The notes below the pieces were generated by a model. The model did no database searches and was not told the DNA's origin. It saw nothing but the letters and a program-made list of their open reading frames with translations. A stretch of 64,000 nt of DNA. It comes from Cardiobacteriaceae bacterium. Its GTDB lineage: Bacteria; Pseudomonadota; Gammaproteobacteria; Cardiobacteriales; Cardiobacteriaceae. Both the position numbers and the translations under genes were made by a program. The DNA lies in contig JAUNEA010000001.1 of NCBI GenBank assembly GCA_030525785.1, positions 124,001 to 188,000 of the forward strand, given 5' to 3'. This document shows, piece after piece, positions 1-64,000 of this stretch. Within the stretch, counting starts at the first letter, position 1. Each line of letters begins with the position of its first letter.

Positions 1-663
1 AGCCATTTGGGCATCTTCGGTGATGAGGATTTTTGCACCAGATTGGGCTGCTAAGCGCTTTGCTTCGGATAAAATGGCTTCACTTGGCTGAAGCGCTTTG
101 GGGGCTGCGATACGAACGTCCATGCCTAGCAATGCCCCTGTTAAAAGTAAAGAATTGCCCATATTGAATCGAGCATCGCCTAAGTAGGCAAAGGAAATAT
201 CACAAAGCGCTTTGCCCGTATGCTCTTGCATAGTTAGCATGTCAGCAAGCATTTGGGTAGGGTGGAACTCATCGGTTAGACCATTGTAGACAGGAACTGT
301 TGCAAAACGCTCCAATTCTTGAACTTTTGCATGTGCAAATCCTCGATACTCAATGGCATCGTAAAGACGACTGAACAAACGGGCAGTATCGGCAATGCTT
401 TCTTTATCGCCGATTTGACTATCTTTTGAGCTGATAAAAGTAGGATTAGCTCCTTGATCAAAACAAGCAACTTCGAAAGCACAACGTGTGCGTGACGACG
501 TTTTCTCAAAAATCAACACAATATTTTTACCACGTAAATAAGCATGCTCTTGTCCTGATTTTTTGGCAGATTTTAGTAGGGTAGCGAGTTCAATCAGTGT
601 GTGAATAGCAGAGGCTGGGTGGTCAGCGATGCGTAGCAATGAGCGTTGGTACCAGTAATTCAT
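1..663 (-). CDS. argF: Ornithine carbamoyltransferase, 3' end outside the window
   Basis: This enzyme joins carbamoyl phosphate and ornithine to make citrulline in arginine synthesis. The 221 codons seen here cover the N-terminal carbamoyl-phosphate domain and part of the ornithine domain. The carbamoyl-phosphate motif reads SSRTR at residues 56-60, where STRTR is usual, and HPTQ lies at 134-137. The start is the ATG at 661-663, preceded by a GGAG ribosome site. A catabolic ArcB role cannot be excluded, but argD elsewhere in the window favours biosynthesis. Three AAGCGCTT copies fall in the visible part, written as Lys-Ala-Leu, Lys-Ala-Leu and Lys-Arg-Leu. The gene continues past the left edge. 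Confidence 0.93.
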
Positions 664-938
664 GAGTATCTCCAAAGTGATAAAGCCATAAAGGCAATTA
701 TAGCCAAGCACTTTGGCGTGGCAAGCCTTTTGAGTAAGAAAAAACCAAGCGCTTTGGGCAAAGGCTGTAGAAAAGTTACCATCAAGTGCTTTATTATATT
801 TGTCATAATGCAAATTATTAAATAATAACAAATGAACAAAAAAATAAAAACAAAACCAAAAACAAAAAACAGTCTCTACCCAATCCCATAGAATCGCCTC
901 ATAATATCTACCATCATTCTTTACAATTGGAGAAACGC
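664..938. other. Divergent intergenic region between argF and kdsB
   Basis: This 275-base stretch is the longest gap in the window. It holds the argF promoter, one palindrome copy (core at 747), a near-miss CAAGTGCTTTA around 783, a small AT-rich inverted repeat TTATTA-AA-TAATAA near 807-820, and an A-rich tract (about 825-870). No gene or RNA structure was recognised. Confidence 0.6.
697..724 (-). promoter_or_regulatory. Probable sigma-70 promoter of argF
   Basis: On the minus strand, TTGCCA (719-724) and a perfect TATAAT (697-702) are separated by 16 bases and lie about 35 bases before the argF start. The spacer contains AAGCACTTTGG, a one-mismatch version of the window-wide palindrome. 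No clear ARG box was found. Confidence 0.6.
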
Positions 939-1670
939 ATGGATTCCTCTATATCTATTATCATTCCAGCACGCCTACGTTCAACACGCCTACCTAATAA
1001 AATGCTGCTTGATGTTCATGGCTTACCTTTAATTGTACGAACCGCTAAACAAGCGATGAGGGCAGGTTTTCCAGTATTGGTTGCTTATGATGATGAAGCA
1101 TTACGCAAGATTCTCGATGACCACCAAATCCCTTCAATCGCCACCCAACCTAGCCATGACAATGGCACAGAGAGGCTCGCAGAAGTAGTGATAACAAAGC
1201 GCTTTGACGATGAAGCTATTGTAGTGAATGTACAAGGTGATGAGCCTTTATTACCGCCTGAATTAATTCAGCAAGTTGTGCATACTTTACAAGCCAATCC
1301 TAACGCAGCTATGGCAACTTTAGCTTGCCCGTGTATGAATCCTGATTCTCCGAATGTGGTGAAAGTTGTATGCAATCAGGCTGGAGAAGCGCTTTATTTT
1401 AGTCGTGCGCCAATACCTGTGGTGCGAGATGGTGGGGCATTCCCTTATTTGCGGCATCTAGGCATTTATGCTTATCGTGCAAAAACCTTAAAACGTTACA
1501 CTCAATTAAGCCCAACCCCATTAGAGCAAGCCGAGAAACTCGAGCAATTGCGTTTTTTAGAACATGGTTTAACCATTGCGGTTGGTCAAGTTCAATCAGC
1601 GCCACCTCATGGCGTAGATACTCATGAGGATTGGCTTTCTATTTGCAACTATCTCTCTGATCTTAAATAA
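939..1670 (+). CDS. kdsB: 3-deoxy-manno-octulosonate cytidylyltransferase
   Basis: KdsB activates Kdo as CMP-Kdo for lipopolysaccharide inner-core synthesis in the cytoplasm. The 243-residue protein has the nucleotidyltransferase signature [10 protein letters not shown] (10-19), the NVQGDEP segment near residue 100, and [10 protein letters not shown] later, at the usual family length of about 248. An in-frame TTG exists at 927, but the ATG at 939 is better because GGAG (929-932) sits just before it. uvrC follows after 20 bases. Its presence implies a Gram-negative envelope with Kdo-containing LPS. Confidence 0.95.
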
Positions 1671-1690
1671 CTTGAATATCAAATATTTTA

Positions 1691-3568
1691 ATGGAAACAC
1701 GACGCCATTTTGACCCTCGCATTTTCTTAACACACGTCAGCCAGCAAGCTGGCGTATATCAAATGCGTAATCGAGAAGGGAAAGTGCTTTATGTTGGCAA
1801 AGCGAAAAATTTAAAAAAGCGCTTAGCCAGTTATTTTCGTGAAGATTTAAGCCCTAAAACAAGAGCTTTGATGAGTCAAGTGGTAGATATTAGCACCACC
1901 ATCACCTCGAATGAATTGGAAGCTCTTATCTTAGAAAGCAATCTCATCAAAGCTCATCAACCCAAATACAATATTCTGCTAAAAGACGATAAATCCTATC
2001 CATACATTGCCTTATCTGCTCATGCCTTCCCACGCCTGATGTTAGCAAGAATTGGTATGAATCATAGACAAACAGGGGAATATTTTGGCCCTTATCCTAA
2101 CGTGCAAGCAGCCCGAAGCGCTTTGGAGATGTTGCAAAAATTATTCCGCATTCGCCCTTGTGAAGACAGTGTTTTCAATAGCCGAACACGTCCTTGTTTA
2201 CAATACCAAATTGCCCGTTGCACAGCTCCTTGTGTGGGTTACATTGAAACGTCAGATTATCGCGATAGCTTGCAGGATATGCGAGCTTTTCTTCAAGGTA
2301 AAAATGATGAGCTTATTCGTCATCTTACTGAAAAGATGATGCGCCACTCAGAAGCCGAGCGTTACGAGCAAGCGGCTATTTGTCGTGACCAAATCCAACT
2401 TTTGCGTCAGCTCACACAGCATCAATTCGCCATTGCAGGGCATGCTGATGTTGATGTTCTGGCGGTTGCGATTGATTATGGCGAGGCGTGTGTTTATGCA
2501 CAGTTTTATCGTAATGGGCATAATGTAGGTCGCGAATCTTATTTTCCACATTTGCCTGAAGAGGCAAGTGAAGAACAAGTTTTATCTGCTTTTATTGCAC
2601 AATTTTATGATAGGAGACCTGCGCCACCTCTGCTACTTTTGAGCCAACCATTGCCTCAAGATGCCCAAAGCGCTTTGGAGCAATTGCTTACACAGCGTGT
2701 GAAAGATAAAGGCTTAGAGTATTCCGTAGTGATTCATCATCAGGCTCGCGCAGAAAAACGCCAATTTTTGGAAAGTACACTCAATAATGCCAAACATAGC
2801 CTAGCTTTACGCCTTTCCAATCAGCTTTCTATGCAAAAGCGCTTTGTCGCACTTGCAGAAGCCTTTGGCTTGGCGCGTGTTCCCAAGCGGCTTGAATGCA
2901 TTGACATCAGCCATACGCAAGGCTCAGATACGATGGCATCTTGTGTGGTTTTTGATGAGCGAGGTGCGGTGAAATCAGATTATCGTTTGTTCAAGCTTAA
3001 AGATATTGCCTCAGGTGATGATTATGCGGCGATGGCTCAGGTGGTTGAGAGGAGGCTGTTACGGTTGGAACGTGAAGCCAGCGAAAAAGAACAAAGCGCT
3101 TTGCCTGATATTCTCTTTATTGATGGTGGGCGAGGGCAGGTAAATGCAGCTTTAGCAGTAGTGGAAAAATTAGCACTTTCAAAATCGATACAAATCATCG
3201 GCGTATCCAAAGGTTTAGGAAGAAAGGCTGGCTTAGAGCAATTTTGGTTGCCTGAAATGAAACAAACAAAAACATGGCAGCCCATGCACTTGCCATCTAA
3301 TAGCCTTGCCATGCATTTAATTTTGCATATTCGAGATGAGGCTCATCGTTTTGCTATTGGCGCTCATCGTCAAGCACGCACCAAAACCAGCCACCAATCT
3401 CGCTTAAGCCAAATTAAAGGTGTGGGAGCTAAACGCCGACAAGCTTTGCTCAAACATTTTGGCGGATTGGAAGGTGTTATGAAGGCAAGTGCTAAAGATT
3501 TGGCGATGGTGGAAGGTATTAGTTTGACTCTTGCGGAGAATATTTTTGAAGCTTTACACCCTATTTAA
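1691..3568 (+). CDS. uvrC: Excinuclease ABC subunit C
   Basis: UvrC makes both incisions in nucleotide excision repair after UvrAB has marked a lesion. The 625-residue protein has the GIY-YIG nuclease domain at the N-terminus (GVY at 21-23, YVG at 34-36), a UvrB-binding UVR segment around 200-240, the RNase H-like endonuclease domain (ECIDISHTQG region), and tandem helix-hairpin-helix motifs at the C-terminus. Length matches the family (about 610). No strong ribosome site precedes the ATG, so translation may depend on kdsB 20 bases upstream. It carries five palindrome copies in more than one frame. Confidence 0.97.
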   Translation: METRRHFDPRIFLTHVSQQAGVYQMRNREGKVLYVGKAKNLKKRLASYFREDLSPKTRALMSQVVDISTTITSNELEALILESNLIKAHQPKYNILLKDDKSYPYIALSAHAFPRLMLARIGMNHRQTGEYFGPYPNVQAARSALEMLQKLFRIRPCEDSVFNSRTRPCLQYQIARCTAPCVGYIETSDYRDSLQDMRAFLQGKNDELIRHLTEKMMRHSEAERYEQAAICRDQIQLLRQLTQHQFAIAGHADVDVLAVAIDYGEACVYAQFYRNGHNVGRESYFPHLPEEASEEQVLSAFIAQFYDRRPAPPLLLLSQPLPQDAQSALEQLLTQRVKDKGLEYSVVIHHQARAEKRQFLESTLNNAKHSLALRLSNQLSMQKRFVALAEAFGLARVPKRLECIDISHTQGSDTMASCVVFDERGAVKSDYRLFKLKDIASGDDYAAMAQVVERRLLRLEREASEKEQSALPDILFIDGGRGQVNAALAVVEKLALSKSIQIIGVSKGLGRKAGLEQFWLPEMKQTKTWQPMHLPSNSLAMHLILHIRDEAHRFAIGAHRQARTKTSHQSRLSQIKGVGAKRRQALLKHFGGLEGVMKASAKDLAMVEGISLTLAENIFEALHPI

Positions 3569-3599
3569 GGCTTTGGTGGGCTTTATGCCTCGAACGTTC

Positions 3600-3605
3600 T
3601 ATAAT
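3600..3605 (+). promoter_or_regulatory. Possible -10 box upstream of pgsA
   Basis: A perfect TATAAT lies 45 bases before the pgsA start in the uvrC-pgsA gap. No convincing -35 hexamer is present, so this is a weak call. Confidence 0.25.
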
Positions 3606-3650
3606 AAGCCCATGAATAAAACTTAATTGGCTAATAGAGCAGGTAACGAT

Positions 3651-4214
3651 ATGGAGCGTTTTCGTGGTTGGGCAATGCGCTTGACTTTATTAAGGGTTTG
3701 GTTGATTCCTTTATTTGTGGTGACTTTTTATTTTCACCCTGAATCATGGAACCAATGGTTAGCAGTGGGCGTTTATTTTATTGCTTGTATCAGTGACTTT
3801 TTTGACGGCTATTTAGCCAGAACACTGAAAGAAGAAAGCGCTTTTGGCGCATTCCTTGACCCCGTTGCAGATAAGCTGATGGTGGCGATTGTGTTGATTG
3901 TGATTTTGCAAGCTCGTCCTGAATATTGGTTGATGTTTTGCTCCATTGTCATCATTGGGCGAGAAATTTGGATTTCGGCTTTACGGGAATGGCTGGCAGG
4001 GCTAGGCAAAAGAGATGTAGTAGCGGTTTCTAAAATGGGCAAATGGAAAACAACAGCACAAATGTTTGCTTTAGGCTTTTTGATTTATCAAAAAGCCTTA
4101 TGGGGCATTCCCATTTGGGGCATTGGCAAAGCGCTTTTGATCCTCGCAACGGTGCTAACTTTGCATTCTATGTGGATTTATACCCAAGCTGCCATGCGTT
4201 ATTTAAAACAATAA
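3651..4214 (+). CDS. pgsA: CDP-diacylglycerol--glycerol-3-phosphate 3-phosphatidyltransferase
   Basis: PgsA makes phosphatidylglycerol phosphate, the committed step to phosphatidylglycerol, in the inner membrane. The 187-residue protein shows the CDP-alcohol phosphotransferase signature D52-G53-(2)-A56-R57-(8)-G66-(3)-D70-(3)-D74 between hydrophobic helices. I chose the ATG at 3651, which has AGGT before it and gives the usual length of about 182. An in-frame TTG at 3627 would add eight residues that do not look like the family. Two palindrome copies are present, one giving Glu-Ser-Ala-Phe and one Lys-Ala-Leu. Confidence 0.95.
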   Translation: MERFRGWAMRLTLLRVWLIPLFVVTFYFHPESWNQWLAVGVYFIACISDFFDGYLARTLKEESAFGAFLDPVADKLMVAIVLIVILQARPEYWLMFCSIVIIGREIWISALREWLAGLGKRDVVAVSKMGKWKTTAQMFALGFLIYQKALWGIPIWGIGKALLILATVLTLHSMWIYTQAAMRYLKQ

Positions 4215-4223
4215 GGAGTTGAT

Positions 4224-4865
4224 GTGTCAGATTTGATGGAAAAGCGCTTTCGTGGCTTCATGCCTGTAGTGGTTGATGTAGAAACAGGGGGATTTGAGGC
4301 GAAAAAGCATGCTTTGCTGGAAGTGGCAGCTGTGTTATTGGATTTTAATGAGGCTGGGCTTTTAGAGCGCAAAGAAACTTTGCACTACCATGTTTTGCCT
4401 TTTGAAGGAGCATTGCTTGACCCTGAGTCGCTCAAAGTCAATGGCATCTCTGACCCCTTCCATCCTTTGCGTTTAGCCTTTGATGAGCGGGTAGTGGCAG
4501 AACGCTTATTTGGCGATATTCGCAAGCATCAAAAACAGCTCAATTGCACACGTTCTATTTTGGTTGGGCATAATGCAGGCTTTGATTTGAGCTTTATCAA
4601 CGCGATGGTGGAGCGTATTAAATACAAGCATAATCCCTTTCACCCTTTTAGCACCTTTGATACTGTGACACTCGGCGCACTAGCTTATGGTCAAACGGTT
4701 CTCGCGCGTATTGCCAAACTTGCAGGGCTAGATTATGACGGCGAACAAGCACACGGTGCCAAATATGATGCGGAATTAACCGCCGATTTATTCTGCCAAA
4801 TTATCAATACTTGGCAAGAAAAGGTAGGCGTGGTTGGTTTGCCCCACGATAAAGAACGCCTCTAA
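4224..4865 (+). CDS. rnt: Ribonuclease T
   Basis: RNase T is a DEDDh 3'-5' exonuclease that trims tRNA and other stable RNA 3' ends and acts on single-stranded DNA. The DEDD residues are visible: D18 and E20 (VDVET), an Asp in HNAGFD near 120, and the His-x4-Asp pair in AHGAKYDAE near 176-181. The start appears to be GTG at 4224, six bases after AAGGAG, which overlaps the pgsA stop; the ATG at 4236 is the alternative. At 213 residues it matches the E. coli enzyme (215). It ends the kdsB-uvrC-pgsA-rnt run. Confidence 0.95.
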   Translation: MSDLMEKRFRGFMPVVVDVETGGFEAKKHALLEVAAVLLDFNEAGLLERKETLHYHVLPFEGALLDPESLKVNGISDPFHPLRLAFDERVVAERLFGDIRKHQKQLNCTRSILVGHNAGFDLSFINAMVERIKYKHNPFHPFSTFDTVTLGALAYGQTVLARIAKLAGLDYDGEQAHGAKYDAELTADLFCQIINTWQEKVGVVGLPHDKERL

Positions 4866-4878
4866 AGGCACATAGTCC

Positions 4879-4904
4879 AAGCCTCCGATAAGGAGGCTTT
4901 ATTG
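4879..4904 (+). terminator. Rho-independent terminator after rnt
   Basis: AAGCCTCC (4879-4886) pairs with GGAGGCTT (4892-4899) around a five-base loop, followed by a short T-rich stretch. A TATAAT immediately after (4905-4910) could be a -10 box for guaB, though no good -35 is seen. Confidence 0.7.
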
Positions 4905-4912
4905 TATAATAA

Positions 4913-6403
<1,491 letters not shown>

Positions 6404-6441
6404 GCCAAAGCGCTTTGGTAAATCTCGTATTTTGCCCACAA

Positions 6442-6467
6442 AAAACCCCCATCAATATGGGGGTTTT
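6442..6467. terminator. Bidirectional terminator between guaB and aphA
   Basis: AAAACCCCCAT (6442-6452) pairs perfectly with ATGGGGGTTTT (6457-6467) around a CAAT loop. With A and T tracts on both sides it can serve both convergent genes. A full palindrome copy (6406-6417) lies just upstream. Confidence 0.85.
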
Positions 6468-6494
6468 GGTTGCTTACCTGATTTGGGCTAGCAT

Positions 6495-7196
6495 TTAATA
6501 GCTAGAATTCACCAATACTTCTTCACCATATCCGCCTGCTTGAGGGAAAGGCTCATAGGTTGAGTTGGCAGCGCGTAACACACGAATACCGCGAATACCC
6601 GCTTCTTTGGCAGCCAAAATATCATCATCAGAATCGCCATAATGGAGTTTAACATTATGTTTGACGATATAAGTTGTTTTGCCATATTTGTAATCATGTT
6701 TCTGACCGCCTGAGAAATTGACAGGCTGCATATTTTTTACACCCAAATATTGCTCCAAAACAGGAGTAACGCCATCTTCTTTACCCGCTGTTCGCCCTGT
6801 AATGAAGAATACTTGGTCGCCACGTTCTTGGTGCATAGCAATAAGCGCTTTGGCAGAATGCTTAGGCAGAGAATATTTATCGCAACCTGCGTTGATTTCG
6901 TCCCAGAAATCTTGATTCTTCAAATAATCGAAATTATCAGGCGAATATTTTTGTTGACCATAGAAGAAGCAACCGCTGCTTGCCAAAACGGTATCATCAA
7001 TATCAAAGCTTACATTCATGGGTGGCACGCCTTCTAAGCTGGCTTTAATTTGCTCAACAGAAACCCAATGAATAGGGGCTTGCTGTTCTTCAGCTTGGCG
7101 AACATTAAAACCAGCTTGGGTATAAGGTTCTTTAGGCGCAGCATAAGCTTGAACACTTAAAGCAAGACCCATCGCAACGATAAGAAAACGCATCAT
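6495..7196 (-). CDS. aphA: Class B acid phosphatase, periplasmic
   Basis: This is a non-specific HAD-superfamily phosphatase that removes phosphate from nucleotides and other esters in the periplasm. A signal peptide covers about residues 1-20, ending near QAYAA. The catalytic motif FDIDDT (Asp65, Asp67) is followed by FITGRT and the late GDSDDDI acidic motif, and the C-terminus closely follows the E. coli AphA pattern (RVLRAANSTY, GEEVLVNS). Two ATGs are in tandem at 7194 and 7191; AGGAG is only three bases from the first, so the second is probably used. It is convergent with guaB. Confidence 0.93.
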   Translation of the reverse strand: MMRFLIVAMGLALSVQAYAAPKEPYTQAGFNVRQAEEQQAPIHWVSVEQIKASLEGVPPMNVSFDIDDTVLASSGCFFYGQQKYSPDNFDYLKNQDFWDEINAGCDKYSLPKHSAKALIAMHQERGDQVFFITGRTAGKEDGVTPVLEQYLGVKNMQPVNFSGGQKHDYKYGKTTYIVKHNVKLHYGDSDDDILAAKEAGIRGIRVLRAANSTYEPFPQAGGYGEEVLVNSSY

Positions 7197-7289
7197 AAAC
7201 TCCTTTAATAAAACTAAGTTTTTAAGTAATCAAAACGCCAAACAAAGCGCTTTGAGCCTTAGGTATCATACCACAAAGTGACAATATGT

Positions 7290-7736
7290 TCATTTGGCTT
7301 GTTGTGCACGCCATTGGGCAATAGCTTGGTTGGCAAGCTCATCAACCCGTTCATTATCTTTATGTCCACTATGCCCCTTAACCCAACGCCATTCAATTTC
7401 ATAAGCTTGAACAAGCTGGTCAAGCTCTTGCCATAAATCTTGGTTTTTAATGGGTTGTTGATTGGCGCCACGCCAGCCTTTTTGTTTCCACTTGGGCAGC
7501 CATTCCGTCATACCTTGTTTGACGTAATTGGAATCGGTGGTGATGCATAAGGGAAGAGGTCGTTTAATGGTGCGTAAAGCTTGAATAACTGCCATCAATT
7601 CCATGCGATTATTGGTCGTGTAGCCTTCAGCACCACAAAGCGCTTTTTCATATTCACCATAGCGAAGCAAGGCTCCCCAGCCACCAATGCCTGGATTACC
7701 TTTGCATGCCCCATCGGTAAAAATCTCAATTTTCAT
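7290..7736 (-). CDS. rnhA: Ribonuclease HI
   Basis: RNase HI cuts RNA in RNA-DNA hybrids, removing R-loops and primers. From the ATG at 7734-7736 the protein has 148 residues with the full catalytic set D8, E46, D68 and D132 plus His122 in WVKGHSGH. A TTG three bases earlier is less likely. The start overlaps the psd stop as TGATG, so the two are probably translationally coupled. The partner is unusual: rnhA more often neighbours dnaQ. One palindrome copy gives Lys-Ala-Leu. Confidence 0.96.
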   Translation of the reverse strand: MKIEIFTDGACKGNPGIGGWGALLRYGEYEKALCGAEGYTTNNRMELMAVIQALRTIKRPLPLCITTDSNYVKQGMTEWLPKWKQKGWRGANQQPIKNQDLWQELDQLVQAYEIEWRWVKGHSGHKDNERVDELANQAIAQWRAQQAK

Positions 7737-8566
7737 CAATCAGCAACCGTAATTGCCTGCCCCAAATAAACTTTATCGCCACTTTCCATCAAAGCGCTTT
7801 GGAAATGTGGGGCTTGTTTTTGCGTGAGTAAAATAACGGTAGAGCCTAAATTAAACCGCGCAATTTCTTGACCTTTGCGATAGCTTTGGTTGTTGTAGTG
7901 ATACAGATTATCCTGACCATTGTCCAACACATCACCATGCCAAACGGTACTCATGCTGCTAACATTCAATGCCCCAACCAACACCATCGCCATTTCGCCA
8001 AATTCAGTTTCAAACCAACAAACCACACGCTCATTGCCTGCAAAAATTTGTGGGATTTGATTGAGTAAAGCAAGGGATACACTGTGTTTATCGCCTCTAC
8101 AAAAACGCATCGCCGTTAGCTTGCCATCACAAGGCATATGAATACGATGATAATCATCAGGAGCGAGATAAAGGGTTGTCGCATGCCCACCCTCAAAGCG
8201 CTTTGCCCATTCTTCTGAGCCAAGTAAATCACTGATAGAGTAGATAATATTCTTGGCTTGAAGTAGGGTATTTTCTGTAATGTGGTTGGTATATTCTGCA
8301 CAACGACCATCAACAGGGCTAACCAATACATCTGCACGCCCATCGATAGGTCGCGCACCTTCTGCCAATGCTCGTGTGAAGAAAGCATTGAGGCTTTCAT
8401 ATTGAAGAGGATCTTTTTCAGCGGCGAAATCAGTTTTTGCGCCTGTGATACGCATGTAGCAACGGATAATAAGGTTTTTTAGCCATCGGGTTTTGATACG
8501 CGATAAATGAAACATCATTCGGCTTAAAAATCGTCTTGGCAATAAGTGGTAAAGGCGAATATTCAT
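7736..8566 (-). CDS. psd: Phosphatidylserine decarboxylase proenzyme
   Basis: Psd decarboxylates phosphatidylserine to phosphatidylethanolamine at the inner membrane. The 276-residue proenzyme carries the self-cleavage motif LGST (240-243); cutting before Ser242 makes the pyruvoyl group. The catalytic partners Asp86 (SPVDG) and His143 (YHRIHMP) are present. Length is typical of the bacterial type I enzyme. It is transcribed ahead of rnhA with a TGATG overlap, and the zapA terminator lies just upstream. Two palindrome copies give Lys-Arg-Phe and Gln-Ser-Ala-Leu. Confidence 0.97.
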   Translation of the reverse strand: MNIRLYHLLPRRFLSRMMFHLSRIKTRWLKNLIIRCYMRITGAKTDFAAEKDPLQYESLNAFFTRALAEGARPIDGRADVLVSPVDGRCAEYTNHITENTLLQAKNIIYSISDLLGSEEWAKRFEGGHATTLYLAPDDYHRIHMPCDGKLTAMRFCRGDKHSVSLALLNQIPQIFAGNERVVCWFETEFGEMAMVLVGALNVSSMSTVWHGDVLDNGQDNLYHYNNQSYRKGQEIARFNLGSTVILLTQKQAPHFQSALMESGDKVYLGQAITVAD

Positions 8567-8580
8567 AGGAATTCCTGATT

Positions 8581-8611
8581 CAAAAAGAAAGCCCCAAAGC
8601 GCTTTGGGGCT
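8581..8611 (-). terminator. zapA terminator built on the palindrome
   Basis: A perfect 22-base palindrome (8590-8611) consists of the 12-mer CAAAGCGCTTTG extended by AGCCC on the left and GGGCT on the right. On the minus strand it is followed by TTTCTTTTTG, so it works as a rho-independent terminator for zapA. Confidence 0.8.
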
Positions 8612-8629
8612 AAGGACAAAAGTTTTGGC

Positions 8630-8950
8630 TTAGAAATCATTGATGGTTTGATCAAGATTGCTACCCAAATGCTCACAAATACGATTAGCGGTTAAAATTT
8701 CTTCTTCTACAGCACGGCGTTCTTTTAGTAAGGTAAAGGTCATATTCAAACCTGCCAAAATCAGCAATTGCTCTTTGGATCGTTCAGCATTTTCGTTTGA
8801 GAGGCTACGCAAAATTCTATCGAATTCCTGCCCCGCTTTTTCAAATAACAAACGATCATTCACATCGCAACGCATAGAATATTCATCATTCAACAAGCGA
8901 ATGCTGACAGGAATAGTTTCATGGGTTAATTCATGCTGTTGTTCGCTCAT
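8630..8950 (-). CDS. zapA: Cell division protein ZapA
   Basis: ZapA binds FtsZ and promotes bundling of Z-ring filaments at midcell. The 106-residue protein has the family pattern: an N-terminal beta segment (IPVSIRLLNDEYSMRC), LLILAGLNMTFTLL in the middle helix, and a long C-terminal helix for dimer and tetramer formation. Its ATG overlaps the stop of the upstream coiled-coil gene as ATGA. Divergent ygfB beyond that partner matches the gammaproteobacterial neighbourhood. No 6S RNA is seen between the genes. Confidence 0.93.
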   Translation of the reverse strand: MSEQQHELTHETIPVSIRLLNDEYSMRCDVNDRLLFEKAGQEFDRILRSLSNENAERSKEQLLILAGLNMTFTLLKERRAVEEEILTANRICEHLGSNLDQTINDF

Positions 8951-9324
8951 AAGCTGGCTCCTGAGATGCGGTCAAAGAGGATTTTGTGGTCACGTTGCAA
9001 AGCGCTTAGCTGTTGTTTTAAGGCATGGATTTGTTTTTCATATTGCTCCGTCAGCTGCTCAATTTGGGCTTTGAAATTGGTTTCTAGCTGGACTTTATCT
9101 TCTTCAAAGCCTTGTTTTAGCGAGGAAACCAATTGTTCATGCTGGCTTTGTTCACCACTTAATGCCTCTTGATGGGCAATGTATTGTTGCTCATGTTGTT
9201 GTTGTAAGGCTTGATAGCTCTGTTTTAACTGTTCATGTTCATGGGTTAATGTACGCCAATGTCGCATAAGGGCTTCAGTTTTTTCGCTCACCTTGCGCAA
9301 TTCTTCAAGATTTAATCGTGCCAT
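8947..9324 (-). CDS. Coiled-coil protein coupled to zapA
   Basis: The 125-residue product is almost entirely a predicted coiled coil rich in Gln, Glu, Leu and His, with no signal peptide or membrane helix. It ends near KILFDRISGASL. It overlaps zapA by four bases (ATGA). Small coiled-coil proteins resembling ZapB-type division factors are commonly encoded just before zapA in gammaproteobacteria, so a division role is inferred from position and shape only. A palindrome copy encodes Leu-Ser-Ala-Leu. The gene itself is well supported; the function is not proven. Confidence 0.75.
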   Translation of the reverse strand: MARLNLEELRKVSEKTEALMRHWRTLTHEHEQLKQSYQALQQQHEQQYIAHQEALSGEQSQHEQLVSSLKQGFEEDKVQLETNFKAQIEQLTEQYEKQIHALKQQLSALQRDHKILFDRISGASL

Positions 9325-9455
9325 ATAGGGGAAACCTCAAAATAGGAATTCAAGTAGGGAATAGAGATTAGTGTAACATACAATAGGCTGTTGCTAATCA
9401 GCCCTAAAGCGCTTTGCTTAGGCATAAGACTTTTGATTTTTTCACAAGGATATTT

Positions 9456-9956
9456 ATGAATACCACAACCTTAGATTATCAAGCTTTTTATGAATTGCTC
9501 AACCAACAGAATGCATGGTTTAGCCCATCGTATGCTCATGGCGTATTAAGTGCTTTAGTGGCTATCGATAAAGTAGAGCGTTACCCCCAATTTTTATTCT
9601 TCCAAGAAAGCCCAAATGATTTGATGCAAAAGGCATTTGCCATGCTCGCACAACATATTGAAAATTCTCTGAAACTTGAAACCCTAAGCTATCAATTAAT
9701 GCTCCCTACCGAAACCTCGCTGAGCTGGCGTGCTGAAGCCTTAACAGATTGGGCTTTGGCAGTTACACGCGTTTGGTCAGAATTATCGCCAGAAGTTGCA
9801 GGCGAGGCAGAGGAGTTTGTGCAAGATGTTGCCAGCATTGCTGATTTAGATACCCAATTGGTAGACCACGACCACAACCAGCGGCAACTGATGGAAGTGG
9901 AAGAATATTGCCGCGTAGGGATTGTGTTGGTTTATGAAGAGGTTAGGGTAGAATAA
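9456..9956 (+). CDS. ygfB: UPF0149 family protein YgfB
   Basis: This is a small, acidic, all-helical cytoplasmic protein of the YgfB/YecA (UPF0149) family, 166 residues. It shows the family N-terminus (SPSYAHGVLSAL) and C-terminus (EEYCRVGIVLVYEE). Its biochemical role is not firmly established. The ATG at 9456 follows AAGGA by five bases; an upstream in-frame TTG at 9414 would overlap a palindrome copy and is not favoured. It is divergent from the zapA cluster, the usual neighbour. Confidence 0.85.
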   Translation: MNTTTLDYQAFYELLNQQNAWFSPSYAHGVLSALVAIDKVERYPQFLFFQESPNDLMQKAFAMLAQHIENSLKLETLSYQLMLPTETSLSWRAEALTDWALAVTRVWSELSPEVAGEAEEFVQDVASIADLDTQLVDHDHNQRQLMEVEEYCRVGIVLVYEEVRVE

Positions 9957-9977
9957 AGCAAAGCGCTTTAGGTTGAT

Positions 9978-10718
9978 TTAATGAGGAAGCGGAGGGGCTA
10001 GAGGCAGTGTGCGTTTATGATGAGAACGCTCATGCCAAAAGCTAATGCGTTCTTGAGCAATCTCAGAAACTGCTTCACCACGCAAGAAAGCATCAAGCTC
10101 TGCATAACTCACGCCCATTTCAGATTCATCGGTTTGACCTGTCCATAATCCTGCGCTGGGAGCTTTCTCTATCAAACGCCGATGAACACCCAAATACTTT
10201 GCTAATTCATAGACTTGCTCTTTGCGCAAGTGAATCAGTGGCACGACATCTGCTGCACCATCACCAAATTTGGTGAAATATCCCGTATGCCATTCGGCAG
10301 CATTATCGGTTCCCACCACAATCGCTCGATGGCTTTGAGCTGTCGTAAACAACATCAGCATGCGAATTCTTGCCATTAAATTACCGTGTAACACTTGTTG
10401 TCGTTCTGGGGCAGGGTGCAAAGCGCTTTGGAGCATGGTTAGGGCAAGCTGATAAAGGGGTTCGATGGATATTGTCTGACCAGTCAGACCAGTATCCTGC
10501 AGAACCTGCTCTGCATCACGCAAATCCTGCTCACTGGAAACAGAAGCTGGTAACATCAAAATATGAACGGGAGAGCCTGTTTTCGCAAGCAAATGTGCAC
10601 ATACCGCGCTATCAATACCTCCTGAAAGCCCCAACATATAGCCATCAAGTTGATAATATTGTTGTCGTTTTTCCTCAAGCCACTGAATGAGCAGGTCGCA
10701 ATAGGTAGAAAGTTTCAT
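9978..10718 (-). CDS. nadE: NH3-dependent NAD+ synthetase
   Basis: NadE amidates deamido-NAD+ with ammonia and ATP in the last step of NAD synthesis. The PP-loop ATPase motif SGGIDS lies at 32-37, and GTDNAAEWHTGYFTKFGDGA is the conserved later segment. There is no glutaminase domain, so this is the short ammonia-dependent form (246 residues). The ATG at 10716-10718 has GAGG about six bases upstream; the TTG at 10730 is an artefact. It is separated from purA by a terminator. It converges with ygfB across a 21-base gap occupied by a palindrome copy. Confidence 0.95.
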   Translation of the reverse strand: MKLSTYCDLLIQWLEEKRQQYYQLDGYMLGLSGGIDSAVCAHLLAKTGSPVHILMLPASVSSEQDLRDAEQVLQDTGLTGQTISIEPLYQLALTMLQSALHPAPERQQVLHGNLMARIRMLMLFTTAQSHRAIVVGTDNAAEWHTGYFTKFGDGAADVVPLIHLRKEQVYELAKYLGVHRRLIEKAPSAGLWTGQTDESEMGVSYAELDAFLRGEAVSEIAQERISFWHERSHHKRTLPLAPPLPH

Positions 10719-10730
10719 AGTAGACCTCAA

Positions 10731-10759
10731 AAAAATCCTCCCTATAAAAGGGAGGATTT
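10731..10759 (-). terminator. Rho-independent terminator after purA
   Basis: AAATCCTCCC (10733-10742) pairs with GGGAGGATTT (10750-10759) around a seven-base loop. On the minus strand a run of T follows, ending just before the nadE ribosome site. Confidence 0.85.
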
Positions 10760-10771
10760 GGGGGAAATAGA

Positions 10772-12085
<1,314 letters not shown>

Positions 12086-12129
12086 TCAGACTGTAAAACT
12101 GTTTGTAACCAAAGCGCTTTGCAAAATCA

Positions 12130-12324
12130 TTATGCCGCCAGCCACGACAACATCAATAGCACCACTGCTCCCACGCTTAACGATAAGCCAATTTTGCGCA
12201 GTTGAGAAGTTGGCAATCTCACCAACTCTACCATAATGCTTTTCCATTTATCAGGCGCAACCGAAAGTAAAAAACCTTCAAAAAATAACATCAAAGCGCT
12301 TGCCAACAACCAAACTTTCATCAT
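12130..12324 (-). CDS. yjeT: DUF2065 small membrane protein YjeT
   Basis: This 64-residue protein has two hydrophobic segments around a basic linker (PDKWKSIMVELVRLPTSQLR), the DUF2065 pattern. It sits between hflC and purA exactly as yjeT does in E. coli. Tandem ATGs at 12322-12324 and 12319-12321 are both possible starts. Function is unknown. One palindrome copy is used for Ala-Ser-Ala-Leu in the first membrane segment. Confidence 0.8.
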   Translation of the reverse strand: MMKVWLLASALMLFFEGFLLSVAPDKWKSIMVELVRLPTSQLRKIGLSLSVGAVVLLMLSWLAA

Positions 12325-12333
12325 CAACCTTTT

Positions 12334-13233
12334 TTATTGCGCCAACGAGGATTCTGTCTTTGGAAGTGCTGTGCTTTGTTCTAAGTAACGGAAGAATTGA
12401 TTATCAGGCTTGAGAATCAAAGTATTCTGTTCGCCACTTAAACTCGCACGATAAGCATTCATGCTTTGCCAAAATTGATAAAATTCTAAATCTTGACCAT
12501 AAGCATTGGCATACAATTTTGCCGCTTCTGCATCTGCTTCACCTTGCATGATTAAAGCTTCTTCTTGAGCTTTTGCCAACATTTCAGAGGCTTCACGCTC
12601 AGCAGTAGCGCGAATAATTTGTGATTTTTCTTCACCTTGTGCGCGTAAAGATTTAGAAACTCTTTCGCGCTCAGCTCGCATACGCTCAAACACATGCGCT
12701 CGGATATCATCAGAAAAATCAACTCGCTTCAAGCGAATACCTACAATTTCTACCCCATAGCGGCGTAAGGCATCTTCGGAGAGCTTAGAGCTAATATTGC
12801 CCATAATAGAACCACGACCTTCAGCAATAGCTTCTTTAACCGTGTATTTCACAAATTCACCACGTAAGCCCTCTTTGACCAATTGATCCAATAAACTGCT
12901 GGCACGGTCAAGGCTACCCTGTACACTGGTGTAAAAGGTACGAATATCTTTGATGCGCCATTCCACAAAATAATCCACCAACAGCCATTTTTTCTCGTTG
13001 GTCATGAACATTTCAGGATCCACATCTAAGCGTTGCATTCTGGCATCAAATCGCTCAACCTTATGAATAAAAGGCATTTTTATTTTCAACCCTGCGGAAT
13101 CTTTGGTATCAATTAAGCGCTGGAATTGGGTGACTACTGCTACTTGCCTCTCATTGACCAAATACAACATATTCGAAAGCAGCAAGCTCGCCACAATCGC
13201 CACCATTAACAATACATTCATCATTCTATTCAT
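12334..13233 (-). CDS. hflC: FtsH modulator HflC
   Basis: HflC is an SPFH/prohibitin-family membrane protein that forms a large complex with HflK around the FtsH protease and modulates membrane-protein turnover. The 299-residue product has an N-terminal membrane anchor (about 8-26), the SPFH domain with DYFVEWRIKD, and the coiled-coil region with AEREASEMLAKAQEEA. HflK lies 15 bases upstream. No AAGCGCTT copy occurs in this gene, part of a 1.1 kb stretch without one. Confidence 0.96.
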   Translation of the reverse strand: MNRMMNVLLMVAIVASLLLSNMLYLVNERQVAVVTQFQRLIDTKDSAGLKIKMPFIHKVERFDARMQRLDVDPEMFMTNEKKWLLVDYFVEWRIKDIRTFYTSVQGSLDRASSLLDQLVKEGLRGEFVKYTVKEAIAEGRGSIMGNISSKLSEDALRRYGVEIVGIRLKRVDFSDDIRAHVFERMRAERERVSKSLRAQGEEKSQIIRATAEREASEMLAKAQEEALIMQGEADAEAAKLYANAYGQDLEFYQFWQSMNAYRASLSGEQNTLILKPDNQFFRYLEQSTALPKTESSLAQ

Positions 13234-13248
13234 GGTTTTCTTCCTTTA

Positions 13249-14577
13249 TTAGCGACTACGCGAACGGCTATCGCGCTCGATTGGAGCTTTAACATCAGCT
13301 TGGGCAGGAGCGCTTGGAGAGCGTTGCTGCTGCTGAACAGCGCTGACCACAGGCACATGAACTACTTCTCTCTCTGTTGTCAAAGCGCTTTGTTGCCCAC
13401 CCAAATTTAAGATTGGGGTAGCATTATCAGCATCGATGAGGATTTTATGGCTGTTTTGGTAGACACTGGTCATCGTGTCTAAATACAAACGTTCACGCAT
13501 CACTTGTTTATCCAGTTGATAGGCTGCCAAAAGGTTATTGAAACGGCTGACATCTGCATTGGCTTTTGCCAAAACTTGCGCACGATACGCTTGAGCGCTT
13601 TGGCGCAACTGCTCGGCTTCACCACGCGCAGCAGGCAAACGCTGGTTCGCAAAAGCTTCTGCTTGTAATCTTGCGCGTTCTTCATCTTCACGCGCTCGAA
13701 CCGCATCTTCGAAAGCCTCTTGCACTTCTGCTGGCGCTCTCGCATCTTGTAATTCAAAGGCAACAATCTCAATGCCCAAATCATATTGCTTCAAAATATC
13801 AACCATAATGCTCTTAGCTTGTTCTGGCCATTCATTACGGCGATCACGCAGAACATCATCAACTGTATTAGCTCCCACAACTTCGCGAATGGCAGAAACG
13901 ACAATATCTGCCAGCACATCTTCAGGTCGATTGGCAGCGAATAAAAAGCGCTTTGCATCGGCGATACGGTATTGAACCGTTGCTCCGATTTCAACGATAT
14001 TTTCATCACTGGTCAGCATTTGCCCTGTGCGTTGTTCTTTGGTGCTGGCGTTGCTTTTTTGAGTTTTTAATTCCCCAACGCGCATGGTAGAAATCGATTG
14101 CACATCAAGCTTTTCTACCTGTCCAATAGGGGTTGGCCAATTCCAGTTTAAGCCTGATTTGGTAGTGGAATGGTATTTACCCAAGACAGTTTCCACACCA
14201 TGTTCACGCTCTTTAACGGTATAAACCCCAGTGGCTAACCAAATACCCAAAGCCAAAGCGCTTAATCCCAAAAGCGCTTTGCCACCAAAAGGAGGCAGGG
14301 AATGCTGGGAAGAAGGGCGTTCTTGGTTACCATTGCCACCTTGACGAGAAATACCTAGATTTTTAAAAAGCTTATCCAGCATTTCATCTAAATCAGGCGG
14401 AGCATCGTTAGGATTTTGAGAGGAGGGCGGTTGATGGGGATTGGGGCGTTGAGGCTGTTGATTAGGATTATTGCCCCATGGGTCTTGGGTAGACATAGCG
14501 ATTGGAGCTTCGGGCGCAACCTTGTGTGGCGCATGGGATTTGACGGTCTGATAGCAGCCGAGAAGGAAATTAAACAT
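13249..14577 (-). CDS. hflK: FtsH modulator HflK
   Basis: HflK is the partner of HflC in the FtsH-associated SPFH complex. It has a Gly/Pro/Asn/Gln-rich cytoplasmic N-terminus, one membrane helix (about 100-120), the SPFH domain, and a charged coiled coil, ending in a disordered Arg/Ser tail. The start is uncertain. The ATG at 14577 lies ten bases after the hflX stop and adds 27 unusual residues; an internal ATG at 14496 (MSTQDPWGN) looks more like known HflK N-termini but has no clear ribosome site. Two palindrome copies only a few bases apart (14253-14280) encode the membrane region. Confidence 0.94.
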   Translation of the reverse strand: MFNFLLGCYQTVKSHAPHKVAPEAPIAMSTQDPWGNNPNQQPQRPNPHQPPSSQNPNDAPPDLDEMLDKLFKNLGISRQGGNGNQERPSSQHSLPPFGGKALLGLSALALGIWLATGVYTVKEREHGVETVLGKYHSTTKSGLNWNWPTPIGQVEKLDVQSISTMRVGELKTQKSNASTKEQRTGQMLTSDENIVEIGATVQYRIADAKRFLFAANRPEDVLADIVVSAIREVVGANTVDDVLRDRRNEWPEQAKSIMVDILKQYDLGIEIVAFELQDARAPAEVQEAFEDAVRAREDEERARLQAEAFANQRLPAARGEAEQLRQSAQAYRAQVLAKANADVSRFNNLLAAYQLDKQVMRERLYLDTMTSVYQNSHKILIDADNATPILNLGGQQSALTTEREVVHVPVVSAVQQQQRSPSAPAQADVKAPIERDSRSRSR

Positions 14578-14587
14578 GTAGGAGTCC

Positions 14588-15889
14588 CTATAGTGGTTGT
14601 TCAGATTGTAAAGAGATGGGGCGATTATACTGAGATTGCAACTGATAAAAGCGCTTTTTATCCAGCTTAATCAACAAACGATAATGCCCAAATTCATCAA
14701 GATATTCTTCCAAAATGGCTTGTTCACGAAATAAAGCGGCACGAATTTTTCCCTCATCAGGAGCTAATTTTAGCCAGCCATATTCATAATCGCCTGTAAA
14801 ATAAGAAAACAAAGCGCTTTGAAAAGCCAGAACGCCTTCGCCTGTTAAAGCAGATAGATGGGCGCGATAAAGTTTGCCGTGTTCATCATAATCCAAGCGA
14901 GCAGACTCGCCTGTTAAATCGATTTTGTTGTATACCTTAACCACAGGCACTTGTTCTGCACCAATTTCCTTCAACACCTGATTGACAACAGCCTCACGCT
15001 CTATCCGCTCTGCATCATGGCTATCAATCACATGTACAATCAAATCTGCATAAATCGTCTCTTCCAATGTTGATTTAAAAGCCTCCACCAATTCGTGTGG
15101 CAAATCGCTGATAAAACCAACAGTATCGGCGAGTAAAAGGGTAGGATTCTGGCTGGTGTTCAGTTTGCGTAGGGTAGGGTCAAGCGTTGCAAATAATTGG
15201 TCTTTTGCTAACACAGAAGCATCGGTTAAAGCATTGAAAAGTGTTGATTTACCTGAGTTGGTGTAACCTGCTAGAGCAATGGTTGGAAATTCACGGCGTT
15301 TTCGTGCTTTTCGGTTTTCTTCACGCTGTTTATGCACTTTTTCTAAGCGTGTTTCCAGCTGTTTGATACGTGCTGCAAGCAAACGGCGATCGGTTTCAAG
15401 CTGAGTTTCACCTGGCCCACGCAAGCCAATGCCACCTTTTTGTCGTTCTAAGTGCGTCCAACCGCGCACCAAGCGCGTTGCCAAGTGATTCAGCTGAGCT
15501 AATTCTACTTGCAATTTACCCTCGTGGCTTCTGGCACGTTGTGCAAAAATATCAAGCACTAAACCACTTCGATCCAATACTCGAGCTGATAAAAGCTTTT
15601 CCAAATTTCGCTCTTGAGAAGGGCTAAGTTTGGCATTGAAAATCACCAATTCAATCTCATGAGCCTTCACCATTTCCGCGATTTGCTCTGCTTGTCCTTT
15701 GCCAATGTAATACCGTGGTTCTGGTTCGCCACGATTAAAATGATGGCACCAAAGCGCTTGTGCGCCAGCGCTTTCAGCCAGAAGATGAAACTCTTCTTCC
15801 ACCGCAGGGTCATGAGCCTTTCCTATGTTCACTTGTATCAAGGCTGCACGTTCGCCACCTTTCTGGCGTTCAATAACCAAATTTCCCAT
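14588..15889 (-). CDS. hflX: Ribosome-associated GTPase HflX
   Basis: HflX binds the 50S subunit and splits stalled or heat-damaged ribosomes. The 433-residue protein has the HflX N-terminal domain, the signature RGPGETQLE (157-165), a coiled linker, and a GTPase domain with P-loop GYTNSGKST (208-216), DTVG, and NKID. It sits between hfq and hflK as in E. coli. A pair of palindrome copies lies in the 71-base gap upstream of it. Three more copies are in the gene, giving QALW, Gln-Ser-Ala-Leu and Lys-Arg-Phe. Confidence 0.97.
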   Translation of the reverse strand: MGNLVIERQKGGERAALIQVNIGKAHDPAVEEEFHLLAESAGAQALWCHHFNRGEPEPRYYIGKGQAEQIAEMVKAHEIELVIFNAKLSPSQERNLEKLLSARVLDRSGLVLDIFAQRARSHEGKLQVELAQLNHLATRLVRGWTHLERQKGGIGLRGPGETQLETDRRLLAARIKQLETRLEKVHKQREENRKARKRREFPTIALAGYTNSGKSTLFNALTDASVLAKDQLFATLDPTLRKLNTSQNPTLLLADTVGFISDLPHELVEAFKSTLEETIYADLIVHVIDSHDAERIEREAVVNQVLKEIGAEQVPVVKVYNKIDLTGESARLDYDEHGKLYRAHLSALTGEGVLAFQSALFSYFTGDYEYGWLKLAPDEGKIRAALFREQAILEEYLDEFGHYRLLIKLDKKRFYQLQSQYNRPISLQSEQPL

Positions 15890-15905
15890 TCAATGCTCCA
15901 AACAA

Positions 15906-15937
15906 CAAAGCGCTTTGTGAGTATTCAAAGCGCTTTT
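15906..15937 (-). repeat. Paired palindromes between hfq and hflX
   Basis: Copies at 15906-15917 and 15926-15937 are eight bases apart. They can pair with each other as an 11-bp stem (AAAGCGCTTTG with CAAAGCGCTTT) or fold singly. On the minus strand the stem is followed by GTTGTTTGG, a weak U-tract, so partial termination between hfq and hflX is possible. Confidence 0.6.
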
Positions 15938-15960
15938 ATGGTTTTGATAGGTGGATTCCA

Positions 15961-16251
15961 TCAATACAGTGGATCACTATGGTGATGGGGTTCTTCTACC
16001 AAAACCTCATCACTGGCATCTTGGCTATTAGGCAAACGGACATTGCGTGACGGAACAATTGTTGAAATAGCATGTTTGTAAACCATTTGCGAGATATTGT
16101 TGTTGCGTAAAAGTAAAACAAAAGCATCAAAAGATTCAATATGCCCCTGCAATTTAATGCCATTAACCAAATAAACGGAAACCAAAATACGCTCTTTGCG
16201 AATGGCATTTAAATAAGGGTCTTGTAATTGTAATGAAAGTGATTTGCTCAC
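15961..16251 (-). CDS. hfq: RNA chaperone Hfq
   Basis: Hfq forms hexamers that bind A-rich and U-rich RNA and pair small RNAs with mRNAs. The 96-residue protein has both Sm motifs ([19 protein letters not shown] and MVYKHAIST). The second loop reads RNNNISQ, one residue longer than KNTVSQ of E. coli. An acidic, histidine-rich C-terminal tail follows. The start is GTG at 16251, seven bases after AGGAG. miaA, the usual upstream gene, is absent; rho is there instead. Confidence 0.96.
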
Positions 16252-16296
16252 TGTGATTCTCCTGTTATGTTGTTGTGAATAAAAGGTGGATAAGCA

Positions 16297-17559
16297 TTAT
16301 TTTCCATGCTTCATGGAATGGAAGAAATCATCGTTGGTTTTGGTATTACGCAAGCGTTCAAATAAAAATTCAATCGCTTGAATTTCATCCATAGGGTGAA
16401 GAATTTTGCGCAGAATCCATGTTTTTTGCAGCACATCACTATCAATCATAAGTTCTTCTCGGCGAGTACCAGAAGGATTGATATCAATAGCTGGGAAAAT
16501 GCGTTTTTCTGCAATACGACGACTCAAATGTACTTCCATATTGCCCGTGCCTTTAAATTCCTCATAGATAACCTCATCCATTTTAGAACCTGTGTCGATA
16601 AGAGCTGTGGCAATAATGGTTAAGGAACCCGCCTCTTCTGTGTTACGCGCTGCGCCAAAAAAGCGCTTTGGTCGTTGAAGCGCATTGGCATCAACCCCAC
16701 CTGTTAAAATTTTACCTGACGCGGGGGCAACGGTATTGTAAGCGCGTGCCAAACGAGTAATCGAATCACACAAAATAACGACATCTTTCTTATGTTCTAC
16801 CAAACGCTTTGCCTTTTCCATCACCATTTCTGCCACTTGAACATGGCGTGTAGCGGGTTCGTCAAACGTTGATGAGATAACCTCGCCACGTACTGAACGT
16901 TGCATTTCTGTGACTTCTTCAGGTCTTTCATCAATTAATAACACGATAAGATAGCAATCAGGGTAATTGTTGGTAATGGATTGTGCAATATTTTGCAACA
17001 TAACTGTTTTACCTGCTTTTGGCGGAGAAACAATCAATCCACGTTGCCCTTTGCCAATAGGGGCAATCAAATCAATCATTCGTGCTGTAATATCTTCACT
17101 TGTTCCATTGCCAAGTTCCAATTTTAATTGCTCATCGGCATGTAAGGGAGTTAAGTTTTCAAAGGCAACTTTATGCCGTGCGGCATGTCGTTCTTCAAAA
17201 TTGATGGTATCGATACGGGTGAGGGTAAAGTAACGTTCGTTATCTTTGGGGGGGCGAATACGCCCTTTGATGGTATCGCCTGTGCGCAAATTGCAACGGC
17301 GAATAATACTTGGAGAGACATAAATGTCATCAGGATTGGCTTGGTAAGAATTTATTTCTGAACGTAAAAAGCCGTAGCCATCAGGAATAAGTTCCAGCAC
17401 ACCTTCGCCAATAATATCTTCTCCATTTTTGGCTTGAGCTTTTAAAATGCTGAAAATCAAATCTTGTTTACGTTTGCGTGAAATATCTTCTAACCCCAAG
17501 CTTTCGGCAATACTCAAGATTTCTTGGGGGGATTTGAGTTTTAACTCGCTAAGATTCAT
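16297..17559 (-). CDS. rho: Transcription termination factor Rho
   Basis: Rho is a hexameric RNA-dependent ATPase that terminates transcription. From the ATG at 17557-17559 (MNLSELKLK, as in E. coli) it has 420 residues: N-terminal helical and cold-shock RNA-binding domains, Walker A PPKAGKT near 180, and the conserved [11 protein letters not shown] segment in the ATPase core. Its single palindrome copy lies exactly there, so it is made by codon choice in a nearly invariant peptide. Ten residues upstream of this start are probably not translated. trxA lies upstream, the classical trxA-rho order. Confidence 0.98.
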
Positions 17560-17572
17560 AGAATTCTGTGAT

Positions 17573-17600
17573 GTAAAAACAGCGCCCAAATGAGCGCTGG
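17573..17600 (-). terminator. Terminator between trxA and rho
   Basis: On the minus strand CAGCGC and GCGCTG (17594-17599 and 17580-17585) form a six-bp stem followed by TTTTT. The call is moderate because of the short stem and because rho begins within 20 bases. Confidence 0.55.
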
Positions 17601-17616
17601 AGATAAAAGAAAGCGC

Positions 17617-17940
17617 TTATAAGTGAGCGCTGATGAAATTAATCAAAGCGCTTTTGCTTTGTAAACCAACGGTAGTATCAACAACTTTACCATTTTTGAA
17701 CAACAATAAATTAGGGATAGAACGAATACCGAATTGGCTAGCAAGCTCACCATTTTCATCAACATTGATTTTCACCACCAATGCTTTTCCTTCTAAGCTT
17801 TGGGCTACTTCATCTAAAGTAGGGGCAAGCATGCGACAAGGTCCACACCATTCAGCCCAGAAATCTACCAAAACAGGTTGTTCGGCTTGTAATACCACAC
17901 GCTCAAAATCAGCTTGTGAAACAGAAAGAGTTTTACTCAT
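17617..17940 (-). CDS. trxA: Thioredoxin 1
   Basis: TrxA is the general cytoplasmic protein-disulfide reductase. The 107-residue protein carries the active site WCGPC at 31-35, the cis-proline segment SIPNLLLF and the usual fold length. It lies upstream of rho in the same orientation, as in E. coli. Its stop codon overlaps a palindrome copy (core 17611), and another copy encodes KSALIN near the C-terminus. Confidence 0.97.
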   Translation of the reverse strand: MSKTLSVSQADFERVVLQAEQPVLVDFWAEWCGPCRMLAPTLDEVAQSLEGKALVVKINVDENGELASQFGIRSIPNLLLFKNGKVVDTTVGLQSKSALINFISAHL

Positions 17941-17982
17941 GAAAGGCTCCAGAGATAAGCGCTTTGCGCTAAGGAAAGAAGA

Positions 17983-17997
17983 ACGGCATTGCGCCGT
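17983..17997 (-). terminator. Possible terminator after pyrE
   Basis: ACGGC and GCCGT flank a five-base loop, and on the minus strand TCTTCTTTCC follows. It lies in the 190-base pyrE-trxA gap, which also holds palindrome copies (cores 17957, 18097) and a short GTAGTC/GACTAC inverted repeat (18012-18034). Confidence 0.35.
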
Positions 17998-18130
17998 TGT
18001 GTGTGAGATAAGTAGTCCGTATCAAACAGACTACGAAATGTTTTATGGGGTTAGGCGCGAGATTTTCAAGTGCACCATTAAAGCCTATATCTTGAAAAGC
18101 GCTTTAGTTTACTCTTTCCGTGATGTTCTT

Positions 18131-18781
18131 TCAAGCCATTGCGCCATACTTCGCACGATAAACCTCTAGCGCCTCTAAATAAGGAGAAAAATCGGTTTGA
18201 TGGCGCACAAATTCCAGTAAATCTTGAAAATGTAAGAGGGCGTGAGTAGGGAGTTTGGTTTCTTCGTTAAACAACTGAATAGCAGATTTACCTTCGCGCA
18301 AAATCTCCGCTCTATCCAAAGCCACCACGACAGCACAAGCCTTAGCATCATAATTTTCCAGCAAAGTAAGAGATTCACGAATGGCCGTTCCAGCAGTTAA
18401 AACATCATCAATCAACAAAACCTGTTTCCCACGCACATCAGCGCCAACCAAAACCCCACCTTCACCATGATTTTTAGCTTCTTTTCGGTTAAATGCCCAT
18501 GGCAAATCCAAGCCGTAATCTTGATAAAGTTGCGTTGCCACCGCCGCCACTAAGGGAATACCTTTATAAGCTGGCCCATAAAGCACATCAATCGCCAAAG
18601 CGCTTTGTAGGGCATAAATTTTCTCAGCATAAGCTTTGGCTAGAATATTCAAAGCCTTGCCTGTGCAAAAAGCGCCAGCATTGAAGAAATACGGGCTTTC
18701 GCGCCCTGATTTGAGGGTAAAATTTCCGAAACGCAGAGCATTAACGGATACAGCGGTTTCAATAAGCTGCTGGGTAGACAT
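18131..18781 (-). CDS. pyrE: Orotate phosphoribosyltransferase
   Basis: PyrE converts orotate and PRPP to OMP in pyrimidine synthesis. The 216-residue protein has the PRPP-binding motif VLLIDDVLTAGTA near 120-132 and the FTLKSGRESPYFFN N-terminal substrate loop. The ATG at 18779-18781 follows GGAGAG by seven bases; an in-frame extension of 11 hydrophobic residues upstream is not family-like. The upstream gap is shared with a divergent cyclophilin gene. Confidence 0.96.
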   Translation of the reverse strand: MSTQQLIETAVSVNALRFGNFTLKSGRESPYFFNAGAFCTGKALNILAKAYAEKIYALQSALAIDVLYGPAYKGIPLVAAVATQLYQDYGLDLPWAFNRKEAKNHGEGGVLVGADVRGKQVLLIDDVLTAGTAIRESLTLLENYDAKACAVVVALDRAEILREGKSAIQLFNEETKLPTHALLHFQDLLEFVRHQTDFSPYLEALEVYRAKYGAMA

Positions 18782-18954
18782 CAAACTCTCCAAAATGAAC
18801 AACAAGATGAACATAAGCTCATGTGCCAGTATAGCAAAAGCTCATGCTCAAAGCGCTTTGCTTCTCCATGATAGACAAAAGCCTGACGATTGGTTAATAA
18901 TCCAAATCACGCCTTGTAGCGTTCAATACCTTAAAACAGTTTAGGAGAAACATC

Positions 18955-19869
18955 ATGAAAAAAAGCTTACTTGCCCTTGCCTTAGTGGCGATGAGCCAAA
19001 GCGCTTTGGCGGAAAAGGCCAAAGAAACGCGTTCTACCAACGAAGTCATTGCCAGTGCCAGCGCTGATGATTGGCGTAGCATTCCGCAAGAGCGTCTGCT
19101 TTACTTAAACTTAGCAGACAAACGACAAGTGATTTTCGAATTAGCGCCAGAATTTGCTCCCAAAAGCGTTGAACAAATTCAATTCTTGGCAAAAAACAAA
19201 TTCTGGGACGATTTAGAAATTTACCGTATGCAAGATAATTATGTGGTGCAATTTGGCGATGCCGCAGCCGTACATAACCCTGAAAAAGCCAAAAAACTAC
19301 CTGAAGGTCATCAGCAGCCACCCGCTGAATTTGAGCGAGACTTAGAAGGATTGAAGGTAAGCTGGTTAGAAGACAAAGACCCATGGAGTGAAGGCGTAGG
19401 TTTTGTTGATGGCTTTGCCGTTGCCAAAGGCGAGGGGAAAGCTTGGCTAGCGCATTGCTATGGAGCATTGGGGGTTGGACGTGATATGGCACCTGATAGC
19501 GGAACAGGCGCTGAGCTTTATGTGGTTATCGGTCAATCACCACGTTATTTAGACCGCAATATTACGCTGGCTGGTCGCGTGGTTTATGGTATGGAACATT
19601 TAAGCGCTTTGAAGCGTGGTGGTGGCTCTGATGGCGGTTACGCAGGCTTCTATCAAGATCCTTCTGAATACACCAAAATTGAATCTATTCGCGTAGGCAA
19701 CGAAGTGCCAGAGGCTGAGCAGTTGAAATTGGAAACCATGAAAACCGATAGCGAAGTCTTCAAGGCGATGGTGGAAACACGGCGTAATCGCACGGGCGAT
19801 TGGTTTGTACGCCAAGTGGGCTATACCGATGTGTGTAACATTGCTGTCCCTGTACGCGTGGCTCAATAA
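18955..19869 (+). CDS. Periplasmic cyclophilin-type peptidyl-prolyl isomerase, divergent
   Basis: A secreted 304-residue protein. A signal peptide (1-19) ends in SQSALA, and that end is encoded by a full palindrome copy at 18997-19008. The core follows the cyclophilin plan: FELAPEFAPKSVEQI, YRMQDNYVVQFGD, GALGVGRDM, AELYVVIGQSPRYLDRN and LAGRVVYGME, with some canonical active-site residues changed. It is longer than E. coli PpiA (190), with a C-terminal extension of about 70 residues. Isomerase activity is inferred from family and is not certain. A strong terminator follows. Confidence 0.8.
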   Translation: MKKSLLALALVAMSQSALAEKAKETRSTNEVIASASADDWRSIPQERLLYLNLADKRQVIFELAPEFAPKSVEQIQFLAKNKFWDDLEIYRMQDNYVVQFGDAAAVHNPEKAKKLPEGHQQPPAEFERDLEGLKVSWLEDKDPWSEGVGFVDGFAVAKGEGKAWLAHCYGALGVGRDMAPDSGTGAELYVVIGQSPRYLDRNITLAGRVVYGMEHLSALKRGGGSDGGYAGFYQDPSEYTKIESIRVGNEVPEAEQLKLETMKTDSEVFKAMVETRRNRTGDWFVRQVGYTDVCNIAVPVRVAQ

Positions 19870-19882
19870 TGCATAGAAAAAC

Positions 19883-19905
19883 AAAGGGGCATAAAGCCCC
19901 TTTTG
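19883..19905 (+). terminator. Rho-independent terminator after the cyclophilin gene
   Basis: AAAGGGGC (19883-19890) pairs with GCCCCTTT (19896-19903) around an ATAAA loop, and the T-run continues to 19904. Confidence 0.8.
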
Positions 19906-19957
19906 CTTAAATAGTGATAAGCCTAAACAGTAAGCGCCAAAGCGCTTTGGAGGAATC

Positions 19958-20215
19958 ATGCTTGAAGTGGCTTTAATGATGATTATGGGTAAACTGCAGA
20001 GTATCTCAGGAAAATCTTGGCAATGGGCGATTGCTTTTGCTGTGGTAGACGGATTGTTGAGTGGCTTTGCGCCGATGATTTTTGTGATGAGACTACTAGT
20101 CTCGCTACTTTACTTTCATTTGTTGGATAAATTTGAAAGCAATATACCTGTTTATTTAGCCATCTATATTCTTTTTCCACTGGGATTATGGGGCTTGGCA
20201 ATGGGGGTTGCGTGA
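19958..20215 (+). CDS. Small hypothetical membrane protein
   Basis: An 85-residue product with two or three hydrophobic segments (about 22-42, 44-56, 63-83) and no recognised family. The ATG at 19958 is preceded by GGAGG, which runs directly out of a palindrome copy (core 19940), so the repeat contributes the base before the ribosome site. It sits between the cyclophilin gene and guaA. Its overall hydrophobicity and good ribosome site support a real gene. Confidence 0.6.
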   Translation: MLEVALMMIMGKLQSISGKSWQWAIAFAVVDGLLSGFAPMIFVMRLLVSLLYFHLLDKFESNIPVYLAIYILFPLGLWGLAMGVA

Positions 20216-20283
20216 AGGAACATCATGGGCAAAGCGCTTTGGGGTGGTAAAATGAACACTTCTTTAGACATGAGGAACTTTTG

Positions 20284-21825
20284 ATGTTGCACAGCCATAA
20301 AATCTTAATTTTGGACTTCGGTTCTCAAGTCACCCAATTGATTGCACGGCGGATTCGTGAGGCAGGGGTTTATAGCGAAATTTATGCTTGGGATTGTGAC
20401 CCCCAAGCCATTCGTGATTTTCAGCCTAACGGCATTATTTTATCGGGCAGTGGCGAAAGCACGCTTGATGAAAACTCGCCCCGAGCGCCAAGCCTTGTAT
20501 TTGAATTGGGCGTGCCAGTGTTGGGGATTTGTTACGGCATGCAAACGATGGCGGTGCAATTTGGCGGTCGGGTGGAAAAAGGCGACAAACAGGAATTCGG
20601 TTACGCCCGTTTGGCAACCCCAACCTCAAGCGCTTTGTTTGACGGCTTGGAGATGAATGAAGTTTGGATGAGTCATGGCGATAAGGTTTGCGTTTTACCC
20701 GAACGGTTCATTAAAACCGCCACTTCCGATAACACCGAGTTTGCAGGCATGGAATGGACAGAAAAGCGCTTTTATGGCGTGCAATTTCACCCCGAAGTCA
20801 CCCATACGCCGAAAGGTTTTGAACTGTTAAAGCGCTTTGTGTTGGACATTTGTGGCTGTGCGCCTAACTGGACAACCGCCCATTTTATTGATGAAAGCGT
20901 CAAAGACATTCGGGCGAAAGTGGGGCAGGATAAGGTTTTATTGGCGTTGTCGGGCGGCGTAGATTCGTCTGTGGTGGCGTGTTTATTGAATCAAGCCATT
21001 GGTTCGCAATTGATTTGTGTGTTTGTGGATACGGGTTTGTTGCGTTTAAACGAAGGCGATGAAGTGATGGCATTGTTTGCCAAAAACTTGGGGATTCAAG
21101 TGATTCGAGTGAATGCCGAACAGCGTTATTACCAAGCGCTTTCTGGTGTCACCGACCCTGAAGAAAAGCGCAAAATCATCGGGCGTTTGTTTGTGGAAAT
21201 TTTTGAAGAAGAAGCCCATAAATTAAGTGGCATCAAATGGTTGGCGCAAGGTACGATTTACCCAGATGTGATTGAAAGCGCAGGTTCAAAAACAGGTAAA
21301 GCCAAAGTGATTAAATCCCATCACAATGTGGGCGGATTACCCGAACACATGAAGTTACAACTCCTTGAACCCATTCGAGATTTATTCAAAGATGAAGTGC
21401 GTCAAACGGGTTTGGCATTGGGCTTGCCACGAGAAATGCTCTATCGACATCCGTTTCCAGGTCCAGGTTTGGGGGTACGGATTTTGGGCGAAGTCAAAGC
21501 CGAATACGCTCAATTGCTTCAAAAAGCCGATGCTATTTTCATTAAAGCGCTTCGTGACTATGATTTATACGATAAGGTCAGTCAAGCTTTTGCGGTCTTT
21601 TTGCCTGTGCGTTCGGTGGGGGTCATGGGCGATGAACGCCGTTATGATTATGTGATTGCCATTCGTGCCGTTGAAACCATTGATTTTATGACCGCACGTT
21701 GGGCGCATCTGCCCTATGATTTTTTGGACGAAGTCTCTCGCAGAATCATCAATGAAGTGAAAGGCATTTCTCGGGTGGTCTATGATATTTCGGGCAAACC
21801 ACCTGCAACCATTGAGTGGGAATAA
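20284..21825 (+). CDS. guaA: GMP synthase (glutamine-hydrolysing)
   Basis: GuaA aminates XMP to GMP using ammonia from its own glutaminase domain. The 513-residue protein has the class I amidotransferase triad Cys83 (GICYGMQ), His169 and Glu171 (FHPE), the PP-loop SGGVDSS (223-229) and the dimerisation domain ending in TIEWE. The ATG at 20284 is used, with GAGGA upstream; the TTG at 20281 is not needed. Codons look richer in G and C than in neighbouring genes. All five palindrome copies have the core but none has the full 12-base form. The stop codon overlaps another copy. Confidence 0.98.
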
Positions 21826-21849
21826 AGCGCTTTGTATTTGGAGATACCA

Positions 21850-22527
21850 ATGAATAAAATGAAAACGTTAGGATTAGCCATTTATAGCTTGTGGATTTTT
21901 CAGGCTTGGTCTCAGTTTGTGCCATCATCACAACCAGTGAATGTGCCTCCTCCTATTCCTCAAAACAACCAAGCCCAGCACGCCAGCGAACAACAAGCCC
22001 AAAGCACACAAAAGCAATTGAGCGAGATGGTGAACCAATTTCAAGCATTGGCGCAAAGTGAGGAGATGAAAAAGCTGGTTGAGCAGGGCAAAGCGCTTAC
22101 CGAACAAGTAAAAACGGATTTGAAACGCGATACCAGCGAAGTGTTGATGGACGTTGCAAAAATGGCACAACAGTTCTCCCAACAAGTCAATCCTGATAAT
22201 CCTCTCCATACTCAAAGCTCTCATGGACAAAGCGCTTTGCCTATTGACCCTCATTTGCAGGGATTGGCTTATGTTCGTCAGCTACCTCATGGCTCACTGG
22301 TGCAAATGCAAGGCTATTTAACAGCACAAGTGGCGAATAAAGCTGACCGTTACTGGTTTAGCGATGGTCGTGAGCAAGTGTGGGTTGAGATTGAGGCTGA
22401 GGTTTTTCGTGGGCAAAAAATCAGCCCCAATACACTTATCCAGATTTGGGCAGAAGTGGAACGTCAGCGTTCCAACAATGGCTTCAAGGAGCTTGAAGTG
22501 GATTATCTGGAGATTGTAAAACCGTAA
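21850..22527 (+). CDS. Periplasmic OB-fold (YgiW/YdeI-type) protein
   Basis: The protein has 225 residues: a hydrophobic signal sequence (about 1-22), a long Gln-rich, probably coiled or disordered middle (25-140), and a C-terminal domain resembling the bacterial OB-fold family YgiW/YdeI (GSLVQMQGYL, YWFSDGREQVWVEIE, FRGQKISPNTLIQIWAEVE). E. coli relatives are linked to stress tolerance; the function here is inferred only. The ATG at 21850 follows GGAG by six bases. The Gln-rich insert makes it longer than typical members (about 130). Confidence 0.7.
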   Translation: MNKMKTLGLAIYSLWIFQAWSQFVPSSQPVNVPPPIPQNNQAQHASEQQAQSTQKQLSEMVNQFQALAQSEEMKKLVEQGKALTEQVKTDLKRDTSEVLMDVAKMAQQFSQQVNPDNPLHTQSSHGQSALPIDPHLQGLAYVRQLPHGSLVQMQGYLTAQVANKADRYWFSDGREQVWVEIEAEVFRGQKISPNTLIQIWAEVERQRSNNGFKELEVDYLEIVKP

Positions 22528-22531
22528 ATCA

Positions 22532-22558
22532 AAAAAGGTGGGGCAATCCCACCTTTTT
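22532..22558. terminator. Bidirectional terminator, OB-fold gene and ilvA
   Basis: AAAAAGGTGGG (22532-22542) pairs perfectly with CCCACCTTTTT (22548-22558) around GCAAT, with A and T tracts on the two sides, serving both convergent genes. Confidence 0.85.
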
Positions 22559-22582
22559 CTATTTTCTATCCAACGCTGTCTG

Positions 22583-24127
22583 TTAAGGTGAAGGTAAACG
22601 ATTTAAAAATCTCTGATACACAGGGTTATAGGTTTCTTCATAGAACTCATAACCTATGCCACGCAAATACGCCATCAAATCCGTATCATTCAAAGCGCTT
22701 TGAATGCCTACCAGAACACTTGAGCTATCGCCACCATCATGACGATAATGGAAAAGCGTGATGTTGTACTGAGAACCCAGTGTGCGCAAGAAATGAATCA
22801 ACGCGCCTCGCCGCTCAGGAAAGCCAAAACGAAACAATCGCTCATGCTCCAAAGCGCTTGGCACCAATCCTCCCACCATATAACGCACATGCGATTTTGC
22901 CAGCTCATTGTGGCTGAGGTTGAGGTAAGTGTAATGGTGTGCATCAAGCTTTTGCATGATGCCATCAAGAGTTTTCTGCCCTTGTTGCAATTGCACACCC
23001 ACCAATATCTCTGCACGTTCGTGATCTTGGTAGCGGTAGTTAAACTCAGTAATCATCTCATAGTTTAAGGTTTCGCAAAAAGCGAGAAAAGCGCCAGCGC
23101 GTTCTGGAATCTCAACCGCCAACAAGCCTTCGCTCTGCTCGCCAAGAGCTGTTCGCTCGGTAATGTAACGCAGGCGCTCGAAATTCATATTGGCTCCCGA
23201 AACAATATGCATCAGCGTCAAAGGCTTTGATAAAGCGCTTTGTTGGCTTGACCATTTTTTTAATCCTGCCAATGCAACCGCCCCAGAAGGCTCAGAGATG
23301 GCTCGCGTATCTTCAAACAAATCTTTGATGGCAGCGCAGATTTCGTCTGTGGTTACCGTCACAAATTCATCAACATATTGTCGAATCAAATCAAAGGTTA
23401 TCTCGCCAGGCTGTTTTACCGCCACACCATCGGCGAAAATCCCAACGGTTTTCAGCTCAATGCGTTCATTTTGGGCAACGGCTTGAGTCATCGAAGCAGA
23501 ATCGACAGGCTCCACGCCCACAATTTTAATCTCAGGTCGCAATTGTTTTAACAACACCGCCACCCCTGCCGCTAAACCACCGCCTCCAATGGGTACAAAA
23601 ACCGCATCAATAGGGTGAGGGTGCTGGGTAATGAGTTCTAAGCCAATGGTGCCTTGACCAGCAATCACATCAGGGTCATCAAAGGGGTGAATGTAAACGT
23701 AATCACGCTCAACACAAAGCGCTTTGGCGTACTTAGAAGCTTCATCATACACATCACCATGAAGCACGACTTCAACCCACTCGCCACCTAAGCGCTTTAC
23801 CGCCTCAATTTTAATCGCTGGTGTTGTAACAGGCATCACAATCACTGCTTTAATGCCCAACTTATGCGCTGAGCAAGCCACGCCTTGTGCATGATTGCCT
23901 GCCGAAGAACAAATCACGCCACGCTCACGCTCCAAAGCGCTTAGGCGAGACATTTTGTTATAGGCACCTCGTATTTTGAAGGAAAACACAGGCTGCAAAT
24001 CTTCGCGTTTGGCGTAAATTTTATGCCCCAGACGGCTGGACAATCGCTCCATGAGAGAGAGTGGCGTTTGTATGGCGACATCGTAAACAGGGGAGGTGAT
24101 GATATTTTTAAGATAGTGATGAGTCAT
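22583..24127 (-). CDS. ilvA: Threonine deaminase, biosynthetic
   Basis: IlvA converts threonine to 2-oxobutanoate, the first step to isoleucine, using PLP. The catalytic domain has Lys51 in SFKIRGAYNK and the glycine loop VPIGGGGLAAG. Two C-terminal ACT-like domains (about 335-510) identify the isoleucine-regulated biosynthetic form of 514 residues. The gene overlaps purE by 20 bases and is the last gene of a purK-purE-ilvA run. It holds six palindrome copies, among the highest counts in the window. Confidence 0.96.
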   Translation of the reverse strand: MTHHYLKNIITSPVYDVAIQTPLSLMERLSSRLGHKIYAKREDLQPVFSFKIRGAYNKMSRLSALERERGVICSSAGNHAQGVACSAHKLGIKAVIVMPVTTPAIKIEAVKRLGGEWVEVVLHGDVYDEASKYAKALCVERDYVYIHPFDDPDVIAGQGTIGLELITQHPHPIDAVFVPIGGGGLAAGVAVLLKQLRPEIKIVGVEPVDSASMTQAVAQNERIELKTVGIFADGVAVKQPGEITFDLIRQYVDEFVTVTTDEICAAIKDLFEDTRAISEPSGAVALAGLKKWSSQQSALSKPLTLMHIVSGANMNFERLRYITERTALGEQSEGLLAVEIPERAGAFLAFCETLNYEMITEFNYRYQDHERAEILVGVQLQQGQKTLDGIMQKLDAHHYTYLNLSHNELAKSHVRYMVGGLVPSALEHERLFRFGFPERRGALIHFLRTLGSQYNITLFHYRHDGGDSSSVLVGIQSALNDTDLMAYLRGIGYEFYEETYNPVYQRFLNRLPSP

Positions 24128-24626
24128 GGGGGTAAGCGCAAGGGTAAGTTTGTTTCATAGCGCCAGCTTTATCCAGCACCGCCTGTTTTAAATCATCTTG
24201 ATAACGTTGCATTTTTTCGCAAATCTCAGGGTTTGAACTTGCAAGAATCCGAAGCGCCAATAAGCCTGCATTTTTCGCACCATTCAAAGCAACTGTTGCC
24301 ACAGGAATGCCAGCAGGCATTTGTAAAATCGAGAGAATACTATCCCAGCCATCAATCGAATTGCGCGATAAAATCGGCACGCCAATGACAGGCAAAGGGC
24401 AAACCGATGCCAACATACCTGGCAAATGTGCAGCCCCTCCTGCGCCTGCAATAATGACTTGAACGCCACGCTCCAAAGCGCTTTGCCCGTAATGAAGCAA
24501 TCGCTCAGGCGTACGATGGGCGGAAACAATCGTCACCTCAACCTCCACCCCAAAAGCTTGCACAATCTCCACCGCCTCTTGCATGACCGCCAAATCGCTG
24601 TCACTCCCCATCACAATCCCAATCAT
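24108..24626 (-). CDS. purE: N5-carboxyaminoimidazole ribonucleotide mutase
   Basis: PurE converts N5-CAIR to CAIR in purine synthesis. The 172-residue class I protein has MGSDSDL at 6-12, SAHRTP with His37, and the GAGGAAHLPGM loop. purK upstream supplies its substrate and overlaps it by four bases, so the pair forms the usual two-step carboxylation module, here in the order purK-purE. Confidence 0.97.
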   Translation of the reverse strand: MIGIVMGSDSDLAVMQEAVEIVQAFGVEVEVTIVSAHRTPERLLHYGQSALERGVQVIIAGAGGAAHLPGMLASVCPLPVIGVPILSRNSIDGWDSILSILQMPAGIPVATVALNGAKNAGLLALRILASSNPEICEKMQRYQDDLKQAVLDKAGAMKQTYPCAYPHDSSLS

Positions 24627-25720
24627 AAAGACTCCTTACACACTCGGATTTTCTCATAAAGCTCTTGCTCGCTCTCAGCAAGCAAAGTGATATGCCCCAT
24701 TTTTCGACCTACTCTGGCTTCTGTTTTGCCGTACCAATGGACATAAACCGCCTCTTCATTCATCAGCTCATCAAGTGGTAAGTCCAAAGCGCTTATCCCC
24801 ACCAAATTGAGCATGGCAGCTGGTTTATGTTGAGTCGTAGAGCCTAAAGGTAAACCACGAATCACACGATACATTTGATCAAATTGCGAACTCTCACAGG
24901 CCTCAATAGTGATATGGGCAGAATTATGCACACGGCAAGCTGTTTCATTAATCACAATTTCCCCTGAGGGTGTCACAAACATTTCTACTGCAAAAACACC
25001 AGCGCTATCCAAATGTTGTACCACCGAAAGCGCTAAGCTTCGCGCTTGTTGTTGCTGTTCTTCGCTTAAAGATGGCGCAGGCATTTGCACAAAATCGACT
25101 AAATTGAATTCTGGGTCAAAAATCATCTCCATCGCAGGATATGCCACACTGTAGCCATAATCTCCACGAACCACCACCACCGCAATCTCTAAAACCTCAG
25201 CGTAAAATTGTTCCAAAACACTCGGCACTTGCCACAATTTCTCCAAATCCTGCTGGGTTCTGATGATTTGTACGCCTTTGCCATCATAACCACCTGTCCG
25301 CGTTTTTTGCACAAAAGGCAAAGGCATCTTCTCCAAAGCGCTTTGAGGGTCAAGAGGGTCAAAGAGAATAAAAGGCGCGGTTGCCAATTGATGTTCTGCG
25401 TAAAATTGTTTTTGTAAGCCTTTATCTTGAATCAACGTTAAGGCATTAGGGCGCGGTATCACACGTTTGCCCATCGCCTCCAGCTGATAAAGCGCTTTAA
25501 CATTAACCTGCTCAATCTCGATACCAATAGCCTCCAAATCACGACCAAAATCCAACACCGTTTGTTCATCACGAAAATCTCCCTCTATAAAATGATGGGC
25601 AAGAGGGCGAGAAGGGGCATGGGGGTCTGGGTCGAGAATATGGAAAGTGTCAGGGTAGTTGTGCGCCACTTGCAGAAACATTCTGCCTAGTTGCCCACCG
25701 CCTAAGATACCAATGTTCAT
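24623..25720 (-). CDS. purK: N5-carboxyaminoimidazole ribonucleotide synthase
   Basis: PurK is an ATP-grasp enzyme that carboxylates AIR with bicarbonate and ATP to N5-CAIR for PurE. The 365-residue protein starts MNIGILGGGQLGRM and has the ATP-grasp segment FVQKTRTGGYDGKG and the late NETACRVHNSAH metal and substrate motif. Order on the strand is purK, purE, ilvA with overlaps, implying one transcript. The gap upstream to tsaC is 57 bases and carries a palindrome copy. Confidence 0.97.
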   Translation of the reverse strand: MNIGILGGGQLGRMFLQVAHNYPDTFHILDPDPHAPSRPLAHHFIEGDFRDEQTVLDFGRDLEAIGIEIEQVNVKALYQLEAMGKRVIPRPNALTLIQDKGLQKQFYAEHQLATAPFILFDPLDPQSALEKMPLPFVQKTRTGGYDGKGVQIIRTQQDLEKLWQVPSVLEQFYAEVLEIAVVVVRGDYGYSVAYPAMEMIFDPEFNLVDFVQMPAPSLSEEQQQQARSLALSVVQHLDSAGVFAVEMFVTPSGEIVINETACRVHNSAHITIEACESSQFDQMYRVIRGLPLGSTTQHKPAAMLNLVGISALDLPLDELMNEEAVYVHWYGKTEARVGRKMGHITLLAESEQELYEKIRVCKESL

Positions 25721-25777
25721 AACAATTCCTCATGGCAAAAATTTAGTGTATCGAAAAGCGCTTTGGCTTGCCGAATC

Positions 25778-26338
25778 TTATCGTATCCTCTCACCGGTAC
25801 AGGCATCGATGATTTGGCTTGGATTTGCCAAGCCTTCTACCTCACCATCAACCACGCCCAATCCTTCATAACGACCTGCAAAATACTGCCCAACTTCAGC
25901 CACTGTTTTGGCAGCAGGAAATCCGCTGGGGTTAGCAGACGTAGAAACTAAGGGACTATAACGACAAAGCGCTTTGAGGGGAGGATAGCTTGCAATACGA
26001 ATCGCAATTTTTCCAACATTCACCAAATGCTTGGGAGCAGAATCGCTGGCAGGCAAAAGAAAAGTCGTTGGAGTTGAGGGTAAAGAAGGGTAGGGGCAGG
26101 TAATCCATGATTCAATTTGGCTAATCTCCGCCGCCACCAACAAACAGGTTTTTGTCATCTCTCGACCTTTTAAAGCGTAAATCTGAGCCAAAGCGCTTTG
26201 ATGGAAAGGCAAGCAACCCAAGCCAAAAACCGATTCTGTGGGATAAGCCAAAAGACCACCTTGCTCCAAATGCCGAATAATGGCGTCAAAATGCTTTAGC
26301 GAGAATATCGGTAAAGCTGGTGATTGTAATGCACTCAT
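25778..26338 (-). CDS. tsaC: L-threonylcarbamoyladenylate synthase TsaC (YrdC family)
   Basis: TsaC makes threonylcarbamoyl-AMP for the t6A37 modification of ANN-decoding tRNAs. The 186-residue single-domain protein has GGLLAYPTESVFGLGC, the KGR motif (ALKGREMTK) and the late VSTSANPSG segment. I place the start at the ATG (26336-26338) that overlaps the preceding gene's stop as ATGA; a GTG at 26350 is possible but lies inside that gene. The length fits the short YrdC form rather than the two-domain Sua5. Confidence 0.93.
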   Translation of the reverse strand: MSALQSPALPIFSLKHFDAIIRHLEQGGLLAYPTESVFGLGCLPFHQSALAQIYALKGREMTKTCLLVAAEISQIESWITCPYPSLPSTPTTFLLPASDSAPKHLVNVGKIAIRIASYPPLKALCRYSPLVSTSANPSGFPAAKTVAEVGQYFAGRYEGLGVVDGEVEGLANPSQIIDACTGERIR

Positions 26339-26970
26339 CGGCTGTTGCACGTTTTCAGCTGATAGTGAAACTCAATGGCGCGGTCTTCTACTTTATCAGC
26401 AATTTCCATCAGCCATTTTTTAGCCAGATAGCTTTGTTTCTCATAGCCACCTAAACCTTCGTGGTACGCCAAATATTGCTCACGAACTTGATTGAGCTTA
26501 ACCCCGTTTCTTGCCACATTCTGATGGGCATACCATGCGATAAAATCCGCCGAATCGTCAAAGCGCTCACGCGAACTATGAGGGCGCTGGCGTTTGAGTT
26601 GATACCATTCCCAAGTGGCATCTTTGGCTTGAGGGTAGCCATAGGCTTTGGATTTGGAAAGCGCTTTGGGGTTATAGCGAGATTCTTGATGCATGAATGC
26701 CAGAATATAGGAAGGCGGAATGCCCCAATGTTGTTCGGTTTCGTGTAAGGCAGTACGCCAATGAGGACGCTCAGCTAACAGAGCGCAGGGGTCAAGATGC
26801 AAGCGATGATGCGGTTGGCGCTCGTCATCAAAACGAGGGTCTACGGTCGTGGTTAATTCATTATCCACTACTTTAGCGTCAAGAGGTTTGGGTTTGCTGG
26901 AGCAAGCAATTAAGAACATAGCACAACCCAACAAGGGTATTAAAGGGGGGAAGGTATTGAGGATTCTCAC
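26335..26970 (-). CDS. Lytic-transglycosylase-like lipoprotein
   Basis: The 211-residue product has a lipoprotein signal with lipobox LIAC (Cys23) and a domain resembling soluble lytic transglycosylases. ILAFMHQESRYNP (candidate catalytic Glu96), YGYPQAKDATW and YLAYHEGLGGYEK are the matching segments. It should sit in a membrane facing the periplasm and act on peptidoglycan, but activity is inferred. It overlaps tsaC by four bases. A 104-base gap separates it from divergent glnS. Confidence 0.75.
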   Translation of the reverse strand: MRILNTFPPLIPLLGCAMFLIACSSKPKPLDAKVVDNELTTTVDPRFDDERQPHHRLHLDPCALLAERPHWRTALHETEQHWGIPPSYILAFMHQESRYNPKALSKSKAYGYPQAKDATWEWYQLKRQRPHSSRERFDDSADFIAWYAHQNVARNGVKLNQVREQYLAYHEGLGGYEKQSYLAKKWLMEIADKVEDRAIEFHYQLKTCNSR

Positions 26971-27074
26971 GCATCTATCCTTAAATCAGTTTAGAATCTG
27001 GGTTTAACTTCAGGGCTAAAATCGGTTATTTTAACGCGATTCATGCCTAACCATAGATACAACAAGGAAATACC

Positions 27075-28727
27075 ATGAGTAAAGAAGCCAAAGAAACCAC
27101 AGAACCTGCCAATTTTATTAAAAACATCATTGAAGAAGATTTGGCACAGGGTAAAAATGAGGGCAAAGTGATTACCCGTTTTCCACCCGAACCCAATGGC
27201 TATTTGCATTTGGGGCATGTGAAATCCATTTGCTTGAATTTTGGCATGAAAGCGCTTTTTTCGGGGCGTTGTAATCTGCGTTTTGACGACACCAATCCTG
27301 AAAAAGAAAACGAAGAGTATATGTCCAGCATTAAAAACGATGTGCGCTGGCTGGGTTTTGAATGGGACGAACTCCATCACGCCTCCGATTATTTCCCTCA
27401 ATTACTGGATTACGCTTATCAGTTGATTGATAAAGGCTTGGCGTATGTGGATAGTCAAACGGCGGAGGAAATTCGCCTCAATCGTGGGACTTTAACCGAA
27501 GCAGGGAAAAATTCGCCCTATCGTGAGCGTTCGATTGCCGAAAACAAAGCGCTTTTCGATGAAATGGTCGCAGGAAAATACCCCGATGGCGCCCATGTGT
27601 TGCGGGCAAAAATTGATATGGCTTCGCCCAATATCAATTTGCGTGATCCTGTGATTTATCGCATTCGTCACGCTGTCCATTTCCATGCGGGCGACAGTTG
27701 GAAAGTCTATCCGATGTACGATTACACCCACGCCCTATCCGATATGCTCGAAGGCATCACCCACAGCCTTTGTACGTTGGAATTTGAAGACCATCGTCCT
27801 TTGTATGATTGGGTTTTGGAAGCGCTTCAAACGCCTTGTCACCCCCAACAAATTGAATTTGCTCGTCTTTCTTTGGAATACACCGTTTTATCCAAACGCC
27901 GTTTGATTCAATTGGTACAGGAAAAACACGTTGATGGCTGGGACGACCCCCGTATGCCCACCATTGCAGGCTTGAGACGGCGTGGTATTCCTGCCCGTGC
28001 TTTGCGTGAGTTTTGCCACAAAATCGGCATTTCCAAAGCAGACGGCACCATTGCCATTGATTATTTTGAAGGCGTGATTCGTGACGATTTGAACCAGCAT
28101 GCCGAACGCAGAATGGCAGTATTCAAACCTTTAAAAGTGACCATCACCAATTTGCTCGAAGACCACAGCGAAATCTTAAGCGTTGCCAATCACCCCCAAA
28201 ATGAGGCAATGGGCAAACGAAACCTCAACTTTTCCAATCGGTTATACATTGAGCAAGAGGATTTTGCCGAAGTCCCACCTGCCAAATGGAAGCGCTTTTA
28301 TTTGGGCGGAGCCATTCGTTTGCGTGGGGCTTATGTTTTGACCTGTCAGGAAATCGTGAAAAACGAACAGGGCGAAATTGTAGAATTATTATGCACTTGC
28401 GATATGAATACTTTGGGCAAAAACCCCGAAGGTTACAAAGCCAATGGGGTTATTCATTGGGTTGATGCAAAAAGCGCTTTGGTGGCGGAAGTGCGGGAAT
28501 ATGAGCGTTTGTTTAAACAAGCCAATCCGATGGCCTCTGAACATTTCTTAGACACTATCAATCCTGAATCCAAGCAAACCCTGTCGGTGTATTTGGAAAA
28601 AAGCGCTTTTGGCGAACCCACCACCCCCTACCAATTTGAACGGGTCGGCTATTATGCGGTGGATAAAGACAGCTCTGGCGATAAATGGGTATTCAATAAA
28701 ACCGTTGGCTTGAAAGAAGGGTTTTAA
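27075..28727 (+). CDS. glnS: Glutaminyl-tRNA synthetase
   Basis: GlnS charges tRNA-Gln with glutamine, a class Ib synthetase. The HIGH-type motif PNGYLHLGH lies near 40-48, the KMSKS equivalent VLSKRRL near 273, and the C-terminal anticodon-binding beta barrels follow; 550 residues is normal. The presence of GlnS suggests direct glutaminylation. By eye, codons are more GC-rich (CCC, GGC, CGG) than in neighbours. All six palindrome copies keep the 8-base core but none has the full 12-base form, as in guaA. Confidence 0.98.
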   Translation: MSKEAKETTEPANFIKNIIEEDLAQGKNEGKVITRFPPEPNGYLHLGHVKSICLNFGMKALFSGRCNLRFDDTNPEKENEEYMSSIKNDVRWLGFEWDELHHASDYFPQLLDYAYQLIDKGLAYVDSQTAEEIRLNRGTLTEAGKNSPYRERSIAENKALFDEMVAGKYPDGAHVLRAKIDMASPNINLRDPVIYRIRHAVHFHAGDSWKVYPMYDYTHALSDMLEGITHSLCTLEFEDHRPLYDWVLEALQTPCHPQQIEFARLSLEYTVLSKRRLIQLVQEKHVDGWDDPRMPTIAGLRRRGIPARALREFCHKIGISKADGTIAIDYFEGVIRDDLNQHAERRMAVFKPLKVTITNLLEDHSEILSVANHPQNEAMGKRNLNFSNRLYIEQEDFAEVPPAKWKRFYLGGAIRLRGAYVLTCQEIVKNEQGEIVELLCTCDMNTLGKNPEGYKANGVIHWVDAKSALVAEVREYERLFKQANPMASEHFLDTINPESKQTLSVYLEKSAFGEPTTPYQFERVGYYAVDKDSSGDKWVFNKTVGLKEGF

Positions 28728-28860
28728 CCAACCGCACAAAGCGCTTTGAAATGATGAGATAAGACTTTTGCATAAAGCCATAATGCTTACTTCTACCTCA
28801 TCAAAGCGCTTTGTGTCACAATGTGATTTTCCCCATTGGGGTATTTTTAAGGAGAACTCG

Positions 28861-29865
28861 ATGAAAAAATTAACCTTAGCTCTTGTGTTGGGCTTAGCTG
28901 GTCAAAGCGCTTTGGCTGGCACACTTGAGGATATTCAAAAACGCGGCGAGGTGCGTTGTGGTGTGACTCAAGCTCTGGCAGGCTTTTCTGTGGCTGATGA
29001 TAAAGGGCAGTGGAGTGGTTTAGATGTGGATTACTGCCGCGCTATCGCCAGTGCCATTTTTAAAGACCCTAATAAAGTGAGCTTCCGTCCAACCTCATCA
29101 AAAGAACGTTTCTCCGTGTTACAAGCAGGTGAGATTGATGTTCTGGCGCGTGTAACCACATGGACACTCTCGCGCGATGTTGATTTAGCCTTTGATTTCA
29201 TTGGCGTAAACTACTATGACGGTCAAGGCTTTTTGGTGCGTAAAGATTTGGGCGTGAAAAGCGCTAAGGAATTGTCAGGCGCATCGATTTGCACCAACAC
29301 AGGCACCAGTACAGAAGTTAATATGAGCGATTATTTCAAAGCCAATAACATGGAATACAAGCCTGTGGTCTTTGAAAAATCGGAAGAAGTGAAAAGCGCT
29401 TATGATGCAGGTCGTTGCGATGTTTACTCCTCTGATGTTTCTGGATTATACGTTCAACGTAAACTCTTAAAAGATCCTGAAGCTCACGTTATTTTGCCTG
29501 ATGTGATTTCTAAAGAACCTTTAGGACCTCTCGTTCGCCAAGATGACCCACTCTTTAAAGACCTCGCCGCTTGGAGCCATTATTGCATGGTGAATGCTGA
29601 AGAGTATGGTGTCACTCAAGCCAATGTTGATGAGATGAAAAACAGCGAAAATCCCAATATCAAACGTTTGCTCGGCGTTGAACCCAATGGCGCAGCTAAG
29701 TTTGGTTTAGGTGATGATTTCTGCTACCACATTGTGAAAAATGTTGGTAACTATGGAGAAGCTTTTGACCGCAACGTTGGCGAGAAGTCAGATTTAAAAA
29801 TTGCTCGTGGTTTAAATAACTTATGGAATAATGGTGGCTTGATGTACGCACCACCTTTGCGTTAA
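28861..29865 (+). CDS. General L-amino-acid ABC transporter substrate-binding protein
   Basis: A periplasmic binding protein of the AapJ/YhdW/BztA group, 334 residues. The signal peptide MKKLTLALVLGLAGQSALA has its AXA cleavage site written by a full palindrome copy (28903-28914). The mature part has the polar amino-acid binding fold (VRCGVTQALAGF, CTNTGTSTE, CDVYSSDVSGLY, DFCYHIVKNVGNYGE). The ATG follows AAGGAG by six bases. No permease or ATPase gene is adjacent, so it is an orphan here and must share transport components encoded elsewhere. Confidence 0.9.
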   Translation: MKKLTLALVLGLAGQSALAGTLEDIQKRGEVRCGVTQALAGFSVADDKGQWSGLDVDYCRAIASAIFKDPNKVSFRPTSSKERFSVLQAGEIDVLARVTTWTLSRDVDLAFDFIGVNYYDGQGFLVRKDLGVKSAKELSGASICTNTGTSTEVNMSDYFKANNMEYKPVVFEKSEEVKSAYDAGRCDVYSSDVSGLYVQRKLLKDPEAHVILPDVISKEPLGPLVRQDDPLFKDLAAWSHYCMVNAEEYGVTQANVDEMKNSENPNIKRLLGVEPNGAAKFGLGDDFCYHIVKNVGNYGEAFDRNVGEKSDLKIARGLNNLWNNGGLMYAPPLR

Positions 29866-29900
29866 TCAGTCAAAGCGCTTTGCGTTTTCAAAAAGCAAAA

Positions 29901-29926
29901 CAAAGGGCAGGGAAACCTGCCTTTTG
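29901..29926 (+). terminator. Terminator after the amino-acid binding protein
   Basis: CAAAGGGCAGG pairs with CCTGCCTTTTG around a GAAA tetraloop, 11 bp with one G-U pair. A full palindrome copy lies just upstream (core 29873). Confidence 0.65.
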
Positions 29927-29957
29927 AGTCTTTATCCAACAATGATAGGAGTATGAG

Positions 29958-30245
29958 ATGATTGGTGTTTATGCCGTTTGTCGTTTAAAAGAAGGTCAAC
30001 AAAAGGCGTTTGAAGCATTGGCAGAAGAGTTAGCCCAAGCTTCACGCCAAGAAGTTGGTTGTTTGCAGTATCGTTATGGAAAAATTAAAGACCAAGATAA
30101 CGCCTATGCCTTTATGGAACAATGGCAAAGCCAAGCCCATTTGGAAGCCCATTTTCAACAACCTCATTTTCTTCGCGCTGGCGAGGCTTTAGGTCAGTTG
30201 TTGGCTTCAGCGCTGGAAATCAGCGTAGTGGAATTGGCAGATTAA
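29958..30245 (+). CDS. ABM-domain (YgiN-like) monooxygenase family protein
   Basis: A 95-residue single-domain protein of the antibiotic-biosynthesis-monooxygenase fold. It shows YAVCRLKEGQQKAFEAL, the GCLQYRYGK strand and FMEQWQSQAHLEAHFQQPH. Relatives include the YgiN quinol monooxygenase, but the substrate here cannot be told. The ribosome site is near ATAGGAG. Its 3' end overlaps by about 26 bases the end of a convergent small gene. Confidence 0.8.
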   Translation: MIGVYAVCRLKEGQQKAFEALAEELAQASRQEVGCLQYRYGKIKDQDNAYAFMEQWQSQAHLEAHFQQPHFLRAGEALGQLLASALEISVVELAD

Positions 30246-30522
30246 ACCCCATTGCCATCAACAATAAACCCAGACCAGCCAAAAATCCCATCACCATCAA
30301 CCCCTTCAGAACCCATTCGCCAAGCTTTAAGGTTTGAAACCACAGTTTGTCCAAAAAACGGGTAAAACCATCAGGTGGTCGTGGTAATTTCTGTTTGAGG
30401 GTAGGGAGATGCTGATGGATTTCATGATTAAAGCGCTTTGGTGGGTAAGGATTTTTGAGTTCACGAGCCAAAGCGCTTTGTTGCTCACGGTAGGCGAGGT
30501 GGCGAGGATTTAGTCGTCCCAT
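30220..30522 (-). CDS. Hypothetical small protein with a C-terminal membrane helix, after grxD
   Basis: A 100-residue reading frame starting inside the last codons of grxD (13-base overlap) and ending within the tail of the convergent ABM gene. It has a basic, proline-rich N-terminal half and one strong hydrophobic helix near the C-terminus (LMVMGFLAGLGLLLMAMGF). No family was recognised. Two full or near-full palindrome copies lie in it, giving Gln-Ser-Ala-Leu and Lys-Arg-Phe as in real genes, which is only weak support. It fills an otherwise empty 264-base gap. Confidence 0.45.
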   Translation of the reverse strand: MGRLNPRHLAYREQQSALARELKNPYPPKRFNHEIHQHLPTLKQKLPRPPDGFTRFLDKLWFQTLKLGEWVLKGLMVMGFLAGLGLLLMAMGFNLPIPLR

Positions 30523-30830
30523 TGAATATCTTTCAACAAATCTGCCAATTCTCCTTTTTCATGCATCTCCACCACGATATCGCAACCACCAATGAGTTCC
30601 CCTTTAACCCATAATTGTGGGAAAGTTGGCCAATTAGCGTATTTAGGCAGTTCGGCACGTAATTCTGGGTCTTCCAAAATATTAACATAGGCAAAAGGTG
30701 CGCCTGTTTGCTTCAAGCAATTAACCGCTTTGCTAGAAAATCCACACATAGGAAAATCAGGCGTTCCTTTCATGTAGATGATGACAGGGGCGCTGTTCAA
30801 TTGTTCTTCGATACGAGCGATGATATCCAT
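30510..30830 (-). CDS. grxD: Monothiol glutaredoxin 4
   Basis: GrxD is a CGFS-type monothiol glutaredoxin that carries and transfers [2Fe-2S] clusters with BolA-type partners. The 106-residue protein has the CGFS site at 29-32 (PDFPMCGFSSKA), the WPTFPQLW cis-proline segment and the GGCDIV glutathione-binding motif. Length is standard (about 115). Confidence 0.97.
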   Translation of the reverse strand: MDIIARIEEQLNSAPVIIYMKGTPDFPMCGFSSKAVNCLKQTGAPFAYVNILEDPELRAELPKYANWPTFPQLWVKGELIGGCDIVVEMHEKGELADLLKDIQWDD

Positions 30831-30934
30831 AAAGGTTCCTTGTTGTTTGGTTGAAAAGAGACTATCTTACCCCTTCGCCTTAAAGCGTACAAAGCGCTTT
30901 ATTGAGTGTCTGTTTTTTGATGGAGGATTTGTTG

Positions 30935-32077
30935 ATGAGCTTTTTGATGAGTAGCTATGCTCGGTTGCCGATTTCGTTTGTGCGCGGCGAGGGTTGTCGT
31001 TTATTTGATGATAAGGGGCGTGAATATTTAGATGCTTTATCGGGCATTGCGGTTTGTGGGTTAGGGCATGCGCATACGGAATTGAACGAAGTGATGCGTG
31101 AGCAAAGCCAAGCGCTTTGGCATGTGTCGAATTTGTTTACGGTGCCAGAGCAGGAAAGAGCAGGGGCGCGATTGGCAAGCCTAATGGAGATGGAGAAGGT
31201 TTATTTCTGCAACTCTGGCGCTGAGGCAAATGAGGCGGCTTTGAAATTGGCGCGTTTGCATGGTAAAGCGCGTGGTTTAACTGATGGTTTGGTGGTGAGT
31301 TTTAAAGGTAGCTTTCATGGTCGTACATTTGGTGCCATGAGCCTCACAGGCAATCCTAAAATCCAAGATGGCTTTGCGCCGCTGGTACCCAATATTGTGC
31401 AACTGCCTTACAACGATAAAGAAGCTTTAAGCGCTTTGGCTGGTAAGCGTGTTGTGGCGGTTCTTTTAGAGACGATTCAAGGAGAAGGTGGTGTCAATCC
31501 TGTAACGCCAGAATTTTTGCATTATGTACGTCGTTTTTGCGATGAACAAAGCGCTTTGATGATGGTAGATGAAATTCAAACGGGCATGGCACGCACAGGA
31601 ACTTTTGCTAGCTATCAAGGCTTAGGCGTGATGCCTGATGTGGTGAGTATGGCGAAGGCTTTGGGCAATGGCTTGCCTGTAGGCGCAACTCTGGCTCGTG
31701 GAGCAGCAGCTTCTTATTTCCAAGCAGGCAAACATGGGTCTACCTTTGGTGGTACGCCTTTGGTATGTGCTGTCGTGGATAAAGTATTGGAGATTTACGA
31801 ACGCGACAATCTGGCGGAGCGAGCAAAAGTGCAGGGCGATAAATTACGCGAGAAGTTGCAAAGCGCTTTGGGGCATCAGGTACGCGAGATTCGTGGGCGC
31901 GGTTTAATGCTGGGGCTGGAGTTGTTGGAAAAACGAGAAGGTTTGATGCAACGGGCTTTAGACGTGGGATTGGTGATGAATGTGACGGCGGAAAAAGTAA
32001 TTCGCCTACTGCCACCTCTAATCATCAACGATGCTGAAATAGAAGAGCTGGTACACAAATTAACGAAGATTTTATAA
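30935..32077 (+). CDS. argD: Acetylornithine aminotransferase
   Basis: ArgD transaminates N-acetylglutamate semialdehyde in arginine synthesis and can serve as succinyldiaminopimelate aminotransferase in lysine synthesis. The 380-residue class III PLP enzyme has NSGAEANEAALK, VDEIQTGMARTG, and Lys241 (SMAKALGNG) as the PLP lysine. The ATG at 30935 follows GGAGG by eight bases; an in-frame upstream start would add 11 residues. A second ATG at 30950 is also possible. Four palindrome copies are present. Confidence 0.95.
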   Translation: MSFLMSSYARLPISFVRGEGCRLFDDKGREYLDALSGIAVCGLGHAHTELNEVMREQSQALWHVSNLFTVPEQERAGARLASLMEMEKVYFCNSGAEANEAALKLARLHGKARGLTDGLVVSFKGSFHGRTFGAMSLTGNPKIQDGFAPLVPNIVQLPYNDKEALSALAGKRVVAVLLETIQGEGGVNPVTPEFLHYVRRFCDEQSALMMVDEIQTGMARTGTFASYQGLGVMPDVVSMAKALGNGLPVGATLARGAAASYFQAGKHGSTFGGTPLVCAVVDKVLEIYERDNLAERAKVQGDKLREKLQSALGHQVREIRGRGLMLGLELLEKREGLMQRALDVGLVMNVTAEKVIRLLPPLIINDAEIEELVHKLTKIL

Positions 32078-32129
32078 GTTTCTTAGTAGCTTACCAAAAA
32101 TGATAAGTTGATTTACTTAAATGTAACAA

Positions 32130-32174
32130 GGGTTTTGTTCAGGTTTTATTATGATTAAAACCTGAACAAAACCC
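32130..32174. promoter_or_regulatory. Perfect 19-bp inverted repeat upstream of yceI-family gene
   Basis: GGGTTTTGTTCAGGTTTTA (32130-32148) and its exact reverse complement (32156-32174) flank a seven-base loop. The right arm ends three bases before TAGGAG, the ribosome site of the next gene. No T-run follows on either side, so it is not an ordinary terminator. It could be a repressor operator or a 5'-UTR hairpin that blocks or protects the ribosome site. It is unrelated to the AAGCGCTT palindrome. Confidence 0.7.
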
Positions 32175-32189
32175 CTTAGGAGTATTATC

Positions 32190-32747
32190 ATGAAAAAATT
32201 TGGTTTAATGGCGTTTGCATTAGCAGCTGGTATTGCTCAAGCAGCAACTTATAACATTGACCCTCATCATACCAATGTTCGTTTTCACATTGACCATTTC
32301 GGTACTTCAACCAACACAGGTGGTATCTACGCTTTAGAAGGCAAAGTGGAATTTGATGCGGAGAAAAAAGAAGGCAGCGTTTCTGTTGAAATCCCTGTGA
32401 AATTCAACAGCGGTAATGCTCATTTTGACAATCATTTGGCGAGCGCTGATATTTTCAACGCCGAAAAATTCCCAACCATCAAATTTGTCTCTAAGCAATT
32501 TAACTTTGAAGGCGATAAAGTGAAAAGTGTTGATGGCGATTTAACCATTCTCGACCAAACCCACCCAGTCACTTTAAACGCTACCAAATTCAATTGCTAT
32601 GATAGCCCTATGTTGAAAACGCAAGTTTGTGGCGGTGATTTTGAAGTACAATTAGACCGTAGCCAATGGGGCGTTCATTATTTGACGGATGTTGGCATGG
32701 CGAAAGATGTTCGTGTGACTGTACAAATCGAAGCTGCCAAACAGTAA
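32190..32747 (+). CDS. YceI-family periplasmic lipid-binding-type protein
   Basis: A 185-residue secreted protein with signal peptide 1-18 (cleavage after AQA) and the YceI lipocalin-like beta barrel, a fold that binds isoprenoid or similar lipids. Family landmarks are TYNIDPHHTNVRFHIDHFG, HLASADIFNAEKFPTIKF and the FEVQLDRSQWGV strand. Two cysteines in the late region could form a disulfide. Ligand and role are unknown. The gene has no palindrome copy and is preceded by a striking inverted repeat. Confidence 0.88.
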   Translation: MKKFGLMAFALAAGIAQAATYNIDPHHTNVRFHIDHFGTSTNTGGIYALEGKVEFDAEKKEGSVSVEIPVKFNSGNAHFDNHLASADIFNAEKFPTIKFVSKQFNFEGDKVKSVDGDLTILDQTHPVTLNATKFNCYDSPMLKTQVCGGDFEVQLDRSQWGVHYLTDVGMAKDVRVTVQIEAAKQ

Positions 32748-32778
32748 TAGCATTACGCTACGCGAAGCGCTTTATGTC

Positions 32779-32808
32779 AAAACCTTCCCATCATGGGAAG
32801 GTTTTTTA
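32779..32808 (+). terminator. Terminator after the YceI-family gene
   Basis: AAAACCTTCCCA (32779-32790) pairs with TGGGAAGGTTTT (32794-32805) and a T-run follows to 32807. A palindrome copy (core 32765) lies just upstream. Confidence 0.85.
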
Positions 32809-32914
32809 TGTGTATCAGCTACCCAAATCTCATTTCGCATAATGATTATTATGTTAAATAACAAAGACTTATCTTGAAACCAATTGAAGCAAGTTTAAGC
32901 CACTTCTACTTAAC

Positions 32915-33640
32915 CTACCTCTTTTGATACACCTCAAACCAATGTCTCATGTGTTGCCAATCCTCATCTAACGGCGCGATGATTTTGATGGTTTCTCTCT
33001 TCTGCAACGATTGAAAATGGAGCTCGTGGGCGTGAAGCCATAGCCTCGAAATACCCGTAAAAGATTGCATGGCACGATTTTGTTTCAAATCGCCATAAGC
33101 GGTATCGCCAATGATGGGGTGAAAAATATGTTTAAGATGGCGGCGGAGTTGATGTTTGCGACCTGTCTTAGGCATCAGTTTAAGCCACGAAAACCGTGAA
33201 CTCTGATGCTTGGCTTGAACTTGAAAAGGAAACTCGGCATGCATCATGCACGCATAATGGCTCAAAGCGCTTTGAGCCTCAGCGTCAGGGTCTCTATGAA
33301 TATCAGCAATCGGATCGTGAATGGGCTTGAGTGGATAATCAATGGTTCCTGACTCGCTCAACCAACCACGAACCACCGCCAAATAAACTTTCTGCACTTC
33401 ATTTTGTTGGAACTGCTTGGCAAATTCATGAGCAGATTCTGAACTCAATGCCAATAATACAGCGCCTGAGGTTGGTCTATCCAAACGATGTACAGGGTAA
33501 ACCTTTCGCCCAATTTGATTACGTACCGTTTGCAGTAAAAATGTTGTCTCATGAACATCTAAAAAACTGCGATGCATCAACATACCAGCAGGTTTATTCA
33601 CCACTACGCAATCTTCATTTTGGTAAAGTATTTCTATCAT
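32915..33640 (-). CDS. truC: tRNA pseudouridine(65) synthase TruC
   Basis: TruC isomerises U65 in tRNA to pseudouridine. The 241-residue RluA-family protein has the catalytic HRLDRPTSG with Asp54, LMPKTGRKHQLRRHLKH, and HPIIGDTAYGD, and closely follows E. coli TruC including MIEILYQNED at the start. The ATG at 33640 is therefore preferred over an 18-residue extension. It is divergent from rsmJ with only 25 bases between, so the promoters must overlap. Confidence 0.92.
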   Translation of the reverse strand: MIEILYQNEDCVVVNKPAGMLMHRSFLDVHETTFLLQTVRNQIGRKVYPVHRLDRPTSGAVLLALSSESAHEFAKQFQQNEVQKVYLAVVRGWLSESGTIDYPLKPIHDPIADIHRDPDAEAQSALSHYACMMHAEFPFQVQAKHQSSRFSWLKLMPKTGRKHQLRRHLKHIFHPIIGDTAYGDLKQNRAMQSFTGISRLWLHAHELHFQSLQKRETIKIIAPLDEDWQHMRHWFEVYQKR

Positions 33641-33665
33641 TGTTCCAACCTTTAGCGAATTATTT

Positions 33666-34412
33666 ATGAGCCATTCTATCGATTTTACTGCCAATTTCTA
33701 TGGTGACCCTGCCCTATTGCCCATAGGATTTCAGCTCCTAACCTCGCCGCCTGAGCAAGATTTTTATCTGACTTATGAGCATGGTGGTTATATTCTGCGT
33801 GAAGGAGCAAAGCGCTTTGGCGAACTTTCTATTGATTTTCACGAAGCTTATTATCGCGCACGCGGTGGCACAGAATATCTTCCCAAAGCGCTTAAGGGTT
33901 TAAAAATGATGAGTGTTTTAGATGTGACGGCTGGCTGGGGTCGAGATAGCTGGCTGCTGGCTTATCGGGGATTTCAGGTCACAATGGTGGAGAGAAATCC
34001 TTATCTGGGCTTTTTGTTGCAACAAGCCGTTCAAACCGCGCAAGCTTCCAATAGCATTGGTACGGTTGCAGCAAGGCTATCGTTCATCGCAACAGACGCC
34101 CTTACTTATTTAAACGAATACTTAGCAAAGCGCTTTGATAATCTCTTGTGGGGTGCGATTTATCTTGACCCCATGTATCCTGAACGAAAAAAACAGGCTA
34201 TGGTAAAAAAGCCGATGCAAGTATTGCAGGCTTTGCTAGGAGAAGCTGGAGATGGTGAAGATTTACTAGCATGCGCACGATTAGCGATAGCAGCTGGTTT
34301 GTGCGAACGGGTGGTGGTGAAACGTCCGCAAACTGCACCACATTTAAGCGTTGATAAGCCTGATTACAGCATTGACGCGCCCAATACTCGGTTTGATGTT
34401 TACCGCAATTGA
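33666..34412 (+). CDS. rsmJ: 16S rRNA (guanine-1516-N2)-methyltransferase RsmJ
   Basis: RsmJ methylates G1516 of 16S rRNA. The 248-residue protein has the SAM-binding DVTAGWGRDSWLLA near 83-96, MVERNPYLGFLLQ, and the catalytic-type motif LDPMYPERKKQAMVKK near 168, which is characteristic of this family. Three palindrome copies give Lys-Arg-Phe, Lys-Ala-Leu and Lys-Arg-Phe. ogt follows after 13 bases. Confidence 0.94.
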   Translation: MSHSIDFTANFYGDPALLPIGFQLLTSPPEQDFYLTYEHGGYILREGAKRFGELSIDFHEAYYRARGGTEYLPKALKGLKMMSVLDVTAGWGRDSWLLAYRGFQVTMVERNPYLGFLLQQAVQTAQASNSIGTVAARLSFIATDALTYLNEYLAKRFDNLLWGAIYLDPMYPERKKQAMVKKPMQVLQALLGEAGDGEDLLACARLAIAAGLCERVVVKRPQTAPHLSVDKPDYSIDAPNTRFDVYRN

Positions 34413-34425
34413 TGGAGACAATGTG

Positions 34426-35094
34426 ATGATAGATACCCTCACCGCCTCTACCAAAGCGCTTTGCCAATTCTCACAACATTTTCCCAATAGCCACAACGCC
34501 AAGCTCTACGATACACCACTTGGCATCATGCTTGGTTTAATCTCCGCTGATGGTTTACATCATCTAACCTTTATCGATGATCCAACATTGCCCACCATTC
34601 TGAAACAGTGGCAAGCAAATACTGCGATGAATTCGCCTGATGCTCTATTGCTCCAACAACATCAACATTTAGCCATGTGGTTACATACCTATTTTTCTGG
34701 TCAGACCACAAGCCCTCCCCCTATGAATCTCGCCCCACAAGGAACGCCATTCCAACAACATGTTTGGCAAGCTCTATGCCATATTCCTTATGGAACTACT
34801 TGGACTTACCAACAACAAGCCCAATGGATTGGTCGTGAGAAAGCCTTTCGTGCTGTTGGCAGTGCTAATGGCTGCAACCCCATTGTAGTGGCTATTCCAT
34901 GCCATCGTGTGGTGGCAAAAGGCAATGGTTTAGGCGGTTATACAGGAGGATTGTGGAGAAAAAGCGCTTTGTTGCATTTGGAGCGCACCCGAGAACCCTT
35001 GCCTACTCTACCCGAATATCAAACGCTCGACCAAGCCATTCAAAAGCTGATGCCTGCCGATGTTTTATCCTGTTTTCGTTTGAAAGCCTTATGA
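34426..35094 (+). CDS. ogt: Methylated-DNA--protein-cysteine methyltransferase
   Basis: This suicide repair protein removes O6-alkyl groups from guanine onto its own cysteine. The 222-residue product has an N-terminal RNase H-like domain and the C-terminal active-site motif PCHRV with Cys159, plus GLGGYTGGLWRKSALLHLE. There is no Ada regulatory domain. The start is ATG 34426 (or GTG 34423), after GGAGA. The C-terminus is longer than usual by about 30 residues. Ogt and a stand-alone AdaB cannot be separated from sequence alone. Confidence 0.9.
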   Translation: MIDTLTASTKALCQFSQHFPNSHNAKLYDTPLGIMLGLISADGLHHLTFIDDPTLPTILKQWQANTAMNSPDALLLQQHQHLAMWLHTYFSGQTTSPPPMNLAPQGTPFQQHVWQALCHIPYGTTWTYQQQAQWIGREKAFRAVGSANGCNPIVVAIPCHRVVAKGNGLGGYTGGLWRKSALLHLERTREPLPTLPEYQTLDQAIQKLMPADVLSCFRLKAL

Positions 35095-35109
35095 AGTGAG
35101 CGTTATAAT
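35080..35109 (+). promoter_or_regulatory. Probable sigma-70 promoter of the purC operon
   Basis: TTGAAA (35080-35085) and a perfect TATAAT (35104-35109) are separated by 18 bases, about 60 bases before purC. The -35 lies in the last codons of ogt. No E. coli-type PurR operator was recognised. Confidence 0.6.
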
Positions 35110-35168
35110 GCAAGTCATCTTCTGCATTCTTTTCGCACTGTTTCAAAAACCCCTTGAGGAGATATTTT

Positions 35169-35903
35169 ATGGAAAAAAAAGCGCTTTTGTATTCAGGTAA
35201 AGCCAAATCTGTTTATGCGACAGAAGAGTCTCAAAAAGTCATTATTTATTATAATGATGATGCAACAGCATTTAATGGCGAAAAGCATGCCATTATTGAT
35301 GGTAAAGGCATATTGAACAATAAAATCTCTACCTTAATTTTTAGCGTATTACGAGGCGCAGGTGTGCCAACGCATTATGTAGAAACTTTGAATGAACGCG
35401 AACAATTGTGCGAACAAGTCAGCATTATTCCCTTAGAAGTGATTGTGCGCAATACCATTGCAGGCTCTATGGCAAAGCGCTTAGGCTTACCAGAGGGGAA
35501 AGAGTTGGATTACCCTGTTTTTGAAATTTGCTACAAAAATGATAGCTTAGGCGATCCGCTCATCAATGATGACCATGCGGTTGCGCTAGGGGTTGTTACT
35601 TATGAAGAATTAGACCACATTTATGAACTCACTGACCAAATCAATTATATTGTTTCGGGCTTATTCGCAGATTGTGGTATTCAATTGGTCGATTTCAAAA
35701 TTGAATTTGGGAAAAATGCAGAAGGCGAAATTGTATTAGCTGATGAGATTAGCCCTGATTGCTGCCGCTTATGGGATATGGAAAGTGGCGAAAAACTTGA
35801 TAAAGACCGTTTTCGCCGTGATTTAGGTAATATTATTGCCTCATATGAAGAAGTCTTAGATCGCTTGGAACAGGTAATTTTGCAAGAAGGTGAGGACGAA
35901 TAA
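35169..35903 (+). CDS. purC: SAICAR synthetase
   Basis: PurC joins CAIR and aspartate with ATP to give SAICAR. The 244-residue protein has [11 protein letters not shown] at the N-terminus, VRNTIAGS, the DFKIEFG motif and [12 protein letters not shown]. The ATG at 35169 follows GAGGAG by seven bases. It is the first gene of purC-purM-purN-purD; its stop overlaps the purM start as TAATG. A palindrome copy lies in the first codons, written as Lys-Ala-Leu. Confidence 0.97.
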
Positions 35904-36907
35904 TGGCGGGCTTAGATTACAAAAGCGCAGGCGTTGATAAAGAGGCAGGTTACGATACCGTTGAGCGCATTAAGCGCTTTGCCAGCCGTACTCATAATCC
36001 ACGTGTGATGGGGCAAATTGGGGCTTTTGGTGCCTTTTACGATTTAAGCGGTTACCAAGAGCCGATTTTGGTCTCTGGCACTGATGGCGTTGGTACCAAA
36101 CTCAAAATCGCCTTCGCACTTGAGCGTTACAACACCATTGGCATTGATGCGGTGGCAATGTGTGTTAATGATATTTTGTGTCACGGCGCTTCCCCCCAGT
36201 TTTTCTTGGATTACTTGGCTTGTGGCAAGCTAGAACCCACTGTAGCAGCGGATATTGTGCAAGGTATTTCAGAAGGTTGTTTACAAGCAGGCGCTGCCTT
36301 GATTGGTGGAGAAACTGCCGAAATGCCGGGTTTTTATCAAGCAGGCGAATATGATATTGCAGGCTTTGCAGTCGGTGTGGTGGAAAAAAGCGCTTTGATT
36401 GATGGGAGCAAAGTTGAGGCTGGCGATGTGATTATTGCCCTGCCCTCCTCTGGTTTCCATAGCAATGGTTATTCCTTGTTGCGCAAAATTTTTACCGATT
36501 TCTCGGAAGTGATTGATGGGGTGTCGGTTGGTGAAACCTTGCTTACTCCGACTAAAATTTATGTCAAACCTGTATTGGAAGCATTGAAAAAGCATCAAAT
36601 TCACGGTTTGGCGCATATCACAGGTGGTGGTTTGCCTGAAAATCTTCCACGCGCATATCGTCAAGGTTTGACGGCGGTTATCGACACCAAAGCGCTTCCT
36701 GAATTGCCCTTGATGGAGCGGATTTATCAGCAGGTTCAACGTTCTGAATGCTTTGGTACATTCAATATGGGCGTGGGCTTTATTCTGATTGCTCCCAAAC
36801 AAGAACAAAGCGCTTTGCTTGAAACTTTACGCTCACATGGTGAATCTCCTATCGTGATTGGGGAGATGCAAGCAGGTGACGAATCATTGATTCTAAAGGG
36901 ATTATGA
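35903..36907 (+). CDS. purM: Phosphoribosylformylglycinamidine cyclo-ligase
   Basis: PurM closes the imidazole ring of AIR from FGAM with ATP. The 334-residue protein begins LDYKSAGVDKEAGYD and has SGTDGVGTKLK, the CVNDILCHGA segment, GGETAEMPGFY and HITGGGLPENLPR, all family landmarks. Its ATG overlaps the purC stop by one base and its own stop overlaps purN by four bases (ATGA), indicating translational coupling along the operon. Confidence 0.98.
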   Translation: MAGLDYKSAGVDKEAGYDTVERIKRFASRTHNPRVMGQIGAFGAFYDLSGYQEPILVSGTDGVGTKLKIAFALERYNTIGIDAVAMCVNDILCHGASPQFFLDYLACGKLEPTVAADIVQGISEGCLQAGAALIGGETAEMPGFYQAGEYDIAGFAVGVVEKSALIDGSKVEAGDVIIALPSSGFHSNGYSLLRKIFTDFSEVIDGVSVGETLLTPTKIYVKPVLEALKKHQIHGLAHITGGGLPENLPRAYRQGLTAVIDTKALPELPLMERIYQQVQRSECFGTFNMGVGFILIAPKQEQSALLETLRSHGESPIVIGEMQAGDESLILKGL

Positions 36908-37485
36908 TGAAACCTGTTGCTGTTATACCGCGTGTGGCAGTGTTGATTTCTGGTGGTGGCTCTAATTTAGCCGCCATCATTTCTGCTGTAGAACAAAATC
37001 TTTTGCCAATCAAGCTTGAAACAGTTATTGCTGACCGCGATTGCGCAGGCAAACAACACGCTTTTAATGCCCATATTTCTTTCCAAATGATTGACCGAAA
37101 ACTTCCCGATTTCGCCATGCGTTTAAACGAGGCTCTCAAAGAAATCGATTGGATTGTATTGGCAGGGTTTTTAAGCGTTGTGCCAAGCGCTTTGGTAGAA
37201 AGATTTCCTCGTAAAATCATCAATCTTCATCCTTCTTTGTTGCCTAAATTTGGTGGCATGGGTATGTATGGTATGCGCGTACATCAAGCCGTTTTGGCGG
37301 CGGGGGAAAGTGAAAGCGGTTGCACGGTTCATTTTGTGGATAACGGCGTGGATACAGGCGAGATTATTGCGCAGGCTTCGGTTCCTGTGTTGGCTGATGA
37401 TGTGGCTGAAACGTTGGCAAAACGTGTACAACAACAAGAGCATCTATTATTGGTCAAAACCTTACAAAAGCTGATTGCTCAATGA
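36904..37485 (+). CDS. purN: Phosphoribosylglycinamide formyltransferase (folate-dependent)
   Basis: PurN formylates GAR with 10-formyl-THF. The 193-residue protein has VLISGGGSNLAAII, the catalytic INLHPSLLPKFGG region and VDNGVDTGEII with the late catalytic Asp. The N-terminus has either of two tandem ATGs (36904, 36907). It overlaps purM by four bases. purM-purN pairing is standard in gammaproteobacteria; adding purC and purD to the same run is less common there. Confidence 0.97.
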   Translation: MMKPVAVIPRVAVLISGGGSNLAAIISAVEQNLLPIKLETVIADRDCAGKQHAFNAHISFQMIDRKLPDFAMRLNEALKEIDWIVLAGFLSVVPSALVERFPRKIINLHPSLLPKFGGMGMYGMRVHQAVLAAGESESGCTVHFVDNGVDTGEIIAQASVPVLADDVAETLAKRVQQQEHLLLVKTLQKLIAQ

Positions 37486-37581
37486 TTGGGGAATTCGGAA
37501 AAATAATTTGAGCAAAGCGCTTTGATGCATGATGGCTTGAATAATCCATTGAATCGCTATCTAAAAACAGAGAGGTATGAA

Positions 37582-38838
37582 ATGAAATTATTGATTGTTG
37601 GCTCAGGTGGTCGTGAACATGCTTTGGCATGGAAACTTTCCCAAGATCCTCGTGTGAGTAAAATTTATCTCGCATCAGGCAATGCTGGTGCAGTGTGGTT
37701 GGATAAAGGCGAGGCGGTTGAAGGTCTGACCAGTATCGAATCTTTAGCACAATTTGCGAAAAATCATGCTATTGATTTAACCATTGTTGGCAGCGAAGCC
37801 TTGTTGGTAGAAGGGATTGTGGATTATTTTGAGGCAAGTGGTCTGACCATCTTTGGCGCTAACCAAAAGGCCGCACAGCTCGAAGGCTCAAAGCGCTTTG
37901 CTAAAGATTTTATGAAAAAATATGGTGTTAAAACCGCAGCTTACGAAAGCTTTACGGATATCAACAAAGCGCTTGCCCATTTAGAGACTTGCCCTTATCC
38001 AACGGTGGTTAAAGCCAGTGGCTTGGCAGCTGGCAAAGGAGTCATCATTTGTCAAAATCAAGAAGAAGCGATTTTGGCGGTGCGTTCCATGATGGAAGAT
38101 AAGCGCTTTGGCTCTTCTGGCAATGAGATTGTGATTGAGGAGTTTTTGACAGGTTTTGAATGTTCTGTACTCAGCTTTTGCGATGGTCAGACCATTGCCC
38201 TCATGCAAACCGCCAAAGACCACAAAACCATCGGCGAAAACAACACAGGCGAAAATACAGGTGGCATGGGCGTTGTTTCCCCTCACCCAAGCTTCACAGA
38301 CGAAATGATGCTTGCTTTCAAGCGAGATATTGTCGAGCCAACTTTGCATGGTATGCAGCAAGAAAACATGAACTTTGCGGGCGTGATTTTCTTTGGCTTG
38401 ATGGTGAACGAAAAAGGCGTTTATTTGTTGGAATACAATATGCGCATGGGCGACCCCGAAACTCAAGCCGTTTTACCCTTGATGCAAAACAGTTTACTTG
38501 ACCCTATTTTTGCAGCACTTGAGCGCCGTTTAACCGAAGATGCTTTCGTGTTTGAGAAAAACCAGCACGCAGTTTGCGTGGTCGTTGCCTCAGGAGGCTA
38601 TCCTAATCAATACCCTGTTGGCTTTGAGATTAAACATATTGAGCAAGCTCGTTTTTATGCACAGGTTTTTGTGGCAGGCGCTAAGTATGAACAAAGCGCT
38701 TTGAAAACCTCAGGCGGTCGAGTGTTGAATTTGGTGGGCATCGGTCATCATTTGCAACAAGCTCGTGAGAATGCTTATTCTGCCGTGCGACAAATTCAAT
38801 TCGAAGGTATGGTTTATCGGCGCGATATTGGCGCATAA
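37582..38838 (+). CDS. purD: Phosphoribosylamine--glycine ligase
   Basis: PurD joins phosphoribosylamine and glycine with ATP to give GAR. The 418-residue ATP-grasp protein begins MKLLIVGSGGREHALAWKL and has KASGLAAGKGVIIC, GGMGVVSPHP and NMRMGDPETQAVLP. The ATG at 37582 follows AGAGG; the 20 extra residues upstream overlap a palindrome copy and are not family-like. Four copies lie inside the gene. It ends the pur operon and is followed by a strong terminator. Confidence 0.97.
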   Translation: MKLLIVGSGGREHALAWKLSQDPRVSKIYLASGNAGAVWLDKGEAVEGLTSIESLAQFAKNHAIDLTIVGSEALLVEGIVDYFEASGLTIFGANQKAAQLEGSKRFAKDFMKKYGVKTAAYESFTDINKALAHLETCPYPTVVKASGLAAGKGVIICQNQEEAILAVRSMMEDKRFGSSGNEIVIEEFLTGFECSVLSFCDGQTIALMQTAKDHKTIGENNTGENTGGMGVVSPHPSFTDEMMLAFKRDIVEPTLHGMQQENMNFAGVIFFGLMVNEKGVYLLEYNMRMGDPETQAVLPLMQNSLLDPIFAALERRLTEDAFVFEKNQHAVCVVVASGGYPNQYPVGFEIKHIEQARFYAQVFVAGAKYEQSALKTSGGRVLNLVGIGHHLQQARENAYSAVRQIQFEGMVYRRDIGA

Positions 38839-38871
38839 GTGGATAAAGCAAAGCGCTTTGATGGTCAGACC

Positions 38872-38902
38872 AAAAAAGCCCCGAGTGATTCGGGGCTTTT
38901 TT
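38872..38902. terminator. Bidirectional terminator after purD
   Basis: AAAAAAGCCCCGA (38872-38884) pairs perfectly with TCGGGGCTTTTTT (38890-38902) around GTGAT. It serves purD and the convergent acetyltransferase gene. A full palindrome copy (core 38851) sits just before it. Confidence 0.9.
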
Positions 38903-38932
38903 ATGGGGGAAAGATGAAGTTGGGCGATAAAA

Positions 38933-39451
38933 TCAAGTGGTAGCAATCCAATAACGTTCGATGCTTGTGTTTCCTGTATCGATGATATTTTCCAATACGC
39001 CACCATTTTTCTTAATAACCGCTCTTGAGGCGGCATTTTGACTTGAGCAAGTCACCAAAATACGCTCCAGCCCAAGTGATTTAAGCTTTCCAATGGCATA
39101 TTTCAACATCTCACTTGCAATGCCTCGACCTTGATAATCAGGGTGAACCGAGTAACCAACATTCCCACCGCGTTGCAACAAAATATCACTAAGCTGATGG
39201 CGAATATGCATGATGCCAACCACTTTTCCATCAAGCCATGCCAAATAGGTGCTGTCGTTTACTTTTTCATATCCAAACCAAGAGGTTCCAGCAGGAGCTT
39301 CTACATAGTGGATCCATGCTCTAAATCCGTAATCTGTAAAAGCATTCAATTCATTTGAGCCATGAACATAATCGTAAACTTTCAGAAATTCTCGGCGGAA
39401 GGTTAGAATGGCTTCTTGATGTTCAAGGCTGGGTTTGGTTAAGTTAAGCAT
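38933..39451 (-). CDS. GNAT-family N-acetyltransferase
   Basis: A 172-residue single-domain acetyltransferase with the acetyl-CoA motif QGRGIAS (107-113), preceded by GGNVGYSVHPDY and followed by AASRAVIKKNGG. No substrate can be assigned. The ATG at 39451 follows AGAGG by six bases; a longer frame to 39487 would run back into zapE. It lies 11 bases after zapE and is probably co-transcribed. No palindrome copy occurs in this gene. Confidence 0.85.
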   Translation of the reverse strand: MLNLTKPSLEHQEAILTFRREFLKVYDYVHGSNELNAFTDYGFRAWIHYVEAPAGTSWFGYEKVNDSTYLAWLDGKVVGIMHIRHQLSDILLQRGGNVGYSVHPDYQGRGIASEMLKYAIGKLKSLGLERILVTCSSQNAASRAVIKKNGGVLENIIDTGNTSIERYWIATT

Positions 39452-39462
39452 TTGATTCCTCT

Positions 39463-40581
39463 TTAGGGTTGATGGGGCTGTTGCCAATACAAAGCGCTTT
39501 GCATTTCAAACAATCGGCTTTGCAGTCGCGCGTATTCAAACGATAATTTCTTGCCTTGATAAATATCGTTTGGGGCGGCATCTAAGGTGAGCAGGAGTTT
39601 TACTCCTCTGTCGTAGAACTCATCAATGAGCAACAAAAATCTCCGCGCAGCATCTTCTTTATCTTCAGAGATGATAGGAACGCCATCAATCCCCACATAG
39701 CTAAAGCGCTTAGCAATATCGATATAATCTTTTTGTGAATAATAGCCTTCGCACAAGGTTTCGAACGAGAATGCCAAAGCATGGTCATTTCGTGCCAACA
39801 CAGGGATTTCGCGACCACCTGTGAGAAATCCTCGTGTGCTGCCCAATGGGTTGCCTGATAGATTCGCTAAATCGCGCAACAAAGCGCTTTGGCTGTTTTC
39901 ATCGCGTGGGAAACGAAAAACATCTTCTTGTCGGAAATGTCGGCGGCGGTAATCTTCTCCATCTAAAATCTCATGCACCACCAACTTTTCCTCAATCCAT
40001 GCAATAGCAGGCAAGAAACGCTCGCGTTGTAAGCCATTTTTGTAGAGCTGATGGGGAATAATATTGCTGGTTGTGATGAGCGTGATGCCATAGTGTTCCA
40101 TTGCGCTGAAGAGTTTCCACAAAAGCATGGCATCGGTAATATCGGAGACGGCAAATTCATCAAGGCATAAAACATCAATTTCATCAGAAAGCGCTTTGAC
40201 CACTTTATCCATAGGATCAGCCACATTGCCTAAAGCACGTAACGATTCGTGCAATTCCAACATAAACCGATGATAGTGGCGACGGCGTTTGCGTGGGCTG
40301 GGGTGATGCTCCATGAACAAATCCATCATGAAGGTTTTGCCACGCCCTACCCCACCATATGCATACAAGCCTTTAACCCAAGCTTTTGATTTCGGTTGCA
40401 TATCTGCATTTCGCCCAAACCATTTTGCGAAAAAGCCACCGCCTTGTTCGGGGGTGGCTTGTGGCGCTGCAAGTAAGGCATCACTGATGCGTTGCATTTC
40501 GTGCAACATCTTGATTTGTTCAACATCTTCTTGATAGTGATGTTTGCGTAAAGATGCGCGGTAATGTTCCAAAAGATTCAT
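39463..40581 (-). CDS. zapE: Cell division protein ZapE (AFG1-family ATPase)
   Basis: ZapE is an AFG1-type AAA ATPase that acts on the Z-ring under stress. The 372-residue protein has Walker A GGVGRGKT (76-83), Walker B LCLDEFAV, and sensor segment LITTSN. Length matches E. coli ZapE (375). Three of its four copies encode QSALYW, AKRFSY and QSALLR. fur lies upstream. Confidence 0.95.
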   Translation of the reverse strand: MNLLEHYRASLRKHHYQEDVEQIKMLHEMQRISDALLAAPQATPEQGGGFFAKWFGRNADMQPKSKAWVKGLYAYGGVGRGKTFMMDLFMEHHPSPRKRRRHYHRFMLELHESLRALGNVADPMDKVVKALSDEIDVLCLDEFAVSDITDAMLLWKLFSAMEHYGITLITTSNIIPHQLYKNGLQRERFLPAIAWIEEKLVVHEILDGEDYRRRHFRQEDVFRFPRDENSQSALLRDLANLSGNPLGSTRGFLTGGREIPVLARNDHALAFSFETLCEGYYSQKDYIDIAKRFSYVGIDGVPIISEDKEDAARRFLLLIDEFYDRGVKLLLTLDAAPNDIYQGKKLSFEYARLQSRLFEMQSALYWQQPHQP

Positions 40582-40602
40582 GAGATAAGCCTTAAAGCGC
40601 TT

Positions 40603-41046
40603 TTATCGTCTACCAAAGCGAGAAGATTTATCCTCATCTTCACCCCGATAAACGCCGTACAAAATTAAGCTATGGTCTTCTAAATCATAGCCATATTTTT
40701 GCGCAACCTGACGCAAGTCATTTAAGAGATTCTCATCATAAAATTCAACCACCTTGCCAGTTTTCAAGCAAATCAAATGGTTATGGCTATCGCCATTATC
40801 AATTTCAAACACACTATGGTTGCCTTCAAAATTGTGGCGTTTCAAAATGCCTGCTTGTTCGAATTGGGTTAGAACACGGTAAACCGTTGCCAAGCCAATA
40901 TCTTCATCAGCTTTCAGCAAAATCTTGTAAACGTCTTCCGCGCTTAAATGCACATTATTATCACTGGTTTCTCGCTCCATGATTTCTAAAATCTTCATAC
41001 GAGGACCTGTCACTTTTAAACCTGCTCGGCGAATTTGATGGCTCAT
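40603..41046 (-). CDS. fur: Ferric uptake regulator Fur
   Basis: Fur represses iron-acquisition genes when bound to Fe2+. The 147-residue protein has the winged helix (LSAEDVYKILL, GLATVYRVLTQFEQAG) and the metal sensor segments HNFEG and HNHLICLKTG. The usual structural-zinc pair CxxC is incomplete: Cys93 is present but position 96 is Thr. No second cysteine pair exists at the C-terminus, which ends in a basic RFGRR tail. Its targets may include the TonB-receptor-like locus at 51.9 kb. Confidence 0.95.
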   Translation of the reverse strand: MSHQIRRAGLKVTGPRMKILEIMERETSDNNVHLSAEDVYKILLKADEDIGLATVYRVLTQFEQAGILKRHNFEGNHSVFEIDNGDSHNHLICLKTGKVVEFYDENLLNDLRQVAQKYGYDLEDHSLILYGVYRGEDEDKSSRFGRR

Positions 41047-41120
41047 AAATTTCTCCTAATTTTTAAAAATCTTCCGTATCTTGAATCCATGTGAACAAAG
41101 CGCTTTGATGCCTATCAAGG

Positions 41121-42047
41121 TTAAGCGTTTAAATATCCTTTCAATTGATTCATCGCTTGACTTTCAATTTGGCGGATTCTTTCGGCAGACACTTGATATT
41201 GCTCAGCTAAAGTTTGCAATGTGGCTTTACTGTTTTCATCTAACCAACGCGCTTCTACAATAGCTCGACTACGCTCATCAAGCTTTTTCAAGCCTTCTTG
41301 CAAACGGCTATGCATCAATTGCTCGTGTTCGTGATGGGCGAGATGATGGGCAGGGTCAGCTTCTTCATCACTTAACCACATCTCGGGACTAAAGCCATTA
41401 TCTTCCTCTTCATCATCATGCAGACTGAAAGATATATCTTGCCCATGAATGCGTTGCTCCATTTCTAACACATCTTTTTTACTGACGTTCAGCTCGCTTG
41501 CAATGGTGCTGGCTTCTTGGTCGGTTAACCAATGTAAGCCTTTTTTCATACTGCGCAGATTGAAGAAGAGCTTACGCTGAGCTTTGGTTGTAGCAACTTT
41601 AACCATGCGCCAGTTACGAATCACATATTCATGAATTTCGCTTTTAATCCAATGAACTGCAAACGATACCAAACGTACACCGCGGCTTGGCTCAAAGCGC
41701 TTTACTGCTTTCATTAAGCCAATATTGCCTTCCTGAATCAAATCACCCATAGGCAATCCGTAGCCATTGAAACCTCGTGCAATATGCACCACAAATTTCA
41801 AATGATGCACCACCAACTTTTGTGCAGCCGCTAGATTGTTATCCTGATGTAGAGCAAGAGCTAATTGATATTCTTCTTCAGCTTCCAGCATCGGGATTTG
41901 TCGAACTTTAGCGATATAACGGTCAATATCACTGCTGGGCGTAAGCCATTGACCTGATGGCATTTCTGCCACCAAAGCGCTTTCATCTCCATACATAACA
42001 GCATCATCGTAAGCCATAGGGATAAGAGATTTTTCAATCATGACCAT
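41121..42047 (-). CDS. rpoH: Heat-shock sigma factor RpoH
   Basis: RpoH (sigma-32) directs RNA polymerase to heat-shock promoters. Sigma region 2 (VVHIARGFNGYGLPMGDLIQEGN, SFAVHWIKSEIHEY), the RpoH box QRKLFFNLR (157-165) and region 4 (LAEQYQVSAERIRQIE) are all present. Of two ATGs at 42047 and 42041, the second has the better seven-base spacing from AGGAG. ftsY is directly upstream with 18 bases between; ftsE and ftsX, which lie between ftsY and rpoH in E. coli, are absent here. Confidence 0.97.
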   Translation of the reverse strand: MVMIEKSLIPMAYDDAVMYGDESALVAEMPSGQWLTPSSDIDRYIAKVRQIPMLEAEEEYQLALALHQDNNLAAAQKLVVHHLKFVVHIARGFNGYGLPMGDLIQEGNIGLMKAVKRFEPSRGVRLVSFAVHWIKSEIHEYVIRNWRMVKVATTKAQRKLFFNLRSMKKGLHWLTDQEASTIASELNVSKKDVLEMEQRIHGQDISFSLHDDEEEDNGFSPEMWLSDEEADPAHHLAHHEHEQLMHSRLQEGLKKLDERSRAIVEARWLDENSKATLQTLAEQYQVSAERIRQIESQAMNQLKGYLNA

Positions 42048-42065
42048 GCTCCTAGTTTTATATTT

Positions 42066-43130
42066 TTAATCATTGTAGAGTAGCGCATCGACAAACTCAA
42101 CGGCGTTAAAGGTTCGTAAGTCTTCTGCTTGCTCGCCCACACCAATAAAACGAATGGGAAGCTTGAGTTTATGAGTAATGGAAAAAACAATGCCACCTTT
42201 AGCTGTGCCGTCAAGTTTGGTCATCACCAAACCAGAAACTTGCATCGCTTTATGGAACTGCTCTGCCTGACGAAGTGCATTTTGACCGTTGCCAGCATCT
42301 AATACGAGCAACGTCTCATGAGGAGCGTCAGGATTGAGGCGATGAAGAACGCGTTTGATTTTTTTAAGCTCTTCCATTAAATGGTCTTGAGTATGCAATC
42401 GTCCTGCAGTATCAATAATCAGCACATCAACCTGCTTTGCCATCGCCGATTGTAAAGCATCAAAGGCAACAGAAGCAGAATCCGCACCTGTTCCTTGAGC
42501 AATAACAGGAACACCATGCCTTTGTCCCCATGTTTGCAATTGCTCAACCGCTGCTGCACGGAAAGTATCTCCTGCCGCCAGCATCACTTTTTTCCCCTCA
42601 TCTAAAAAGCGCTTTGCCAATTTTCCAATGGTAGTCGTTTTTCCTGCGCCATTGATACCAATCATCAGAATAACATGAGGCTTATGGTTGAATTCAAAAT
42701 TAGCAACTTCATAAGGCTTAATTAAATCATACATATGATTAGCAACCCGTTCACGCACAGCGTGGACATCAGAAAGCGCTTTGCGCTCCAGTTGCTCGGT
42801 AATATCGTTGATGATGGCTTGTGTGGTTTCCATGCCAACATCAGCCGTTAAAAGCTGCATTTCCAAATCATCAATTAAATCCTGATCGAGTTGCTTTTTA
42901 CCGAAAAAGAGGTTTTCAAAGCCTGTTCTGGTTTTGGATAAGCCTTGTTTGATGCGTTGAAAATAGCCCATAGAATTTGGTTTATCACGAGGTTGTGCGT
43001 GGGGTAACTCATCATGTAGGGCATGATGAGGTTCGGCAGAGGCTATTTGCTCTATAGAATCTTGTTGTGTTTTATCCTCTTCCACAGAAGTTTGTGCAGA
43101 GGTTTTCTTCTTAAACCATTGAAAAACCAT
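42066..43130 (-). CDS. ftsY: Signal recognition particle receptor FtsY
   Basis: FtsY is the membrane-associated SRP receptor GTPase that delivers ribosomes to the translocon. The 354-residue protein has a short acidic/polar A domain (about 10-50), the N domain, and the G domain with P-loop GINGAGKTTT (158-167), DTAGR and TKLDG. The A domain is much shorter than in E. coli FtsY (497). It is transcribed directly into rpoH. Confidence 0.97.
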   Translation of the reverse strand: MVFQWFKKKTSAQTSVEEDKTQQDSIEQIASAEPHHALHDELPHAQPRDKPNSMGYFQRIKQGLSKTRTGFENLFFGKKQLDQDLIDDLEMQLLTADVGMETTQAIINDITEQLERKALSDVHAVRERVANHMYDLIKPYEVANFEFNHKPHVILMIGINGAGKTTTIGKLAKRFLDEGKKVMLAAGDTFRAAAVEQLQTWGQRHGVPVIAQGTGADSASVAFDALQSAMAKQVDVLIIDTAGRLHTQDHLMEELKKIKRVLHRLNPDAPHETLLVLDAGNGQNALRQAEQFHKAMQVSGLVMTKLDGTAKGGIVFSITHKLKLPIRFIGVGEQAEDLRTFNAVEFVDALLYND

Positions 43131-43327
43131 ATTATTACCTAAAAATCATCACACTAAATGGCAAAGCCATTACCCTAATCCTCCAACAAAGTGCCTTACC
43201 GTTATGGCGCATAAAATAATCGCTCAGATGATAAATGAAAACGTTTTGGAAACGGCAAAAAAGCGCTTTGTTGGAAGCTTGCTTATGCTAGCATAGCCTA
43301 GTTTATTGGTTTTTGGGAGTACCGAAT

Positions 43328-45415
43328 ATGATGAAATCCTTCTTATCACTTTGTTTTACTTTATTGCCCTTTGGGATTTTATCCACACCACTATCTGCCA
43401 CCCCCCTCCAAAACACCCTCGAGCATGATAAGTCTTTCTTGCTCACCACTTACGCTCTTTCTAACCATCACTATCGCCAACAGGATATTGAAAAAACGAT
43501 AGCATTGTCCTATCAAGATTACCTTGATGCCCTTGACCCATGGCATTTGTATTTTACGCGTGAAGACGTTGATGAATTCAAAGCGCTTTATCCCAAATCC
43601 TTATCCGTGGACAATCCACTGATTACGCCTTTTGCTATTTACAATCGCTATCTTGAACGCGCCAAAGCGCTTCATCAATGGAGCTTAGAACGCTTAGAAC
43701 AACCCTTAGACTTAACACGAACCGATACCATCACTTTCCCCGATTTATCCGACCATCATACTCAGAGACCTTATTTTGCCAACTTAAGCGAAGCACAAAC
43801 CTACCAAGAAAAGCGCTTAACTGACCAAATTATCCGCCTTATGCTTTCAGGGAAAAGCGAAGAAAAAGCTGTTTCCATGCTGAAGCGCCGTTACCAAAGC
43901 GCTTTGAAAGGCTTAGAACAAATCACAGCGCAAGATGCCTTTGATGTCTATATGAACGTTATTGCCAGCCGCTTTGACCCTCATACAACCTATTTCTCTC
44001 CCCGTGAAAGCAAAGACTTTGACATCAACATGAGCCTTTCTTTAGAAGGTATTGGTGCGGTTTTAAGCCAGCAAGATGAAAAGCTCTTAGTGCGCGAGTT
44101 GATAAAAGGAGGGCCAGCTGAGCGCGGCGGGGTTATTCAAGTTAAAGATCAGATTCTTGGCGTTGCTCAAGGGGCTGATGGTGAGATGGTTGATGTTGTA
44201 GGCTGGCGTCTGGATAAAGCAGTAGATTTGATACGTGGCAAAAAAGGCAGCACAGTTCGCCTATTGCTGGAATCCGAACAAGGAAATATCCGCGAGGTCA
44301 GCGTTGAGCGTGATCGTGTCAAATTAGAAGAACAAGCGGCTAGTTCTACTGTTGAATCCGTGACTTTAAATGGTAAAACCTACCGTTTGGGCGTGATTAC
44401 CCTGCCCTCATTCTATATGGATTTTGATGCTGCTGCTAAAGGTGACAAGGATTACCGCAGTACCTCACGCGATGTCAAAGCGCTTTTGGAGAAGCTGAAA
44501 AAAGAGCATGTTGATGGCGTAGTTTTGGATTTGCGTAGCAATGGTGGTGGTTCTTTACAAGAAGCTATTGCAACGGTTGGCTTATTCATTGACCATGGCG
44601 CGGTGGTGATTGTGGATAACAAAAAAGGCAGACAAGTAGAATCTGATAAAGATAAAGGTGTGAGTTACGATGGGCCTTTGGCGGTGTTGGTTGATCAGAA
44701 TTCTGCCAGCGCCTCAGAGATTTTCTCTGCTGCAATTCAGGATTATCAACGTGGGATTGTGATTGGTTCAACAACGCATGGCAAAGGTACCGTTCAATCG
44801 ATGGTAGCCTTAAATCGCTTTGCCTCAGGTGCTGATCGCCGCTTGGATTTGGGCAGTTTGAAATTCACCAATGCAACATTCCACCGAGTTACAGGCGATA
44901 GCACACAATTAGCTGGCGTTAGTCCAGATATTCGTTTACCTGTTGGCTATAATCCTGAAAAACAAGGCGAACGTTCCACCAAATACCCATTAGAATGGCA
45001 TCAAGTAAAACCTGCAAGCATTCAAGCCTATAAGCTTATCAATGACTCCATGCGTCAAGTGCTTTGGGAAAAACATCAAGAACGCATGGAAAATCTGCCC
45101 AGTTTGCAACGTTGGCAAAGCCATCTGGCGGATAATCGTCAGTTGTTGGAGGAAAATACTTGGTCTTTAAATCTTGAACAACGCCAAGCCTTGTACCAAT
45201 CTCGTAAAGAATCTCGTAAAGCTTATGAAGCCTCACAACGAGAATCTATTCCTCCTTTAAAACGAGACGACAAAGCGCTTAAAGCATTGGAAACTGCTAA
45301 CCTTTTCCGCGAAGAGGACGATGAAAAAGCAGATTTTGTCCCTGATGTAGCAATGTTTGAATCGCTCAATATTGTTCACGATTACCTTTCTTTATTAACA
45401 AACAAACTTCAATAA
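43328..45415 (+). CDS. prc: Carboxy-terminal (tail-specific) protease
   Basis: Prc is a periplasmic S41 protease that degrades proteins with nonpolar C-termini and trims peptidoglycan enzymes. The 695-residue protein has a signal peptide (about 1-24), an N-terminal helical domain, a PDZ domain (about 230-320), the catalytic Ser in DQNSASASEIF (near 460) and Lys in HGKGTVQ (near 485), and the DUF3340-type C-terminal region. GGGAG lies nine bases before ATG 43328; ATG 43331 is adjacent. Six copies of the palindrome are present. A terminator or promoter shared with tkt was not seen. Confidence 0.96.
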   Translation: MMKSFLSLCFTLLPFGILSTPLSATPLQNTLEHDKSFLLTTYALSNHHYRQQDIEKTIALSYQDYLDALDPWHLYFTREDVDEFKALYPKSLSVDNPLITPFAIYNRYLERAKALHQWSLERLEQPLDLTRTDTITFPDLSDHHTQRPYFANLSEAQTYQEKRLTDQIIRLMLSGKSEEKAVSMLKRRYQSALKGLEQITAQDAFDVYMNVIASRFDPHTTYFSPRESKDFDINMSLSLEGIGAVLSQQDEKLLVRELIKGGPAERGGVIQVKDQILGVAQGADGEMVDVVGWRLDKAVDLIRGKKGSTVRLLLESEQGNIREVSVERDRVKLEEQAASSTVESVTLNGKTYRLGVITLPSFYMDFDAAAKGDKDYRSTSRDVKALLEKLKKEHVDGVVLDLRSNGGGSLQEAIATVGLFIDHGAVVIVDNKKGRQVESDKDKGVSYDGPLAVLVDQNSASASEIFSAAIQDYQRGIVIGSTTHGKGTVQSMVALNRFASGADRRLDLGSLKFTNATFHRVTGDSTQLAGVSPDIRLPVGYNPEKQGERSTKYPLEWHQVKPASIQAYKLINDSMRQVLWEKHQERMENLPSLQRWQSHLADNRQLLEENTWSLNLEQRQALYQSRKESRKAYEASQRESIPPLKRDDKALKALETANLFREEDDEKADFVPDVAMFESLNIVHDYLSLLTNKLQ

Positions 45416-45425
45416 GGAGTGTTAC

Positions 45426-47420
45426 ATGAGTCATTATGCATTAATCGCAGGAGCTATCCGTACGCTTGCAATGGATGGTGTGCAAAAAGCTAATTCTGGT
45501 CACCCTGGTGCGCCGATGGGCATGGCGGATATGGGTGCTGTCTTGTGGAGAGATCATTTGCGCGTCAATCCTAAAAATCCTAAATGGATTAATCGCGATC
45601 GTTTTATTTTGTCTAACGGTCATGCCTCGATGTTTCAATATGCGCTTTTGCATTTAACAGGCTTTGATGTTTCTTTGGAAGATTTACAACAATTCCGCCA
45701 ATTACACTCTAAAACACCAGGTCACCCTGAAGTGACCGATACACCAGGTGTTGAAATCACCACAGGCCCACTCGGTCAAGGCATTGCCACTGCCGTTGGT
45801 TTCGCATTAGCTGAAGCTCATCTGGCAGAGAAATACAATCGCCTTAATCTGCCCATTATGGATCACCATACTTATGTTGTTTTAGGCGATGGCTGCTTGA
45901 TGGAAGGGGTTTCTGCAGAGGCAAGCGCTTTGGCTGGAACATTGGGTTTAGGAAAACTCATCTGTCTGTATGATAGCAATGGTATTTCTATTGATGGCGA
46001 AGTAGAGCCTTATTTTGCAGAAGATGTGGCAATGCGTTATGAGGCTTACGGCTGGCAAGTCATTCGTGATATTGATGGTCATGATTACGATGCTATCAAC
46101 AAAGCGCTTTCTGATGCCAAAGCAGATAAAGAACGCCCATCGCTTATCATTTGTAAAACCAAAATTGGCTTTGGTTCACCTCATTTGGAAGGTTCGGAGA
46201 AATGTCACGGTGCGCCTTTGGGCAAAGAGGAAATTGCATTAACCAAGCAAAAATTGGGCTTGCCTGCTGGAGATTTTGAACTGGCGACAGGTGCAAAAGA
46301 AGCTGCAGATTTAACGGAGAAAGGCGCTGCCTTAGAAGCTGATTGGCAACAATTATGGTCAGCTTACCAACAACAATACCCTGAATTGGCTCAAGAATTA
46401 GATAGAGCCTTCAAATTAGAATTGCCTGAAGAAGTAGGTAATGTGGTTGCTCAAACGCTTTATAGCTATGAACAAGCTGGCGGTTCTGTGGCAACGCGTA
46501 AAGCCTCTGAAAATGTTCTGAATCTTTTAAAACCGATATTGCCAGAGCTTATCGGTGGTTCAGCGGATTTAACAGGCTCGAATTTAACATGGGCAAAATC
46601 AGCCTCACAAGCCATTTTGCCAAAGCGCTTTGCTGGTAACTACATACATTACGGCGTGCGCGAATTTGCGATGTCTACCATCATGAATGGTATGGCATTG
46701 CATGGTGGCTTACGTGCTTATGGTGGAACATTCTTGGTATTTTCAGATTACATGCGTAATGGCATGCGTTTGTCAGCCTTGATGAAATTGCCTGTGGTTT
46801 ATGTTTTAACTCATGATTCCATTGGTTTGGGTGAAGATGGCCCAACGCATCAACCAGTAGAACATGTTTCCTCTCTGCGTCTGATTCCTAATTTGAATGT
46901 TTGGAGACCTTGTGACCAGCAAGAAACTTTGGTGGCATGGCATAGCGCTTTGAATGACCATACCCCAAGCGCTTTGGCATTGAGTCGTCAAAACTTACCT
47001 GAACAAAAACGCAATGCCGAAACCCAAGCCAATATTTATCGTGGTGGTTATGTCTTAGAAGAAGCCAGTGCGCCTGATGTGGTGTTGCTGGCAACAGGTT
47101 CTGAGGTTAGTTTGGTGGTTGAGGCAGCCAAAGCGCTTCGTTCGGAAGGAGTTCGCGTGCAAGTGGTTTCTATTCCTTGCTTGGATTTATTCTTGCAACA
47201 AGATACACATTATCGTGAGCAAGTATTGCCTAAGGGTGTAGCAAAGTTAGCTGTTGAGGCTGGGGTAAGTTCTCCGTGGTATCAATTGGTTGGCAACCGT
47301 GGCGCAGTTATTGGCATGGATAGCTTTGGAGCTTCTGCACCAGCTAATGTTCTCTTCCCTCATTTTGGCTTTAGTGTAGACAATATTGTTAGCAAAGCTA
47401 AAGCATTACTGGATCTTTAA
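45426..47420 (+). CDS. tkt: Transketolase
   Basis: Transketolase moves two-carbon units between sugar phosphates in the pentose phosphate pathway using thiamine diphosphate. The 664-residue protein has GHPGAPMGMAD, the ThDP motif GDGCLMEGVS near 155, and the pyrimidine-domain segment VREFAMSTIMNGM. It starts ten bases after prc with AAGGAG before the ATG, so the two may share a transcript. pgk follows after a 104-base gap; gapA is not between them. Confidence 0.98.
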   Translation: MSHYALIAGAIRTLAMDGVQKANSGHPGAPMGMADMGAVLWRDHLRVNPKNPKWINRDRFILSNGHASMFQYALLHLTGFDVSLEDLQQFRQLHSKTPGHPEVTDTPGVEITTGPLGQGIATAVGFALAEAHLAEKYNRLNLPIMDHHTYVVLGDGCLMEGVSAEASALAGTLGLGKLICLYDSNGISIDGEVEPYFAEDVAMRYEAYGWQVIRDIDGHDYDAINKALSDAKADKERPSLIICKTKIGFGSPHLEGSEKCHGAPLGKEEIALTKQKLGLPAGDFELATGAKEAADLTEKGAALEADWQQLWSAYQQQYPELAQELDRAFKLELPEEVGNVVAQTLYSYEQAGGSVATRKASENVLNLLKPILPELIGGSADLTGSNLTWAKSASQAILPKRFAGNYIHYGVREFAMSTIMNGMALHGGLRAYGGTFLVFSDYMRNGMRLSALMKLPVVYVLTHDSIGLGEDGPTHQPVEHVSSLRLIPNLNVWRPCDQQETLVAWHSALNDHTPSALALSRQNLPEQKRNAETQANIYRGGYVLEEASAPDVVLLATGSEVSLVVEAAKALRSEGVRVQVVSIPCLDLFLQQDTHYREQVLPKGVAKLAVEAGVSSPWYQLVGNRGAVIGMDSFGASAPANVLFPHFGFSVDNIVSKAKALLDL

Positions 47421-47524
47421 GCCAAACAGAAGTCAAGGCGCTTGATAACAAAGCGCTTTGACAACTGCTGTGAAGCAGCAAGTTCTATTTGACAGATGTC
47501 TTCACTTAACCTAAGGAAATAACG

Positions 47525-48685
47525 ATGAAAAAAATGTCTGATTTTGATTTGCGCCAAAAACGTGTTTTGATGCGTTTGGATTTTAATGTGCCTGTGAAAA
47601 ATGGGGTCGTAACCAGCGACGCGCGTATCGTGGCAGCATTACCAACTATCAAAAAAGCATTGGAACAACAAGCTTCAGTCAGTATTTTGGCTCATTTGGG
47701 TCGCCCTGAAGAAGGTCAATATGATGAGGCTTTCTCCTTAGCTCCTGTGGCAAAGCGCTTAGGCGAATTGTTGGGGCAAGAGGTTCGTTTGATTAAAGAT
47801 TACTTAGAAACTGCGCCTGATGTGAAACATGGCGAGGTGGTCTTATTAGAAAACTGCCGTTTTAATGTCGGCGAGAAGAAAAACAAGCCTGATTTGGCAG
47901 AAAAATATGCAGCTTTGTGCGATGTTTTTGTAAGCGATGGCTTTGGTGTGGTGCATCGTGCGCAGGCATCAACGCATGGCGTAGCTGAAAAAGCGCCAGC
48001 TGCTTGTGCAGGGCTTTTGATTGAGCAAGAGATAGGAGCTTTAGAGAAAGTGGTTCAATCACCTGAGCGTCCACTGTTAGCCATTGTTGGAGGGGCAAAA
48101 GTTTCCACCAAGCTTCTGGTTTTACAATCATTATTGCAAAAAGTTGATGTCTTGATTCCAGGTGGCGGTATTGCCAATACCTTCTTGGCAGCACAAGGTC
48201 ATCAAGTAGGCACTTCTTTGATTGAACAAGAACTCATCAACGATGCTAAAGCTATGATTGATGATGCCAAAGCTCGTGGGGTGAAATTGTTGATGCCTGT
48301 TGATGTAGTGGTAGCAAAAGCATTTGCAGCTGATGCTGAGCATCGTGTGGCAAAAGTGAACGAGATTCAAGCTGATGAGATGATTTTAGATATTGGCCCT
48401 GAAACAGCTAAACTTTATGGCGATGAAATTCAGAAGGTTAAAACCATTGTATGGAATGGCCCTGTGGGTGTATTCGAAATGCCAGCTTTTGCAGAAGGCA
48501 CCAAAGCGCTTACCCTTGCGATTGCCAAAAGTGCGGCTTATAGCTTCGCAGGTGGCGGTGATACCATCGCAGCGATTGATCAATTCGGCGCTAATGACCA
48601 AATTAACTACATCTCAACAGGTGGCGGTTCTATGCTGGAATACTTAGAAGGCAAAGACTTACCAGGTGTTTCTATTTTAAATTAA
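47525..48685 (+). CDS. pgk: Phosphoglycerate kinase
   Basis: Pgk interconverts 1,3-bisphosphoglycerate and 3-phosphoglycerate with ADP/ATP in glycolysis. The 386-residue protein has RLDFNVP near the N-terminus, LAHLGRP, the nucleotide-binding VGGAKVSTK, and the C-terminal TGGGSMLEYLEG. Length and motifs are standard. The upstream gap has a full palindrome copy (core 47452) and a small CTGCT/AGCAG hairpin. Confidence 0.98.
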   Translation: MKKMSDFDLRQKRVLMRLDFNVPVKNGVVTSDARIVAALPTIKKALEQQASVSILAHLGRPEEGQYDEAFSLAPVAKRLGELLGQEVRLIKDYLETAPDVKHGEVVLLENCRFNVGEKKNKPDLAEKYAALCDVFVSDGFGVVHRAQASTHGVAEKAPAACAGLLIEQEIGALEKVVQSPERPLLAIVGGAKVSTKLLVLQSLLQKVDVLIPGGGIANTFLAAQGHQVGTSLIEQELINDAKAMIDDAKARGVKLLMPVDVVVAKAFAADAEHRVAKVNEIQADEMILDIGPETAKLYGDEIQKVKTIVWNGPVGVFEMPAFAEGTKALTLAIAKSAAYSFAGGGDTIAAIDQFGANDQINYISTGGGSMLEYLEGKDLPGVSILN

Positions 48686-48702
48686 GCACAATCAGGTAAA
48701 AT

Positions 48703-48729
48703 GGGCTGAATGAGGTGAGGATTCAGCCC
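48703..48729 (+). terminator. Probable terminator after pgk
   Basis: GGGCTGAAT (48703-48711) pairs perfectly with ATTCAGCCC (48721-48729) around a nine-base loop, followed by a T/C-rich but interrupted tail. The U-tract is weak. Confidence 0.5.
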
Positions 48730-48792
48730 TTCACCTAACTTCTTTATCATCAATTACCCTAAAACGCTTTGGCGTTAAATAACGAGAATTTT

Positions 48793-49425
48793 ATGCTTCA
48801 TCAACCCCCTTTGCCTGCCGAATATGTGTTCACCAGTGATTGGTTTAGCCATAATGTTGCAGCCATCAATGTTGTTTTTGATTATATCCAGCCCCAGAAA
48901 ATTTTAGAGATTGGCTCACATGAGGGGCGCTCAGCTTTGTATTTTGCAGAAAAAGCACTTCAATATCATCGTAAAGTGGGCATTTGCTGTATTGACCATT
49001 GGGAAAATCTCAAGCCTGTGCAAGGCTATACACATGAACAAATTTTTGACCACAATATGCGCGTAGCTCAACAACGCCACGCAGGGATTAAACTTGTCAA
49101 ATACAAACAAAAATCCCATCTACAAATGATGGACTTAATCACCAAAGGAAGAACAGGTTATTTTGATTTTATCTATGTTGATGGTTCACATAAAAATCCC
49201 GATGTAATGCTTGATGCTTTGCTGGCACATCAATTGGTGAGAATTGGTGGCGTAATTGCTTTTGATGATTATTTATGGTCGCCCAGTAGTGTTCCCACCA
49301 ATCAAGACCATTACAGCCTTATCAAACCTGCGGTTGATCACTATGTGAATAGCTATCAGGAAAAAGTGCAGATTTTGCAGATGTTGCCGTGTTATCAATT
49401 GTACGTGCAAAAGATTGCTCACTGA
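48793..49425 (+). CDS. Class I SAM-dependent methyltransferase, substrate unknown
   Basis: A 210-residue protein of the Methyltransf_24 type. Motif I KILEIGSHEG lies at 36-45. IDHWENLKP and the acidic loop DFIYVDGSHKNPDVMLDAL with IAFDDYLW follow, as in small-molecule and sugar methyltransferases. Nothing in the neighbourhood indicates the substrate. The ATG at 48793 has only a weak ribosome site (CGAG); an upstream in-frame TTG at 48769 is unlikely. It carries no palindrome copy, unlike most genes here. Confidence 0.75.
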   Translation: MLHQPPLPAEYVFTSDWFSHNVAAINVVFDYIQPQKILEIGSHEGRSALYFAEKALQYHRKVGICCIDHWENLKPVQGYTHEQIFDHNMRVAQQRHAGIKLVKYKQKSHLQMMDLITKGRTGYFDFIYVDGSHKNPDVMLDALLAHQLVRIGGVIAFDDYLWSPSSVPTNQDHYSLIKPAVDHYVNSYQEKVQILQMLPCYQLYVQKIAH

Positions 49426-49445
49426 AAACCCATCTGTTGATAGCA

Positions 49446-49480
49446 AAAGCGCTTTGAGTTCATCAAAGCGCTTTGTTTTT
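49446..49480 (+). terminator. Terminator formed by two palindrome copies
   Basis: AAAGCGCTTTGA (49446-49457) and TCAAAGCGCTTT (49463-49474) are exact reverse complements around a GTTCA loop, followed by GTTTTT. Each arm is itself a copy of the window-wide palindrome. It follows the methyltransferase gene and faces convergent rlmB. Confidence 0.8.
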
Positions 49481-49508
49481 AGGGAAGTTATATGGAGGAA
49501 ATGGAATT

Positions 49509-50231
49509 CTAACGTCTCTGCCTTCTTGCCTCAAATAGCATAATTCCACAAGCAACGGATACATTTAAGCTTTCCATCTCGTCATTCATCGGAATGGCAG
49601 CAAGGTAATCACAGGCTTCTCGAATACTTTGCCGTATCCCCTCCCCTTCATTGCCAACTACCAATGCCAATGGTCTTTTTAAATCAACATCGTAAATTTC
49701 AAGCTCAGTTTCACCAGCACCACCAACTACCCAAATGCCTTGTTCTTTCATCAATTCAAGCTCACGACGTAAATTGGTTACACTGAAAATAGGCAAAATC
49801 TGTGAAGCACCGCAAGAAACTTTATGTACCGTTGCATTAATCTCTGCTGCTCTATTTTGAGGAATCAACACTGCATCAACTCCAGCTGCCAAAGCGCTTC
49901 GTAAGCATGCGCCAAGATTGTGAGGATCTTGAATACTATCTAGCACCAATATCAAAGGCGAATCGATGCCATGAATCGCGTCTTGCCATGATTTCACGGC
50001 TCCCAAATGCTGGCACCAAGCCAAAATACCTTGATGGCGAACGTTGGGTAACTCCATATCCAATTGATAACCTTCTTTTTCCTCTATCGGAATCCTAAGC
50101 GCTTTGGCTCGTTCCACAATTGCCAAAACATTCTTAGAACGCTTGTTTGAACTCACCCATAGTTTTACCACTCCACCACGTGAAAGCGCTTCTTCAACAG
50201 CATGAACACCACCAATCCAATAATGTTTCAT
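49509..50231 (-). CDS. rlmB: 23S rRNA (guanosine-2'-O)-methyltransferase RlmB
   Basis: RlmB methylates the 2'-OH of G2251 in 23S rRNA. The 240-residue SpoU-family (SPOUT knot) protein has an N-terminal L30e-like domain and the three SpoU motifs: VLDSIQDPHNLGACLRSA, VVGNEGEGI, and LNVSVACGIMLFE. mgtE lies 22 bases upstream on the same strand. Three palindrome copies are present. Confidence 0.95.
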   Translation of the reverse strand: MKHYWIGGVHAVEEALSRGGVVKLWVSSNKRSKNVLAIVERAKALRIPIEEKEGYQLDMELPNVRHQGILAWCQHLGAVKSWQDAIHGIDSPLILVLDSIQDPHNLGACLRSALAAGVDAVLIPQNRAAEINATVHKVSCGASQILPIFSVTNLRRELELMKEQGIWVVGGAGETELEIYDVDLKRPLALVVGNEGEGIRQSIREACDYLAAIPMNDEMESLNVSVACGIMLFEARRQRR

Positions 50232-50253
50232 TATCTATCCTTATTCTATCCAC

Positions 50254-51687
50254 TCACAACAACCAAGCATTTGCCAAGCCTAAAAAAATCAGAAAACCAC
50301 AGGAATCTGTGAATGCAGTAATCAACACAGAACTACCTAAGGCAGGGTCGCGCCCCCAGCGTTCCATCATAATAGGAATGAGGACACCAACTGTTGCAGC
50401 CAGCAAAAGATTCAAGGTCATCGCAGCCAACATCACCAAAGCAATGCCCATATCACGATAAAGTGCGAAAGAAATCAATGCCATCACACCACCCCATAAA
50501 ATCCCATTCACCAATGCTACGCCCCACTCTTTACGCAATAATTGCCACAAACGTAACTCTGCTGATTGCCCCATCGCTATAGCACGAACAATCATCGTAA
50601 TGGTCTGATTGCCCGAATTGCCTCCAATACCCGCAACAATCGGCATTAAGGCTGCCAAAGCCACAATTTTCTCGATGGCTTCTGAAAAATGTCCAATCAC
50701 ATAACTGGCAAGTAAGGCCGTACAAAGATTAATCATAATCCATAACCAACGGTTTTGAACGGATTTCCATACTGGAGCAAACAAATCCTCTTCTTCCTTC
50801 AAACCTGCCATATTGAGCATATCGGTTTCAGATTCTTCACGAATGACATCAACCATTTCATCAATGGTAATCCGCCCTAACAAATAACCTTCATGGTCAA
50901 CAACAGGGGCAGTAATCAGGTCATAACGAGCAAAAGCTGCTGCTGCTTCTTCTACATCATCATCAGGTCGAAAGCGTACAATATCTCTTGCCATGACCTC
51001 CTCAATCATCATCGATTCATCAGAAACCAGCAAAGTACGAATAGGCAAAACCCCTACCAAACGCTTGTCATCATCAACCACAAAAATTTTATCGGTATTA
51101 TGAGGCAAGTGTTTAAAACGGCGTAAATAGCGCAAAAGCGCTTCACAAGTAGCACTCTGCCTAATACTGACCAACTCAAAATCCATTACAGCTCCAACAG
51201 AGCCATCTTCATGATGAAGCGCTTTTTCAACCCAAGCTTTTTCATCAGCATCACGTGTTAAAAGTGCTTCTTGAATGATGTTTTGTGGTAAATCATCAGA
51301 AAGTTCTACTAATTCATCAACATCTAAATCCTCAGCAACTGCCAATAATTCTTGATGATCCATGTCTTCAATCAAGGACTCACGCACAGAATCCGAAACT
51401 TCCAACAATACATCACCATCTTCTTCGGGTATCACCAGAAACCATACCAATCTACGTTCATCAGGAGGTAATGATTCCAAAGCAGTGGCAATATCAGCAG
51501 GGTGCAATTCGTGCAAAATCGAAACCAATTCCGACAGCAGCTCGTGATGTTTGGCATAACTCAATACCAAACCTGCATCTAAAAAAACAATATCAGGTAA
51601 AAGCTTGTTGGATAATTCGTAAATTCTTTCCACATCAAGAGATAAAAGTGAAGTGGTAGCGTTTGGGGTGGGTAATTTATCGGTCAT
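50254..51687 (-). CDS. mgtE: Magnesium transporter MgtE
   Basis: MgtE is a Mg2+-gated magnesium channel of the inner membrane. The 477-residue protein has an acidic N-terminal domain (about 35-160), paired CBS domains (about 165-280), a linker helix, and five membrane helices (about 310-477) including the VAGIGGNSGNQTITMIVRAIA pore region. Its membrane half has no palindrome copy; the two copies present lie in the soluble part. Confidence 0.95.
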   Translation of the reverse strand: MTDKLPTPNATTSLLSLDVERIYELSNKLLPDIVFLDAGLVLSYAKHHELLSELVSILHELHPADIATALESLPPDERRLVWFLVIPEEDGDVLLEVSDSVRESLIEDMDHQELLAVAEDLDVDELVELSDDLPQNIIQEALLTRDADEKAWVEKALHHEDGSVGAVMDFELVSIRQSATCEALLRYLRRFKHLPHNTDKIFVVDDDKRLVGVLPIRTLLVSDESMMIEEVMARDIVRFRPDDDVEEAAAAFARYDLITAPVVDHEGYLLGRITIDEMVDVIREESETDMLNMAGLKEEEDLFAPVWKSVQNRWLWIMINLCTALLASYVIGHFSEAIEKIVALAALMPIVAGIGGNSGNQTITMIVRAIAMGQSAELRLWQLLRKEWGVALVNGILWGGVMALISFALYRDMGIALVMLAAMTLNLLLAATVGVLIPIMMERWGRDPALGSSVLITAFTDSCGFLIFLGLANAWLL

Positions 51688-51952
51688 CGCATCTACTCCT
51701 CAAACTGGCAAAGAATCGGTTCCTAAGGAACCCAATAAACCTAATATTTTACTGCAAAATCCTACTCATCGGCAGAGCAATCAAGTTAATAAACCATAGA
51801 AACACTTGCCTCATGATAATCCCTGTGTGCCCCAAAGCGCTTTGCCCCTAACTTTGTCTGAATTGATACAAATCAAACCTGTTTAATCCTATTTCATCTA
51901 TAATCTTAATAATTGCTAATTATTCTTCTTTAGATAACTATTAGGAGTTTCT
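51688..51952. other. Divergent gap between mgtE and the outer-membrane barrel gene
   Basis: This 265-base stretch holds a full palindrome copy (core 51835) flanked by C-rich bases, a TTGATA hexamer (51863), a TATAAT (51899-51904), and a metal-regulator-like operator (51908-51924). No gene or RNA was recognised. Confidence 0.5.
51899..51924 (+). promoter_or_regulatory. -10 box with an overlapping Fur-like operator
   Basis: TATAAT (51899-51904) is followed directly by AATAATT-GCT-AATTATT (51908-51924), an inverted repeat resembling an AT-rich Fur/Zur-type box. It covers the expected transcription start, a typical repressor position. It suggests metal-dependent control of the next two genes. 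The match to the E. coli Fur consensus is only partial. Confidence 0.45.
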
Positions 51953-53884
51953 ATGTTACATCGCCACACATTGCTAAGCTTAAGCTTTGCTTTGATAATT
52001 CAAAACCTTTATGCCCAACAAACCAATAACGACCCTCTAAACCTTGCACGCGCTGATGCCTATACAATGGCATACAATTTTGCCCCACCTGCCATCATAA
52101 CGCCTCAAGTTGATTTAACAACCCCTTTACTTAACCCCTTTGATTACCAAAGCGCTTGGCTAAATCCCAGTGTGGCTCAAGATGTTTCAGGCTCTACCAA
52201 GCCCTTGCAATTGCATGCACAAGTTAGTGGCATTGGGCATATGGAACGTGCCTTATTCCGACATCGTGGTGCAAATTATTACGCTATTGCCCAGCTTTAT
52301 CACGCCCAATTGCAGGATTATCAAGCAGGTGATGGCAGCACAGTGAAGGCAGGATACAAACGAGATGGTCAGCAATTAACGTTAGGTTATCTTCCTAATA
52401 CTCAACAAGAATACCGCATTGGATTGGTGCATGATAATTTGAAAGATGACCATCAACCTCAACATCAAATGGATGTTGCCTCTACAAAGCGCTTTGTGGT
52501 TAATGGTATGGCACGTTTAGGCGAGAGCGATCAAAGCAACACCTTCAATATGCAAATCCGCCATATTGAGTTAGATCGCGAGGCGAACAATTTTGACTTA
52601 CGCCAAGCGCCAATCAACCCCCAAACCAAGCAAAGCCAGCGCGTTAGCATGGACGTTAATCGTCAATTCACGGAAATTCAAGCTGATTATCGCCTTCGTT
52701 ATGGTCAGCATCAATCCGTTTTGGGCATCATTTATGGCGATGATGAACATGGGGCAAAGCGCTTTGTGCATACCCCACAAGGCTTATGGCGCAACAGCTA
52801 TCGTTTTCCAGACGTTCACAGCAAGCATTGGCATCTTTTCTATGATCACCATTTCCATCTCAATCCTGAGCAAACCCTAAGCTTAGGCGTAAGTTATGAC
52901 CATCTTTCTGCTACCGCAACAAAGCGCTTTGAAGCTGCTAAAGTTGGGCAGCAAACCATTCCAGCTCCTGTCAGCTTGTGGCAAGCTCATTATGGTCAGA
53001 GTGTGGGGCAAAGCGCTTTAGGTTCACAAAAAACCGATGGTTTCGGTGCGGCGGTGCATTATCGTTATCAGCCGAACGAACAACAACAGTATCAAATCAT
53101 GCTGGATAGCCTGATTCGTCAGCCTAATAATGTTGAACGTTACACGGCTTTGGCGGGAGAAAATGGCGCTGGCTGGCTCGGAAACCCAAGTTTACAACCA
53201 GAGAGACACAACCGTTTGACTTTAGAAGGAAAATGGCAAGGCGAACATTGGCTAGAATACGGCAAATCACAAGGAGGAGAATATCAAAGCGCTTGGCAGA
53301 TAAAAGCCAAAGTATCCTACGATAAAGCCAAAGATTTCATTATCTTAGATCGCGCTCGTGGGCAAGAGGGTGTGGTAGCGAAAAATGGTAATGTGGTGAG
53401 TCGCGCTGTTGATGCCACTTTGCTGGCGGCTGAGTTAGAAACTTCTAAAAATATCAATGGAAATTTAGCACTACGTGGAAGTCTTCGTTACAACTATGGC
53501 AAAAACAATACCGACCACAAAGCGCTTTACCACATTAGACCATTAAGCCTTGATGTTGCTCTGGATTGGCGAGACTATGCTTCTTTTGGTAGCTATCATC
53601 TAGGAGCTTCTGTTCATCATTCTGCCAAACATAATCGCCGTGATGACGATAAAAAACAAGGTCTTGGCTTAGATTTACCCCAGCATCATCAAGCTTACAC
53701 CACCGTCAATCTTTATGGCTCTGTACAAACCAAAAACCGAGTGGCTATAAGCTTTGGCGTACAAAATCTCTTTAACCGCCATTATTATGCTTTCCATGAA
53801 AAGCCTCATGTAGCAGCTTTGAATCCAATTCCCGTTGCCGCACCAGAACGCACGTTTTGGCTGGGCTTCCATACCAATTTTTAA
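51953..53884 (+). CDS. OprC/NosA-like TonB-receptor barrel apparently lacking a plug
   Basis: A 643-residue outer-membrane beta-barrel with signal peptide (about 1-21, ending LYAQ). From residue about 80 it follows the copper receptors OprC/NosA: LQLHAQVSGIG, YQAGDGSTVKAGYKRDG, an ELDREANNFDLR segment, GNPSLQPERHN, and the terminal strand ending in aromatic HTNF. The N-terminal plug, about 130 residues in true TonB receptors, is missing or reduced to about 50 unrelated residues, and no TonB box is obvious. Metal specificity is inferred from family. It has seven palindrome copies and is followed by a Tat-exported binding protein. Confidence 0.75.
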   Translation: MLHRHTLLSLSFALIIQNLYAQQTNNDPLNLARADAYTMAYNFAPPAIITPQVDLTTPLLNPFDYQSAWLNPSVAQDVSGSTKPLQLHAQVSGIGHMERALFRHRGANYYAIAQLYHAQLQDYQAGDGSTVKAGYKRDGQQLTLGYLPNTQQEYRIGLVHDNLKDDHQPQHQMDVASTKRFVVNGMARLGESDQSNTFNMQIRHIELDREANNFDLRQAPINPQTKQSQRVSMDVNRQFTEIQADYRLRYGQHQSVLGIIYGDDEHGAKRFVHTPQGLWRNSYRFPDVHSKHWHLFYDHHFHLNPEQTLSLGVSYDHLSATATKRFEAAKVGQQTIPAPVSLWQAHYGQSVGQSALGSQKTDGFGAAVHYRYQPNEQQQYQIMLDSLIRQPNNVERYTALAGENGAGWLGNPSLQPERHNRLTLEGKWQGEHWLEYGKSQGGEYQSAWQIKAKVSYDKAKDFIILDRARGQEGVVAKNGNVVSRAVDATLLAAELETSKNINGNLALRGSLRYNYGKNNTDHKALYHIRPLSLDVALDWRDYASFGSYHLGASVHHSAKHNRRDDDKKQGLGLDLPQHHQAYTTVNLYGSVQTKNRVAISFGVQNLFNRHYYAFHEKPHVAALNPIPVAAPERTFWLGFHTNF

Positions 53885-53899
53885 CCACAGGAGTACTTT

Positions 53900-54865
53900 A
53901 TGACCATGAAACGCCGTCATTTTTTACAATTAGCCGCAGGAACGGCTGCCTTAAGCGCTTTACCTTCTCGCGCTCAAGAAGGTTTGACTTTGTGGGGGCC
54001 ACCTGTTGCGCCAACCGTTTTATTAGCTGTTGCTGCTGAAATGGGAGAAGCTCGCAAGATTATGCCATTTAGCGTCAAAAGTTGGAAAAATCCTGACCAA
54101 TTACGTGCAGGGTTACTCAATAAAAGCATCAGTATGAGTATTGTGCCAAGTTATGTGGCAGCTAATTTACGAGCACAAGGACAACCTGTACTCTTGCACA
54201 ATATCATGACTCACGGTTTGCTGAGTATTATGAGCAAAAATGACAAGCTTGAATCTTTCCATCATTTAGTAGGGCAAAAAATTGTCATGCCCTTTAAAGG
54301 CGATATGCCCGATTTGGTGTTGCAAGTTTTGGCTAATAAACATCAAGTCAGCTTGGAAAATATGGTGACTTATACCGCAACTCCACCAGAATCAGTCGCT
54401 TTATTTTTAAATAAAGATTTCAATCATGCTTTGTTACCTGAACCATTAGCCTCCGCTTCTATCTTGCGCGGAAAACAATCAGGAGTTACTGTGGAACGCA
54501 GTATTAAATTAGATCATCTCTGGAATCAAACTTTTAATACTCAGCATGGTATTCCACAAGCAGGTCTTTTGGTTTCGGAAAGCGCTTTAGTTGAACATAA
54601 AGATTTTTTACAAGCTTTAGATGGCGATTTAATTCGGGCGGTTTCTTGGGTTATGGAAAATCGTAAAACAGCCGCTGAAATGGCTTCTCGTTATATGCCT
54701 GCACCTATTTCTGCTTTGGAATTGTCGTTTGAGCATGCAGCATTAAGTGCTGTTCGTACTAAAGATATTGCAGATGAAGTGCTGCAGTTCCTTAATATTA
54801 TGCATGAGTTGAATCCTAAAATTACAGGAGGTAAACCAGTAGATTCGGCACTCTTTTCTACCTGA
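53900..54865 (+). CDS. Tat-exported ABC-type substrate-binding protein
   Basis: A 321-residue protein starting MTMKRRHFLQLAAGTAALSALPSRA, a twin-arginine-type signal. The mature part resembles NitT/TauT or SsuA-type periplasmic binding proteins (LWGPPVAPTVLLAVAAE, SIVPSYVAANLRAQG, HALLPEPLASA). It starts 15 bases after the barrel gene with GGAG upstream, so the two form one unit. No permease or ATPase gene follows. The ligand is unknown; the neighbour suggests a metal complex. A copy of the palindrome lies inside the signal peptide. Confidence 0.8.
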   Translation: MTMKRRHFLQLAAGTAALSALPSRAQEGLTLWGPPVAPTVLLAVAAEMGEARKIMPFSVKSWKNPDQLRAGLLNKSISMSIVPSYVAANLRAQGQPVLLHNIMTHGLLSIMSKNDKLESFHHLVGQKIVMPFKGDMPDLVLQVLANKHQVSLENMVTYTATPPESVALFLNKDFNHALLPEPLASASILRGKQSGVTVERSIKLDHLWNQTFNTQHGIPQAGLLVSESALVEHKDFLQALDGDLIRAVSWVMENRKTAAEMASRYMPAPISALELSFEHAALSAVRTKDIADEVLQFLNIMHELNPKITGGKPVDSALFST

Positions 54866-54873
54866 ATGTAAGT

Positions 54874-54906
54874 ACAGAACTCTATTTTTAGAGTTCTGTT
54901 TTTTTA
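54874..54906 (+). terminator. Terminator after the binding-protein gene
   Basis: ACAGAACTCTA (54874-54884) pairs perfectly with TAGAGTTCTGT (54889-54899) around TTTT, followed by a long T-run. Confidence 0.9.
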
Positions 54907-55015
54907 TATTTTATTTCTTCTTATTTTATGAAGTAAAAAACAATGCATTATGTTAGATATAATATTTAAACCTACAAAAAATAAGGCTTTCGCTATGCGC
55001 CATGCCTATTTTCTT

Positions 55016-55555
55016 TTATTCTAAAATACTTATACAATGCGTAGGAACCCTATCTGTTAGCCATACACCATTATCAGACTGATAAAACTTATATCCTTCA
55101 GCCATCATAGTTATCGTATTAACCTCCAAAATAATAGGCTTCCCATGCCGTGCTCCTACTTTTTGCGCACTTTCCCTATCTACACTCAAATGTACATAGT
55201 CGCGCCTCATAGGCTTCAAGCCTTCTCTCATGATACTCGGTAGTGAATGTCTCGCGGTTCCGTGATATAGAGGCATCGGTGGTATTTTAACTTGATGCTT
55301 GATATTTACCTGTGCCGTGCTATGCCCTTGAGCTGCCCTAATCCATAAAATTTGATTATCATCACAGCGCAAAGTAAAGCGCTTTTTAGGACACTGCTCT
55401 ACAATATTCATCAATTGATGCAATGAAAGCTCTTTGCCATGTTGCCTAGCTTGGGTGAGCAAGGTCTCTACCCTCACCCAGCCTTGCGAATCCAAAACAA
55501 TTCCAATACTTTCAGGAGAGTGGCGCAACACAAAACTCAGCCAACGGCTACTCAT
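55016..55555 (-). CDS. kptA: RNA 2'-phosphotransferase (Tpt1/KptA family)
   Basis: KptA transfers a 2'-phosphate from RNA to NAD+. In eukaryotes this finishes tRNA splicing; the bacterial role is not settled. The 179-residue protein has the winged N-terminal domain (FVLRHSPESIGI, GWVRVETLL) and the ADP-ribosyltransferase-like C-terminal half (LYHGTARHSL, RRDYVHLSVD). The start ATG overlaps the rnr stop as TGATG, with AGGGG before it, so it is translationally coupled to an RNA exonuclease. Confidence 0.93.
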   Translation of the reverse strand: MSSRWLSFVLRHSPESIGIVLDSQGWVRVETLLTQARQHGKELSLHQLMNIVEQCPKKRFTLRCDDNQILWIRAAQGHSTAQVNIKHQVKIPPMPLYHGTARHSLPSIMREGLKPMRRDYVHLSVDRESAQKVGARHGKPIILEVNTITMMAEGYKFYQSDNGVWLTDRVPTHCISILE

Positions 55556-57867
55556 CAACCCCTCCCAAAGCGCTTTGTGGTTTTATCTTTCACTTTCTTT
55601 CTCGGCTTATCACGCTCTTTTGTCTGCCGTACTTTGTTCTTAACCTTTTTAGGAATCCTCTCTTCTTTAGTCTCTTTTTTCTTAAACGGCTTACCCAATG
55701 TCTTCAATCCCGAAAGCATAAATTCCATACGCCTATCTTCACGAGAAACCTGAACCAAAGTAACCTTCACCCCATCGCCGACTTTAAACACACGCCGTGT
55801 TCGTCTTCCCACCAAGCGTTCGTATTCAAATACATAATAATCATCGGTAAGCTGTGCCACAGGAATGAAGCCTTCGACAAAATAATCGTTCAACATAACG
55901 CCCAAACCATGAGCGCTAACACGGTTTACAGTTGCTTGGAAACTTTGCCCCACCAGAGGTTGCATAAAGCGGCATTTCAACTTGTCCAACACCTCACGGC
56001 TAGCATCATCAGCTCTGCGTTCATTGAATGAACAATGCGCCCCCAATTCCGAAAGCTCTTGCCATTCATGGGCTTGTTTTTTATGACCTCGCAATTTTGA
56101 CACAATTGCTCGATGCACCAACAAATCAGGATAACGGCGAATCGGAGAAGTAAAATGGGAGTATTCTGACAAAGCCAATCCAAAATGCCCCAAACACTCA
56201 GGGCTATACACCGCCGCCGACATGGCGCGTAAAATAGAGCTTTCCAGCTCCTGCCCTCTCCCTTGTTCGCGGGCCTTATGCAACAGTTGCCCCACCCACT
56301 CTGGCGTAACCTCACCTCCAAAGCCTTTTAATCCAAAGCGCTTTGCCATATCCAGCAATGGCTCAATCTTCAAAGGTGGCTCATGATTACGGAATAAAGC
56401 AAAGCGCTTATGTTTCAACAAAAATTGCGCCGCACATACATTCGCTGCCACCATGCATTCCTCAATCAATTGGTGTGCTGTTAAGCGCTTTGCTGCGGTA
56501 ATGGATTCAATTCTGCCTTCGTTATCATAATGAATCTCTGCTTCAGGCAACTCAAACTCAATAGCATGACGCGCCAAACGAGCTTGTTTCAAAGCATCAT
56601 ACACTTTCACCAAATCACGCAAAGGCTTTACTAATTTGGGATACATCAGCTTACCTTGTTCGGGGTCTTGGATAAAAATAGACTCCACTGTGTCATAGGT
56701 TAGCCTTTCATGCGAACAAATCACTGCCTCTTGAAATTGATATCGCAAGATTTTCCCTTCTGTGTTAATCGTCATCGCACACACCAACGCCAATCTATCC
56801 ACGCGTGGATTCAATGAACACAAGCCATTGGAAAGTGCTTCGGGCAACATGGGTACAACACGATTCGGGAAATAGACAGAAGTTGCCCGTTCTCGTGCAT
56901 CATCATCTAAAGCGCTTTGGGGGGAAACGTAGTGCGAAACATCAGCGATAGCAACATAAAGCCGATAGTTCTCACCGCTTTTTTTGGCATAAACAGCATC
57001 ATCAAAATCTCTTGCACTCAAGCCATCAATAGTCACAAAAGGCAAATGGCGTAAATCTTTACGACCTATTTTATCTTCCTCGCGTACCTCATCGCCCCAT
57101 TGCTCTAATTCAACATGGGTTTGTTTACTAAATTCCACAGGCAATTGATGCCCTGCAATCGCCATCTCAACTTCAATACCTGCTTGTTCAGCTTCGCCCA
57201 AAACATAAGAAATCTCCACCTGCCCCAATTGGTGCTGGCTTGGATATTTCACCACCTCTGCCAACACCATCTGCCCTACTTTTGCCCGTTTCAATCCTTG
57301 AGAGGTTAAAGTAAACATCGGCAAACGGCGGTTATCAGGTCGTAACCAAAAGCCCAAAGCGCTTTTCTCCACCTTTCCCACCACACGCGTTAGCCCATGT
57401 TCTAAAACTTTCAAAGGTGCAAAATCCCTTTTTCCTTGTCCGTCTTGATACAACACTTTGGCGCTAATTTTATCGCCATGCAAAATACCAGCCATGTGCT
57501 TGGGTGGAATAAAACCATCAGCGCTACCATCATCAGGCACAAAAAAGCCATAACCCTCAGGGTGGGCAATGACTTTGCCCGTTAAGGTAGCCTGTGTACT
57601 TAACGGAAGGAAGTGACTACGTTTGGTTTCGGTCAATTGCCCAGCTTTGAGCATCGCAAGAATACGGCGTTTAAAATAAACGCGAACTTCTTCAGGTAAT
57701 GCAAAAGATTGAAAAATTTCCTCAAAGCTCAAAGCGCTTTGGCGAGAGTTACTTTGCTCATGTAACCATTGCAAAATAACATCACGGCTAGGAATGGGAG
57801 TGGGATATTTATCGGATTCTGCAGAATAACTGGGGTCATACTGTTGCCAGTCTTTGGCATTTATCAT
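55555..57867 (-). CDS. rnr: Ribonuclease R
   Basis: RNase R is a processive 3'-5' exonuclease that degrades structured RNA and takes part in rRNA quality control and trans-translation. The 770-residue protein has a helix-turn-helix N-terminus, cold-shock domains, the RNB catalytic domain (FVTIDGLSARDFDDAVYA with its Asp cluster, FTSPIRRYPDLLVHR), a C-terminal S1 domain, and a Lys/Arg-rich tail. The tail ends TTKRFGRG, whose KRF is a palindrome copy. kptA follows with overlapping codons. Confidence 0.97.
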   Translation of the reverse strand: MINAKDWQQYDPSYSAESDKYPTPIPSRDVILQWLHEQSNSRQSALSFEEIFQSFALPEEVRVYFKRRILAMLKAGQLTETKRSHFLPLSTQATLTGKVIAHPEGYGFFVPDDGSADGFIPPKHMAGILHGDKISAKVLYQDGQGKRDFAPLKVLEHGLTRVVGKVEKSALGFWLRPDNRRLPMFTLTSQGLKRAKVGQMVLAEVVKYPSQHQLGQVEISYVLGEAEQAGIEVEMAIAGHQLPVEFSKQTHVELEQWGDEVREEDKIGRKDLRHLPFVTIDGLSARDFDDAVYAKKSGENYRLYVAIADVSHYVSPQSALDDDARERATSVYFPNRVVPMLPEALSNGLCSLNPRVDRLALVCAMTINTEGKILRYQFQEAVICSHERLTYDTVESIFIQDPEQGKLMYPKLVKPLRDLVKVYDALKQARLARHAIEFELPEAEIHYDNEGRIESITAAKRLTAHQLIEECMVAANVCAAQFLLKHKRFALFRNHEPPLKIEPLLDMAKRFGLKGFGGEVTPEWVGQLLHKAREQGRGQELESSILRAMSAAVYSPECLGHFGLALSEYSHFTSPIRRYPDLLVHRAIVSKLRGHKKQAHEWQELSELGAHCSFNERRADDASREVLDKLKCRFMQPLVGQSFQATVNRVSAHGLGVMLNDYFVEGFIPVAQLTDDYYVFEYERLVGRRTRRVFKVGDGVKVTLVQVSREDRRMEFMLSGLKTLGKPFKKKETKEERIPKKVKNKVRQTKERDKPRKKVKDKTTKRFGRG

Positions 57868-57938
57868 GTTCTTTTCCTTATATCTATTTGATGATGCCCC
57901 AATCTTCTCCCAAAGCGCTTTATGCTTAGCTTGATGGG

Positions 57939-58457
57939 CTAGAGATAGGGCTTAATCTGTTGAATGAGGTCTTGTAGCAAGCGCGAGAAACGAGTATTGC
58001 CTGTATCCAATCGAATATCGGCAAGACCTTCATAGAGCGCGAGCCGTTCCTCTCGTAACTTTTCCAATTTTTGGCGCACATGACCGCCTTGTACCAGCGG
58101 TCTATTTTTATCTTTCTCTACGCGTTTGATTTGCTCATCTATGGACAAATCTAAAAAAATCACCAGCTTTTGTGCGCTGATTAAGCGGCGATTTTCAGGC
58201 AACAATACAATTCCTCCACCACAAGAAACCACCGCCGTTGCTGGCTCACACAACACGGAGCTTAGCGCCTCGTGTTCACGTTCACGAAAACGACTCTCTC
58301 CTTCGGTGGCGAAAATGGTAGGAATATCCACTCCCGTTTGCTTACAAAGCACATGATCAGTATCAAAAAAAGACCATTTCAACTGTGCCGCCAAACGCTT
58401 GCCTAAAGAGGTCTTCCCTGCCCCCATAGGACCAATGAGGATAATTTTGTTGTTCAT
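57939..58457 (-). CDS. aroK: Shikimate kinase
   Basis: AroK phosphorylates shikimate in the pathway to aromatic amino acids. The 172-residue P-loop kinase has GPMGAGKTSLG (9-19), the shikimate-binding FDTDH and FREREH segments, and SCGGGIVL. aroB, a common neighbour, is not adjacent; amiC lies upstream and rnr downstream. The coding region itself has no palindrome copy but is flanked by one on each side (cores 57913, 58469). Confidence 0.95.
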   Translation of the reverse strand: MNNKIILIGPMGAGKTSLGKRLAAQLKWSFFDTDHVLCKQTGVDIPTIFATEGESRFREREHEALSSVLCEPATAVVSCGGGIVLLPENRRLISAQKLVIFLDLSIDEQIKRVEKDKNRPLVQGGHVRQKLEKLREERLALYEGLADIRLDTGNTRFSRLLQDLIQQIKPYL

Positions 58458-58482
58458 CTATCACTCCAAAGCGCTTTGAAAC

Positions 58483-59805
58483 TCAACGCACCAACAACAT
58501 ATGCTGTGGCAAGTTTTCTTGGAAATAACGCACAATGCCTTGAGCAATAGCTTGCGCCAATTTTTCTTGATGCTCTTTAGAGGAAAGCAGCTTCGCATCT
58601 TGATAATTAGAAATAAAGCCTGTTTCAATCAAAATAGAGGGAATATCTGGCGAACGCAATACCATAAAGTTAGCACGTTCCACTGTTTTCTTATGCATAC
58701 GACTAACTTGAGCAAGCTCAGAAACAACACGTTCTGCCAGCAATAAACTGCTTTCTAGCGTACCACCCTGTTGAATGTTGAGCAACATTTCTTGTAACTC
58801 ATCATCATATTTCCCAACATCAACCCCCCATTTCAATTCTGAGGCATTTTCATTGTTTGCCAAATAATTAGCAATTTCTGACGATGCCGCTTTGGTCGAA
58901 AGAATATATACAGATGCTCCACGAGGATTAGGATTATTCACAGCATCTGCATGAATGGAAACAAAAATATCCGCGCCTTTTTGTCTGGCAATCTGCATAC
59001 GCTGACGCAAACCTAAGTAAACATCTGTCTTTCTTGTTAAATCAACCCGAATATTGGGCGTTCTTTCCAAATGAGCTTTTATGCGTTTGGTAATCTCCAG
59101 CGCCACCTTTTTCTCATACAAACCTCGAATATCAGGGCTTGGCGCACCAGGATCTTTCCCACCATGCCCTGCATCTAACACTACCAAAATGGATTGATGA
59201 CTGCGTGGGGGTTGCACCAAAGCGCTTTGTTGCTCTAAAACGCCCTGTGCTGAAACATGCCGCTCTAAGGTAACCGAAGGAGCAAAGGCTGTTCCTGCGC
59301 CAAAATTGGGCAACGATGGAACTTGAGTGCTTTGTTCACTGCCTACTCTCCCCACCGCGACAGGCAAACCATCATGGCTGGCTTGAGTAAGGGTAGCAGG
59401 AAGTTCTTGATTAAAGACATCAATCACAATACGCGCGGGCTTTCCTGTTTCTGCTGGCATGGTGTAGACATTGGCTCGTGCCATGTATTGCAAATCCAAT
59501 ACCACACGCAACACATTATCAGGACGAAAACCTGTGCGAATGGAATACAAAGCGCCTTGTTTGACCGTCAGCCCTGTTCGTTTGGTTAGACGTTGAGTAT
59601 TGGGAATATCGAGAACAATACGCGGTGGATCCGCCAAGCTAAATTGCTGAAACTCAGTCGGACGGCTCAAATCCAGCACTACCTGAATTTTATCACCCAA
59701 AGCATTAACGCGAACGTTATCCAAAGAAGCTGGCGTTTGCGCCCATAAAGTCATGCTCATTAGCCAAAAAGCCAAACAAGCCAAAGCTCGAGATAATCTC
59801 ACCAT
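58483..59805 (-). CDS. amiC: N-acetylmuramoyl-L-alanine amidase (AmiC/AmiB type)
   Basis: This periplasmic zinc amidase cuts septal peptidoglycan for daughter-cell separation. A signal peptide (about 1-22, MTLWAQ) is followed by an AMIN targeting domain (about 27-130) and the Amidase_3 domain (about 205-430) with zinc ligands in LDAGHGGKDPGA, YEKK, SIHADA and catalytic Glu in LIETGFISN. There is no C-terminal LysM domain, which favours AmiC/AmiA architecture. Confidence 0.94.
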   Translation of the reverse strand: MVRLSRALACLAFWLMSMTLWAQTPASLDNVRVNALGDKIQVVLDLSRPTEFQQFSLADPPRIVLDIPNTQRLTKRTGLTVKQGALYSIRTGFRPDNVLRVVLDLQYMARANVYTMPAETGKPARIVIDVFNQELPATLTQASHDGLPVAVGRVGSEQSTQVPSLPNFGAGTAFAPSVTLERHVSAQGVLEQQSALVQPPRSHQSILVVLDAGHGGKDPGAPSPDIRGLYEKKVALEITKRIKAHLERTPNIRVDLTRKTDVYLGLRQRMQIARQKGADIFVSIHADAVNNPNPRGASVYILSTKAASSEIANYLANNENASELKWGVDVGKYDDELQEMLLNIQQGGTLESSLLLAERVVSELAQVSRMHKKTVERANFMVLRSPDIPSILIETGFISNYQDAKLLSSKEHQEKLAQAIAQGIVRYFQENLPQHMLLVR

Positions 59806-59876
59806 GTGTTGTTACTCCAAAATCTGCTGTACGCATTATGCCAAAAAGCGCTTTGGTTGCGCAGAGAAGCTAAGTA

Positions 59877-61163
59877 TTAAAGTTCAAAAACATTCAAACT
59901 TTCAACATGCGTCGTCTGTGGAAACATATTCAGCAATTGCCCTTTCGTGTATCGATACCCCTTGCCAACCAATATTCCTGCATCACGTGCGAATGTTCCC
60001 GAATCACACGAAACATACACAATGCGTTTTGGACGACATCGCCCACCTACCGCCTCTACCAAAGCTTGTGCGCCTGCTCGCGGCGGGTCAAGTAGCCAGT
60101 AAGGATAAGCCTCAAAGCGCTTTAATTGGGCTTTGGTAGGGGAGAATAAATCAGCTCTTTCAAACCGACAACGCTCCTCCAAGCCCAAACGGTTCGCCAA
60201 AGCGCTTGCCTTTTGAACCATCTCATCAACTCCTTCTACGCCCAGCACTTGAGCGCCTGATTGTGCCAGCGCAAAGGAGAAGTTGCCCAAACCGCAAAAA
60301 GCATCAAGCACCCAAGCATTTTCTGGCAACTGCAACGCCTCCACTGCTCGCTTCACCATCTGCGCATTCACCTCAGGATTGACTTGTGTGAAATCCTCTG
60401 CTGTGAACGGAATGTGTAGCCCAAATTCAGGCAAGCTATAGCTTAATGCTGGCGCATCAGCAGGCAGATATTGTGTTCCGCCGCCACGCAATACAAATTG
60501 CCAGAAAATCCCATCTTCTGCTGCCCACGCCAAAGCGCTTTGTAAAAAACGATGAGGCGAAAGTTTTTGGTTTGCATGAATCACGACTTGTACCACGTCA
60601 GAACCCTGATGAATCTCGACTGCCACAATCGCATGAGCCACCTCAGCACAAAGCGCTTTGATATCTGCCAAGCGATGAGAGACCACCTCAGGCAATACCA
60701 AACACTGCTCAATCCTCACCACACGATGGCTACCACGTTCCAAAAATCCCAATTGCTGCGTTGCTGAATGCCACGATAATCGTGCGCGGCTACGATAATG
60801 CCACGATTTTGAGCTGATAGGAGCCAAAAGCTCTTCAGGCTGAACACGACCAATTCTTAAAAGTTGCTCCAGCCAAACACGCGTTTTCAAATCCATCTGA
60901 GCCTCATCATGCACATGTTGAAAACCACAGCCTCCACAGCGTTCATCATAGCGACAAGGCGCTACTCGGCGATAAGGAGAAGAGCTTAAAACCTCTAGCA
61001 ATTGAGCTTGGGCAAAGCGCTTTTTCTCATGCGTTATCTGAACCCGAACACGCTCATCAGGCAACGCTCCCCCCACAAAAACCACACGCCCTTCAACTCG
61101 CGCCACACCACGCCCCTCAAAATCTAAGCCCGTAATATCCAGCTCTGTTTCTAATCCTCTCAT
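59877..61163 (-). CDS. rlmD: 23S rRNA (uracil-1939-C5)-methyltransferase RlmD
   Basis: RlmD methylates U1939 of 23S rRNA. The 428-residue protein has an N-terminal TRAM domain, an iron-sulfur cluster motif with Cys70, Cys76, Cys79 and a fourth Cys near 155, a SAM-binding core (VLDAFCGLGNFSFALA), DPPRAGA, and the nucleophile Cys in VSCDSGTFARD. The ATG at 61163 follows AAAGGA by five bases; the eight residues upstream are unlikely to be translated. Six palindrome copies are present in several frames. Confidence 0.96.
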   Translation of the reverse strand: MRGLETELDITGLDFEGRGVARVEGRVVFVGGALPDERVRVQITHEKKRFAQAQLLEVLSSSPYRRVAPCRYDERCGGCGFQHVHDEAQMDLKTRVWLEQLLRIGRVQPEELLAPISSKSWHYRSRARLSWHSATQQLGFLERGSHRVVRIEQCLVLPEVVSHRLADIKALCAEVAHAIVAVEIHQGSDVVQVVIHANQKLSPHRFLQSALAWAAEDGIFWQFVLRGGGTQYLPADAPALSYSLPEFGLHIPFTAEDFTQVNPEVNAQMVKRAVEALQLPENAWVLDAFCGLGNFSFALAQSGAQVLGVEGVDEMVQKASALANRLGLEERCRFERADLFSPTKAQLKRFEAYPYWLLDPPRAGAQALVEAVGGRCRPKRIVYVSCDSGTFARDAGILVGKGYRYTKGQLLNMFPQTTHVESLNVFEL

Positions 61164-61275
61164 ACAATCCTTTTTCAAAGTCTCCATGCCTCTTAAGCCA
61201 TTTCGCCTTACAATAGTGCAACCTTTTTAGGCTCATCATTGCAGCAGAAGCTCAATCATCATCAGGAGAACAACA

Positions 61276-62529
61276 ATGCACATCATCATTTTAGGCTCTG
61301 GCGTTGTGGGTATCAGCACAGCTTGGTATTTATTGAAACAAGGTCATCAAGTAACCATTATCGACCGCCAAGCTAGCGCCGCTGAGGAAACCAGTAAAGC
61401 CAATGCAGGACAATTATCCTATGGATACACAACCCCATGGGCAGCACCCAACATTCCATTAAAAGTAGCGAAATGGCTGTTTAAAAAACATTCCCCCCTC
61501 ATTATCCGCCCCGATTTCAGCTTATTTCAACTGCAATGGCTTAGCCAAATGTTGTTCAATTGTACCGAAAATGCTTACAAACGGAACAAAGACCGCATGG
61601 TGCGCGTTTCAGAATACAGTCGTCAAATGTTCGAAGCTTTTAAGAAAGAAACGGATATGGATTTTGAAGGGCGAACACTTGGCACTTTACAAATTTTTCG
61701 CAGTGAACAAGAAATCCGAGCCACCCAAAAAGATATCAGCGTTTTGCGTGATTATGGAGTTCCTTACCAAGAACTCAGCGCCGAAGAAGCTTTGCGCCAT
61801 GAACCAGCACTCCAAAGCGCTTTGCACAAAATTGCAGGAGCGCTTTATCTCCCCAATGACCATACGGGCGATTGTCATCTTTTTACCACACGCCTTGCTA
61901 TTTTATGCCGCGAAAAAGGTGCTAAATTTTTGTTCAATACAACCATTGAGGCGATTGAAAGTGATGGAAAAAAAGTAACAGGCGTTCGCGCAGGTGGACA
62001 ATATTATCAAGCCGATGCTTATGTATGTGCTTTGGGATCTTTTAGTCGCCCTATGCTGAAACAAGTTGGACTGAATGTGCCTGTCTATCCTGTTAAAGGC
62101 TATTCCTTAACGGTTCCTATCAGTAATCACGCCCAATCCCCACGCTCAACCATCATTGATGAAACCTACAAAGTTGCCATCACGCGCTTCAATGACCGCG
62201 TGCGCATTGGTGGCATGGCAGAACTTTCGGGCTATGAAATCAAACTCAAACCCGAACACCGCGAAACCTTAGAATTGGTGGTCAATGATTTATTCCCTGA
62301 ATCAGGCGATACGAAAAAAGGCATTTATTGGAGTGGCTTACGCCCTATGACTCCTGATAGCACGCCTATTATCGGACAAAGCGCTTTGTCTAATCTCTAC
62401 CTCAACACAGGACACGGAACACTCGGTTGGACAATGTCGCTTGGCTCTGGTCGATTACTCTCCGATTTGATTTCAGGAAAAACCCCTGAAATTGATATGA
62501 GCGATTTAGGACTATCTCGCTATCGCTAA
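61276..62529 (+). CDS. dadA: D-amino-acid dehydrogenase small subunit
   Basis: DadA is a membrane-associated FAD enzyme that oxidises D-alanine and other D-amino acids, feeding electrons to the respiratory chain. The 417-residue protein has the FAD motif [14 protein letters not shown] (6-19), [26 protein letters not shown], and the late [14 protein letters not shown] with [17 protein letters not shown] lies before the ATG. The alanine racemase dadX is not adjacent. Two full palindrome copies give Gln-Ser-Ala-Leu. Confidence 0.95.
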
Positions 62530-62557
62530 AACATGACCATCTCGCAAGCTATTCAGG

Positions 62558-62590
62558 TATAATCACGCCTTCGCGCCATCATAAGATGGC
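62558..62590 (+). promoter_or_regulatory. Possible promoter and leader hairpin of the YbjN gene
   Basis: TATAAT (62558-62563) follows a weak ATGACC hexamer (62533-62538). A GCCATC-ATAA-GATGGC hairpin lies at 62575-62590, about 27 bases before the next gene. The hairpin could instead help end dadA transcripts. Confidence 0.35.
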
Positions 62591-62616
62591 TCGATGGTTA
62601 TTATTTTTGGAGCGTA

Positions 62617-63075
62617 ATGATGTACGGCATGTTAGTTGATGGGAAAGACCCTGAATTCATTCTCAATATTGCGCGTGGTTTTGGCTCTGCCGATTTAGAA
62701 ACCATGCATGATGATGAAAATGATCGCAGTATTTACTACATTCTTGGGCGTATTCAAGGCATTCGTTATCGGATTGTGTTCTATGAATATCGCGATGGCA
62801 GCATTTCTTTGATGTTCACTGCCTCATGGAAAAGCGAAGGTAAAATTTCCTTAGAACAAGTCAATCAATGGAACAAACGCTGCCGTTTTGCCAAAGCCTA
62901 TTTAGACGATGATTCAGATGTAGGCTTTGATATGGATATAGAGCTTGATGGTGGCGTGGGCAAAGAAAATCTTGAACACATTTTTGAACGTTGGACTTCT
63001 TTGCTAAGCGACTTCTCCAACTCCTTCTTAAGCGAAGCTGACGAAGATGAACAAGACGAGGAAGACGATAATTAA
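62617..63075 (+). CDS. YbjN-domain protein
   Basis: A 152-residue cytoplasmic protein with the YbjN fold (type III secretion chaperone-like): YRIVFYEYRDG, WNKRCRFAKAYLDDDSDVGFDMDIELDGGV, and a very acidic C-terminus (DEDEQDEEDDN). Relatives in E. coli affect stress and motility regulation, but no molecular role is firm. ATGs at 62617 and 62620 are both possible; the ribosome site TGGAG is upstream. No palindrome copy is inside the gene, but one lies in its terminator. Confidence 0.8.
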   Translation: MMYGMLVDGKDPEFILNIARGFGSADLETMHDDENDRSIYYILGRIQGIRYRIVFYEYRDGSISLMFTASWKSEGKISLEQVNQWNKRCRFAKAYLDDDSDVGFDMDIELDGGVGKENLEHIFERWTSLLSDFSNSFLSEADEDEQDEEDDN

Positions 63076-63082
63076 ATCCTTC

Positions 63083-63117
63083 AGCCTCAAAGCGCTTTAG
63101 CTTTTGAGGCTTTTTTA
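63083..63117 (+). terminator. Terminator after the YbjN gene, with a palindrome copy in it
   Basis: AGCCTCAAA (63083-63091) pairs with TTTGAGGCT (63103-63111), followed by TTTTTT. The stem base and loop hold CAAAGCGCTTTA (core 63090). Confidence 0.8.
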
Positions 63118-63168
63118 TTGTCTATCTGAATTGCCTACCATTCTGCCCCAATGAATATCACCATTTAA

Positions 63169-63185
63169 TTGCATCTTAGATGCAA
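63169..63185. repeat. Short inverted repeat before the permease gene
   Basis: TTGCATC and GATGCAA flank TTA in the 160-base gap before the permease gene. It may be an operator; no purine riboswitch pattern was recognised there. Confidence 0.3.
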
Positions 63186-63235
63186 GCATTGAAATGCAGT
63201 CCCCACCCTTCCCCCTATCCTTTGGAACCTTGATT

Positions 63236-64000
63236 ATGTTTGAAAAACTTTTCGCCCTAAAAGCTCATCAAACTTCCATCAAAACGGAAGTTTTGGCAGG
63301 CTTAACGACTTTCTTAACGATGGTCTACATCATCTTTGTCAATCCCAATATGCTCGCAATGACAGGTATGGATAAAAACGCTGTTTTTGTTGCAACCTGC
63401 TTAGCGGCTGCGGTTGGCTGCTTTATCATGGGTTTTTATGCCAACCTGCCTGTAGCACTTGCTCCTGGTATGGGCTTGAATGCCTTCTTTACCCATACTG
63501 TTGTGCTGAATATGGGTTACAGCTGGCAGGTAGCTTTGGGTTGTGTGTTTTTATCAGGCGTTGCCTTTGTGCTGATTAGCCTATTTAAAGTACGCGAATG
63601 GATTATCCAAGCCATTCCTGAGGCTCTGAAGAAAAGTATTGCCGCTGGTATTGGCGCATTCTTGGCTTTCATTGCGCTACAAGGCTCAGGCTTAGTCGTT
63701 GATAATCCAGCGACTTTGGTTCACATTGGCAACATCAAAACCTTCCCTGCCTTAATGACCGTTCTTGGCTTCTTCCTGATTGTGATGTTCCATCATTATC
63801 GTATTCAGGGTAGTGTGATTTTATCGATTATCATCATTTCAAGCTTAGGGATTTTGTTTGGCGATAATCAATACACAGGGTTGATTGCCCCGCCGCCCTC
63901 ATTGGCTCCAACCTTCTTTGAAATGGATTTACTCAAAGCGCTTGAGCCAGCGATGTTAAGCATTATTTTTGCGTTTTTATTCGTGGATTTATTCGACACC
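63236..64000 (+). CDS. NCS2-family (AzgA-like) purine permease, 5' part
   Basis: The first 255 codons of an inner-membrane purine/H+ symporter, open to the right edge. Family landmarks are the N-terminal TEVLAGLTTFLTMVYIIFVNP, NLPVALAPGMGLNAFF and SIAAGIGAFLAFIALQG, with about seven hydrophobic segments. These match the AdeP/GhxP (AzgA-like) branch for adenine or hypoxanthine/guanine. The ATG at 63236 has only a weak ribosome site. A partial palindrome copy near the edge gives Lys-Ala-Leu. Substrate cannot be decided from this part. Confidence 0.88.
   Translation, partial: MFEKLFALKAHQTSIKTEVLAGLTTFLTMVYIIFVNPNMLAMTGMDKNAVFVATCLAAAVGCFIMGFYANLPVALAPGMGLNAFFTHTVVLNMGYSWQVALGCVFLSGVAFVLISLFKVREWIIQAIPEALKKSIAAGIGAFLAFIALQGSGLVVDNPATLVHIGNIKTFPALMTVLGFFLIVMFHHYRIQGSVILSIIIISSLGILFGDNQYTGLIAPPPSLAPTFFEMDLLKALEPAMLSIIFAFLFVDLFDT

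Follow-up and report, generated by a model that had tools for sequence, protein, structure and literature searches.

Two copies of a short palindrome lie close together between two convergent genes in the window analysed here, which is the whole stretch of 64,000 nucleotides. They raise two questions: whether the pair acts as a transcription terminator, and what a palindrome so abundant in this genome is for. The site and its neighbours comprise the following features.

48769 to 49425, + strand: small methyltransferase (Methyltransf_24) of 218 aa, the gene upstream of the hairpin, with a putative TTG start
49446 to 49457, + strand: 5' arm of the hairpin, AAAGCGCTTTGA, a palindrome copy AAAGCGCTTT plus GA (from sequence, fold and terminator scan)
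49458 to 49462, + strand: loop GTTCA (from sequence and fold)
49463 to 49474, + strand: 3' arm of the hairpin, TCAAAGCGCTTT, TC plus a palindrome copy AAAGCGCTTT (from sequence, fold and terminator scan)
49475 to 49480, + strand: G at 49475, then TTTTT at 49476-49480, the U-tract of the predicted + strand terminator (from sequence)
49509 to 50231, - strand: rlmB, RlmB/TrmH-type (SpoU) rRNA 2'-O-methyltransferase, the convergent gene

The original prediction had placed two palindrome copies at 49446-49457 and 49463-49474, pairing over 12 bp with a five-base loop and followed by a T-run, and this proved exact to the base. The 10-mer AAAGCGCTTT occurs without mismatch at 49446-49455 and 49465-49474, AAAGCGCTTTGA and TCAAAGCGCTTT form a perfect 12-bp stem with a 5-nt loop, and GTTTTTAG stands directly 3' of the hairpin (49446-49474). 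The hairpin begins 20 nt past the stop of the + strand ORF (48769-49425) and the stop-codon end of rlmB lies 34 nt beyond the site, which places it in a convergent intergenic position; a transcript of rlmB reaches the same hairpin from the opposite side, where there is only a weak T-tract. Folded as RNA, the site yields -18.4 kcal/mol (z -6.0), a value equalled by none of 200 shuffles, and it was listed first among the 19 terminator-like sites of an independent 14-kb scan in which the total number of sites was no higher than in shuffled DNA. As in intrinsic terminators, a stable, G+C-containing hairpin lies downstream of a gene and a U-tract follows it on the sense strand; two details count against a terminator, namely a T5 tract that starts one base past the stem and a stem base that is A/T-rich. 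It had also been proposed that each arm folds on itself as a competing structure, but single arms do not fold as RNA (0 kcal/mol), so that only a DNA cruciform is possible. At the 3' ends of orthologous rlmB genes in relatives no conserved terminator was found, and the octamer present there in genome G006 belongs to a repeat element of its own. Elsewhere in the window, at about 8589-8629 on the - strand, a lone motif copy lies within a longer palindrome, AGCCCCAAAGCGCTTTGGGGCTTTCTTTTT, which could fold alone and so form a terminator by itself.

The core of the palindrome, AAGCGCTT, is present in 4,391 copies in the 1.617-Mb assembly, or 1 per 368 bp. Counts of the 10-mer AAAGCGCTTT are 118 for the window and 3,149 for the whole genome, in which a reversed control appears 3 times. 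The symmetric consensus is CAAAGCGCTTTG, and beyond these 12 bp there is almost zero information; all 12 bases are matched by 1,756 copies in the genome and by at most 6 copies in each of 273 other genomes of the class. Relative to a third-order Markov expectation the core is over-represented 67-fold and its one-mismatch neighbours 1.2-fold. The half-sites show a slight asymmetry, as at least one of them nearly always continues with T (copies lacking it on both sides: 7 observed, 25 expected). A search of the literature on the motif returned no relevant paper. The assembly (93.7% complete, 18 contigs) represents one genome of the genus, and our statistics combine genome-wide pattern counts with 555 kb of complete contigs (C9 and C12 of this genome, G000) and further stretches; gene boundaries are our own ORF-based calls, and the reported p-values assume independent sites.

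Most copies are genic: 1,250 of the 1,547 copies in the 555 kb fall within called genes. Termination cannot be the main reason for the palindrome, since some 80% of its copies are in genes. In 90 gene alignments to relatives, 96.8% of motif codons aligned gap-free (98.7% for all codons), and amino-acid identity at motif codons was 42% versus 58% overall. Gap-free alignment together with lower identity indicates that the copies were gained mainly by substitution, either where residues vary or with some cost to the protein. rlmB itself carries three copies at gap-free positions, none of which holds the motif in any of 12 relatives. Density differs with position: the first 20 nt after stop codons hold 16.7 copies per kb and the next 20 nt 15.7, falling to about 2.5 copies per kb by 60-120 nt, compared with 2.3-2.5 per kb in coding DNA. 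Within the coding DNA of C9 and C12 motif copies repel each other; genic pairs at gaps below 45 nt occur at 0.3-0.4 of expectation, and the ratio reaches 1 only beyond 100 nt. This depletion is not specifically an avoidance of hairpins, because it runs smoothly to about 60 nt. The largest motif desert in the two contigs spans 6.7 kb (C12:163748-170490). That deserts consist only of horizontally acquired DNA was ruled out: the largest contains, besides a DpnII-like restriction-modification set, the core gene tex, both named from reading the sequence rather than from a family search.

Could the pair at 49446-49474 be a chance neighbourhood of two copies, with no function in termination? The counts of pairs are compatible with this. 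Genome-wide, 41 close pairs were found at gaps of 3-12 (4.1 per gap length), no more than the copy number predicts; gaps of 13-42 hold 141 pairs (4.7 per gap), and random placement gives about 6.1 per gap. A close pair as such is therefore expected at the motif density of this genome. The placement of the pairs is another matter, as 34 of the 41 are intergenic, whereas intergenic DNA holds about 25% of all copies and makes up 9% of the bases (nominal binomial p ~1e-17 against a 20% null). Nearly all of these 34 lie within about 60 nt past a stop codon, and none was assigned to a divergent intergenic region. The number of pairs past stops again matches the density there: in the two complete contigs we observed 6 gene-tail pairs at gaps of 3-14 versus 8.6 simulated, and 14 at gaps of 15-44 versus 8.8 simulated, a modest excess. 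Short loops were not preferred among the pairs. Enrichment of pairs as proof of selection for terminators is thus ruled out, pair counts matching motif density. Six viral contigs also carry close pairs, each with only those two copies in the stretches examined.

What speaks against mere chance is found downstream of the pairs. For pairs 3-14 nt apart in non-convergent gene tails, we counted T among the 9 sense-strand bases that follow the pair. This count averaged 4.97 after tail pairs versus 2.68 on the opposite side (Wilcoxon p 5e-5) and 2.44 after single tail copies (Mann-Whitney p 1.5e-12), and runs of at least 4 T were present after 15 of the 31 pairs and after 12 of the 221 singles (p 4e-9). 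The larger test pools stretches chosen for close pairs, a choice that does not bias T content; the unselected contigs alone, a small subset of 9 pairs, agreed, with 5.33 T versus 2.44 on the opposite side and 2.46 after singles (p 0.004 and 3e-6, respectively). Pairs within genes have no T excess. The strand-specific T-tracts therefore follow tail pairs and neither singles nor genic pairs, and the site at 49446-49474 has its T5 on the correct strand, between convergent genes. Against this background, a chance pair seems distinctly improbable. The genome-wide search for motif pairs followed by T-runs, which had been put forward as a check, thus supported the predicted function of the pair as a terminator, as did the fold and the convergent position. 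A simple hairpin-plus-T rule applied to 265 gene ends in the 555 kb yielded 90 predicted terminators, 19 of which (21%) are motif pairs and 14 more contain one copy, so that 33 of 90 (37%) contain any copy.

The site is very probably an intrinsic (Rho-independent) terminator whose arms are two co-opted copies of a lineage-specific, iterated palindrome. Its anatomy and position, the copy number of the motif and the T-tract statistics were observed directly; we infer that termination takes place and that the palindrome came first and the terminator second. RNA polymerase would transcribe both palindrome copies, the RNA would fold into the 12-bp stem with its 5-nt loop, and the U5 tract after the hairpin would bring about release of the transcript. 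Such a terminator would chiefly end transcripts of the methyltransferase gene on the + strand, and may act weakly on those of rlmB arriving from the opposite direction. The arms would not have been made for termination, being two of about 4,400 copies (core AAGCGCTT, consensus CAAAGCGCTTTG) of a palindrome that would arise mainly by base substitution throughout the genome and be best tolerated just past stop codons. Since the motif equals its reverse complement, neighbouring copies always make up an inverted repeat, and those tail pairs that acquired a T-tract would have become terminators. The pairs look co-opted rather than over-produced for termination, since they are no commoner than the post-stop motif density predicts; their number looks neutral, whereas their T-tracts look selected.

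Terminators recruited from pairs of uptake sequences are already known, and in those systems the motif is oriented, so that function and recruitment are entangled. With a palindromic motif, the observed rate of pairs can be set against what neutrality would give, which makes co-option separable from selection for pairs. The present pairs resemble the paired DUS/USS terminators (Kingsford 2007, PMC1852404; Frye 2013, PMC3630211) in being close inverted pairs of an abundant motif. Like the pairs of Neisseria and Pasteurellaceae, they lie after stop codons, are followed by T-tracts and are very few within genes, and they make up a sizeable minority of all terminators; terminators with an uptake motif amount to 17-29% of those in Pasteurellaceae and to about 55% of those in Neisseria (Kingsford 2007, PMC1852404). 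Unlike DUS/USS pairs, they do not exceed the number predicted from motif density in the tails and are formed by a motif about three times denser; as that motif reads the same on both strands, orientation is irrelevant and two close copies always make an inverted repeat.

The original prediction had taken the paired arrangement as support for an uptake-sequence-like history. This does not follow, because any abundant palindrome enriched after stops yields hairpin pairs, and the motif is a lineage-specific palindrome that occurs at higher density than DUS/USS. Taken on its own merits, the idea that the palindrome is a DNA uptake sequence for natural transformation, with the paired copy as the terminator re-use familiar from Neisseria and Pasteurellaceae, is possible but rather doubtful. 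A short over-represented motif with thousands of copies (uptake motifs have about 1,000 or more), gained mainly by point mutation and enriched at gene tails, agrees with it, as does the slight half-site asymmetry. ComEC is present in the genome, but ComEC itself is general. To our knowledge, known DUS/USS are not palindromes; they are oriented, whereas CAAAGCGCTTTG is symmetric. The architecture and the terminator share resemble the figures of Kingsford 2007 (PMC1852404), and the drop from the exact core (67-fold) to its one-mismatch neighbours (1.2-fold) goes in the direction described for DUS/USS (PMC1939737). At 1 per 368 bp, however, the palindrome has about three times the density of DUS, which is roughly 1 per 1,150 nt (PMC2397512). 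Moreover, DUS/USS or their dialects would be expected throughout a family, while none of the sampled sister genera has a dispersed genic counterpart of the motif, though most have ComEC. Cardiobacterium hominis, possibly a relative, was identified by genetic transformation, according to a title cited in PMC3630211.

As for the role of the palindrome itself, a HIP1-like process linked to methylation or repair seems to us slightly likelier than an uptake sequence. Following Elhai's model, the palindrome would be kept by a process linked to DNA methylation or repair and termination would be a by-product, a reading that we hold tentatively, at somewhat less than an even chance. HIP1 (GCGATCGC) and the alternate HIPs of cyanobacteria (Elhai 2015, PMC4390886) likewise have a palindromic octamer core, extreme over-representation and a sporadic, lineage-specific distribution, and HIP1 is methylation-linked in cyanobacteria (PMC4390886). 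The motif studied here has a copy number of the HIP1 class and near-absolute specificity; like HIPs, which recur at spacings of hundreds to about a thousand bp, it is far more frequent than expected and is spread through coding DNA, most copies being genic. Unlike HIP1, it has an A/T-flanked 12-bp consensus (CAAAGCGCTTTG), occurs in an unrelated, probably gammaproteobacterial genome, is strongly enriched after stops (which is not described for HIP1 in the paper compared) and is used in predicted terminators.

The candidate enzymes speak on both sides. MutH was not found in the 10 family genomes searched, which leaves room for another mismatch-repair mark, and the core contains AGCGCT/GCGC, a plausible target for a cytosine methyltransferase, of which the genome has one of the C5 type. 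This C5 gene, however, adjoins that of an NgoFVII-type endonuclease:

L061:49-2201, near the start of contig C8 of this genome: C5 cytosine methyltransferase, then NgoFVII-type (PLD + B3-like) endonuclease

The motif does not contain GCSGC, the known target of NgoFVII. Besides the C5 enzyme, the genome has a D12/DpnII-like set and an N6/N4 enzyme of type III size. Among the C5, D12 and N6/N4 enzymes, the three families searched, no methyltransferase could be tied to the motif or to AGCGCT, and in these families none common to this genome and genus g7 was evident. A methylation-dependent self-mark has a precedent in Campylobacter jejuni, because there a short, frequent motif methylated by CtsM decides the uptake of own DNA (PMC8468864). 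Unlike the palindrome, that motif is very short and recognised only when methylated, and in the passages compared it is described as neither massively over-represented nor paired in terminators (PMC8468864).

The palindrome might instead be the site of a dimeric chromosome-binding protein (a nucleoid, segregation or recombination factor) needed every few hundred bp. A symmetric 12-bp consensus suits a dimer, motif density is fairly even along the contigs (mostly 20-35 per 10 kb), genic spacings below 60 bp occur at 0.3-0.55 of the expected frequency, and there are fewer spacings of 1.0-1.5 kb than expected. Yet a genic location with an amino-acid cost is unusual for such sites, and we consider this explanation unlikely.

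The broader proposition, that a gammaproteobacterial palindromic self-mark (for uptake or for methylation/repair) evolved and that its neighbouring copies secondarily came to form about one fifth of detectable terminators, is no more than a tentative one at present. If true, this self-mark would exceed the neisserial uptake sequence in density, and sister genera would have almost no dispersed copies of it. With a palindrome massively iterated in one genus and not dispersed in the sampled sister genera, the long-open question of how HIP1-like sequences originate becomes testable in a small genome.

Sister genera hold 4-235 copies of the core AAGCGCTT, except genus g7 (G006 and G010) with 1,427-1,674 copies of the octamer. 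A dialect of the motif was ruled out for g7: in G006 the octamer is part of a repeat located between genes, in which successive octamers are separated by a near-constant gap of 23 nt. Many intergenic arrays of G006 (L051-L053, L092-L094) have a 31-bp period and read TTTTTACCA-n-AAGCGCTT-n-TGAGAAAATTTCTCA-n-AAGCGCTT-n-TGGTAAAAAA. The palindromes between the octamers are of the AGAAATTTTCT type, and the element, made of alternating palindromes, is distinct from the dispersed motif. In G001 and G007 (genus g2), AAGCGCTT occurs only 4 and 7 times versus 41-49 for the reversed control; this near-absence, in a genus with several C5 methyltransferase genes, possibly reflects restriction avoidance. 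Finally, the palindrome TGCCGGCA is present 8 times in 20 kb of L055 (G012), where 0.9 would be expected, and is perhaps another repeated palindrome of the order.
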